Shown here piece after piece: positions 1-41,314 of a DNA stretch of 41,314 nucleotides. Position 1 is the first letter of the stretch. Each line of letters starts with the position of its first letter. The stretch covers positions 1-41,314 of the forward strand of contig JADHWK010000018.1 of NCBI GenBank assembly GCA_016783505.1, given 5' to 3'. Below the pieces are notes generated by a model, which did not search any database, was not told the DNA's origin, and saw only the letters and a list, made by a program, of their open reading frames with translations. The stretch comes from Candidatus Zhuqueibacterota bacterium. Its GTDB lineage: Bacteria > BS750m-G25. The position numbers and the translations under genes are program-made.

Positions 1-1
1 T

Positions 2-112
2 TTCCATCTCTATCTGAAAGAAATCGAGTGGAGATTCAATCACAGAGATGAAAACTTGCTAAAAATCTTAAGAAAATACTTGAATCAGCCAGTTATCAAA
101 GAACAATTTTAG
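2..112 (+). CDS. IS1595-family (ISXO2-like) transposase, C-terminal end only
   Basis: The window opens inside a reading frame that gives 36 residues and ends at TAG 110-112. The peptide begins FHLYLKEIEWRFNHR and continues into a short Leu/Lys-rich tail. This H-x-x-L-x-E-x-x-W-R-F-N-x-R pattern is typical of the end of ISXO2-like (IS1595-family) DDE transposases, just after the catalytic core. Everything upstream is outside the window, so I cannot tell whether the element is intact. The AT-rich stretch just after the stop (about 113-137) is where the right terminal repeat would lie, but its partner is not visible. The family call rests on this short tail alone. Confidence 0.65.
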   Translation, partial: FHLYLKEIEWRFNHRDENLLKILRKYLNQPVIKEQF

Positions 113-174
113 TGCAACTTTAGTGGTCAATTACCAAATATAAAAAGCTAAGGGAAAAGAAGCGGAAGGAAACG

Positions 175-363
175 TTGGATGCCTTCACCATCTTTACCTA
201 TGCCGCTGGGGTAACAGCCGGGTTCTGGGGGCTGAACATGCTGGAATCGTTAATCTTTCCACCAAAACGCTTGGAGAGGAGGACAGAACCCGTCCCGGCT
301 GTGTCCTGGAATCTTCAAATTTGCCCTGAATCTGCTGGAATTAGTCTTTCTTTTAATTTATGA
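175..363 (+). CDS. possible 62-aa membrane protein, doubtful
   Basis: This small frame starts at TTG with a purine-rich GGAAGGA a few bases upstream and overlaps the first bases before the lipoprotein gene. Residues 4-29 are hydrophobic enough for one membrane segment; the rest is unremarkable. I recognise no family. A TTG start, short length and a position beside an IS end make a chance frame or a decayed gene likely. Confidence 0.2.
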   Translation: MDAFTIFTYAAGVTAGFWGLNMLESLIFPPKRLERRTEPVPAVSWNLQICPESAGISLSFNL

Positions 364-377
364 TTAAAGGTGCCATC

Positions 378-1214
378 ATGAAAAACCCAATCAAATTATT
401 TGTCTCGTTCCTGGTGAGTGGTTTTTTGGCCTTACTGCTCATTACTTGTGAGTTGAGTCCTCCCTCGGCTGGCTCTGAGGAGGAGAACCCTTATGATTCC
501 ACCAGTGCCGATTATGTCCCCCCGGAAACGTATCTCTTAACGGCTTCTCCTGCCGAAGGGGAAATCATTCATACCTCTTTTGTAACGTTCAACTGGGCCG
601 GTAATGAGCATGTCAACCAATTCTCCTATTGGTTTGATATTGGTCCCTGGTCGGTTTGGATCTCGGAGACAAGCGCCGCCTTTTATTATTTGGATGAGCG
701 CAGCTATGTTTTCAAGGTTAAAGGGCGTTATCCCAGCGGGGCAAAGGATCCTACCCCGGCCCAGGTTACCTTTATTGTCAATGCGGTGGCCGGTCCGGCA
801 TTAATGATCAAACCCAGGAAGAAAATCGCCTCCTTCGGAACTGATTTTATGGTAGAAATTGTTGCTGAAGAAGTGACTGACCTTCTGGGTGCCCATGTCG
901 TACTATCCTTCAACAAGGATCAATTGCAGGTTCAGCAGGTAGAGGCGGGTGAGTTCTGGGAGACAAACGGGGCCCAGGTAATGCTGTTCAAGGATGTGTA
1001 TAATGACCTAGGGTTGTTGGATTTGAACGCCGCCATCTCTTTGGGGGATCATGTGGGGGTTGATGGAACCGGGGTGATCTTTCGGATTATGTTCCGTTCC
1101 TATCAGGTGGGGAGTAGTGACCTGTTGTTCACCCAGGACTGTAGATTCAGAGATCATGAACTTCGGGAAATTCCTATCTATGATATGGTGAATGGGTTGG
1201 TTGAGATAAAGTAG
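378..1214 (+). CDS. lipoprotein with cohesin-like domain
   Basis: A 278-aa exported protein. I chose the ATG at 378 because AAAGGTG lies about 7 nt upstream and because it puts a signal peptide at the N-terminus; an in-frame ATG at 360 is also possible. The leader ends in L-I-T-C with Cys24, a somewhat unusual lipobox, so the mature protein is probably lipid-anchored. Residues about 45-130 look like a beta-sandwich (Ig/FnIII type). Residues about 145-270 (TDFMVEIVAEEVTDLLGAHV, then GTGVIFRIMF) follow the pattern of cohesin-like domains. The large T9SS protein just downstream also ends with a cohesin-like and a dockerin-like stretch, so the two may belong to one surface assembly; that link is inference. 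Confidence 0.7.
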   Translation: MKNPIKLFVSFLVSGFLALLLITCELSPPSAGSEEENPYDSTSADYVPPETYLLTASPAEGEIIHTSFVTFNWAGNEHVNQFSYWFDIGPWSVWISETSAAFYYLDERSYVFKVKGRYPSGAKDPTPAQVTFIVNAVAGPALMIKPRKKIASFGTDFMVEIVAEEVTDLLGAHVVLSFNKDQLQVQQVEAGEFWETNGAQVMLFKDVYNDLGLLDLNAAISLGDHVGVDGTGVIFRIMFRSYQVGSSDLLFTQDCRFRDHELREIPIYDMVNGLVEIK

Positions 1215-1365
1215 GTTTTTAGTTTATAGGATTAGCTCTACGATTCATAGCGATGTTTTTCTCGGAGTTAATCCGTCAGGATTTTACCTGCCCGACAGCA
1301 GCCGGGTAAAAGGCTAATGCCTTAAGTCCCTAAAATGCATCAATCTTAGAAGATATGAGGGCGTC

Positions 1366-4300
1366 ATGTTAAGACAATTATTAACAAAAAGTTCTGTGCT
1401 TTGCGCAGCGGTGGTCATTGCAATCGTCCAAATCGCTTATGCACAGCCACCCGACACCCTGTGGACAAAGACCTTCGGGGGAAGTGATGATGATTGGGGC
1501 TACTCTGTCCAGCAGACTTCTGATGGGGGATACATCATAACTGGGTATACCTATTCCTACGGTTCGGGTGATGCTGATGTATGGTTCATCAAGACGGATG
1601 CCTCGGGTGATACGGTCTGGACAAAGACCTTCGGTGGAAGTGGTGTTGATAAAGGCCGCTCTGTCCAGCAGACCTCAGATGGGGGATATATCATAATGGG
1701 ATATACCACATCCTACGGTGCAGGTAATTCTGATGTCTGGCTAATCAAGACGGATGCTGGTGGTGATACAATCTGGACAAAGACCTTCGGGGGAGGTGAT
1801 AATGATTTGGGTCTCTATGTTCAGCAGACCTCTGATGGGGGATATATCATAACGGGCTTTACTTGGTCTTACGGTGCAGGTGATTCTGATGTATGGCTCA
1901 TCAAAACAGATACATCCGGTGATACAGTATGGACAAAGACCTTCGGGGGAAGCGGTGTTGATAAGAGCTGGTATGTTCAGCAAACCTCAGATGGGGGATA
2001 TATCATAACTGGATGGACCGATTCCTACGGCGCAGGTTCTGAGGATGTCTGGCTAATCAAGACGGATGCCTCGGGTGATACGGTCTGGACAAAGACCTTT
2101 GGTGGAAGTGATGATGATGGAGGCGTCTCTGTTCAGCAGACCTCTGATGTGGGATATATCATAACTGGATATACCAGATCCTACGGTGCAGGTGATTATG
2201 ATGTCTGGCTAATCAAGACGGATTCATGGGGTGATACAATCTGGACAAAGACCTTCGGTGGAAGCGATTGGGATTGTGGCCACTCTGTCCAGCAGATCTC
2301 TGATGGGGGATATATAATTAGTGGAAAATACGGGACAGGTTCTTGGGATGTCTGGCTAATCAAGACGGATTCATGGGGTGATACAATCTGGACAAAAACC
2401 TTCGGTGGAAGCGGTATGGGCCTCTCTGTCCAGCAAACCTCTGATGTGGGATATATCATAACTGGATGGACCGATTTCTATGGTGCAGGTGATGATGATG
2501 TCTGGCTGATCCGGGTTGCTCCTGAATCTGAATATCTGGGCCCCGTCTGGCATGTCTCCACCACTGGATCGGATGAAACAGGGGATGGCTCTGAGGAAAA
2601 TCCTTTTGCCACCATTCAGCACGGGATTGATGTAGCAAATGATGGAGACGAAATATTGGTTTACGATGGAACGTATAGCGAAAATATTCAAATATATAAG
2701 CCTATATCTTTAAAAAGCGTTACTGGACCATCCAACACTATTATTTCAGCCTCAATGAATGATATTGCTGTTATAACCATCGTAAGTGTTAGTGATTCAG
2801 TGGAAATTTCCGGGTTTACAGTTAGGGATGGATATCGATCTGTTGAAGGTGGTTCAGGGATGGATATTGGCGAATCAAAAGTTCTAATTGATAATTCCAT
2901 ATTTATAAACAATTATGCAGAATCCACTAATGCATGGGGCGGTACAATCTGTATATGGAGTACAACAACGGACGTTAAGATATCGAACACTATGATACTT
3001 CAGAACTCGGCATATAATGCTGGTGGGGCTGGAATACGTCTGGGAGATAATTCAATACCAGTAATAATTGAACTGGTGGTAATTGCTGATAATCAAGGTA
3101 TGGCAATTCATGTAGATGATGGTTTGATTAATATTATTAACGCAACAATTGTAGACAATATTGGGGGATTATATTTAGGCGGATCTATTGGTGAAATAAT
3201 CAACTCAATTTTCTATAACAATTCTTATCAACCTAATAGTTTTGAGATTGAGTTAGATAATTCCACTACATCTATAATCTATTCAGATATCGAAGGGGGT
3301 TACATTGGTGAAGGAAACATTGACACCAACCCACTCTTTGTAGATGCTGGGAATGACGATTACCATCTCCGGTGGGGATCCCCTTGCATCGATGCTGGTG
3401 ATCCTGATTTAGATGATGATGGCATTACATGGGAAAATGACCCTGATGATCAAGACCCCGATGGGACAAGGATGGATATGGGAGCATATTATTATGACCA
3501 GTCTATAATAGGTGAATTATTCATTCGCATCACCGAAGGCGATATTGTCAATGATGGAGGAGCATCTGAGGGCTGTAGTTGGGGTGACTATGATAATGAT
3601 GGTGATTTGGATTTCTTTGTTACAAACAGGCATGATCAAGACAACTTTTTTTATCAAAATAATGGCGATAGTACTTTTAGGAAAATTACCTCAGATGTAA
3701 TTACTACCGATGGTGGTAATTCTTTTAGCAGTAGTTGGGCAGACTATGACAATGATGGCGATTTGGATTTGTTTGTCGCTAATGGTAATAATCAGAATAA
3801 CTTTTTATATGCTAACACTGGCGCTGCCACCTTTGTCAAAATTACTACAGGTGATATCGTCAATGATGGAGGTGATTGTATGGGTTGTAGTTGGGGCGAT
3901 TATGATAATGATGGTGCTTTAGATTTGTTTGTCGCTAACGACAATAATCAAAACAACTTTTTATATGTCAACAATGGCGATGGCACATTTGCCAAAATCA
4001 CCACTGGTGATATTGTGAATGATGGGGGTAACTCTCATGCTCCTAGTTGGGCTGATTACGACAATGATGGTGATTTGGATTTATTTGTCGCTAATGGTAA
4101 TAATCAAAACAACTTTTTATATTCCAACCATGGTGACGGCACATTTTCTAAAATAACTATCAGCGATATTGTGAACGATGGATGTTATTCTCACAACAGT
4201 AGTTGGGGCGACTATGACAATGATGGTGATTTGGATTTATTTGTCGCTAATGGTAATAATCAAAACAACTTTTTATATTCCAATAATGGAGATGGCAACT

Positions 4301-7056
4301 TTATCAAAATTACCACAGGTGATATTGTCAACGATGGAGGTTATTCAGGGGGGAGTAGTTGGGGCGATTATGATAATGATGGTGATTTGGATTTATTTGT
4401 CGCTAATGGTGGTCAAAGCAACTTTTTATATTCTAATAATGGTGATGGCACATTTACTAAAATCATTACTGGTAATGTCGTTAATAGTGGAGGTCTTTCT
4501 AATAGTTGTAGTTGGTGCGATTATGACAATGATGGTGACTTAGATTTGTTTGTGGCAAATGAAGAAGATGAGGATAACTTTTTGTATCAGAACAATGGGA
4601 ATGATAATAATTGGATCAATATTCAATGTGTTGGTGTAGCTTCAAATACCTCGGCTATTGGTGCAAAAGTCAGAGTTAAAGCCACAATCAATGGAAACTC
4701 TGTGTGGCAGATGCGGGAAATTTCAGGTCAAACGGGTTATGCCAACCAAAACAGTTTAAATGACGAATTTGGTTTGGGAAATGCTACGATTATTGATTCC
4801 ATCAAGATTGAATGGCCTTCTGGTATTGTGCAAATTTTGAATAATGTGGCAATAAATCAGTTTTTGATAGTAACGGAACCACCCTATGCTCCACCTGGCG
4901 TGGAGGTGTTTGACGTCACCACCGAACAGCACGGGGACGTGCCCATCTCCTTTACCCTGACCAATTCCCCGGCCGATTCGGTAACTTTTGAATTCTTCTA
5001 TTCGGTTGCTGCCGATTCCCCCTGGGTGGAAGCGACGGTATATCTGGAAGGGATCAATGCTTCCAACCCAGGCCAACAGGTTTTCGACCCTGTAATGGCA
5101 AAAGTCCGTACGAGGAACACTAACTTATCCAATCGGACTAAGTGTGTCTTGAATGAAGTCCAGAAAAACCGATCCGATGGGATGGATGTGAAGAGGCTTT
5201 CCTCTTCGAAACTTAATAGAATCGGATTTACCCCAATTCTGGGGGGTAAGGCTGGAGAGAACGGGTTTAAGGATTCCAGGACCGGCAAATTGAGACCGAC
5301 CTCAATAGCCACTGAGGATACACTGATCGTCATCTGGTATTCGGCATTAGATTTGCCGGGAAGTGATTGGGGCACGGTTAGTTTTAAAATCCGGATTACC
5401 GATCCTTTTTATACCATAGAGGATTCCACTGGCCCCTTCAGGGTGGACAATCATCACGGTACGGTATCCATAGATTCCCTGGCCCAGCAGCAACGCCGGG
5501 ACGTGGTGATCCATTACACCTTATTTGATCCCGCCGGGGATGGTTTGGGCATCCGCTGTCAGTTTTTTAATACCTTCTTAAGTCAATGGCAAAACATGAC
5601 CCTGACGGGGGATACGTCCAATATCGGTCCATCAAATTATCGGGGATCCGTTACCTGGAACTCCATGACTGATTTGCCCGATCAACTGATGGTGGGGACC
5701 TATATTCGGATTATCCCTTACGACAACTGGCAATCGGGGGTGATAGATAACAGTAATTGGATCACCGTTGACAATCGCCCCTGTCCTATGATTACCTCCG
5801 TATTCCCTGATAGTGGTTCGTTGATCTTCTTCAACGATAGCTTTTCCTTTACTTTTGACCAAAATATGGATGCCTCTACCTTTGAGCATAACATCACAGT
5901 TATCGGTTCCATCACCGGTCCCCACACCGGGGCGGTTCAGTATGATGATAGCACCAAAACAGTGACCTTTATATCAGATAGTCTGTTTGCCTCTGGTGAA
6001 ATAATTGATATAACGTTATCGGATAATCTGAGGGGTGAGAACGGAATGCCGTTTGATGGGAATGGAAATGGGGATCCCGATGGTACACCCAATGATGATT
6101 ACACCTGGAATTATTCGGTGGGATTGTTGGGGGATTATGATCTGAACGGTATGATTGACTTCGAGACAGACTTTACAGACTCTTTCCGGTTGGCATGGAA
6201 CCATCAAGATTTGAGCAGGGAGATTGGGCCGGTAACCGGAGAGATCCCCCATCTCATCCCCCGGTTAGATGGCCGGATTGATTTTGAGGATCTGATGGTT
6301 TTTGCAGCGATGTGGAACTGGTCGGACCTCAACTCAGCAGGGGCTGCTTTGAAAATGGCTGGAAAAACACTCATAACTAATATTGGGAGTGCTGTCCTTG
6401 AACAACAAACGGTGGCCGATGAGACGCTTGTATTTGAGTTGCATGTTAAGGATGCTTCGGAGTTTGTTGCTGCGAAGATAGTCCTGCATTATGATCCAAT
6501 GATTTTGAAATACGTGGGATCGGAGAAAGGGGATTTTCTGGAAACGGATGATGGTGCAGTGGCCTTCTTTGATCGAGTTGATTCAGAGGAAGGGGAAATT
6601 GTAATTGTAACCTGTCGTTTAAGCCAAAGCAGTCCTTTTGTTAATGGGAATGGGAAGATAGCGACCCTTACCTTCAAACGGTTAGAAGAGGGTAAATCTA
6701 CCCTGACTATGGAATACCTGTTAAAGAACGATAGCAATCAACCACAATATGATAGTCAGGAATTGAGGGTTGATACTTCACCCCAGGTACCAAAAGATTA
6801 TGTTCTCTACCAAAACTACCCCAATCCATTCAACCCGATAACCACCATTAAATACGGGCTTCCAAAGAGTTCAAAGGTAACCATGAAGGTATTCAATATC
6901 ATCGGGCGGGAAGTGGCCACCTTGGTTAATGAGAATCAACTTGCCGGTTACCATCAGACATCCTGGGATCCATCTGGTTATTCATCCGGAATCTATTTTT
7001 ATCAAATTCAAGCAGGGGAGTTTCAGAAGATCCGGAAGATGATTTTGTTAAAGTGA
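1366..7056 (+). CDS. giant multidomain T9SS-secreted protein (tandem repeats, beta-helix, VCBS/ASPIC, cohesin, sorting domain)
   Basis: A 1896-aa secreted protein. Residues 1-26 are a signal peptide ending AYA. Residues about 30-385 hold seven repeats of about 52 aa, each with WTKTFGG...[14 protein letters not shown] and DVWLIKTD. Residues about 394-710 begin [10 protein letters not shown]...NPFATIQ, the start of a right-handed beta-helix (DUF1565-like). Residues about 720-1080 are VCBS/FG-GAP-type repeats with the Ca-binding pattern [11 protein letters not shown]. Residues about 1082-1170 match the ASPIC/UnbV module. Ig-like material follows, with a Big_5-like segment at about 1470-1583, a dockerin-like stretch at about 1588-1655 and a cohesin-like domain at about 1686-1770. 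Residues about 1811-1896 are a type A T9SS sorting domain. It probably acts at the cell surface or outside the cell in adhesion or polymer binding; no catalytic domain is visible. Confidence 0.85.
1462..2516 (+). repeat. seven tandem coding repeats, 156-nt period
   Basis: The codons for WTKTFGG recur at 1462, 1618, 1774, 1930, 2086, 2242 and 2389. The first five steps are exactly 156 nt and the last is 147 nt. The DNA is strongly conserved between copies, including synonymous sites, which suggests recent expansion or gene conversion. Such repeats are prone to slippage and to assembly collapse. Confidence 0.9.
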
Positions 7057-7620
7057 GATCCCAAATTTTCTATAAATTCTGAGAAAAGAAGGCTATATTA
7101 AGCAGGAGGCTTTGTTATTATTTGCATTTGAACTTTTTTTGCCCATTTTTAATAGAAATTTTTTCGGGTTTTAAAGGTAAGACATTCCAAACTACTCTTG
7201 TTTTTTCTTTCATTTCTCCTTATTATTTCAACTGGTATGTCCGGCACCTGCGTTAGTCGGCCGGTTGGGCCGTGGATGGATTTGTAGCCTAGCTATTAGT
7301 CATGATCGCTCATATTAATCGGTCAGTTGATAAATATCGAAGAAATGCCTGAGGAACATTGGCCGGTTTGCCAATGCTGTGGGGGCTTTAACCACCACCA
7401 GGCCAGGAGCGATTCCGGCGCTAGCATCTAAAGACAAATTAACAGAATTTTGAACGTAAAAGTAGAGTGAATATAGCTGGGGGAATCTTAAGATAAATGA
7501 GGAAATCAAAGGGGGCTATTTTCAAAAGATCACCAGGTTTTCAGCAACTGCGTTAGAAACGGTTCGGGTAATTTTGGCTTAATTCCAGGTACAGTCCAAA
7601 AGTAAGGAAGGAGTAATACA
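7057..7620. other. 564-nt intergenic stretch with hairpins
   Basis: No convincing gene lies here. The first half is AT-rich. Around 7240-7275 is a diverged copy of the second palindrome family (TTAGTCGGCCGG...). At 7357-7376 there is a 7-bp hairpin CATTGGC/GCCAATG with loop CGGTTT, followed by a G-rich then C-rich stretch (7377-7405) that could pair. A 28-codon frame from 7346 (MPEEHWPVCQ...) covers this part but has no clear ribosome site. The structured part could belong to a leader RNA for the next gene. I matched it to no known riboswitch. Confidence 0.4.
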
Positions 7621-10371
7621 ATGATTAAAAAGAAATTTTGTGTTTTGATATTGTTGGCTATTTCTGTCCGGGTCTCCTTCTCCCAGGATCCAAATGTTGG
7701 TGACCCCATGTACACTAAGTGGGGCTGGATGGACGGGAATCAAATCCGTATCCAGTTTGCCAACCACGCAGAAATTGGTCACTGGCCCGATCCCCTTTCC
7801 GGTGAATGGCCCCAGGGGTCAGGCACCGCCTACATTGACGGGGTAGCTTTCATCGTGGCCGCAGAAGCGGTTGATATTAATGGGAACACCTTCCACACAG
7901 TGGAGACCCAATACCGGGAGTGCATGGACAATATGGAGATCATGCCCTGGGGTTTTTATCCCTTACCTGGGTATTGTAATCCCCAGGGGACAGCCCCGGC
8001 CTTAAGCGATGACCCGGACACCTGGCCGGTTCATTGGCCCGGTCAGCCGGATAGTTTGGACGGGCACTGGAATGGGTATTTCGGTATGGATAATTTTTAT
8101 CCGGATTTGGAATCCTATTTCGTAATGGATGATGACAAAGATCTGGAATTTGATTTTTACCCGGATTCCACTGATAGTTCACGAAGGGGACTGGGTATAG
8201 AAGTATCTGTTAGGGGTTTTCAATGGGATCATGTGCTGACCGAAGATATTCTATTCTGGCAGTATGATATTATTAATGAAGGAACGACAGATTATGACCA
8301 AGTATATGTGGGATTTTATTTTGATGCGGGGGTTGGGAATGATGAGGGGTCGGATGACTGTGGGTTCTACGACGAATTATTGGATTTAGCCTATGCTTGG
8401 GATTACGATAATATCGGGGGACATCCACCCAACACCTGGAGTCCAGTTGCTTATACGGGGTTTTCCTTGTTGGATACCCCGGATCATTTAGGTTTAACAG
8501 GATTTCAATGTTTTGCTGTACATCACCCTGACCTTGATGAGGATGAATTGGTCTGGGAAGCCTTTTCAGGGCCTCCTGCTGTAGACTCAATTTTATACGT
8601 GAATCTTGGCATGCTTGCTTCATCAGGGCCTTTCTCGTTGAGCGCTGGAGAAACGAAGCAAGTTACTATGGCCTTACTATTTGGTTGGGACTTGGACGAT
8701 CTCAAGCGCAATGCCTCCTTTGCCCGCTCCTTCTATAATGGGGGATTTAGTTTTGATACCCATGATGTTTCAATCACGTCCCCAATAGGCGGAGAGACCC
8801 TGAGTGGAAGCGTAGATATTAACTGGTCTGCCAGCGGAACCGGAGATCCTCTAGAAGTAGATATCTACTACAGTTTTGATGATGGCAATACATGGACATT
8901 GTTGGCCGAAAACACACTAAATGACGGTGTATTTACTTGGGATACTACAACTCTGGTGGATGGTATCTTTTACCGTCTTATGGTGTTAGCGACTAACGAG
9001 CAAGGTGTTGGGATGAGCATTTCCGATACATCATTTACCATCAACAACCCTGTTGCCGCAGCCCCGCAGGTGATCTTACAATCTCCTGTGGGCGGAGAAG
9101 AATTAATTGGAAGCCATAGTATCACTTGGAGGGCTGGTGACGCCGATGGAGATATGGTGAGCGTAGATGTATTGAGTAGCACAGACGGAGGTGAAACCTT
9201 TAACTTAATTTCTTCTGGAGAGGATAATGACGGCCAATTCGAATGGGACACAAATCTTTTCCCCAATGGAAGCAATTACAAAATTAAACTCGTGGTCAGC
9301 GACGGAGCCCTCATGGGAGAAGATGAATCCGATGACATATTTCAAGTAAACAATCCTCGGTCATCTTTATCTGATTTTTATCCCGATACTCTTGGTGTTG
9401 TCCACGTCGCAGGTCCCGGGACCGGTTCAGTGCAAGTAAACATTGTTTTTCCATCGGCTTTAACATATCACATTTATGAAATTTCTTTCGATGATACCAG
9501 TGGAGACCAAACAACTTATGATGTTTTAGACCTCACCATAGGAGAGTTTGTGATATTAGATGCCGAAGAACTGACCTCCGAGGTGGAGGGTCCTCTTTTC
9601 GATGGCATAAGGCTACTTATTGACAACGATGAAGGGGTAGATCTGATTGACTCCCTTACGGGATGGATGCCCGGCAGCAGCAGCAATTTTGAGGGTGAGG
9701 TGGTGCTTTCTGCTGGGGCACTGCCCTATCCGGCCGATTATGAAATTGAGTTTTTTGATCAGATTGTAGGTACCGATTCGAGTTCGACGCCCAAGGATGT
9801 GAATTTTGAGGTAAGGAATATTACCGAGGATCGGTGGGCTAATTTCAGGTTTACCGACCTTAACGGGGACGGTTTTTGGTCATCCAATGAGCGGATTACC
9901 ATTCGGGAGAGATTTGATGGTGTGGAGTATCGGACATGGAAGGTGATCTTGACGGATACTACGACGGGGACGGGCGAGGGGATCGCCCCCGGGGAAGGTG
10001 ATGTCTTCTTAATTCGAACGACAAAACCCTTTAGATCGGGGGATGTCTTTAGATTTCCGGAGGTGATTACTGCAATTGCTTTTTGGCCATACGAAACTAA
10101 TTCGCCTTATAATTACTCTTTGTTGCAGAATTACCCCAATCCTTTCAATTATACAACCACCATCAAATACGGGCTTCCCCAAGAGTTAAAGATAACCCTG
10201 AAGGTATTTAACATTCTGGGGCGGGAAGTAGCCATCTTGGTTGATGAACATCAAGGTGCCGGTTACCACCGAATAAACTGGGATGCATCCAGTTATTCCT
10301 CCGGAATCTATTTTTATCAAATTCAAGCGGGTGAGTTTCAAAAGATCCGGAAGATGATCCTTCTGAAATAA
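7621..10371 (+). CDS. large T9SS-secreted protein with two Ig-like domains
   Basis: A 916-aa secreted protein with a strong ribosome site (AAGGAAGGAG, 7 nt before the ATG) and a signal peptide ending VSFSQ. Residues about 25-375 are an aromatic-rich region that I do not recognise; fragments such as WQYDIINEGTTDYDQVYVGF resemble N-terminal regions of other secreted FCB proteins. Residues about 381-478 and 483-578 are two related Ig-like domains, each starting S-P-x-G-G-E-x-L. Residues about 580-830 are unassigned. Residues about 832-916 are a type A T9SS sorting domain ([10 protein letters not shown]...[20 protein letters not shown]). The last residues and much of the codon sequence are nearly the same as in the 1896-aa protein upstream. 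It is likely exported through T9SS to the cell surface; its function is unknown. Confidence 0.85.
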   Translation: MIKKKFCVLILLAISVRVSFSQDPNVGDPMYTKWGWMDGNQIRIQFANHAEIGHWPDPLSGEWPQGSGTAYIDGVAFIVAAEAVDINGNTFHTVETQYRECMDNMEIMPWGFYPLPGYCNPQGTAPALSDDPDTWPVHWPGQPDSLDGHWNGYFGMDNFYPDLESYFVMDDDKDLEFDFYPDSTDSSRRGLGIEVSVRGFQWDHVLTEDILFWQYDIINEGTTDYDQVYVGFYFDAGVGNDEGSDDCGFYDELLDLAYAWDYDNIGGHPPNTWSPVAYTGFSLLDTPDHLGLTGFQCFAVHHPDLDEDELVWEAFSGPPAVDSILYVNLGMLASSGPFSLSAGETKQVTMALLFGWDLDDLKRNASFARSFYNGGFSFDTHDVSITSPIGGETLSGSVDINWSASGTGDPLEVDIYYSFDDGNTWTLLAENTLNDGVFTWDTTTLVDGIFYRLMVLATNEQGVGMSISDTSFTINNPVAAAPQVILQSPVGGEELIGSHSITWRAGDADGDMVSVDVLSSTDGGETFNLISSGEDNDGQFEWDTNLFPNGSNYKIKLVVSDGALMGEDESDDIFQVNNPRSSLSDFYPDTLGVVHVAGPGTGSVQVNIVFPSALTYHIYEISFDDTSGDQTTYDVLDLTIGEFVILDAEELTSEVEGPLFDGIRLLIDNDEGVDLIDSLTGWMPGSSSNFEGEVVLSAGALPYPADYEIEFFDQIVGTDSSSTPKDVNFEVRNITEDRWANFRFTDLNGDGFWSSNERITIRERFDGVEYRTWKVILTDTTTGTGEGIAPGEGDVFLIRTTKPFRSGDVFRFPEVITAIAFWPYETNSPYNYSLLQNYPNPFNYTTTIKYGLPQELKITLKVFNILGREVAILVDEHQGAGYHRINWDASSYSSGIYFYQIQAGEFQKIRKMILLK

Positions 10372-10391
10372 GGTCAAATGACCAAAACAAA

Positions 10392-10482
10392 TGTAGCCGC
10401 ACCCCGAGGATTCGGGGTGCGTAGTTATCCGACCACCCGCAGACATGTTAGTCGGGCACCTGACCGAAAGCCTGCGGCTACA
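10392..10482. repeat. 91-bp palindromic intergenic element
   Basis: The ends are a perfect 10-bp inverted repeat, TGTAGCCGCA at 10392-10401 and TGCGGCTACA at 10473-10482. Inside are a strong hairpin (GCACCCCGA...TCGGGGTGC) and the GTCGGGCACCTGACCGA palindrome seen elsewhere in the window. It looks like a small non-autonomous or REP-like element lying between the T9SS gene and its terminator. Confidence 0.7.
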
Positions 10483-10492
10483 ATCGAGAAAT

Positions 10493-10521
10493 AGCTCCAT
10501 TTAAACAATGGGGCTTTTTTT
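10493..10521 (+). terminator. rho-independent terminator after the 916-aa gene
   Basis: AGCTCCAT pairs with ATGGGGCT across the 7-nt loop TTAAACA and is followed by a run of T. Confidence 0.75.
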
Positions 10522-10601
10522 ATTTAAGATTGTCACCAAATTGTAAGCCAAAGCTCTTGGCGGATGTTGCCATCCACCAGAAATTCGATACCAACAAATC
10601 T

Positions 10602-10650
10602 GTCCCGTCCCGAAGCCTCGGGATTCGGGACAACATCCTCGACGAGCATA
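10602..10650. repeat. CCCGAAGC-type palindrome plus shared 21-mer
   Basis: GTCCCG, then CCCGAAGCCTCGGG, then ATTCGGGAC form a nested palindrome at 10602-10631. The next 21 nt (10629-10649) recur exactly at 17007-17027 in another intergenic gap. Confidence 0.65.
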
Positions 10651-10672
10651 AGACTGTAGGCAAATTTTAAAC

Positions 10673-10701
10673 TTGACTTTAAGACCTAATGTCATTATAT
10701 T
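10673..10701 (+). promoter_or_regulatory. uvrB promoter, apparently leaderless
   Basis: TTGACT at 10673-10678, a 17-nt spacer, then TATATT at 10696-10701. Transcription would be expected to start at about 10708, one base before the uvrB ATG, and no ribosome site is seen upstream. Confidence 0.7.
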
Positions 10702-10708
10702 TTCATAA

Positions 10709-12697
10709 ATGGCTAAATTCAAACTTTATTCCAACTTCACACCCCGGGGGGATCAGGGGGAGGCGATTCAGGGGCTAACGGAAGGGCTGAAGGGGGGGGA
10801 GAGGTTTCAGACCCTGTTGGGGGTGACCGGCTCAGGGAAAACCTTTACCATGGCCAACGTGATCGCCAACTGGGGCCGGCCCACCTTAGTCATCTCCCAC
10901 AACAAAACCCTTGCCGCCCAGCTCTACGGTGAGTTCCGGGGTTTTTTCCCCGAAAATGCAGTAGAATATTTCATCAGCTATTATGATTATTACCAGCCTG
11001 AAGCCTACGTTCCCACCACCGACACCTACATCGAGAAGGACACCTCAGTTAACGATGAGATTGACCGGATGCGGCTCAAGGCCACCTCGTCCCTGATGGA
11101 GCGGGATGACGTCATCATCGTGGCCTCGGTCTCCTGCATCTACGGGCTGGGTTCACCCCAGGACTACCGGGAGTTGCTCCTCTTCCTAAAAGTAGGAGAC
11201 CGAATAGGCCGCCGGGAGCTTTTGCACAAGCTGGTGGACATTCATTACACCCGTAATGACATTGACTTTCCCCGGGGGAGTTTTCGGGTGCGGGGGGACG
11301 TGGTCGAAATCCATCCGGCCTACGAAGAGACCGCCGTCCGGGTGGAGCTTTTCGGCGAGGAGATTGACCGTATTTCAATTGTTGATTTGTTGACGGGTGA
11401 AATCAAGGAAAGCAGGGAAAGGGCTGCCATCTACCCGGCCAAGCATTTTGTCACCACCCCCCCCAAGCTATCCCGGGCCATCAAGACTATCCGGGAAGAG
11501 CTGAAGGAGCGATTACAGGATTTTAGAAGCCAGAACAAGCTGCTGGAGGCTCAAAGACTGGAGATGCGTACCAACTATGACATCGAGATGATGGAGGAGA
11601 TCGGCTACTGCACCGGTATCGAGAATTACTCCCGCCACCTCTCGGACCGCAGGCCCGGGGAGCGGCCGGCGGTGCTTCTGGACTTCTTCCCCCCGGATTT
11701 CCTCACCATCATTGACGAATCCCACGCCACCGTACCCCAGATCCGGGGGATGTATCACGGCGACCGCTCCCGCAAGGAGACGCTGGTGGAATACGGCTTC
11801 CGCCTGCCCTCGGCCTTGGACAACCGTCCCCTGTATTACGAAGAGTTCGAATCCCTGCTAAAAAACGTCATCTTCGTCTCCGCCACCCCGGCGGAGTTTG
11901 AGCTTCAGCGCTCCGTGGGGGTGGTGATAGAGCAGATCATCCGACCTACCGGGCTGATGGACCCCGAGGTGGAGGTAAAGCCGGTGGCCAATCAGATTGA
12001 TGACCTCATCGCCCAGATCCGGGGGAGGGTTCAGCGGAAGGAGCGGGTGCTGGTGACCACCCTCACCAAGCGGATGGCCGAGGATCTGACCGATTATCTG
12101 AAGGGGCTGGACATCAAGGTGCGGTATCTCCATTCTGAGATAGATGCCTTAGACCGGGTGGACATCCTCCGGGAGCTGAGGCTGGCTGAGTTCGACGTGC
12201 TGGTGGGGATTAACCTGCTCCGGGAGGGGCTGGACCTGCCCGAGGTGTCCTTAGTGGCCGTTTTGGATGCCGATAAGGAGGGATTCCTGCGATCAGAGGT
12301 TTCCCTGATGCAGACTGCTGGTCGTGCAGCTCGCAACATCAACGGTAAGGTGATTTTCTACGCTGATAAAGTTACGCAGTCTATGGCCAAGGTAATTTCG
12401 GAAACGAGCCGCCGCCGCCGGCTCCAGGCCAAATACAACAGAAAGCACGGGATTACGCCCCAATCAATTTATAAATCGGTTGAGGAGGTGATGATGGCCA
12501 CTGCCGTGGCCGACGCCCGGCCTATGGGGAAGAAGCCCCGTTTCGTCCGGGATGCCCGGTTGCAGTTCGCCTCAGAGCTGGAAAAAGAGGCCCTCATCGA
12601 GGGCCTGACCCGGGAGATGGAAGAGGCGGCCTGCAACCTGGAGTTCGAACGGGCGGCAGAGATCAGGGATGAGATAAGGAGGTTGAAGGAGAGTTAA
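10709..12697 (+). CDS. uvrB: excinuclease ABC subunit UvrB
   Basis: A 662-aa protein of normal UvrB length. It is the damage-verifying helicase-like subunit of nucleotide excision repair: it is loaded by UvrA and then recruits UvrC for incision. Visible motifs are Walker A GVTGSGKT (residues 38-45), the beta-hairpin region [13 protein letters not shown] (about 90-103), the DESH helicase motif (about 334), the SATP motif, a C-terminal helicase half with QTAGRAARN, and a final UVR motif (about 627-662, [20 protein letters not shown]). The promoter places the transcription start at the ATG, so the mRNA is probably leaderless. It is a single gene; the next gene begins 189 nt later and belongs to a cassette. 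Codon use is GC-rich (Arg CGG, Gly GGG), as in der. Confidence 0.97.
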
Positions 12698-12791
12698 TCC
12701 AATCCCAGACTGATTTGATTATTCCCGAATTTAGTAGCCAGTTAAGGAACTGCCGTATCAATTTCCAGAAGAGTCAAAAATTTAAAAACTA

Positions 12792-12820
12792 TTGATTTTT
12801 ATTTTCATCAATATTATGTT
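12792..12820 (+). promoter_or_regulatory. candidate promoter across the cassette junction
   Basis: TTGATT at 12792-12797, a 17-nt spacer, then TATGTT at 12815-12820. The last two bases of the -10 box would come from the inserted cassette, so the junction may have created the promoter for the hydrolase gene. Confidence 0.4.
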
Positions 12821-14201
12821 AGGCTGCTATAAAATGGTAATTAATATCGTATTTTATCACTAAAAATATTTTATGGAGGTAGTGATATGAAAAAGATACT
12901 ATTAGTGACTATTATACTGTCTTTACTGGCAATGAATTTCATGTCTTGTTCTGATGACTCACCGACTGAACCTGAGCCAACACTAGCTGAAAAATTACAG
13001 GAAGCTTTGGATAATGGACTTGAAGCATACAATGGTATAGGCATTTCGGCCGCTGTAATAATGCCCGATGGTGAGATATGGGTCGGTGTAAGCGGAGTGT
13101 CTCATGGAACAACGGCAATAACATCTGACATGCCATTTGCTGCCGGAAGCATTGCGAAAAATTTTACGGCTACGACAATTCTTCAACTTGCGGAAGAAGG
13201 AGAACTCACTTTGGAAGATTCGCTATATGAATGGCTGCCTGCATATCCATATGTTGATAGTACGATTACGATCCGGCAACTTCTAAATCATACAAGCGGC
13301 CTTTATGACTTTGTGGATAATCCAGATTTTTGGAATGCCATTTTTGAAGAACCATCGAAAGTCTGGACTCCTGAAGAAATGATACTAGCGTTCAATCGTG
13401 AATCTGTTTTCCCCAAGGGGACCGACTGGAATTATTCTACGCTAGGCTACGCTCTGCTTAGAATGATTATCAAGAAAATAACCGGATCGGAAATATCTAC
13501 AGTAAACAGGAATCGCTTCTGGATTCCACTGGGCCTTGCCAATACGTTTACATCAATGGGGGAGGCTCTTCCCGCCAATACAGCGCATGGCTGGTGGGAC
13601 CTTGATGGGGACGGTACTTATGATGACTTTTTCCCCTGGCCAAGGACCGCCTTTGCCAGTGGAATTGCCGGCGAAGTGTTTTCCACTGCGGAAGACCTGG
13701 CAAAGTGGTCACAAGCCTTGTTTCACAATCTTAGTGTGCTCAGTCAGCAGTCTCTCGATCAGATGCTTACTTTTCATTCTCCCTGTACTGGGGAAGAGTT
13801 TATATGTGCCGGCTATGGTTTAGGGGCAGTGAAGTATCAACCGGAGCTTTTCAACGGTTTGGAAGCATATGGACACAGTGGTAACGCACCCGGATATGCT
13901 GCGGCTTGTTTGTATTTGCCTGATTATGATGTATGTTTTGGATTTACGGATAATACCGAAGAAGGTGATGCGGTGCTGACTGTAGCTGATCTCCTGAGCA
14001 TTATCACGAGTCATCTTGAAGAAACGCCCTAGCTTAAACTGCCGACAGCCATCGGGCGGAACGAGGGATAGCAGAGCCAGCCTAACAAAAGGTTCAACCT
14101 GACCAAACCGCCGTGCTTCAATTAAAGTTACGTGGTAAAATTGAAAGTTTTATGCGTTGTATTAGCATTAGTGTAAACGGCTTGGCAGGTTAACCTTAGC
14201 G
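12819..14201 (+). mobile_element. putative single integron gene cassette carrying a serine hydrolase
   Basis: The left boundary is G/TTAGGC at 12818-12824, which matches the integron core GTTRRRY. The right side has an attC-like site that opens with GCCTAAC (14080-14086), the exact complement of that left core, as expected for the two ends of one cassette. The cassette would run from 12819 to G14201 and hold one gene with its own ribosome site. No integron integrase and no second cassette are visible, so this would be an isolated cassette, possibly inserted at the secondary site G/TTTATC. Confidence 0.6.
12887..14032 (+). CDS. serine beta-lactamase-like hydrolase (lipoprotein, PF00144 type)
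   Basis: A 381-aa protein with a strong ribosome site (TGGAGGTAGTGAT before the ATG). The leader ends F-M-S-C, so Cys21 is probably lipidated. The fold is the class C beta-lactamase / D-aminopeptidase / esterase type. The nucleophile motif is S88-I-A-K91. The second motif, usually Y-S/A-N, reads Y183-S-T185, so its Asn is missing. The third motif is H330-S-G332, in place of KTG. GRAVY-type class C enzymes that destroy antibiotics normally keep Y-A-N and K-T-G, so a peptidase or esterase role is at least as likely as drug resistance. It is the only gene in a putative integron cassette, ends about 48 nt before the attC-like site, and has a lower GC feel than uvrB or der. Confidence 0.85.
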   Translation: MKKILLVTIILSLLAMNFMSCSDDSPTEPEPTLAEKLQEALDNGLEAYNGIGISAAVIMPDGEIWVGVSGVSHGTTAITSDMPFAAGSIAKNFTATTILQLAEEGELTLEDSLYEWLPAYPYVDSTITIRQLLNHTSGLYDFVDNPDFWNAIFEEPSKVWTPEEMILAFNRESVFPKGTDWNYSTLGYALLRMIIKKITGSEISTVNRNRFWIPLGLANTFTSMGEALPANTAHGWWDLDGDGTYDDFFPWPRTAFASGIAGEVFSTAEDLAKWSQALFHNLSVLSQQSLDQMLTFHSPCTGEEFICAGYGLGAVKYQPELFNGLEAYGHSGNAPGYAAACLYLPDYDVCFGFTDNTEEGDAVLTVADLLSIITSHLEETP

Positions 14202-14207
14202 TTTATC
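14080..14207 (+). other. attC-like recombination site
   Basis: R'' is GCCTAAC at 14080-14086 and the distal GTT is at 14201. The arms pair imperfectly: AAGGTT with AACCTT, AACCTG with CAGGTT, CCAA with TTGG, and CCG with CGG. Two unpaired bases (C and A) occur on the left arm only. Such one-sided bulges are the hallmark of attC sites. The central part (14115-14150) can form a further CTTCAATT/AATTGAAAG stem. The length, about 128 nt, is in the range of long attC sites. The distal core GTTTATC departs from GTTRRRY. Confidence 0.6.
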
Positions 14208-14415
14208 GTAAACTTACTGTAACCTGCGGAATTTATCAAATATTGATGCTATTGAATCCGAATTTTTCATCTCGATTGCGCCTATTTCGATGAAGAGATG
14301 GGCCGGGCCCCGGGGTGGGATCCTGAGCATACCCATGCCATTCAGATAAGGATAGGCTTTTAGCGATTGGAAAGACTAATTTCACCTGAAAATACTCTTT
14401 TTGGCTTATCTGTTA

Positions 14416-14734
14416 TGTCACCCCCACCTTTACCCCGTTAGATAAGTAAACAATCTAACGGGGCAAGCCCTCCCCCATCCAGGGGGAGGGGATTCCATTG
14501 GTTTTGCTCCAAGATTCTGAAATGATCTAATCAAAAAAATATCTAGAATTAGGGTAAACCCCCAATTTTAAATAATTCATAAAGCTTTGGTTCCCCTCCC
14601 TTGATGGGAGGGGCCTGCCCTGTTAAATATTAATATTAGCAATAATTTTCTCCCTATTTTCAAGATTTTTATTTTGATAGAAATATCTTCTGAAATATAT
14701 TTATCCTATTTAACAGGGTGAAGGGTGGGTGATA
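14416..14734. mobile_element. 319-bp MITE-like palindromic element
   Basis: The left end (TGTCACCCCCACCTTTACC) and the right end read on the other strand (TATCACCCACCCTTCACC) are matching terminal inverted repeats. Each half folds on itself. On the left, CCCCGTTAGAT (14433-14443) pairs with ATCTAACGGGG (14453-14463), followed by a C-rich/G-rich hairpin. On the right, a CCCCTCCC...GGGAGGGG hairpin is followed by CCCTGTTAAAT (14618-14628) and ATTTAACAGGG (14708-14718). There is no coding frame inside. It looks like a non-autonomous element. Confidence 0.6.
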
Positions 14735-14836
14735 CAGTTATTTTCCTACGATGATTAAGAATATTTTAATGTTCTTTTGTCCCGTCCCGAAGCTTCGGGA
14801 TCCGGGATGGAGGTTTCATTATCAAAGAAAGAGAAG

Positions 14837-14865
14837 GGCGGATGATCTGTTATCCGCCTTTTTTT
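14837..14865 (+). terminator. orphan rho-independent terminator
   Basis: GGCGGAT (14837-14843) pairs with ATCCGCC (14852-14858) and is followed by seven T. The nearest upstream gene stops 800 nt earlier, beyond an attC-like site and a MITE-like element, so what this terminates is unclear; a small RNA or a lost gene is possible. Confidence 0.65.
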
Positions 14866-15194
14866 ATGATTGATTAATTTAAAAAATTTTCGTATCTTAA
14901 AAATCAAACTTTGACATTACAATATACATTGAATAAAACCGATGAATCGGTTAGTTCTATTGTAAGGGCGAGATCGGTGCCCCCCGAATAATTTCGGGGG
15001 CTATCGTGTTCAAATCGGTCAGGCCGCCGACTGATTAACAAATAACCCCGAAGCTTCGGGGTTAAACGAAACCCAAAACGTCTATTATAACCGTTTCAAC
15101 GGTTTGTAATCTGATACATACTATCAAAAGATCGTTTCGCAAGACCCTTTGGGCCTAAAAAACAATTTTTGCCAAAGTTTGGTTAAAAGTTAGC
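14866..15194. repeat. cluster of short palindromes before the alkD-like gene
   Basis: The stretch holds five small palindromes in a row: ACCGATGAATCGGT, CCCCCGAATAATTTCGGGGG, AATCGGTCAGGCCGCCGACTGATT-like (the second family), AACCCCGAAGCTTCGGGGTT, and AACCGTTTCAACGGTT. No coding frame is supported. The region 14208-14415 before the MITE also holds nothing I recognise. Confidence 0.6.
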
Positions 15195-15917
15195 ATGCAT
15201 CCACTGACTAAAGAGATTCGAACCTTTCTGACCGAGCATGCGGACCCGGAACGGGTCAGGGGAGCCCAGCGCTATTTCAAAGAGGGGTTCAAGGGTTATG
15301 GGATTACCCAGGCCAAGGTGCAGGATTTTGTCAATCGGACCCTTCGCTCCTTAAAATCCCCTTTGAATTTAGCAGAGACGTTATCCGTAGCAGAGGAGCT
15401 TTTCCGAAGCCGAATGTATGAGGAGGCGGTATCGGCCTTCATCCTTCTGGAAAAATATAAAAAGCAGTTTAAAGGTAAAACCCTGAATCTATTTTCTCAA
15501 TGGATTGATAAATATGTTGAGAATTGGGCTACCAATGATAGTTTCTGTATAAAAGTCGTTTATCACTGTTTTATGAACTATCCTAAGTTGTCCCCCGAGC
15601 TGACCAAATGGACGGGGTCTCAAAACCAGTGGATGCGGCGGGCTGCATGTGTGGTGCTGGTGAAACTGGTTCTTAAATCAGACAAATTCAGGTCCCAGGG
15701 CTTTCAGATTGCCGAGACGTTGCTCGATGATCGGGATGAAATGGTGCAGAAGGGGGTGGGTTGGCTGTTGAAGGAGCTGTCCCGGAGGGATCGGAAATCA
15801 GTTATGGACTTCCTCAAGGAACATTATTGTCAAGTTCCCCGACTCGTCCTTCGGTATGCCACCGAACGGAGGAACCGAGAGCAGAGAAAAAGTGTGCTGA
15901 ATGGAGATTTTAACTAA
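15195..15917 (+). CDS. AlkD-like DNA glycosylase (DNA alkylation repair protein)
   Basis: A 240-aa all-helical HEAT-repeat protein of the PF08713 family, which in Bacillus cereus removes bulky N3- and N7-alkylpurines without base flipping. The residues that matter in that enzyme (Trp109, Asp113, Arg148, Trp187) appear to have counterparts here: W111 and D115 in VENWATND, R148/R149 in QWMRRAA, and W190 in GVGWLLKELS. The match is by eye, but the order and spacing fit well. There is no clear ribosome site; the ATG follows a palindrome-rich gap, so initiation is uncertain by a few codons. It stands alone, with no operon partner. Confidence 0.85.
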   Translation: MHPLTKEIRTFLTEHADPERVRGAQRYFKEGFKGYGITQAKVQDFVNRTLRSLKSPLNLAETLSVAEELFRSRMYEEAVSAFILLEKYKKQFKGKTLNLFSQWIDKYVENWATNDSFCIKVVYHCFMNYPKLSPELTKWTGSQNQWMRRAACVVLVKLVLKSDKFRSQGFQIAETLLDDRDEMVQKGVGWLLKELSRRDRKSVMDFLKEHYCQVPRLVLRYATERRNREQRKSVLNGDFN

Positions 15918-15997
15918 GATTTATTCTGCGTTCTTTCAAGGTTGAATTTTTCCTACCTTCACTTAAAAGTAAATGAATCTTAATCTGAAGGTGTTTC

Positions 15998-16145
15998 AAA
16001 TGCTTCAAGGTGAAACCTTGAAGCAACAAGTTTCGGTAACCGCGAAATGTATTTACACGAAAATATCAGCGCTTGATCGGTCAGGCGCCCGACCGAAGTG
16101 TTTCGCGTTACCCAATTTTTGCGGTAACGGGTCTTTATATGCTTT
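15998..16145. repeat. nested palindromes in the gap before the isochorismatase gene
   Basis: GCTTCAAGGT (16002-16011) and ACCTTGAAGC (16015-16024) form a perfect 10-bp stem with loop GAA. Next, GGTAACCGCGAAA (16035-16047) pairs with TTTCGCGTTACC (16101-16112) and encloses the second-family palindrome at 16077-16096. A short open frame across this stretch (15973-16164) is explained by the repeats and is not called as a gene. The rest of 15918-16199 shows nothing else. Confidence 0.6.
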
Positions 16146-16199
16146 TAACTTAACGTGCCATTAATAAATCTTACTGGAAATGAGTTTATCAGAATAACA

Positions 16200-16228
16200 T
16201 TGGTCAACTACTAGATTTATACTGTATT
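16200..16228 (+). promoter_or_regulatory. candidate promoter for the isochorismatase-family gene
   Basis: TTGGTC at 16200-16205, a 17-nt spacer, then TGTATT at 16223-16228. Confidence 0.45.
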
Positions 16229-16255
16229 CAATTTTTCTTTAAATCTGGAGGAAAT

Positions 16256-16906
16256 ATGGGGTCTTACGTTACCGAACAAAATTTAGAATCAAAGACCCAG
16301 CAGTGGCTGAAACGTATCGAGCCGTTCAATCAGCATAAGATGGAACTGGATAAGGAAAAATCCGCCCTGCTGGTCATTGACATGCAGACCTTCTTTCTCG
16401 ATCCCGGTTCTCCCACTTTTACTCCTGGGGGACTGGCCATCCTGCCCAATGTCAAAAGGTTGATCGAGGCCTTTCGGGACGCCCGCCGGCCGGTGATCTA
16501 CACCCGTCATGTCCACCATCCAGACGGGAGTGATGCCGGGATTATGGGCTGGTGGTGGGAGGGGATGTGTATCGAAGGGACGAAGGAAAGCGAGATACAT
16601 CCCGAAATCACCCCTGATTCCCATGAAAAAGTGATTACCAAACACCGTTACTCCGCATTTTACAATACTGATCTGGAAACTATTCTCCGTTGTCAGAAGA
16701 TTGAGGACCTGGTCATTACCGGGATCATGACCAACCTGTGCTGTGAATCTACCAGCCGGGACGCCTACTTTCGTGATTACCGCACCTTCTTCCTGGCAGA
16801 CGGTACCGGGACGATCAATGAAGAAATGCACCTTGCCAGTTTGCTCAATCTGGGGTACGGTTTTTCCTATGTAACGACAGCTCAAGAAGTGTTAAGTCAG
16901 TTATGA
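16256..16906 (+). CDS. isochorismatase-family cysteine hydrolase
   Basis: A 216-aa cytoplasmic hydrolase of the PF00857 fold, preceded by a clear ribosome site (TGGAGG). The Asp-Lys-Cys triad is visible: D42 in LLVIDMQ, K129 in VITKHRYSAF, and C162 in MTNLCCESTSRDA, with the usual cis-peptide glycine-rich lead GIMT. A second cysteine, C163, follows the catalytic one. The family includes isochorismatases, nicotinamidases, N-carbamoylsarcosine amidases and others. A 35-residue N-terminal extension and the WWWEGM segment do not settle the substrate. It stands alone with its own promoter, so context does not help. Confidence 0.85.
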   Translation: MGSYVTEQNLESKTQQWLKRIEPFNQHKMELDKEKSALLVIDMQTFFLDPGSPTFTPGGLAILPNVKRLIEAFRDARRPVIYTRHVHHPDGSDAGIMGWWWEGMCIEGTKESEIHPEITPDSHEKVITKHRYSAFYNTDLETILRCQKIEDLVITGIMTNLCCESTSRDAYFRDYRTFFLADGTGTINEEMHLASLLNLGYGFSYVTTAQEVLSQL

Positions 16907-16980
16907 ATTTAGCCCATTTTACTACTCCATTCCCCCTTTGTTTTGTAGCCAATTTTTAGTGGGTCATCCGCCGGAATTCT

Positions 16981-17164
16981 GGGGTGTCGATATAACAGTC
17001 GAGGATGACAACATCCTCGACGAGCATGGGAGTTCACGGGATATTAACCCAGATTCGGAAAGCATCGAATGACACTGAAATAACTGAAGAAAAAAAATTC
17101 CAACTTCAATAATCAGCAGATCACATAAAATAATTTTTGAAATTTAGGCCCCGAAGCTTCGGGG
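16981..17164. repeat. palindromes in the gap before der
   Basis: TCGAGGATG and CATCCTCGA form a 9-bp hairpin at about 16999-17020; its right part belongs to the 21-mer shared with 10629-10649. CCCCGAAGCTTCGGGG lies at 17149-17164, about 30 nt before der. No gene is visible between 16907 and 17195. Confidence 0.65.
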
Positions 17165-17195
17165 AACTTTTTGAAATAGATAGTAACTTTAAAAC

Positions 17196-18509
17196 ATGTC
17201 TCATCCCATCGTCGCCATAATCGGTCGGCCCAACGTGGGCAAGTCAACGCTGTTCAACCGTATCCTCCGCCAGCGGCGGGCCATCGTGGATGGCCAGGCC
17301 GGGATTACCCGGGATCGGCATTACGCCCACACCTCATGGGACGGAGTGGGGTTCACCATGGTGGACACCGGGGGTTTTCTGCCCCGAAGCGAAACCGGTA
17401 TCGAAGTTGAGGTCAAAAACCAAATTCAGATTGCATTGGAAGAGGCCGATGCGCTGTTGTTTCTGGTGGACGCCAAGGACGGGGTGACCCCCATTGACGA
17501 GGACATCTCCCGGCTGCTGAAAAAATCCCCCAAACCCATTCTGCTGGTGGCCAATAAAGTGGACGGGAGTCCGGAGCGGGAGTGGGGGATGGGGGAGTTT
17601 TACCGATTAGGGTTGGGCGATCCCGCCCCCATTTCGGCCCTAAACGGCTGGCGGGTGGGGGAGATGCTGGACCTCATTGTGGACAGTTTGCCTAAGAAGG
17701 TAAGTCCTAAAGAGGAAGAAGATGCCCTTCGGCTGGCGGTGGTGGGCCGGCCCAACGTGGGGAAATCTTCCTTAATTAACGCTTTTTTAGGAGAACCCCG
17801 CCTGATTGTAACCCCAACCCCGGGCACCACCCGGGACGCCATTGACTCCTACATTGGCTATTTTAAACAGAAGATCCTGCTCATTGATACGGCCGGTATT
17901 CGCCGCAAGCAGAAGATCACCGGGGGGGTCGAATTCTACAGCACCGTGCGCGCCCTAAGGGCCCTGGACCGCTGCCATGTAGCTGTTATAATGATTGACG
18001 GAACCGAGGGGTTGACCCACCAGGATGTCCTGATTCTGGAGGAAGCCCTGCAGCGGCGGAAGGGGGTGGTTCTGGCTGTAAACAAGTGGGACTTAGTCCC
18101 CAAGGATGTCCACACCCTGAGTGCCTACGAAAGGGCCATCAAGGGGAAATTGGGACGGCTTGATTTTGTCCCAGTCCTTTTTGTCTCCGCCCTGACCAAA
18201 AAACGCCTCTTTAAGATACTGGAAATGGCCCAGAACATCTTCGGGGAATGTCAAAAACGGATTGAAACCGCTAAATTGAATGATGCGATGGGACCCATCA
18301 TTGAACAGAGTCCACCACCGGCAGTGCGGGGTAAATTCATTAAGATCAAATACGTCACTCAGGTAAGCACTTTGCCCCCGAGGTTTGTCTTTTTCTGCAA
18401 TGAGCCCCGACTGGTCAAGGATCATTATAGAAGATTTCTGGAAAACCAGATCCGGGGACTCTACGGTTTTGAAGGGGTGCCCATAAATATCGTTTTTAGG
18501 AAGAAATGA
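17196..18509 (+). CDS. der: ribosome biogenesis GTPase Der (EngA)
   Basis: A 437-aa protein with the diagnostic tandem of two GTPase domains. Domain 1 has GRPNVGKS at residues 9-16, DTGG and NKVD. Domain 2 has GRPNVGKS at about residue 188, then PGTTRDAID, DTAGIRRK and NKWD. The C-terminal 90 residues form the KH-like domain. Der acts in late assembly of the 50S ribosomal subunit and is essential in most bacteria. There is no Shine-Dalgarno before the ATG; the upstream bases are a CCCCGAAGCTTCGGGG palindrome and an AT-rich stretch, so the transcript may have a very short leader, as proposed for uvrB. Length and motifs are normal and the gene appears intact. Confidence 0.97.
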   Translation: MSHPIVAIIGRPNVGKSTLFNRILRQRRAIVDGQAGITRDRHYAHTSWDGVGFTMVDTGGFLPRSETGIEVEVKNQIQIALEEADALLFLVDAKDGVTPIDEDISRLLKKSPKPILLVANKVDGSPEREWGMGEFYRLGLGDPAPISALNGWRVGEMLDLIVDSLPKKVSPKEEEDALRLAVVGRPNVGKSSLINAFLGEPRLIVTPTPGTTRDAIDSYIGYFKQKILLIDTAGIRRKQKITGGVEFYSTVRALRALDRCHVAVIMIDGTEGLTHQDVLILEEALQRRKGVVLAVNKWDLVPKDVHTLSAYERAIKGKLGRLDFVPVLFVSALTKKRLFKILEMAQNIFGECQKRIETAKLNDAMGPIIEQSPPPAVRGKFIKIKYVTQVSTLPPRFVFFCNEPRLVKDHYRRFLENQIRGLYGFEGVPINIVFRKK

Positions 18510-18879
18510 TTGAAAAGAACTTAGCCCCGAAGTTTAGGGGCAACTTTTTAGAAATTTCGAGGCCTCGGGGATATAAACCAATAAACCCCCCTGTATCCCC
18601 CCTTAATAAGGGGGGAATTAAAGGGGGGATGGAATTTCAACTGAGACAGTTCTTAGAAATTCCGAGACATATAAAGTTAGCCGGCAGAAAAATATAAAGT
18701 TATATTACGAATCAGAGGAAGTTGGGGATTAATTGATCAATTATTTAAAAGCAACATCCATAGAAGTAAGGTAAATATGTGATTTTATGTTTGAATTTTA
18801 TCTGTGCGGATCAGTTCGATCTGTTCAATCCGTGTTCCATTAAGTCTTTATTTTAGTTCTGATAATCATACAACTATCT
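18510..18879. repeat. intergenic stretch with C-run/G-run palindrome
   Basis: At 18586-18628, runs of six C (18586-18591 and 18597-18602), the spacer TTAATAA, and runs of six G (18610-18615 and 18623-18628) make a nested inverted repeat. Around it, near-identical TTAGAAATT(T/C)CGAG segments at about 18548 and 18652 look like flanking direct repeats. A further CCCCGAAGTTTAGGGG lies at about 18524. A 63-codon frame across the C/G runs is not a gene. From 18700 to 18879 there is only AT-rich DNA with a possible GATAAT -10 box at 18858. Confidence 0.55.
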
Positions 18880-20577
18880 ATGAAAAGTATCTTATTGTTA
18901 ATCGTAGGCTTGATTTGTGCAATCCAACCTTTGTTCTCACATAACAGGGTCACCGCCATCCTGGCCGACCGGGAATCGGGGAAAATCTCCTACGGTCAGT
19001 CCCTAATATTTCTTTATCAAACTTTAAAAGAACCCGAAAAACTGCCGCCGGAATATAGGGAGATTGGAGGTTTCATAAAATGTGGGACGGGCATTATTGC
19101 AGAGATACGGGATAATTGGGATAAGATTCCATATTCTGAAAGAGCAAAGCTGAGACAGATTTTAAATCGGCCCGACCTTCCTCTTTCTAAACTAAGCCCC
19201 AGCGGCCGGTTTAAGATCCATTACGACTTGACCGGAAATAACGCCACCCAATTATCATTTGTGGACTCCGCCGCAGCTATTTTTGATCATTGTTACGATT
19301 TTGAAGTTAATACCCTTGGATATGATACGCCCCCCATTGATGATGAAGATGAACCAGAATACGATATATATTTGTTAGATCTTCTACCGCAGGGTGCGTA
19401 TGGATGGACTATGCGGGAAGATCCTGTGCCAGAGGGCAGACCCAACGATTATACGAGCTACATTGTAATTGACAACGACTTTACTGGTTATCCCACACCC
19501 GGGATTTATGGATTGAGGGTAACTGCTGCCCACGAATTTCACCATGCTATTCAGTTTGGATATAGTTATCGTGAGAATGATATATATTTTATGGAAATAA
19601 CCAGTACATGGATGGAGGATGTGGTTTACGATGAGGTTAATGATTATTACAATTATTTATCAGCCTTTTTTTATAATCCGCAAGCTCCCCTTGATGAGTA
19701 CAATTCGACGTTGTATCCTCTTCACGAATACGGTTCCTGTATCTGGAACCACTTTTTAGAACAGAATTTTGGAAGGGATATTGTAAGACAGATCTGGGAG
19801 GATATTGTTCAGCATCCCAGTCTTGAGGTGATGGATGATGTATTTAAAAACGATTATAACACCAATTTCAGCTTGGAATTTTCCAAATTTTCCCTCTGGA
19901 ACTATTTTACATCAAATAGGGCGGATACTGTTCTTTATTACGAAGAAGGCCAAAACTATCCGCCTATTACCCTAAGCGGCGAGGGCGGAATGGCATTTGA
20001 TACCACTTTTTCTGTATCTTCAAATCATTTAGCTTCTCACTACTATGGCATTACTCCTGAGTATGCCGGGGATTACCGGATCATCATGCGCCATCTGGAT
20101 AATGGGGAAAACTGGGGAGGGTGGGTGGTAAATGAGGAAGATTATAGTGTTTACCCTTTCGACTTTTCGGCTGGTCAGAGTGGGTTATCAAAGGTAGAGG
20201 AGTTGGGGGAAAGCGAAGATTTGATTTTAATCTCTTCCAACGCTCATTTTTCCGACATAGATGATTTTGAATATGTTATTAACCTTCAAATGGGGGTCCA
20301 GTCCAATCTGGCAAATGTGTTTATCTACCCTAATCCCTACCGGGGTGATCAACACGGGGGGTATATAATTTTCTCTAATTTAGTGTATCATTCAAAAATA
20401 TCCATCTACACCCCTAATGGATTCCTCGTTAAACAAATGGACGAAAGGAACGCTGGGGGGGAGGTAGAATGGCTCCTGGACAACGAAAAGGGGGAGAAAG
20501 TGGCCTCCGGCATCTACATCTATTACATTTCTGCCGATGGTGAACAGAAAGTAGGGAAGTTGGCAATAATTCGTTAA
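18880..20577 (+). CDS. MXAN_6640-type secreted putative metalloprotease with C-terminal sorting-like domain
   Basis: A 565-aa exported protein with a signal peptide at residues 1-20. The core has the zinc motif H218-E-F-H-H222 inside TAAHEFHHAIQFGY, followed by ITSTWMEDVVYDE, where a downstream Glu can serve as third ligand. This arrangement is that of the MXAN_6640 family of putative metalloproteases. The preceding region (KIHYDLTGNNA..., YDIYLLDLLPQGAYGWT) also fits that family. Residues about 485-565 (NVFIYPNPYRGDQ...VASGIYIYYISADGEQKVGKL) form a short T9SS-like C-terminal domain. Proteolysis is inferred from the motif only. There is no strong Shine-Dalgarno; the leader would be short if GATAAT at 18858 is the -10 box. 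Confidence 0.8.
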   Translation: MKSILLLIVGLICAIQPLFSHNRVTAILADRESGKISYGQSLIFLYQTLKEPEKLPPEYREIGGFIKCGTGIIAEIRDNWDKIPYSERAKLRQILNRPDLPLSKLSPSGRFKIHYDLTGNNATQLSFVDSAAAIFDHCYDFEVNTLGYDTPPIDDEDEPEYDIYLLDLLPQGAYGWTMREDPVPEGRPNDYTSYIVIDNDFTGYPTPGIYGLRVTAAHEFHHAIQFGYSYRENDIYFMEITSTWMEDVVYDEVNDYYNYLSAFFYNPQAPLDEYNSTLYPLHEYGSCIWNHFLEQNFGRDIVRQIWEDIVQHPSLEVMDDVFKNDYNTNFSLEFSKFSLWNYFTSNRADTVLYYEEGQNYPPITLSGEGGMAFDTTFSVSSNHLASHYYGITPEYAGDYRIIMRHLDNGENWGGWVVNEEDYSVYPFDFSAGQSGLSKVEELGESEDLILISSNAHFSDIDDFEYVINLQMGVQSNLANVFIYPNPYRGDQHGGYIIFSNLVYHSKISIYTPNGFLVKQMDERNAGGEVEWLLDNEKGEKVASGIYIYYISADGEQKVGKLAIIR

Positions 20578-20585
20578 AAAAAAGC

Positions 20586-20614
20586 TTGACATTAAATTTT
20601 TTTATCTTTATATT
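20586..20614 (+). promoter_or_regulatory. promoter of the DUF6588-like gene
   Basis: TTGACA at 20586-20591, a 17-nt spacer, then TATATT at 20609-20614. It begins 9 nt after the previous stop codon. Confidence 0.8.
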
Positions 20615-20649
20615 ATTTCTAAATTGTTAATTTAAATAAGAGGTGAAAA

Positions 20650-21717
20650 ATGAAGTCGAGAATGTTTGTTGTTCCGATCATGCTCCTTGCCTTTTTAGCG
20701 ACTTTGCCTGCAGCTTCCTCAGGTCAAAGCCTGGAGGAGAAACTCCAAGAAATGGCTGAGTATAACGCCAAACAGTATATTCAACCGTTGATAACCGCCT
20801 TTGGAACAAACATGAACTCTGGTCTTTATCACACGGCCAAGGTTCATAAAATGCTGGGTTTTGATTTCAAAATCAACGTCATGATGGACCTGGTCCCGGA
20901 CGAGGAGACATCTTTCGATTTTGCACTGCCGGATTTAAGTTATCAAATTGTTGCGGGTCAGGATACTTTTTCACTGGATCTGCCAGCGGAATCCATTTAT
21001 CCGGACAGAACTTCACCCACCTTTTTTGGGGAAGATGCTCCCGTTCCCATTGCCCCAAACCCAAATACCGCTCGTGCCGCTATTGAAACTCAGCTTGAGG
21101 CTCAAGGGGCAACACCTCAGATTATTCAGCTAGCTTCCAACCAAATCGATTCCATTGTCAGCCTTCTTCCCGAATTTGCCATTCCAGGAATTGGTGTCCA
21201 AGCCCTGCCCCTCTTTTTTCCTCAGATAAGCGTGGGATTACCCTTTCATATTGAGGTTATGCTCAGGGGATTTCCATCCTTGGAGGTTGAAGATCTGGGC
21301 AAAATATCTTTTTTCGGGTTTGGGATTAAACATCAACTAGATCAATACATTCCCATTCCCATGTTCCCAGTGGCCATAGCCGCCCAATTCGGCTTTACTA
21401 CCTTCAGGGTTGGTGATATTTTAGAATCCAATCACACCAACATCAGTCTTCAGGTAAGCAAAAGCGTCCCATTCCTGACAGCCTATGCTGGATTTGGGAT
21501 TGATAACTCTGGCATGACGATTAAATACACCATGCCAGCCGGTACCCTGCCTAATCAATTGGAAGATCAGGAAGTAGAGTTCGACATTGATGGGGAGAAC
21601 GGGTTCCGGGCAACCTTTGGGATCAGGCTCAAACTTCTTCTGCTATCAATCAATGCCGATTACAGCCTGGGACATCATAACGTGGCGACAATAGGTGTAG
21701 GGTTAACCCTACGGTGA
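20650..21717 (+). CDS. DUF6588-like exported outer-membrane protein
   Basis: A 355-aa protein with a signal peptide (residues 1-25, ending ASSGQ), a good ribosome site (AGAGGTG) and its own strong promoter and terminator, so it is expressed as a single gene. The mature part starts with a helix (SLEEKLQEMAEYNAKQYIQP) and then alternates short beta-strand-like segments. It ends in strands with aromatic and Leu termini (LLLLSINADYSLGHHNVATIGVGLTLR), as expected for a beta-barrel. The phrase GLYHTAKVHKMLGFDFKINVM resembles the DUF6588 family of Bacteroidetes-type genomes. The role is unknown; the strong expression signals suggest an abundant envelope protein. Confidence 0.65.
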   Translation: MKSRMFVVPIMLLAFLATLPAASSGQSLEEKLQEMAEYNAKQYIQPLITAFGTNMNSGLYHTAKVHKMLGFDFKINVMMDLVPDEETSFDFALPDLSYQIVAGQDTFSLDLPAESIYPDRTSPTFFGEDAPVPIAPNPNTARAAIETQLEAQGATPQIIQLASNQIDSIVSLLPEFAIPGIGVQALPLFFPQISVGLPFHIEVMLRGFPSLEVEDLGKISFFGFGIKHQLDQYIPIPMFPVAIAAQFGFTTFRVGDILESNHTNISLQVSKSVPFLTAYAGFGIDNSGMTIKYTMPAGTLPNQLEDQEVEFDIDGENGFRATFGIRLKLLLLSINADYSLGHHNVATIGVGLTLR

Positions 21718-21747
21718 TCTTTACACTAGAACAGAATCCATTTTCAG

Positions 21748-21778
21748 GAGCCGTCATTGTTCTGGCGGCTCTTTTTTT
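21748..21778 (+). terminator. rho-independent terminator
   Basis: GAGCCG (21748-21753) pairs with CGGCTC (21766-21771) and is followed by seven T. It closes the DUF6588-like transcript. Confidence 0.85.
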
Positions 21779-21879
21779 AAAATTTTTGGGAACTTTTTGT
21801 ATTTTTCCCTTGTTTAATTTAAGAAAATTTTATAAATTTAAGCCCATTTTAATATTGAAAATAGAGGGGAATCTTATCT

Positions 21880-22815
21880 ATGATCCGGGTTAAAAACCTG
21901 ACCAAGATGTATGACGGCCAGAAGGCCGTGGATGACATCTCCTTCGAGGTGAAAACAGGAGAGATCCTGGGCTTTCTGGGGCCCAATGGGGCCGGTAAGA
22001 CCACCACCATGAAGATCATCACCTGCTACATGCCCCCTAACTCCGGAACCGTAGAGGTGGACGACTATAACATCTTCGAGCATTCGCTTCAAATCCGCCA
22101 GAAGGTGGGCTATTTCCCCGAAACCGCCCCCCTGTATCACGAGATGAACGTTATTGATTATCTTTATTTCGTGGCCGAGCTTAGGGGTATTCCTAGCCCA
22201 GATAGGTCAAAGAGCATTCGGCAGATGGTGGAAGTATGCGGTCTAAGCGAGATAATCAATAAAGACATCGCTGAGCTTTCCAAGGGGTTCCGGCAGCGGG
22301 TGGGTTTGGCCCAGGCTATGATCCATGACCCCGAAATTTTAATCCTGGATGAACCGACCATCGGGCTGGACCCCAACCAGATCGTCGAGATCCGGAACCT
22401 CATCAAGGAGCTGGGTAAGGAAAAAACGGTCATCCTGTCCACCCACATTCTGCCTGAGGTGCAGGCTACCTGCGACCGCGTGCTTATTATCCATAAAGGA
22501 AAACTGGTGGCTGACGGCACCCCCGATGAGCTTCAAGCAAGCTTTAAAGGTCGGGAACGCATCTATCTAGAAGTGAAGGCTGGGACCCAAGACCTCGAGG
22601 GGAAATTTACCGGTATCGGAGGGCTGGAAGAAATCACGGTCTTAGATAGCCCCATTGAAGGAGTGCAACGGCTGCGGATCGAATCCCAAAGAGGGGTGGA
22701 CCTGCGGGAGGATTTGTTCAAACTGGTGGTAAAGAATAAGTGGACCCTACTGGAAATGCGGAGGGAACAGGTAAGCCTGGAGGATGTTTTCCGAGAGTTG
22801 ACCAGGGAAGAATAA
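21880..22815 (+). CDS. ABC transporter ATP-binding protein (GldA-like)
   Basis: A 311-aa ATPase, first gene of a four-gene set with an ABC-2 permease, a GldG-family protein and a DUF4340 protein. Walker A is GPNGAGKTT (residues 34-42). The signature is L-S-K-G-F-R-Q-R (133-140), the variant common in GldA and related ABC-2 ATPases. Walker B is ILILDEPT (153-160) and the switch His is H189. About 90 extra residues follow the nucleotide-binding domain, usual for this class. In Flavobacterium the Gld ABC proteins are needed for gliding, but this gene set is widespread in non-gliders and its substrate is unknown. The ribosome site AGAGGGGAA lies about 12 nt upstream. Confidence 0.9.
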   Translation: MIRVKNLTKMYDGQKAVDDISFEVKTGEILGFLGPNGAGKTTTMKIITCYMPPNSGTVEVDDYNIFEHSLQIRQKVGYFPETAPLYHEMNVIDYLYFVAELRGIPSPDRSKSIRQMVEVCGLSEIINKDIAELSKGFRQRVGLAQAMIHDPEILILDEPTIGLDPNQIVEIRNLIKELGKEKTVILSTHILPEVQATCDRVLIIHKGKLVADGTPDELQASFKGRERIYLEVKAGTQDLEGKFTGIGGLEEITVLDSPIEGVQRLRIESQRGVDLREDLFKLVVKNKWTLLEMRREQVSLEDVFRELTREE

Positions 22816-22867
22816 AGGGGATTATAGTGGGTAAATAGAAAAATCAATAAGAAAATACCTGTCTGTT

Positions 22868-23095
22868 AAAAATTCCAAATCACAAATCACAAATTCCAAA
22901 CATCCCGAAACTTCGGGACTAATATCCAAATTCCAAACTTATTCGCTCTTATTAATAGATTCAATAGGATGAATGGAGGAACGAAACCCATCCAATTCTC
23001 TGATGAACGCATAAGCTGTTTAATTGGATTGTTTTGGATTTAGAATTTTGGTCATTTGATATTGTTTGGGATTTGGTGCTTGGAATTTGGAATTT
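22868..23095. mobile_element. MITE-like inverted-repeat element between the ABC genes
   Basis: The left arm (22868-22901: tandem AATTCCAAATCACAAATCAC-type units) is complementary to the right arm (23064-23095: GTTTGGGATTTGGTGC..., AATTTGGAATTT). A CCCGAAACTTCGGG palindrome lies just inside the left arm (about 22904-22917). There is no supported coding frame. It fills most of the 362-nt gap between the ATPase and permease genes and probably interrupts an older, tighter operon. Confidence 0.6.
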
Positions 23096-23177
23096 ATCCT
23101 TATTGTGCGCAAAGAGATTAACTATGCTTACCCACACTAATCCGGGAAGAGCCTGATAAAGAAGGAGAGAAAAAACC

Positions 23178-23888
23178 ATGCAAAATATCTGGGCAATTTT
23201 CAAAAAAGAGCTAAAACTTTACTTTAACTCACCTATAGCATATATTGTTATTACGGTATTTCTGATGATTACCGGCTGGTTCTTTTCCAGTACTTTATTC
23301 ATTGTTAATGAGGCCAATCTGCGCAGTGTTTTTGGGGCTATTCCCATGATTTTCATCTTCGTGGTGCCCGCCATCACCATGCGTCTTGTGGCCGAGGAGA
23401 AGAGGTCGGGGACTATCGAGCTTTTGATGACCATGCCGGTCAAGGACTGGGAGGTAATCTTAGCCAAGTACGGTGCTTCCCTCGTTCTGCTCGTCGTTTC
23501 CGTGTTGTTAACCCTGGCCTATTTGATCACCATCTCCGCCCTGGGGGACGTGGATCCGGGACCCATCATCGGGGGTTATCTCGGGCTCATCCTGATGGGG
23601 GGGGTGTTCCTGGCCATCGGGCTGTTCGCCTCCAGCTTGACCAAAAACCAGGTCGTAGCCTACATTATAAGTTTCATCATCATCTTTATTTTGGTAATGT
23701 TGGACAAAATCTTGGTTTTTGTCCCTGACTTTCTGGTATCCCTCTTTGAATACCTGAGTATTGACTTTCATTTCAATAACATCGCTAGAGGGGTGATTGA
23801 CTCCCGGGATGTGATCTATTATCTGTCAGTGATTGTGCTGGCCCTTTATTTAGCCAGTTGGTCACTGGAAAGCAGGAAGTGGAAATGA
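23178..23888 (+). CDS. ABC-2 type permease (GldF-like)
   Basis: A 236-aa integral membrane protein with about six hydrophobic segments: residues 15-40, 52-75, 98-122, 132-156, 160-185 and 215-232. The segment VAEEKRSGTIELLMTMPV between TM2 and TM3 is the typical cytoplasmic loop of ABC-2 permeases that contacts the ATPase. A ribosome site (AAGGAGAG) lies 8-9 nt upstream. Its neighbours, a GldA-like ATPase and a GldG-like protein, identify it as the membrane partner of that set. The substrate is unknown. Confidence 0.88.
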   Translation: MQNIWAIFKKELKLYFNSPIAYIVITVFLMITGWFFSSTLFIVNEANLRSVFGAIPMIFIFVVPAITMRLVAEEKRSGTIELLMTMPVKDWEVILAKYGASLVLLVVSVLLTLAYLITISALGDVDPGPIIGGYLGLILMGGVFLAIGLFASSLTKNQVVAYIISFIIIFILVMLDKILVFVPDFLVSLFEYLSIDFHFNNIARGVIDSRDVIYYLSVIVLALYLASWSLESRKWK

Positions 23889-23904
23889 TCATCTTAGGAA
23901 GGAT

Positions 23905-23930
23905 GGAATGATGGAAGAATGGAAGAATGG
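23905..23930. repeat. 26-nt direct repeat, copy 1
   Basis: A purine-rich GGAAGAATGG-type sequence starting 17 nt after the permease stop. The same 26 nt occur at 25658-25683. The rest of this gap holds a CCCGAATCTTCGGG palindrome (about 23984) and an ACCGAG/CTCGGT hairpin (24002-24022). Confidence 0.8.
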
Positions 23931-24080
23931 AAGGATAGAATGATTGAATGTTAGTCTGTAAATTTTTTTCTCCTTGCCCGAATCCCGAATCTTCGGGACT
24001 GACCGAGAGATGATCGCTCGGTGAGGATACCTTTGTCCTAAATAGTGGAAATGATCGTTAAACATATGGACTAATAAATT

Positions 24081-25664
24081 ATGAAAGACAAACTGCAATC
24101 CGGATTTTATACCTGGACCACGGTTGTTCTGATCTTAGCCGTGCTTATCGTGGTGAATATCCTGGCCCTGGGGTATTTTGGCCGACTGGACCTGACCGAG
24201 GGCAAGATCTATTCCCTTTCAAAGGCCAGCAAGGAGGTTGTGGCCAATCTGGACGACAAGCTGGTGGTGAAGGCCTTTTTCAGTGAGAATCTGCCTCCTC
24301 CATATAATAACAACGCCAAGTTCCTGAAGGATGAACTGGCTGAATACCGGGCCTATTCCAACGGTAACTTCCACTATGAATTCATTGATCCGGGTACCGA
24401 AGAGAAGCTGGAGGAGGAGGCTATGGGTTACCGTGTTCCTCCGATACAGGTAAACGTAGTGGAGAAAGATAAGATCGAACTGAAAAAGGTGTTTATGGGG
24501 TTGGTTTTCTTATATGAGGATAAAAGTGAGACCATCCCGGTGGTGCAGAACCTGACCAACCTGGAATATGATATTACCAGCACTATCAAAAGAATTACGG
24601 CTGAAAAGTTGCTTAAAGTGGGGTTCTTGACCGGTCACGAGGAACCCTCTATTACCGAAGACCTGCGTTCGGTGACCACTGCTATGCGGAAGCAGTATCA
24701 GGTCATCCCAGTGGACTTAAGTGATGGGCTAAACATCCCAGAGGATCTGGATGTTCTGGTTATCGCCGGTCCCCGAAAGGAATTTACAGAATGGGAGAAG
24801 TTTTGCATTGACCAGTTTATAATGGGCGGGGGGAAGGTGGCCTTTTTGATTGACAAAATTGACACCGACATTCAGACGATGCGGGCCCGCAAGTTCAACC
24901 TCAAGCTTGATGATTGGCTCAGGGGCTATGGGATCAAGATCAATGACGACCTGGTAGTTGACCTTCATAGCGCCCGTATCCCCCTCCAGCAGGCCCGGGG
25001 TTTCTTTACCATTACCAACATCGTAAACTATCCCTTCTTTCCTACTGTGGCCAACTTTGACCGTAAAAACCTCATCGCCAAGGACCTGGAGGAGGTGAAC
25101 TTCTATTTTGTGAGTTCCATTGATACTTCGGTAGCCCGGGACCAGGGGCTGAGGGTTTCGGTGGTGGCCTCCTCGTCAGATATGGCCGGACGTAAAACCC
25201 GCAGTTATGACATTAATCCCCTGCGTCAGTTTCGAAGGAACGAATTTACAGAAAAATTTCTTCCCCTCGCCGTTTCTCTTGAAGGAGAGTTTCAGAGTTA
25301 TTACAGGGATAAAGAGATTCCCGATACTATCCTTACCAAATTTGAGGGGGAGCCTGTCTTGGAAGGGACGGAGAACCGGATAGTGGCGGTTGGCGATGCC
25401 GAATTCTTCTTAGACAAGATGAGGTTTTTGGCCGGCGCAAGCAACCAAAACTTCTTCTTAAACATAGTGGACTGGCTGGCCCAGGACGAGGGGTTAATCG
25501 CCATTCGATCACGGGAGGTGACCACAAGGCCGTTAAAAGAGATTTCCCAGGGGGCAAAGCGCGCCGTCAAATATTCCAACATCCTGGTGCCTCCCTTTCT
25601 GATCATCGGATTTGGTCTGATCTATTGGCGGATGAGACGACGAAGGAAAATTACTCTGGAATGA
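24081..25664 (+). CDS. GldG-family ABC-associated membrane protein
   Basis: A 527-aa protein with one membrane segment near the N-terminus (residues about 13-33, VVLILAVLIVVNILALGYF) and one near the C-terminus (about 502-520), leaving a large extracytoplasmic domain. The N-terminal pattern RLDLTEGKIYSLSKASKEVV is diagnostic of the GldG / ABC_transp_aux family (PF09822). The segments YEFIDPGTEEKLEEEAMGYR and LLKVGFLTGHEEP also fit. It is encoded after the ABC ATPase and permease and before a DUF4340 protein, the usual order of this set. No ribosome site is clear and the upstream gap has been disturbed by repeats, so translation may start at low efficiency or from another signal. Confidence 0.88.
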   Translation: MKDKLQSGFYTWTTVVLILAVLIVVNILALGYFGRLDLTEGKIYSLSKASKEVVANLDDKLVVKAFFSENLPPPYNNNAKFLKDELAEYRAYSNGNFHYEFIDPGTEEKLEEEAMGYRVPPIQVNVVEKDKIELKKVFMGLVFLYEDKSETIPVVQNLTNLEYDITSTIKRITAEKLLKVGFLTGHEEPSITEDLRSVTTAMRKQYQVIPVDLSDGLNIPEDLDVLVIAGPRKEFTEWEKFCIDQFIMGGGKVAFLIDKIDTDIQTMRARKFNLKLDDWLRGYGIKINDDLVVDLHSARIPLQQARGFFTITNIVNYPFFPTVANFDRKNLIAKDLEEVNFYFVSSIDTSVARDQGLRVSVVASSSDMAGRKTRSYDINPLRQFRRNEFTEKFLPLAVSLEGEFQSYYRDKEIPDTILTKFEGEPVLEGTENRIVAVGDAEFFLDKMRFLAGASNQNFFLNIVDWLAQDEGLIAIRSREVTTRPLKEISQGAKRAVKYSNILVPPFLIIGFGLIYWRMRRRRKITLE

Positions 25665-25683
25665 TGGAAGAATGGAAGAATGG
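25658..25683. repeat. 26-nt direct repeat, copy 2
   Basis: Identical to 23905-23930. This copy spans the stop codon of the gldG-like gene, so the two copies bracket that gene. Confidence 0.8.
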
Positions 25684-25997
25684 CTGGACGCCCTAACATT
25701 CTAATCTTCCGAAAAATATCAACTGGGATTTTATAATACTCCGAATGTAGGATGACAATTTTTACTCTAAGAAAGTCGAAAATACAAATTAGTTTAGACC
25801 TCGTTAGGACACTTTTTCTATGGAGGTCTAAATATCCATATTTCACATACTTATTAGGAATTGTCATTTTGATCCCGAAACTTCGGGATCAAAAAGTATC
25901 CAAAACAATAATCTTTTTATGACTCAATTTGACAAGGTCTGTCATTATAGATATTTCGTGACATTGGCCTATGTTGGTTAAAAAAAAGGGATGGGGA
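25684..25997. repeat. intergenic stretch with two inverted repeats before the DUF4340 gene
   Basis: TTTAGACCTC (25793-25802) and GAGGTCTAAA (25823-25832) form a perfect 10-bp inverted repeat with a 20-nt loop. TTTTGATCCCGAA and TTCGGGATCAAAA (25867-25894) form a 13-bp stem around AC and carry the CCCGAA/TTCGGG core. TTGACA at 25929-25934 could be a -35 box, but only a weak -10 (TATTTC) follows at the right distance. Confidence 0.6.
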
Positions 25998-26963
25998 ATG
26001 AAAAGATCAAGCACTATTCTATTAGGAGTGCTTATTGTCCTTATTTTAGTGCTCGTCATTTCTAAGCAGGTGGAAAAAAGCCAGGTTAGAAAACCCGTCA
26101 AGGGCAAAAAGGTGGAGGTTGACATAGCCAGGGTGGATCGGATAAGTATCATTCGGCCCCGGGGTTCCTTTGTCTTTGAAAAAAAGGCCGGTGGTTGGTA
26201 CCTGGCCCAGCCTATATCCTTTCCCGCTCACCAGGAGTTCGTCACCCAGCTCCTCAATAAGGTGAAGGAGTTGAACATTGAAAACCTCATTTCTGACAAA
26301 AAAAATAAACACAACAAGTTTAAGGTGGATTCAACGGGCACCCAGGTGTTCTTAATGGCCGCTGAAGATACGTTGAATTCGTTTGTGGTGGGAAAACCCG
26401 GCAGCGATTACCGACACACCTATTTTCGTTATCTTAACTCCGATGAGGTTCTCTTCGTCAAAGGGTCCATCGCCCGTTTTTTCAATCGCAACCTGAGGGA
26501 ATGGCGGGACAAAACAATATTCAACTATGCGGAAGACGACATTGATAGCCTAAAATTCCATTCCAGGGAAGAGGGTCTGCTGACTCTGAAATTTGTTGAT
26601 GATAACTGGAAAGTCCAAAAGGGGAAAGAGGAGTTTGAGGCTAAATCCGATGTAGTCGAGAGGCTGCTGCGTACGGTAGCGGACCTAAAAACCAACGATT
26701 TTCAGGATGATACCACCCAGGTTGCGTTGAACTATAACAATCCGGATTTTATTCTTGAAGTATTTCTCGCCAATGGGTCTGAAGGACGATTGACACTATT
26801 CTTGAATGAGGGGAAAAAGCGCTATTTTGCCAGGAAGTCTGGAAACGAGACCCTCTTCGTTCTGTACAAAGGGTCCGCCAACCAGTTCATGAAAAAGTTG
26901 GACGATCTAAAGAAAAAGGAGGAGAAAAAACCTCAAGAAGAATCCAAAGAGTCGAAGGAATAA
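25998..26963 (+). CDS. DUF4340 domain membrane-anchored protein
   Basis: A 321-aa protein from the ATG at 25998, preceded by GGGATGGGGA; an in-frame ATG at 25971 would add nine residues. I prefer the later start because of that ribosome site and because it leaves a clean leader (MKRSSTILLGVLIVLILVLV) with one membrane segment. The body has the DUF4340 pattern: IARVDRISIIRPRGSFVFEKKAGGWYLAQP, then LRTVADLKTNDF. It ends in a charged Lys/Glu tail. DUF4340 proteins commonly follow GldG-family genes, so it probably works with the ABC set upstream; the activity is unknown. Confidence 0.8.
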   Translation: MKRSSTILLGVLIVLILVLVISKQVEKSQVRKPVKGKKVEVDIARVDRISIIRPRGSFVFEKKAGGWYLAQPISFPAHQEFVTQLLNKVKELNIENLISDKKNKHNKFKVDSTGTQVFLMAAEDTLNSFVVGKPGSDYRHTYFRYLNSDEVLFVKGSIARFFNRNLREWRDKTIFNYAEDDIDSLKFHSREEGLLTLKFVDDNWKVQKGKEEFEAKSDVVERLLRTVADLKTNDFQDDTTQVALNYNNPDFILEVFLANGSEGRLTLFLNEGKKRYFARKSGNETLFVLYKGSANQFMKKLDDLKKKEEKKPQEESKESKE

Positions 26964-27001
26964 GGTTGTTTCTCCGAAAAAGTCTTGACTTCTTTGTATT
27001 T

Positions 27002-27064
27002 GGGGCTGTAGCTCAGTTGGGAGAGCAGTCCGACGTTGGCAGTCGGACGGGTCAGGGGTTCGAC
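27002..27064 (+). pseudogene. degenerate, truncated tRNA-Ala
   Basis: Acceptor 5' strand GGGGCTG, the D-arm GCTCAGTTGGGAGAGC, the variable bases GGGTC and the start of the T-arm AGGGGTTCGA are the same as, or very near to, the intact tRNA-Ala copies downstream. The anticodon arm (27027-27047, GTCCGAC/GTCGGAC around GTTGGCA) is 4 nt longer than the usual 17. The sequence breaks off in the T-loop, with no acceptor 3' strand. TTGACT at 26984 looks like a -35 box with no -10 left at proper spacing. It lies 8 nt before the GIY-YIG start codon. Confidence 0.8.
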
Positions 27065-27072
27065 AGTTTAGG

Positions 27073-27327
27073 ATGAGCGGGTACGTTTATATTTTGCAAA
27101 GTAAAAAGAATTTCCGATATTATATTGGTAGCACCAAGGATATTAAAAGAAGGTTAGAAGAACATCATCAGGGTAAATCCAAGGCTACGCGAAATATAAG
27201 ACCGTTAGAATTAGTCTATTGTAAACACTACTCAATATTAAAAGAAGCCAGGCAACAAGAGAGGAGGTTGAAATCTTTTAAAAGAAGAAAGATCATTGAA
27301 AGGATAATAGAGAAGTCAAAGGAATAA
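27073..27327 (+). CDS. small GIY-YIG nuclease-domain protein (tRNA-Ala locus)
   Basis: An 84-aa single-domain protein. The GIY-YIG core is visible as GYVYIL (residues 3-8) and YYIGSTKDIKRRLEEH (16-31), with the helix Arg at 26/27 and a conserved Glu candidate at 59-63 (KEARQQERRL). The C-terminus is strongly basic. The UvrC/UPF0213-type GIY-YIG fold cuts DNA with one metal ion; no other domain is present to set specificity. The gene sits between a truncated tRNA-Ala 8 nt upstream and an intact tRNA-Ala starting 8 nt after its stop. Its last 32 nt are part of the 115-bp direct repeat found again at 30842. A second GIY-YIG ORF in the window sits in the same kind of context at a tRNA-Pro, which points to a mobile, tRNA-associated family. 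Confidence 0.85.
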   Translation: MSGYVYILQSKKNFRYYIGSTKDIKRRLEEHHQGKSKATRNIRPLELVYCKHYSILKEARQQERRLKSFKRRKIIERIIEKSKE

Positions 27328-27410
27328 ATTTTTATGGGGCTGTAGCTCAGTTGGGAGAGCACTTGAATGGCATTCAAGGGGTCAGGGGTTCAACTCCCCT
27401 CAGCTCCACA
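27296..27410. repeat. 115-bp direct repeat, left copy (contains tRNA-Ala)
   Basis: From TTGAAAGGATAATAG through CTCCACA, all 115 bases are identical to 30842-30956. It covers the last codons of the GIY-YIG ORF, an 8-nt spacer and the whole tRNA-Ala. It is the left border of the serine-biosynthesis cassette. Confidence 0.95.
27336..27408 (+). tRNA. tRNA-Ala (anticodon GGC), copy 1
   Basis: 73 nt. The acceptor GGGGCTG pairs with CAGCTCC, the D-stem is GCTC/GAGC, the anticodon stem CTTGA/TCAAG holds loop ATGGCAT (anticodon GGC), and the T-arm is AGGGG-TTCAACT-CCCCT. No CCA is encoded. It has no promoter of its own nearby and probably depends on transcription through the GIY-YIG ORF. Confidence 0.93.
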
Positions 27411-27471
27411 GGTCAAAATGTTGCTTCTTAATTTAGCAAATTATTTTTGAAATTATAAGGAAGTATATGAG

Positions 27472-28623
27472 ATGATTAAGAATTATTTGCTTACACCAGG
27501 GCCAACTCAGGTTCCGCCTGAGGTCCTACGAGAGATTTCGCGCCCGTTAATTCACCACAGGACTCCGCAGTATGCAGCACTTCTGGCGAATGTGAAGGAA
27601 GAGATCAAGTATGTCTTTCAGACAAGGAACCCCGTCCTCATCTTTGCGTCCACAGGGACAGGTGCCATGGAGGGGGCTGTTTCAAATACACTTAGCAGGG
27701 GCAACAAAGTAATTGTTGTGATAGGTGGAAAATTTGGCGAAAGATGGGCTCAGATTTGTAAAGTCTATGGCATAGATGTAATCCCAATCAATGTGGAGTT
27801 TGGCGATGTCGTTGACCCATCAGAGATTGCCTCTGCGCTGAAAAAAACCCCCAACGTAAAGGCTGTCTTTTGTACTTTGACAGAGACATCCACAGGGGTT
27901 GTGACTGACATCGAGGCGATTGGAAAGATAGTCAAGGATACCAAGACACTTCTTATTGTGGACTCCATAAGCGGTCTCGGTGGACAAGAGATCAAAACAG
28001 ACGACTGGAGGGTGGATGTCAACGTGGCAGGAAGTCAAAAAGGCCTGATGCTTCCCCCTGGGCTTGCATTTGTTTCAATCAGCGATAAGGCCTGGAAGGT
28101 AATAGATCAGTCTACCTCCCCCAAATATTACTTTGATTTTAAGAAGGCCAAGCATTCACTGGATAAAAATCAAGATGCTTACACAGGTTCTGTTTCGCTT
28201 ATCTTTGGTCTCAAAGAGTCTTTGAGACTTATCCGTTCCGATGGCCTTGACAGGGTTTTCGCAAGGCACCGGGCGATGGCGGAGGCGACAAGGTGTGGCG
28301 TCAGGGCACTGGGGCTTGAACTTTTCTCAAAACGTCCCTCGGATATTGTGACTGCCGTGAAAGTTCCTGCCAACGTTGACGGGCAGGAGCTTATGAAAAA
28401 GATGAGGGACGAGTATGGTGTCGGGATCGCCGGGGGTCAAGAGCCCTTCAAGGGTAAGATATTCAGAATTTCGCACCTCGGCTGGGTGGAGAGATTTGAT
28501 GTAATTACCGCCCTCTCATGCCTTGAGCTGGCACTAGATGAGATGGGTTTCACAATTGAATTTGGAAAGGCTGTTGGTGCCGCTGAAGGGGTTTTTAAGG
28601 CCCAAAGAAGTGCTTTTAAATAG
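27472..28623 (+). CDS. class V aminotransferase (serine/alanine-glyoxylate type, likely phosphoserine aminotransferase role)
   Basis: A 383-aa PLP enzyme of aminotransferase class V. The start MIKNYLLTPGPTQVPPEVL is typical of the serine-pyruvate/alanine-glyoxylate group. The PLP lysine is in VAGSQKGLMLPPGL and the cofactor aspartate in LLIVDSISGLGG. It is followed 9 nt later by serA and then by a DUF1015 gene. In that company it most likely converts 3-phosphohydroxypyruvate to phosphoserine with glutamate as donor, as the MJ0959-like enzymes are thought to do in archaea; a glyoxylate aminotransferase role cannot be excluded. Ribosome site AAGGAAG. Codon choice (many AGG/AGA for Arg) looks unlike uvrB and der, which use CGG/CGC, in keeping with transfer. 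Confidence 0.85.
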   Translation: MIKNYLLTPGPTQVPPEVLREISRPLIHHRTPQYAALLANVKEEIKYVFQTRNPVLIFASTGTGAMEGAVSNTLSRGNKVIVVIGGKFGERWAQICKVYGIDVIPINVEFGDVVDPSEIASALKKTPNVKAVFCTLTETSTGVVTDIEAIGKIVKDTKTLLIVDSISGLGGQEIKTDDWRVDVNVAGSQKGLMLPPGLAFVSISDKAWKVIDQSTSPKYYFDFKKAKHSLDKNQDAYTGSVSLIFGLKESLRLIRSDGLDRVFARHRAMAEATRCGVRALGLELFSKRPSDIVTAVKVPANVDGQELMKKMRDEYGVGIAGGQEPFKGKIFRISHLGWVERFDVITALSCLELALDEMGFTIEFGKAVGAAEGVFKAQRSAFK

Positions 28624-28632
28624 GAGAAGTAA

Positions 28633-29538
28633 ATGAAGGTGCTGGTCTGTGATCCAATGTCAAAAGAGGCTATAGAATTAATGAAAGAAGGGGGTCTCGA
28701 GGTTGATGCCCGATCTGGAATTTCAAAAGAAGAACTTCTCGGGTGTGTTTCGCAGTACGATGCACTTGTGGTAAGAAGTGCCACCAAGGTCACCAGGGAT
28801 GTCATAGACAGAGCAGATCGGTTAAAAGTTATCGCAAGAGGGGGGGTGGGGTTGGACAATATTGACGTTGCCGCAGCACGTGAGAAAGGCATCGCTGTTT
28901 TCAACACACCTGGTGCAAGTGCAATATCTGTTGCCGAGCTTGCCATTGGACTTATGTTTGCCTGTGTTCGTGATATTGACAAGGCAACAAGCTCCACAAA
29001 GTCGGGAAAGTGGGAGAAGAAAAGGTTTATGGGAAAAGAGCTCTACGGGAAGACCCTTGGTTTTGTTGGAGCAGGGAACATTGGAATCGAGGTGGCCAGA
29101 AGGGCACTTGCGCTTGGGATGAAGGTGATAGTTTCTGACCCTGTTCCAAGGCCTGAGCTTAAGGAACTTTCGATTCCTGCTGTGGCGCTTGAAGAGCTTT
29201 TGAGGTCAGCCGATGTGATTTCAATTCATGCTCCGCTGACGGATGAGACTAACCATCTGATAGGTAAGAAAGAGTTTGAAAAGATGAAGGACGGTGTCGT
29301 TTTAATTGACTGTGCCCGAGGCGGGATTGTTGATGAAAAGGCCCTTCTTGATGCTCTCAAATCAGGAAAGGTCTCCAGGGCTGCACTCGATGTTTTTGAG
29401 GTTGAGCCGCCCAAGGATAATCCCCTCCTGTCACATGAAAATGTAATTGCCACCCCACATATTGGGGCTTCGACATGGGAGGGGCAGCACCGGGTTGGGA
29501 TTGAAGTGGCGCAAAAGATGCTGAAGTTTGCGGGGTAG
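28633..29538 (+). CDS. serA: D-3-phosphoglycerate dehydrogenase, short form without ACT domain
   Basis: A 301-aa NAD-dependent 2-hydroxyacid dehydrogenase, the first enzyme of the phosphorylated serine pathway. The NAD-binding motif is GFVGAGNIGIEVA (about residue 140). The catalytic Arg is in DCARGGIVDE, the Glu in VFEVEPP and the His in TPHIGAST. The segment RGGVGLDNIDVAAAREKGI is the phosphoglycerate dehydrogenase form rather than the lactate or glycerate form. The protein ends right after the catalytic domain, so it lacks the ACT domain that gives serine feedback in longer SerA enzymes. Ribosome site AGGAG; it lies between the aminotransferase and DUF1015 genes with gaps of 9 and 2 nt, so the three form one operon. 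Confidence 0.9.
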   Translation: MKVLVCDPMSKEAIELMKEGGLEVDARSGISKEELLGCVSQYDALVVRSATKVTRDVIDRADRLKVIARGGVGLDNIDVAAAREKGIAVFNTPGASAISVAELAIGLMFACVRDIDKATSSTKSGKWEKKRFMGKELYGKTLGFVGAGNIGIEVARRALALGMKVIVSDPVPRPELKELSIPAVALEELLRSADVISIHAPLTDETNHLIGKKEFEKMKDGVVLIDCARGGIVDEKALLDALKSGKVSRAALDVFEVEPPKDNPLLSHENVIATPHIGASTWEGQHRVGIEVAQKMLKFAG

Positions 29539-29540
29539 TT

Positions 29541-30845
29541 ATGGCTGAGGTCTTTCCGTTTAAAGCTGTTGTATATGACAAGGAAAGAGTTCCGAATTTG
29601 AGTGACTGTATGGCCCCTCCGTACGATGTAATAAGCGAGGTGGACCAGCAGAAGCTTTACAACAAGAGCCCATACAACATTGTCAGACTGATTCTTGGGA
29701 AGGTTTTCCCGTACGACACGGCAAAGGACAACCGGTACACCAGGGCAAGGGACTTCTTCAACAGGTGGCTTGATGAAGGGATCTTAATTACAACCAAAGG
29801 AAAAAACATTTATGCATGTGAGCAACGGTTTAATGTAGACGGAAGGAGGCGGAGCCGCCTGGGTTTTATTGCACTTTTAAAGCTCGAAGAACTCTCTGGA
29901 GGGGGCGTGATGCCCCATGAGAAGACACTTGAAGGGCCAAAAGCTGACAGGCTGAAGCTAATGAGGGCAACAGGTGCCAACCCTTGTCAGGTCTTTCAGC
30001 TTTATTCTGACCCCCGGAAGACAGTGAACAATGCATTGAGGAATTGCATTGTAAGGGAGGCCGATCTCGAAGTCTCAGATGAAGATGGTGTCTGGCACAG
30101 GGTGTGGTTCGTAGAAGACCATGGGGTGATTCAACTAATTCAGACCGCAATGAAGAACAAAGCACTTTTTATCGCCGATGGACACCACCGCTATGAGACA
30201 GCCCTCAACTACAAGCGAGAGATGCGTCAGAAGTATCCTCACTTTGGGGGTGAGGCCTCTTTTAATTTCGCCCCCATGATGTTCGTAAACATGAACGATG
30301 AGGGCATTGTCATTTTTCCAACACACAGGCTGGTTAAGGGGAGGATGCCAGTACTTTCTGAGATACTGAAGCGGTGTTCTGAGTTTTTCGATTACAGGGA
30401 GTTGCCCGCCTCGACTGAAGAGGAAAGAAAGAAACTGCTTCTCGAGTTGAATCGGAGGGGCAAGCACTCCTATGTGCTTTACGTTGGCAAGAAGGCGTTT
30501 CTTCTTTGGCTTCGGGATGAGAAGTCAGCCGAAGAACATGGGGATCCAACAAAGAGCCGTCAGTGGAGAAGCTTGGATGTCTCTGTTCTTCACACGCTTA
30601 TCCTTGACAGGGTTCTTATTATTCGAAGTGACGATATTGAAAAGCGCCTCGAGTATACAAGGGATTCTTCTTACGCTTTTTCAAGCGTTGATGAGGGCGA
30701 GGTTTCGCTGTCGTTCATAATGAACCCAACGGACATTTCCGGGGTGAAGGCAATTGCCCAAAAGGGGGAAGTGATGCCCTCAAAGTCCACATACTTCTAT
30801 CCAAAACTGCGAAGTGGTCTTGTTCTCAACAAACACGTTCTTTGA
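29541..30845 (+). CDS. DUF1015 family protein, probable serine-metabolism partner
   Basis: A 434-aa cytoplasmic protein of the DUF1015 family, recognised by VPNLSDCMAPPYDVIS near the N-terminus, SPYNIVRLILGK, FIADGHHRYETALNYKREM in the middle and STYFYPKLRSGLV at the end. It starts 2 nt after serA stops, so translation is probably coupled. DUF1015 genes often accompany serA and a class V aminotransferase. A role in serine metabolism is therefore likely, and because no serB-like phosphatase is in this operon one may ask whether it takes that step; this is inference only. Its TGA stop (30843-30845) lies inside the right 115-bp repeat, so the cassette border falls exactly at the end of the gene. 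Confidence 0.85.
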   Translation: MAEVFPFKAVVYDKERVPNLSDCMAPPYDVISEVDQQKLYNKSPYNIVRLILGKVFPYDTAKDNRYTRARDFFNRWLDEGILITTKGKNIYACEQRFNVDGRRRSRLGFIALLKLEELSGGGVMPHEKTLEGPKADRLKLMRATGANPCQVFQLYSDPRKTVNNALRNCIVREADLEVSDEDGVWHRVWFVEDHGVIQLIQTAMKNKALFIADGHHRYETALNYKREMRQKYPHFGGEASFNFAPMMFVNMNDEGIVIFPTHRLVKGRMPVLSEILKRCSEFFDYRELPASTEEERKKLLLELNRRGKHSYVLYVGKKAFLLWLRDEKSAEEHGDPTKSRQWRSLDVSVLHTLILDRVLIIRSDDIEKRLEYTRDSSYAFSSVDEGEVSLSFIMNPTDISGVKAIAQKGEVMPSKSTYFYPKLRSGLVLNKHVL

Positions 30846-30956
30846 AAGGATAATAGAGAAGTCAAAGGAATAAATTTTTATGGGGCTGTAGCTCAGTTGG
30901 GAGAGCACTTGAATGGCATTCAAGGGGTCAGGGGTTCAACTCCCCTCAGCTCCACA
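30842..30956. repeat. 115-bp direct repeat, right copy (contains tRNA-Ala)
   Basis: Identical to 27296-27410. The GIY-YIG part is only a 32-nt remnant here. It marks the right border of the aminotransferase-serA-DUF1015 cassette and provides the stop codon of the DUF1015 gene. Confidence 0.95.
30882..30954 (+). tRNA. tRNA-Ala (anticodon GGC), copy 2
   Basis: Identical in all 73 nt to the copy at 27336-27408, with loop ATGGCAT and no encoded CCA. It lies 36 nt after the DUF1015 stop and before a tRNA cluster, with a separate promoter between it and tRNA-Gly. Confidence 0.93.
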
Positions 30957-30982
30957 AGTTACCCCCGGTCAGCAGAAATGTC

Positions 30983-31011
30983 TTGCAAAAGAGGGGATTT
31001 TTTTTTATATT
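30983..31011 (+). promoter_or_regulatory. promoter of the tRNA-Gly-Cys-Leu cluster
   Basis: TTGCAA at 30983-30988, a 17-nt spacer, then TATATT at 31006-31011. The expected start at about 31018 is 28 nt before tRNA-Gly. Confidence 0.75.
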
Positions 31012-31045
31012 TAGGTTGTGATCTGTAGTAACAAGTCGTAGTCAA

Positions 31046-31120
31046 GCGGGAGTAGTTCAGTGGTAGAACACCACCTTGCCAAGGTGGGGGTCGCGGGTTC
31101 AACCCCCGTCTCCCGCTCCA
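31046..31120 (+). tRNA. tRNA-Gly (anticodon GCC)
   Basis: The acceptor GCGGGAG pairs with CTCCCGC; the anticodon stem CCACC/GGTGG holds loop TTGCCAA. The discriminator is T, and CCA is encoded (31118-31120), unlike the other tRNAs here. Confidence 0.95.
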
Positions 31121-31136
31121 ATTCTGAAGGCTTTAA

Positions 31137-31209
31137 GGCGGCGTACCCAAGTGGCTAAGGGAGCGGTCTGCAAAACCGTTATTCATCGGTTCAATTCCGA
31201 TCGCCGCCT
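31137..31209 (+). tRNA. tRNA-Cys (anticodon GCA)
   Basis: The acceptor GGCGGCG pairs with CGCCGCC. The anticodon loop CTGCAAA gives GCA. The gene lies 17 nt after tRNA-Gly in the same transcript. Confidence 0.93.
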
Positions 31210-31216
31210 CCCAAAA

Positions 31217-31303
31217 GCCGGGGTGGCGGAATTGGTAGACGCAAGGGACTTAAAATCCCTCGGGAGTTATACTTCCGTGCCGGTTCGATTCCGGCCCTCG
31301 GCA
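31217..31303 (+). tRNA. tRNA-Leu (anticodon TAA)
   Basis: 87 nt with the long variable arm expected of tRNA-Leu. The acceptor GCCGGGG pairs with CCTCGGC; the anticodon loop CTTAAAA gives TAA. Last gene of the cluster. Confidence 0.94.
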
Positions 31304-31342
31304 CGAAAAGCAGGCGGCTTAACTATGGTTTTTATTAATTGA

Positions 31343-31378
31343 GGCCTATTCATTCATCTTGAGTAGGCTTTTTGTTTT
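31343..31378 (+). terminator. terminator of the tRNA cluster
   Basis: GGCCTA (31343-31348) pairs with TAGGCT (31364-31369), followed by T-rich DNA. Confidence 0.6.
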
Positions 31379-31390
31379 TTGAAATTTTAC

Positions 31391-31418
31391 TTGATTTTTT
31401 GAAATAAAATGTTAAATT
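31391..31418 (+). promoter_or_regulatory. candidate promoter of the CsgG-like gene
   Basis: TTGATT at 31391-31396, a 16-nt spacer, then TAAATT at 31413-31418. Confidence 0.5.
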
Positions 31419-31467
31419 AGAATTTATGTTTAGTAATTTAACTTGGTGCTAAAAAAGAAGGGCGATT

Positions 31468-32364
31468 ATGCTTAAGCAAGTTCTAATGATCCTTGGGATT
31501 GCCCTTACCATCATAATCCATATATCATCTGTTCTTAATGGGCAGGACAAAAAGTCTCTAGTAGTGCTGGATTTCAAACCCGTCAACCTATCCCCATCCA
31601 CAGTAGCAGAGTTTTCCGATAAGGTTCGTTCAACTTTACGTATGATACCGACTTTCGACATATTGGATCGAGACAGCGTGGAAAAAATCCTGGATCAGGG
31701 AGGTTTCCAATCCTCACAATGTATCAGTATTTCCTGTCTCAAGAAGTTGGCAGAACTAGCGGGTGTGGAACAGGTGGTTGGTGGAACGATCATTCATACC
31801 GGATCTACCTATTCGGTGGGAATGCGCATTTTTAATGCGGAAGCGGGAAAGGTGATCTCCGCCGATGTCATCTATGTAAAGGCTGATGATGGGGTTTTAT
31901 TGGATGAGGGATTGAGTGCAGTGGTTATTAAAGTTGCAGGGTCGAGCGCCTCGATCCCGAAAGCGGCCTCTTCAATACCTGAGCTATCCCCAAAAGAGTC
32001 CTGTAAATCCACCCGAGAAATTCTGGGTTGGGTCCTGAAGTCCCGCATTAAACGGGTGACCATTTATTATGTGGAGTATTTCCCCGAGGTGGATGAGCTC
32101 TATAATATCCTTAAAGCCAACCGTTACCGAGCACGAAAGGTGGATTTAAATACAACCGGGTTGTCAGTTAAGGAAAATATCTTGAGGATAGGTAGGTGGA
32201 AGGGTATCTTTGAAAAACCCCACCAATTCGTAGTTCTCAACCGGTATTATCCCCTTGAATGGGGGGCGGTCTTTATCGGACGGAAAGAATACAGAGAGGC
32301 GATTTTCTCAAGTTTCTCAGAGGATGATTTGCCCTATTTCGTCTGGGTTGACAAAGAGTTGTAG
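31468..32364 (+). CDS. exported protein with CsgG/TolB-N-like domain
   Basis: A 298-aa protein with a signal peptide (residues 1-26, ending LNGQ) and an AAGGG ribosome site. Residues about 28-150 follow the pattern of CsgG/LpoB-like periplasmic domains: VVLDFKPV, then a segment where TFDILDRDSVEKILDQGGFQ and C-x-S-x-x-C lead to LAELAGVEQVVGGTI. The C-terminal half (about 170-298, REILGWVLKSRIKRVTIYYV...FVWVDKEL) is unknown to me. Proteins with this N-terminal domain often measure or assemble envelope components, but no specific role is shown here. The methyltransferase gene follows 42 nt downstream and may be co-transcribed. Confidence 0.65.
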   Translation: MLKQVLMILGIALTIIIHISSVLNGQDKKSLVVLDFKPVNLSPSTVAEFSDKVRSTLRMIPTFDILDRDSVEKILDQGGFQSSQCISISCLKKLAELAGVEQVVGGTIIHTGSTYSVGMRIFNAEAGKVISADVIYVKADDGVLLDEGLSAVVIKVAGSSASIPKAASSIPELSPKESCKSTREILGWVLKSRIKRVTIYYVEYFPEVDELYNILKANRYRARKVDLNTTGLSVKENILRIGRWKGIFEKPHQFVVLNRYYPLEWGAVFIGRKEYREAIFSSFSEDDLPYFVWVDKEL

Positions 32365-32406
32365 GGTCATCATCAATCTTTGGATGGATCGAATGTAGGA
32401 GAATGA

Positions 32407-32913
32407 ATGCTGTGGCTGGTGATCGGTTTTGTTGCCGCTGTTCTGGTGCTTTCATGGTTATGGACCGGGTTTATCGGGGCGGAATGGACCCCCACTCCGA
32501 TGCCCAAGGTGCGAAAGATGCTGTCCATGGCGGGGGTAGGACCTAAGGATGTGGTTTATGATCTGGGGTGTGGGGACGGGAGGATTATCATTGCCGCAGT
32601 CCAGGAATTTGGCGCCCGGTCGGTGGGCATTGAGGCTGATCCTCTTCGATTTTTAGTTACCTGGCTGCGGATTAAAATAAAGGGTCTGGACCATCAAACC
32701 CGGGTCGTCTGGGGCAACTTTTTCTCCTGTGACATGAGCGCGGCCACTGTGGTCACCCTGTTTTTGACCCGGAGGGCCAACCGAAGGCTCAGGACTAAGC
32801 TGGAGAAAGAACTACAAGCTGGAACAAGGGTCATCTGTTATTGCTGGCCGTTCAAGGAATGGAAACCAAAGAAAATTGATCCTACGCTGGAGCTTTATTT
32901 ATATGAAATATAA
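32407..32913 (+). CDS. membrane-anchored class I SAM methyltransferase (FAM173/ATPSc-KMT-like)
   Basis: A 168-aa protein with one N-terminal membrane segment (residues 1-20) and a methyltransferase domain. Motif I is VVYDLGCGDGRII (residues 49-61). The spacing, the segment SVGIEADPLRFLVTWLRIK, the hydrophobic VVTLFLTRRANRRL and the final GTRVICYCWPF match the small bacterial relatives of FAM173 lysine methyltransferases, which in animals modify the ATP synthase c-subunit or the adenine nucleotide translocase. The P-x-P segment before motif I is also typical. The substrate in bacteria is not known. Ribosome site TAGGAG, 6 nt before the ATG. Confidence 0.75.
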   Translation: MLWLVIGFVAAVLVLSWLWTGFIGAEWTPTPMPKVRKMLSMAGVGPKDVVYDLGCGDGRIIIAAVQEFGARSVGIEADPLRFLVTWLRIKIKGLDHQTRVVWGNFFSCDMSAATVVTLFLTRRANRRLRTKLEKELQAGTRVICYCWPFKEWKPKKIDPTLELYLYEI

Positions 32914-32918
32914 GTTCT

Positions 32919-34139
32919 TTAATATGAATTGTGAGATCTAATATTGCCTTTTTTGCCCAACGCGATAGCGAGCTGCCATTTCAGGGCGCTCTCATCCCGA
33001 AATATAAACTGAAACAATTCCCCCCGGCGGGTGCCCAGTTGGAGCTTCCGGTTTCCTTCTATGTTCGCTGACCGTATCAATTCAAAGGGAATTCTTTCGC
33101 CAGTCCCTTCATCATAGAAGATCAACCCCCCATCCGTTAAGCATAAAAATCCTTCACCTACATGATATAGGGTGGGGAACCCCCCTTTTGAAAAATGTAC
33201 CCGCTTAGACTTCAAATAGACCGATTCGTTTTCTTCCTTCATGGGAACCTTCTCATCCAGTGGATGTAGGTGGTTTAAGGGATGATAAAGATCCATCCAC
33301 TCAGGAATGGGCATACGCTTTCCCAGATATTTCTTCTCCCCTTTGATAAGCTTGAGATAATAGAATCTGTCCAACCCCCAGAGGGATGAACACCGGAGAC
33401 AATATATTCTCTTTGATTTTAGAACGACGAGACAATCAATTTGGCGACAGAGGGGACAGTACCACATTAAGTAGGGTAGAAAGTTTGCAGGGGATGGCCC
33501 ATAGGTTTTAACTGGTTTTGTATGTCCCTGATGAATCTTTCGGGAAAGGCGGTTCTTGGCTTTTCCGATGGGGGTATTTCGGTCAACCCGCAAGGGTTTG
33601 AAGAATCGAACCCTTACCGGCGCCAGCCGGGGAAAAGTGGCCCAGCGGGGATAAACCTGATAACTGCCCGTTATACATACTGGCACAACCGACACCTGGG
33701 CTAAAGCCAGCATTTTGATGGCGCCGTCCAGTAGGGAAAGCGGTCGGCTGTCCCAGGACCTCTCCCCTTCCGGAAAAATTCCCACCGCTCCCCCTTTTTG
33801 CAGGATGCGCAGGGCATGACGCTGAGCCGATATGTCCATGACGAACTTCCGTTTGGGAAAGGCTCCCACTATGTTCAGGAATGCTCTGATCAGGGGTTGG
33901 CGATAGACCTCGGCGGTAGTCATGAACTGGACCAACCTTTTTGTTTTTGCGCCGACAAAAAAGGGATCCAGATAACATTGATGGTTGGCCACAAAGATAA
34001 CCGGTCCTTTGGCAGGGATATTTTCTTTGCCCTCTGCTTTGAGACGAAAGAGCAAGGCAAGAATTAAATTGCAAAGGATCCAGAGGCCCCGGTAAAGAAT
34101 ACCGGCATCAGGGGTTTTATTTTTTAGTCGAAACGCCAT
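32919..34139 (-). CDS. PlsC-type acyltransferase fused to a zinc-ribbon and a PH/GRAM-like tail
   Basis: A 406-aa minus-strand protein. Residues about 15-205 are a 1-acyl-glycerol-phosphate acyltransferase-type domain, with the catalytic H53-x4-D58 in ANHQCYLDP and FPEGERSWD (122-130), where the Glu-Gly binds phosphate of the substrate. Residues about 225-255 have C228-x2-C231 and C247-x2-C250, a likely zinc ribbon. Residues about 300-395 look like a small beta-rich domain (KSKRVHFSKGG...GFLCLTDGGLIFYDEGTGERIPFELI) with a PH/GRAM/YokE feel. The fusion is unusual; it may act as a membrane-lipid acyltransferase with a regulatory tail. Its ATG lies directly after a terminator hairpin, with no ribosome site, so the start or its regulation needs care. 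Confidence 0.75.
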   Translation of the reverse strand: MAFRLKNKTPDAGILYRGLWILCNLILALLFRLKAEGKENIPAKGPVIFVANHQCYLDPFFVGAKTKRLVQFMTTAEVYRQPLIRAFLNIVGAFPKRKFVMDISAQRHALRILQKGGAVGIFPEGERSWDSRPLSLLDGAIKMLALAQVSVVPVCITGSYQVYPRWATFPRLAPVRVRFFKPLRVDRNTPIGKAKNRLSRKIHQGHTKPVKTYGPSPANFLPYLMWYCPLCRQIDCLVVLKSKRIYCLRCSSLWGLDRFYYLKLIKGEKKYLGKRMPIPEWMDLYHPLNHLHPLDEKVPMKEENESVYLKSKRVHFSKGGFPTLYHVGEGFLCLTDGGLIFYDEGTGERIPFELIRSANIEGNRKLQLGTRRGELFQFIFRDESALKWQLAIALGKKGNIRSHNSY

Positions 34140-34140
34140 A

Positions 34141-34175
34141 AAATAAAAACCGACCCCAGTGGTAAAGGTCGGTTC
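34141..34175 (-). terminator. minus-strand terminator abutting the acyltransferase ATG
   Basis: AACCGACC and GGTCGGTT form an 8-bp stem (34149-34175). On the minus strand this is followed by TTTTTATTTT and then, one base later, by the acyltransferase start codon. It would end the small-gene transcript or act as an attenuator for the acyltransferase. Confidence 0.75.
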
Positions 34176-34238
34176 TATGTAAAAATTTCGAATTTAGCGT
34201 TATCTATCGTCCCTGCTGTCAACTGTAAAGAAACGGGC

Positions 34239-34449
34239 TTATGGTAGAAGTTCATTAAGAATACTTTGTTCCTGTCTATGGTCCGCCCGGGGGTGTGGTT
34301 CCCACCAACCCTTTTTATGGGGGTTATGTTTCTTCCCTCCCCAGCCTTGAGCCCACAGGTCTCCGATGCGATGGGTTAAAATCACAGGTATCGAGTAAGC
34401 ACCGGTCTTGATCAGTTTTTTTCAGAAATTCTCGCTTTGACTTATCCAT
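34239..34449 (-). CDS. small Tat-leader-like protein, reading frame shifted at an A7 run
   Basis: Read on the minus strand from the ATG at 34449 (AGGA 5 nt before it), the protein begins MDKSKREFLKK, close to a twin-arginine (S-R-R-x-F-L-K) leader. At a run of seven A (34416-34422) the frame shifts. If one A is skipped, it continues LIKTGAYSIPVILTHRIGDL, then WAQGWGGKKH and on to NELLP, giving 69 residues in all. The joined product looks like the many short proteins with a KREFLKK leader and an A-Y-x-x-P-V segment. Both halves read as real protein, so this is a sequencing indel, a fresh pseudogene or a slippage-expressed gene. A strong promoter and a terminator flank it. Confidence 0.55.
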
Positions 34450-34473
34450 AATCCTGTCAATTCATTTAATTTA

Positions 34474-34502
34474 AATATAATAAATCTAAATCTATTTGTC
34501 AA
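34474..34502 (-). promoter_or_regulatory. minus-strand promoter of the small Tat-like gene
   Basis: Read on the minus strand: TTGACA (34502-34497), a 17-nt spacer, then TATATT (34479-34474). The expected start is about 34467, some 18 nt before the small gene's ATG. Confidence 0.85.
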
Positions 34503-34613
34503 GAAAAAAATGCATACTTTTAAATAGTAATTTAAGCAAATGAAATAGGTTTCTACTAAAATTCAAGTCAAAAATATTTGTGATGGATTGTTTTTAATTT
34601 GAAGATTTTTTCC

Positions 34614-34642
34614 TTGACAAAATACCATATTATTATTAAATT
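34614..34642 (+). promoter_or_regulatory. candidate promoter before the saccharopine dehydrogenase remnant
   Basis: TTGACA at 34614-34619, a 17-nt spacer, then TAAATT at 34637-34642, immediately before the remnant frame. It may be incidental in AT-rich DNA. Confidence 0.45.
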
Positions 34643-34645
34643 GAA

Positions 34646-35056
34646 TTGTCAGTTGAAGGAATATTAATTCTTAATGAATTAGGTGAGGTCCCGGGGATGG
34701 ATCATTTTGGCACTCAAATGATTCTTGATGAAATTAAGCAAGGAGGTGGTCGTGTAATCAGTTTGAATTCATACGGTAGCGGATTACCTTCCTATGAATT
34801 TAATAACAATCCTATGGGGTATAAGTTTTCCTGGGATCCAAGGACGGTTTTTGTTGCCGCACAAACCGCTGCCGCTTACCTGAAAAACGGCAAAAAAATT
34901 GAGGTAGCGGGTGATAAATTATTCGAACACTTCTGGTATGTTGACATAGATGGATTAGGAACCTTTGAATCGTATCCCAATAAGGATGTAGAAAAGTATG
35001 TGAAGCCCTTTGGCCTGGATGAAAATGCTTCTTTTTACCGATGTTTTTACCTTTAA
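34646..35056 (+). pseudogene. saccharopine dehydrogenase-type fragment
   Basis: This 136-residue frame, open from TTG 34646, reads like the middle to C-terminal part of saccharopine dehydrogenase/reductase proteins of about 400 aa. Matching pieces are LNELGEVPGMDHFGTQMILDE, NNNPMGYKFSWDPRTVFVAA, GKKIEVAGDKLFEHFWYVDI and DGLGTFESYPNKDVEKY. The N-terminal NAD-binding half (G-x-G-x-x-G) is absent, no upstream frame supplies it, and the C-terminal end is also short. It is probably a remnant. A promoter-like sequence just upstream leaves open that a short protein is still made. In intact form such enzymes act in lysine metabolism or polyamine assembly. Confidence 0.7.
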
Positions 35057-35204
35057 ACGAAAGACAATTGTCCTATAAAAAAATACATATTATGATCAAA
35101 AATTAATTTTTTACTGATCGCCCGGCCGTTCCGTGAAATGACTACAATACCAACATTATGGTAGAATTAAGATGAAAAATAAAATAAGATATTGAATAGA
35201 TAGT

Positions 35205-35660
35205 ATGGAAACAATCCGTATACCATGCCGACGAACCTGTCTGGAAAAGGCCGATGTTCCCTTGCCCCAATACATGAGTTCCGGGGCTTCGGGCATGGAC
35301 ATCTTCGCCGCTGTAGAAGAACCATTAGTGATCGAACCCGGTCAAACCGTCGCCGTTCCCACCGGGTTGGTATTGGCTATTCCTGAAGGATATGAGGGTC
35401 AGATAAGGCCCCGCAGCGGACTGGCCCTGCACCACAACATCGGCCTTTTGAACGCCCCCGGGACCATTGATTCCGATTACCGGGGAGAAGTTAAGATCAT
35501 CCTCACCAATTTTGGGAAAGACGATTTTACCATCCATAGGGGAGACCGCATTGCCCAGTTGGTCGTCCAGAAAGTGGTGAAAGCCGAATTAGAAGAGGTG
35601 ACCACTATTCCCGACAGTCCCCGGGGTAGGGGAGGATTTGGCCATACAGGAACTGGTTAA
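35205..35660 (+). CDS. dut: deoxyuridine 5'-triphosphate nucleotidohydrolase (dUTPase)
   Basis: A 151-aa trimeric dUTPase, which cleaves dUTP to dUMP and pyrophosphate and so keeps uracil out of DNA. All five motifs are present: ASGMDIFA (residues 28-35), RPRSGLA (68-74), the uracil pocket NAPGTIDSDYRGE (83-95) with its Asp and Tyr, GDRIAQLV (113-120), and the C-terminal arm RGRGGFGHTG (140-149). Length is normal. There is no Shine-Dalgarno before the ATG, as with several housekeeping genes here. It stands alone and is closed by a terminator. Confidence 0.96.
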   Translation: METIRIPCRRTCLEKADVPLPQYMSSGASGMDIFAAVEEPLVIEPGQTVAVPTGLVLAIPEGYEGQIRPRSGLALHHNIGLLNAPGTIDSDYRGEVKIILTNFGKDDFTIHRGDRIAQLVVQKVVKAELEEVTTIPDSPRGRGGFGHTGTG

Positions 35661-35688
35661 GCCTTATATAAATTATTATCAAATTTTC

Positions 35689-35716
35689 CGCCGACTTCCG
35701 TCGGCGTTTCCATTTT
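35689..35716 (+). terminator. terminator of dut
   Basis: CGCCGAC (35689-35695) pairs with GTCGGCG (35700-35706) around TTCC, followed by TTTCCATTTT. Confidence 0.6.
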
Positions 35717-35928
35717 AAAGAAGAGGTAACAGTTCAGCCAGCAAGGCACCAAGGCACAAAGATAGATAAGGGGTTTGAGGCTGGAATTATGAAGTAATCC
35801 ATATTGCTTGAACGAAGACTGAATTAGGAAAGGGTGAAAGTTTAATATTAAAATCTGATGGCTGATCGCTTATAGCCGAACGCTTACGAAAGTTAACAAA
35901 GAAATTCTGTGTCATTCCGTGAGATTAA

Positions 35929-36753
35929 GTGGTGAACTATAATAAGAAGAGAATTCTTCAGATACCGTCAAAATCAAAAAGTATCCCTGTTCTGGTGTAT
36001 CATAAGGTAGATCCCCGATGGGAATGGGGGGGAACTCGGATCACTCCGAAGAAGTTTGAGCAACAATTAGCCTACCTGAAAGCCAGGGACTACTGCACTC
36101 TATCCCTGCCCGATTACCTCAATAAATGCCACAGTGGAAAGATAGGCCGAAATTATGTAGTGCTTTCTTTCGATGATTCCTATGAAAGCATCTATCACTA
36201 TGCCTTTCCTCTGCTGAAGAAATACGATTTTACCGCAACCGTATTCGTTATTACCGATTTTATCGGTCGGGAAAACACCTGGGATGCCAACCTCGGCGGT
36301 AGAACCTTTAAACACCTCAGCGCCTATCAGATATTGGAGATGTCAAACCATGGCATTCAGTTCGGCTCACATACTGCTTCCCACCCCTGTCTTACACTTT
36401 TGTCCCGGGAGGTCATTCAAAAGGAACTTAAGGATTCGAAACACATACTGGAATCCCTGCTCAATCGGACCGTTGATTTTATCTCCTATCCTTTCGGCCG
36501 CACCGATACCAGAGTAATCAAAACCGCCCGGCGAATAGGATATAAAGGTGGTGTCATCTTCAAATCCCCAAAAAAGCGATCCATACCCCCCGAATTTCGT
36601 ATCGAGCGTCAGGGGGTCTACCTCCTGGACAATTTGACCCTGTTCAAGGCTAAGCTGGGCGAGAATACACTAAACCATATCGAACAAAAAAGACTCAAGC
36701 TCATCAACTTTTTCTCCCTGGGAACAGTGATAGTCCAGGGGTTAAAAAAATGA
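35929..36753 (+). CDS. polysaccharide deacetylase (NodB-like) family protein
   Basis: A 274-aa protein of carbohydrate esterase family 4 type. The NodB motifs are visible: VVLSFDDSYES with D82-D83 (the usual T-F-D-D-G), the metal pair H148-T-A-S-H152 in FGSHTASHP, and SYPFGRTD as the later motif. The N-terminal PVLVYHKVDPRWEWGG...F-E-Q-Q-L-A-Y-L is common in deacetylases next to glycosyltransferases. The start is uncertain: GTG at 35929 or 35932, with no strong ribosome site. No signal peptide is seen. It probably removes acetyl groups from a cell-surface or cell-wall glycan; a GT2 gene lies two genes downstream. Confidence 0.82.
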   Translation: MVNYNKKRILQIPSKSKSIPVLVYHKVDPRWEWGGTRITPKKFEQQLAYLKARDYCTLSLPDYLNKCHSGKIGRNYVVLSFDDSYESIYHYAFPLLKKYDFTATVFVITDFIGRENTWDANLGGRTFKHLSAYQILEMSNHGIQFGSHTASHPCLTLLSREVIQKELKDSKHILESLLNRTVDFISYPFGRTDTRVIKTARRIGYKGGVIFKSPKKRSIPPEFRIERQGVYLLDNLTLFKAKLGENTLNHIEQKRLKLINFFSLGTVIVQGLKK

Positions 36754-36762
36754 AAAAATTAC

Positions 36763-36791
36763 TTGCTATTTCAATTTTAATTTAATATATT
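36763..36791 (+). promoter_or_regulatory. promoter of the MerR-family gene
   Basis: TTGCTA at 36763-36768, a 17-nt spacer, then TATATT at 36786-36791. The expected start is about 36798, some 35 nt before the ATG. Confidence 0.7.
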
Positions 36792-36832
36792 TAAAGCGAT
36801 TGTTTAAGTGTTAATCAATCATATGCAGGGTA

Positions 36833-37183
36833 ATGGCCCAATCAGGGATCAAGAAGCTTTACTATTCAATCAGTGAAGTAGCTAAACTGGCTAATCTGGA
36901 GCCCTACGTCCTCAGGTATTGGGAGACGGAGTTTGATGAGCTCCGGCCCCAGAAGAACAAGGCGGGAAATCGAATCTATAAAGTGAAGGACATTCGCTTG
37001 ATCCTTAAGATTAAGGAATTGCTCTATGAGGATAAATACACTATCGCTGGTGCCTGTCAACAGCTGAAAAATTCTAAGGATGATCATACCGACCAGATGG
37101 GGTTCGATTTCAAGGATGCCAGGATGAGAGATGTGCTGTTAGATGTTAAAAGGGGACTTAAGGAGGTTTTGGAGCTATTGTAA
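36833..37183 (+). CDS. MerR-family transcriptional regulator
   Basis: A 116-aa DNA-binding protein with an N-terminal MerR winged helix: YYSISEVAKLANLEPYVLRYWETEF (residues 10-34), then NRIYKVKDIRLILKIKELLYEDKYTIAGACQQL. There is no ligand-binding domain, only a short helix of about 35 residues, so it belongs to the small MerR-like group often found near pcm, surE or stationary-phase genes in FCB and delta-type genomes. The target is unknown. The ribosome site AGGG is only 3 nt from the ATG. The glycosyltransferase gene starts 27 nt later and probably shares the transcript. Confidence 0.88.
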   Translation: MAQSGIKKLYYSISEVAKLANLEPYVLRYWETEFDELRPQKNKAGNRIYKVKDIRLILKIKELLYEDKYTIAGACQQLKNSKDDHTDQMGFDFKDARMRDVLLDVKRGLKEVLELL

Positions 37184-37210
37184 TGTGACTCTCCTCCTAT
37201 CAGAAAGATA

Positions 37211-37942
37211 ATGACTTTTCAAGGAAATGTTCACTTCACATTTCCTTTTCTTATACGTAACTTGGGGCGAACGGGGTTGAGGGTTGCGGCGCTTATTCCC
37301 GCTTACAATGCGGCAAAGGGGATCAGGGGGGTCATTAAGGGGTTGTTACGTTATTTTCGACAGGAGGATATTTTTGTCGTTGACGATGGTTCCACGGACG
37401 GGACTGCTCATGTTGCCCAGGAACTGGGGGTGAATGTAGGCCGCCATCCAAAAAATCTGGGCAAAGGCGAGGCCCTAAAGACGGGCTTTGCCGGGATATT
37501 AAAGGGAAATTACGATGCAGTAATTACCCTTGATGGTGATGGACAACACGACCCGACCTTCATTCCCCGATTTAAAGAAAAGGCTTTAGGGGATAAGGTT
37601 GATGTGATCATCGGTCGTCGGAAAGCCTGTAAGTCAATGCCGCCCCATCGGATTTTTTCAAATAAAACCACCTCACTGGTTCTGTCCCTGCTGACCCGCC
37701 AGACCATACCCGACTCACAGTCGGGTTACCGCCTCATTCGTTGCTGTGTATTGAAGGACGTTAAGTTAAAGACATCTAAATACGACACTGAATCGGAGCT
37801 TCTAATCCAGGCCGCCCGAAAGGGTTACCGCATCGGTTATGTGCCCATTGACACGCTCTATCCCCCGGGTGTGAAAAGTTCTATCCACAACCTGCGGGAT
37901 AGTTGGCGATTTATTAAATTGATCCTTAAGAATCTTCGTTAA
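37211..37942 (+). CDS. family 2 glycosyltransferase (DPM1/polyprenyl-phosphate type)
   Basis: A 243-aa GT-A fold glycosyltransferase. Motifs are AALIPAYNAAKGI (residues 26-38), VVDDGSTDGT (56-65) and the metal-binding ITLDGDGQHDPTFIP (105-119), followed by SQSGYRLIR and the acceptor-site region DTESELLIQAARKGYRIGYVPI. This set is that of dolichol-/polyprenyl-phosphate sugar synthases and related small GT2 enzymes. There are no membrane segments at the C-terminus, so it is probably peripheral. The first 23 residues are poorly supported and the real start may be the TTG at 37277, just before RVAALIPAYNA. It lies 5 nt before pcm. Confidence 0.85.
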   Translation: MTFQGNVHFTFPFLIRNLGRTGLRVAALIPAYNAAKGIRGVIKGLLRYFRQEDIFVVDDGSTDGTAHVAQELGVNVGRHPKNLGKGEALKTGFAGILKGNYDAVITLDGDGQHDPTFIPRFKEKALGDKVDVIIGRRKACKSMPPHRIFSNKTTSLVLSLLTRQTIPDSQSGYRLIRCCVLKDVKLKTSKYDTESELLIQAARKGYRIGYVPIDTLYPPGVKSSIHNLRDSWRFIKLILKNLR

Positions 37943-37947
37943 AAGGG

Positions 37948-38592
37948 ATGATCAGTTTCCGCATTGCCAGGGAAGAGATGGTTAAGCAGCAGCTGGTAAA
38001 ACGAGGAATCCAGGACCCTCGGCTGCTCAAGGTAATGGCCCAAGTCAGACGCCACCGATTTGTGGACCCCGGACTTCAAAATCGGGCCTACGATGATTGT
38101 CCCCTGCCAATCGGAAACAATCAGACCATCTCACAGCCCTATATGGTAGCTTTGATGACCGAACTGCTGGAACTTGAGGGAGATGAGCGGGTTTTGGAGA
38201 TCGGTACCGGGTCGGGTTATCAAACCGCCATTCTGGCCGAGCTGGTGGAAAAAGTATTCAGCGTAGAGAGGCACCATTCCCTGGCCCAGCGGGCCCGAAA
38301 GACGTTAGACGCCCTGAACTACTCCAACATCGCCATTCGGGTGGGGGACGGTTCCATCGGGTGGAACGAGTTTTCCCCCTACGACCGGATTATTGTTACG
38401 GCCGGGGCACCGACCATCCCTTCATCGCTGTTTAAACAGCTCAAGGAAGGGGGAATACTGCTCATTCCGGTTGGGGATGATTTTATACAGGAGTTGAACG
38501 TGATTAGAAAGATAGGGGGGAAGCCGGTGGTGGAAAGGGCGGGGGACTGCACCTTTGTCCCCCTGATCGGAAAAGAAGGGTGGAAGCGATGA
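37948..38592 (+). CDS. pcm: protein-L-isoaspartate O-methyltransferase
   Basis: A 214-aa enzyme that methylates L-isoaspartyl residues in aged proteins so that they can return to normal aspartate. Typical signs are MVKQQLVKRGIQDPRLLKVM at the start, RHRFVDP, the segment DDCPLPIGNNQTISQPYMVALM (residues 49-70) with the family's signature Q-T-I-S-Q-P, the SAM motif VLEIGTGSGYQTA (82-94), and the late VTAGAPTIP. Its length is usual. It begins 5 nt after the glycosyltransferase and overlaps the next gene by ATGA, so the three are one transcription unit. Confidence 0.95.
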   Translation: MISFRIAREEMVKQQLVKRGIQDPRLLKVMAQVRRHRFVDPGLQNRAYDDCPLPIGNNQTISQPYMVALMTELLELEGDERVLEIGTGSGYQTAILAELVEKVFSVERHHSLAQRARKTLDALNYSNIAIRVGDGSIGWNEFSPYDRIIVTAGAPTIPSSLFKQLKEGGILLIPVGDDFIQELNVIRKIGGKPVVERAGDCTFVPLIGKEGWKR

Positions 38593-39095
38593 TCGAGCGA
38601 ACCGTCGAGTTTTTAAGGTGGCTTCCCAACGAAATTATTACCCTACTGATCGCCATGCTCCCCATTGCGGAGCTGCGGGGGGCCATTCCCTGGGCATTGA
38701 CCGGTGGGGGACTGACCTGGCATCAGGCCTACCTGTTCGCAGCTATAGGAAATTTCCTTCCCGTAATACCGTTACTGCTCCTCATCGAACCCCTTTCCAA
38801 CTGGCTCCGGGGATACAAAGCCTTTGACATCTTTTTTGCCTGGCTTTTCGCCAGGACCCGTCGAAGGGGAAAATTGGTAGAAAGATATGAGGCTTTGGGG
38901 CTGGCCCTTTTTGTAAGCATCCCTCTGCCCGTTACGGGAGCGTGGACGGGTGCGGTGGCAGCATTTGTGTTCGGCATTCGACTTAGTTATTCCATTATAG
39001 CCATCATAGCCGGTATCCTCATCGCTGGGGTGATCGTAACCCTGGCCTCGTTAGGAGTCATGGAAACTATAAAAGCAATTGGAATATACCCATAA
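38589..39095 (+). CDS. small multidrug export family membrane protein (COG2426)
   Basis: A 168-aa integral membrane protein with about four to five hydrophobic segments. The family signature is ITLLIAMLPIAELRGAIPWA near the start, followed by AIGNFLPVIPLLLLIEPL and, after a cytoplasmic Arg/Lys loop, LFVSIPLPVTGAWTGAVAAF. This is the Sm_multidrug_ex (PF06695) pattern; despite the name, transport of drugs is not well shown for the family. I place the start at ATG 38589, which overlaps the pcm stop as ATGA and has AAGGGTGG upstream, rather than the earlier GTG at 38580. Confidence 0.88.
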   Translation: MIERTVEFLRWLPNEIITLLIAMLPIAELRGAIPWALTGGGLTWHQAYLFAAIGNFLPVIPLLLLIEPLSNWLRGYKAFDIFFAWLFARTRRRGKLVERYEALGLALFVSIPLPVTGAWTGAVAAFVFGIRLSYSIIAIIAGILIAGVIVTLASLGVMETIKAIGIYP

Positions 39096-39126
39096 GAAAT
39101 TTAAGGACATGGAAAAATATTTTTTC

Positions 39127-39155
39127 TTGACAAATAAATTAAATTTATGTATATT
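39127..39155 (+). promoter_or_regulatory. promoter before the degenerate tRNA-Pro / GIY-YIG locus
   Basis: TTGACA at 39127-39132, a 17-nt spacer, then TATATT at 39150-39155. The expected start at about 39162 is where the degenerate tRNA-Pro begins. Confidence 0.85.
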
Positions 39156-39161
39156 TGACAG

Positions 39162-39288
39162 CGGAGGTGCTTCCCCCTTGTGGCGTAGTGCGGCCATACG
39201 GGCCGTAAGAGGCTATGCTACTCGTCTGCGTAGCGTCCTACGGAAATGGGGTTCATGGGGTCGTCCCGAAGCTTCGGGATCGCTCCGA
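39162..39288 (+). pseudogene. degenerate tRNA-Pro with palindrome in place of the T-arm
   Basis: Blocks of the intact tRNA-Pro(GGG) downstream recur in order: CGGAG (39162), GGCGTAGTGCGG as a worn D-arm, a TAGCG block, ATGGGGTTCA (the anticodon loop with its 3' stem), GGGGTCG, and the acceptor end CGCTCCGA (39281-39288). About 35 nt are inserted in the D-loop. The T-arm is replaced by TCCCGAAGCTTCGGGA (39264-39279), the palindrome found in many intergenic gaps here. It starts right at the promoter, so it was probably the original tRNA gene of this locus. Confidence 0.65.
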
Positions 39289-39303
39289 CGAAGAGGATCA
39301 GAG
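39248..39303. repeat. 56-bp direct repeat, left copy (tRNA-Pro 3' part with palindrome)
   Basis: Matches 39660-39715 at 51 of 56 positions, including GAAGAGGATCAGAG after the tRNA end. The two copies bracket the GIY-YIG ORF and the intact tRNA-Pro. Confidence 0.85.
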
Positions 39304-39313
39304 AGCCATCTTA

Positions 39314-39604
39314 ATGTTTTACGTTTACATTTTGGAAAGTCTGAAGGATGGAAAATTATATACCGGATACACATCTAACCTTAAAAGACGATTGGAACGC
39401 CATAACATGGGATTGGTTAGGTCGACCCAAAATCGGAAACCTTTAAAACTAGTATATTATGAAGCATTCTCCAGCAGGAGTGAGGCGATGATTCGGGAAA
39501 AGTATTTTAAGTCACCCCAGGGTGGAAGAGAAAAAATAAAGTTAATAGCTAACTTTTCCCAGGAGAAGCTAAAATATTTTTCGGAGCGTGGCGCAGTCCG
39601 GTAG
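39314..39604 (+). CDS. small GIY-YIG nuclease-domain protein (tRNA-Pro locus)
   Basis: A 96-aa single-domain protein. The core is MFYVYILESLKDGKLYTGYT (GIY-YIG, with Tyr-Thr-Gly in place of YIG), then NLKRRLERHN and RSEAMIREKYFKS with the candidate catalytic Glu. I start it at ATG 39314 because the family begins with M-x-Y-V-Y-I-L; the frame is open 99 nt further upstream, but that part is degenerate tRNA-Pro sequence. The last residues SERGAVR and the stop TAG (39602-39604) are encoded by the first 23 nt of the intact tRNA-Pro gene, so the ORF and the tRNA overlap. As at the tRNA-Ala locus, a broken tRNA of the same isotype lies upstream and an intact one downstream. Confidence 0.85.
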   Translation: MFYVYILESLKDGKLYTGYTSNLKRRLERHNMGLVRSTQNRKPLKLVYYEAFSSRSEAMIREKYFKSPQGGREKIKLIANFSQEKLKYFSERGAVR

Positions 39605-39655
39605 CGCACCTGAATGGGGTTCAGGGGGTCGCTGGTTCGAATCCAGTCGCTCCGA
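39582..39655 (+). tRNA. tRNA-Pro (anticodon GGG)
   Basis: 74 nt. The acceptor CGGAGCG pairs with CGCTCCG, the D-stem is GCGC/GCGC, the anticodon stem CCTGA/TCAGG holds loop ATGGGGT, and the T-arm is GCTGG-TTCGAAT-CCAGT. No CCA is encoded. Its first 23 nt are also the 3' end of the GIY-YIG ORF. Confidence 0.94.
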
Positions 39656-39659
39656 CTAA

Positions 39660-39715
39660 GGGGTTCAGGGGGTCGTCCCGAAAGTTCGGGATCGCTTCGA
39701 GGAAGAGGATCAGAG
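39660..39715. repeat. 56-bp direct repeat, right copy (second tRNA-Pro remnant)
   Basis: It begins 4 nt after the intact tRNA-Pro and repeats its anticodon 3' side (GGGGTTCAGGGGGTCG), then has CCCGAAAGTTCGGG where the T-arm should be, then a worn acceptor end. The palindrome differs from the left copy but is still self-complementary. Confidence 0.8.
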
Positions 39716-39784
39716 GAATAACAATTGCTCCGGGCAAGGGAATCAGAGATTTCCTGATTAAGCACCGAACGACACCAAGAGGAT

Positions 39785-39812
39785 GGGCACAGGCATGCCG
39801 CTGTGCCCTTTT
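39785..39812 (+). terminator. terminator after the tRNA-Pro locus
   Basis: GGGCACAG (39785-39792) pairs with CTGTGCCC (39801-39808) around GCATGCCG, followed by TTTT. Confidence 0.7.
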
Positions 39813-39840
39813 GATATAGGGGTAAAACAGGAGGAACATT

Positions 39841-40077
39841 ATGAAAGGGGCTTACAAATTTATGGAGGTGGCCATTATCATCGCTGCCATCTCACTGGCG
39901 CTGGGTATTTTCTCCCGGATGCTCATTCTTCCCCTCATTTTCGGATTGGAAGCTCGGGCTTTTCTCAATTTTTCCGGGGTTTGCCTTCTTTTTGCCTTAA
40001 CGTTCGGGGTCGCCCGCATCGTGCTTTTCCTGGAGAACCAAAGCAGTCAGAAGAAAGAAGAAACCGGCCCAGCTTAG
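39841..40077 (+). CDS. small two-helix membrane protein
   Basis: A 78-aa protein with a strong ribosome site (AACAGGAGGAAC). Two membrane segments are clear, at residues 9-31 (VAIIIAAISLALGIFSRMLIL) and 42-64 (FSGVCLLFALTFGVARIVLFL), and the C-terminus is hydrophilic (NQSSQKKEETGPA). I do not recognise a family. It lies alone between a terminator and tRNA-Pro(CGG). A near-perfect hairpin, CAGTAGGCAAT with ATTGCTTACTG (40097-40127), follows the stop and may end its transcript. Confidence 0.75.
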   Translation: MKGAYKFMEVAIIIAAISLALGIFSRMLILPLIFGLEARAFLNFSGVCLLFALTFGVARIVLFLENQSSQKKEETGPA

Positions 40078-40149
40078 ATAAAAGGCTTTAAATTGACAGT
40101 AGGCAATTGACATATCATTGCTTACTGCCACTTGCTTATTTATTAGTAT

Positions 40150-40224
40150 CGGGGCGTAGCGCAGTCCGGTTAGCGCGTCGCGTTCGGGACGCGAAGGTCG
40201 GGAGTTCAAATCTCCCCGCCCCGA
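40150..40224 (+). tRNA. tRNA-Pro (anticodon CGG)
   Basis: 75 nt. The acceptor CGGGGCG pairs with CGCCCCG; the anticodon stem TCGCG/CGCGA holds loop TTCGGGA (anticodon CGG). No CCA is encoded. It is an ordinary, unbroken tRNA-Pro, distinct from the GGG copy at 39582. Confidence 0.93.
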
Positions 40225-40285
40225 CTATTCGTGACAATTACCACAGAATATCACAGAAGACCACAGACTTTCTTTATTAATGAAT

Positions 40286-40370
40286 AATAGCGAAATGGAG
40301 TAATGGATAAATGGAATAATTAATACAACACTCCGATGATCCAAATTATCCAATTATCCAATTCTATTCT
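40286..40370. repeat. imperfect inverted repeat before leuS
   Basis: AATAGCGAAATGGAGTAATG-type sequence on the left is partly complementary to the ATTATCCAATTATCCAATTC-type sequence on the right. Its purine strand resembles the GGAAGAATGG repeats at 23905 and 25658. Confidence 0.45.
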
Positions 40371-40379
40371 TGAGGAGTA

Positions 40380-41314
40380 ATGAATACGGACAATTACCCC
40401 TTCAAGGAAACAGAAGAGAAGTGGCAACGGGTCTGGGAAGAACAGAAACTCTACCGGACCGACATGGATAATACGGCCAAAAAGCTCTACTGTCTGGTAA
40501 TGTTCATCTATCCTTCTGCGGATCGGCTCCATATCGGCCATTGGTATAACTACGGCCCTGCCGATACCTGGGCCCGGTTTAAGCGGATGCAGGGATATAA
40601 CGTCTTTGAACCCATGGGCTATGATGCCTTCGGCCTACCGGCTGAAAATTACGCCATCCAGCAGGGGATTCACCCAGCTCAGAGCACGGCCAAGAACATC
40701 CACAACATCCGCAAGCAGCTTGGGACCATGGGCGCCATGTACGACTGGTCCAAGGAGATTAATACCTCCTCGCCTGAATATTATAAATGGACCCAATGGT
40801 TCTTCCTCCAGCTTTACAAACACGGACTGGCCTATCGAAAAAAGGCACCGGTGAACTGGTGTCCTGGCTGTCAAACGGTGTTGGCCAACGAGCAGGTGAT
40901 TAACGGGGCTTGCGAGCGCTGTGATACGGCGGTAACGAAGAAGGATCTGGCCCAGTGGTTTTTCAAAATCACCGCCTACGCCGACCGTCTGCTGGAAGGA
41001 CATGCTAAGATTAACTGGCCGGAAAAAACCCTCGCCATGCAAAAGAACTGGATCGGACGCAGCGAGGGAGCCCTGATTCGCTTTGACATCGAGGAGGATG
41101 GTCGTCAGATCGAGGTGTTTACCACCCGGCCCGATACCCTCTACGGCATGACCTACCTCGTTCTGGCGCCGGAACATCAGTTGGTCTCCGAACTGGTGTC
41201 CGGGGATCGGCGAAAAGAAGTTGAGGAGTATGTGGAGAGGACCCGAAGGATCACCGAAATAGAACGGACCTCAACGGAAAAGGAAAAAACGGGCCTGTTC
41301 ATCGGTCGTAATGT
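40380..41314 (+). CDS. leuS: leucyl-tRNA synthetase, N-terminal part (cut by window end)
   Basis: The first 311 residues of a class Ia aminoacyl-tRNA synthetase, which charges tRNA-Leu and edits mischarged amino acids. A ribosome site (TGAGGAG) lies 3 nt before the ATG. The catalytic HIGH motif is H51-I-G-H54 in [15 protein letters not shown], an uncommon variant of the usual bacterial [25 protein letters not shown], the zinc-type cysteines C161/C164 and C178/C181, and the start of the CP1 editing domain, TTRPDTLYG (248-256), are all LeuRS-specific. The KMSKS motif lies beyond the window. Confidence 0.95.

Follow-up and report, generated by a model that had tools for sequence, protein, structure and literature searches.

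The closest described counterpart of the locus considered here appears, by layout and described behaviour, to be SegB, a free-standing GIY-YIG homing endonuclease of the tRNA region of phages T4 and T6 (PMC2988022, citing Brok-Volchanskaya 2008; PMC13096335). The available extracts on SegB describe recombination that joins the 5' region of the tRNA to the gene end, and also cleavage inside tRNA genes, with RAWTSGAAC as the best motif, and tandem amplification of tRNA-Tyr together with segB (PMC13096335). By our own reading, this motif on its other strand resembles the T-loop of tRNA genes. In CPR bacteria, rRNA insertions contain endonuclease ORFs that are mostly LAGLIDADG, with some GIY-YIG, and the GIY-YIG ORFs were judged by the authors to fall outside spread by homing (PMC11270868). 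REP palindromes, which occur with RAYT transposases, are short, high-copy and mostly intergenic (PMC2817692; PMC3116915). No published description of the bacterial arrangement presented below was found in the literature searched, the nearest subjects being mitochondrial introns, phage SegB, the CPR rRNA insertions, REP sequences and HNH genes in phage-derived mycobacterial tRNA clusters.

When integrative elements with a tyrosine integrase target a tRNA gene, the gene is partly duplicated and its function preserved. The unit described here differs in its length of approximately 300–400 bp and in having a single nuclease gene without an integrase. It lies in a window of 41,314 nucleotides (the whole stretch of DNA that was analysed), for which a sequence-only reading had proposed the order promoter, broken tRNA-Pro, GIY-YIG ORF, intact tRNA-Pro(GGG) and tRNA-Pro remnant; all of these parts were found in that order when the locus was re-read base by base. 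Apart from the palindromes, the features given here lie on the forward strand. A sigma-70-like promoter recognised by consensus match (TTGACA-17-TATATT, 39127–39155) is the single promoter-like site found on either strand between 39000 and 40300, and is presumed to be the tRNA promoter, now standing 5' of the whole unit. It is followed by a first pseudo-tRNA-Pro (39162–39297), of which the 3' half (39245–39297) is clear and the 5' half weakly tRNA-like, and then by an ORF encoding a single-domain GIY-YIG nuclease of 96 amino acids (39314–39604). The last 23 nt of this ORF overlap the intact tRNA-Pro(GGG) (39582–39656; ARAGORN and Infernal agree), with the ORF stop codon in the D-loop of the tRNA. 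A second pseudo-tRNA-Pro comprises a 3' half and 3' flank (approximately 39657–39717), and a terminator-like hairpin (39785–39808) forms the end of the presumed transcript. A further intact tRNA-Pro (CGG; 40150–40225), 0.5 kb downstream, is without a nuclease gene.

A 56-bp imperfect direct repeat around the ORF and tRNA had been put forward as the mark of an inserted unit. Self-comparison recovers this repeat (39248–39303 and 39660–39715, 91% identity) and its bracketing position, but not as a transposon end: it consists of the 3' half of a damaged, palindrome-marked tRNA-Pro and the 3' flank GAAGAGGATCAGAG. In both remnants TCCCGAnnnnTCGGGA replaces the T-arm; it reads TCCCGAAGCTTCGGGA in the first (39264–39279) and TCCCGAAAGTTCGGGA in the second (39676–39691), and the window has seven such sites where 0.01 would be expected. 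By ORF list and profile search the GIY-YIG gene is the only recognisable gene of the unit, and an integrase gene is absent. No intron family matches 38900–40300 and the tRNA-Pro is uninterrupted, so the ORF is free-standing and the definition of a group I intron element does not fit. The CPR insertions also concern bacterial structured-RNA genes, but there the ORF sits in introns or insertions, whereas here the tRNA is intact beside the ORF and is accompanied by a spare copy.

The 96-residue protein matches PF01541 with an E-value of 7.1e-19 (68.3 bits against a cut-off of 22.6). Residues Y5, Y16, G18, R26, H30 and E62 are invariant in an alignment of 10 family sequences; Y5, Y16, R26, H30 and E62 we take to be the catalytic Tyr, Tyr, Arg, His and Glu of the GIY-YIG family, and the invariant set is that expected of an active nuclease. 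A confident AlphaFold2 model (pLDDT 88.9) consists of one GIY-YIG domain and a long C-terminal helix, with no separate DNA-binding domain. Its nearest folds in the PDB are UPF0213 BH0048, SLX1 (one subunit of a nuclease for branched-DNA repair) and the I-TevI catalytic domain, while the closest sequence profile is 1zg2 (UPF0213, E 2e-16) and the weak PHROG matches are homing endonucleases. UPF0213/SLX1-type proteins (1zg2, 6seh) are therefore closest by both profile and fold; the sampled sister clade differs in not being linked to tRNA genes. Between intact copies, tandem copies included, dN/dS is 0.07–0.35, which indicates that the protein is under purifying selection.

A locus of the same layout had been reported at tRNA-Ala, and is indeed present in the window: a pseudo-tRNA-Ala (27002–27064), whose break falls in the T-loop near canonical position 59, is followed by a GIY-YIG ORF with a PF01541 match (27073–27327) and an intact tRNA-Ala(GGC) (27336–27409), all on the forward strand. 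The anticodon arm of this remnant is a 7-bp hairpin, GTCCGAC-n7-GTCGGAC (27028–27048). Across the genome, PF01541 is found in six places, which are UvrC, one divergent protein of another type (contig C84) and four short ORFs, at tRNA-Pro and tRNA-Ala in the window and at tRNA-Asp (contig C5) and tRNA-Asn (contig C85) elsewhere. Each of the four lies between an intact and a broken tRNA. Copies with mismatched isotypes or without a remnant, which would have spoken against the original proposal, are absent, and a same-isotype remnant accompanies four of four. The part of that proposal placing the broken copy upstream and the intact one downstream holds at Pro, Ala and Asp, but at Asn the broken copy is downstream. 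This tRNA-Asn locus also has a further tRNA-Asn remnant (contig C85, approximately 1880–1960) with two palindromes, one replacing the D-arm and one in the variable region. The four proteins are 31–46% identical to one another while the Asp protein is 64% identical to an Asp relative from Bacteroidota, so the four units are not recent copies of each other.

How general is this arrangement? A scan of one genome per species yielded 80 named relatives from Bacteroidota, Patescibacteria, Omnitrophota, Planctomycetes, Nitrospirae, Deltaproteobacteria and other phyla. A same-strand tRNA lies within 250 bp of 52 of the 80, against 1.1% of random positions in the same DNA; because the search query was made from tRNA-linked proteins, this 65% applies to the present group and not to all GIY-YIG genes. 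The tRNAs within 250 bp are on the same strand in 67 cases and on the opposite strand in 3. The remaining 28 relatives have no annotated tRNA at this distance, and some of these are at other RNA genes or between pseudo-tRNAs. Two relatives adjoin or overlap rnpB, two do so at tmRNA, and one is inside 23S rRNA. At three loci (L088, L095 and L109) the repeats on either side of the ORF read as a pseudo-tRNA with palindrome. One further GIY-YIG ORF (L112) stands after a tRNA that has a group I intron and what looks like an HNH-type ORF. Among short GIY-YIG ORFs sampled across the domain without regard to tRNAs (24 genomes), 11 of 47 are at tRNAs, and in one well-supported sister GIY-YIG clade the figure is 0 of 20. 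An origin in phages or plasmids was considered and rejected, since only distant relatives were found in 3 viral contigs, 20 phage records and 8 plasmid records, none above 60% identity; at the single phage locus inspected, no annotated tRNA adjoins the nuclease relative. The window gene is thus a member of a widespread and apparently selfish bacterial group that lies between intact and broken tRNAs of the same isotype.

The isotype match extends to these relatives. At approximately 30 loci, part of the intact tRNA recurs in the flank on the other side of the ORF, and this piece scores above some 70 tRNAs of other isotypes and above all of 200 shuffles. With these loci, the four units of the same genome and the empty sites described below, the earlier suggestion that insertion is tied to tRNA isotype is supported. 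Among related loci the intact copy is upstream of the ORF in 31 and downstream in 29; what is kept of the tRNA is the 5' part in upstream remnants and the 3' part in downstream ones. Of 16 upstream remnants, nine stop at canonical positions 52–65, around the T-loop (approximately 8e-4 if ends were uniform, for an interval chosen post hoc). When isotype was mapped onto a tree of 128 GIY-YIG proteins with 12 isotypes, 32 changes were required, where shuffles gave a mean of 42.8 and never fewer than 38 (0 of 1000 were as low). Given a short tree of poor resolution, this shows association and not strict fidelity. Isotype agrees with protein lineage in part, 32 changes being needed for 12 isotypes. 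At locus L102 the nearest tRNA is Gly and the remnant is Leu, so the partner is not always the nearest tRNA. This locus had been considered as an undecayed state with two intact tRNA-Gly, which was rejected because its pseudo-tRNA reads as Leu, in agreement with its protein clade; its entry as Gly leaves the tree test slightly conservative.

Gain, amplification and decay can be followed in the genus of Algoriphagus vanfongensis, where tandem arrays (units of 345–414 bp) occur at the tRNAs for Asp, Ala, Met and Leu. One tRNA-Asp locus, whose upstream gene is conserved, is empty in two genomes (G095 and G091), contains a single unit in a third (G059) and has three in tandem in a fourth (G080). 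In a decayed state, genome G074 has palindrome-marked pseudo-tRNAs at this locus and no detected nuclease ORF, and two others (G083 and G069) have traces only. The pseudo-tRNA-Asp units of G074 are tandem and approximately 266 bp long, and the better-preserved ones have two palindromes each. Several more genomes are without a unit downstream of the tRNA-Asp pair, with weaker evidence of synteny. Empty, filled and decayed alleles, by which homing endonucleases are recognised, are therefore found at the tRNA-Asp locus of a genus other than that of the window, and this pattern of gain, decay and loss is the one that homing endonucleases would be expected to leave in sequence.

A further feature recurs among the remnants. 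Palindromes of the form CCCGA-n-TCGGG occur at 9.4 per kb in 32 pseudo-tRNAs from many phyla and at 0.079 per kb in flanking DNA, an enrichment of approximately 120-fold (type TCCCGA-n-TCGGGA). The arm that they replace or interrupt may be D, anticodon, variable or T, and since little else in the tRNA has changed in many cases, the palindrome itself is frequently the principal damage. A single fixed position that could serve as a cleavage mark was sought and rejected, as all four of these arms are hit, even within the Asp group. In an intact tRNA-Leu(CAG) of another genome (G054), the palindrome TCCCGATTACTCGGGA forms the variable arm. The window genome holds 226 copies of TCCCGANNNNTCGGGA, most of them away from any GIY-YIG gene, against none of the reversed control; copies in the window are at 10608, 14785, 22903, 23983 and 25873. 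Some copies, including that at 25873 and those at two other loci (L009 and L016), sit within the loop of larger inverted repeats, with an excess of outer pairing that is not clearly beyond shuffles. Two of the five Y1_Tnp genes of this genome have the palindrome on both sides. The copy number and these flanked genes give the palindrome a REP-like appearance, and the flanked genes point to the Y1 transposases as its mobiliser. It resembles REP/RAYT in being high-copy and extragenic with Y1 transposase genes flanked by copies, but differs in its concentration within spare copies of tRNAs, where it replaces arms. TCCCG-n-CGGGA exceeds its reversed control in 27 of 27 genomes with tRNA units, and genomes without such units have mostly 0–3 copies, counted with a narrower pattern. 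The palindrome may shield the spare copy from cutting, may be drawn to hairpin DNA, or may merely persist in spare copies alone.

From these observations, the ORF is probably a minimal free-standing GIY-YIG homing endonuclease that targets tRNA genes, with the tRNA copies as homology arms; layout, isotype match, the empty, filled, amplified and decayed states, purifying selection and palindrome enrichment all support this at the level of sequence. The nuclease would cut the same-isotype tRNA gene in a unit-free chromosome, often at or near the T-arm, and the break would be repaired from the unit-bearing chromosome, the tRNA copy on either side of the ORF serving as a homology arm, to give tRNA-ORF-tRNA. 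As one tRNA copy is intact, the cell would keep its tRNA, and the spare copy would be broken, mostly by a REP-like palindrome replacing an arm. An ORF 5' of the intact tRNA, as at Pro, is probably cotranscribed from the captured tRNA promoter, and re-cutting or recombination could produce the tandem arrays. Such units, as far as the available extracts on SegB extend, share with it a GIY-YIG catalytic domain, a gene in a tRNA region and tandem units of tRNA and endonuclease. SegB differs in being a phage enzyme reported to be without isotype preference, whereas the bacterial units are chromosomal, isotype-linked and present in many phyla; the palindrome-marked pseudo-tRNA of the same isotype is not described for SegB in those extracts, and the window protein is a single 96-residue domain. 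Several points stand against homing. Isotype fits protein lineage only partially, 28 of the 80 relatives are without an annotated tRNA within 250 bp, and the presence and absence of units was seen in a genus other than that of the Pro locus. The adjoining intact tRNA should itself be cuttable, and no means of avoidance is apparent in the sequence; and the modelled protein appears to lack the separate DNA-binding domain of I-TevI, its nearest predicted folds being UPF0213 and the structure-specific SLX1.

Could the ORF be a passive passenger, caught in tandem duplications at tRNA hot spots, kept through the tRNA promoter and serving a house-keeping role in repair? Spare tRNA copies do occur without a nuclease, as the G074 pseudo-tRNA-Asp arrays without a detectable ORF illustrate, and UPF0213-like proteins are found away from tRNAs. 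We nevertheless consider this unlikely, given that the sister clade of similar size has none of 20 members at tRNAs, that the same family also occurs at rnpB, tmRNA and 23S rRNA, that isotype tracks protein lineage across phyla, and that sister species have empty sites. A highly improbable alternative is an RNA nuclease or toxin directed at tRNA of the matching isotype, which it would cut while the adjoining intact gene refilled the supply: same-strand coupling to an intact tRNA of matching isotype is what such an enzyme would show, but it does not predict 5' or 3' remnants according to side, tandem arrays or the sites at rnpB, tmRNA and 23S rRNA, and the weak family matches are homing endonucleases. 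To our knowledge, the GIY-YIG enzymes characterised so far are DNA nucleases, which also counts against it.

The palindromes themselves suggest another role, in which hairpins in tRNA-like DNA would be opened by a structure-specific, SLX1-like nuclease, so that REP-like palindromes could be swapped into them. The enrichment in pseudo-tRNAs, the replacement of D, anticodon, variable or T arms, the nearest folds and the palindrome excess in each of the 27 genomes with tRNA units that were counted would all accord with this. We regard it as very unlikely, since the two Y1 transposase genes flanked on both sides suggest these as the mobiliser, G074 has palindrome-marked pseudo-tRNAs without the ORF, and most of the 226 copies are away from any GIY-YIG gene. 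A broader reading is more speculative and, in our estimate, rather doubtful: the units may be general chromosomal mini-parasites of tRNA, tmRNA, RNase P RNA and rRNA genes, in which the nuclease and a REP-like palindrome, swapped into an arm of the spare copy and blocking re-cutting or stabilising the unit, make up a two-part mobile system.

Homing endonucleases of tRNA regions are known from phages, and the homing reading would place a similar strategy on bacterial chromosomes in many phyla. It offers a simple and testable rule, that the target is predicted by the partner tRNA, and would account for many small genes annotated as "GIY-YIG nuclease family" and for broken tRNA copies in annotation. 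The group could also be a source of compact nucleases whose targets can be predicted. Two systems that are usually separate, homing nucleases and REP palindromes, would be linked, and the question of why cells put up with a nuclease directed against an essential tRNA gene becomes one that experiments can address directly.
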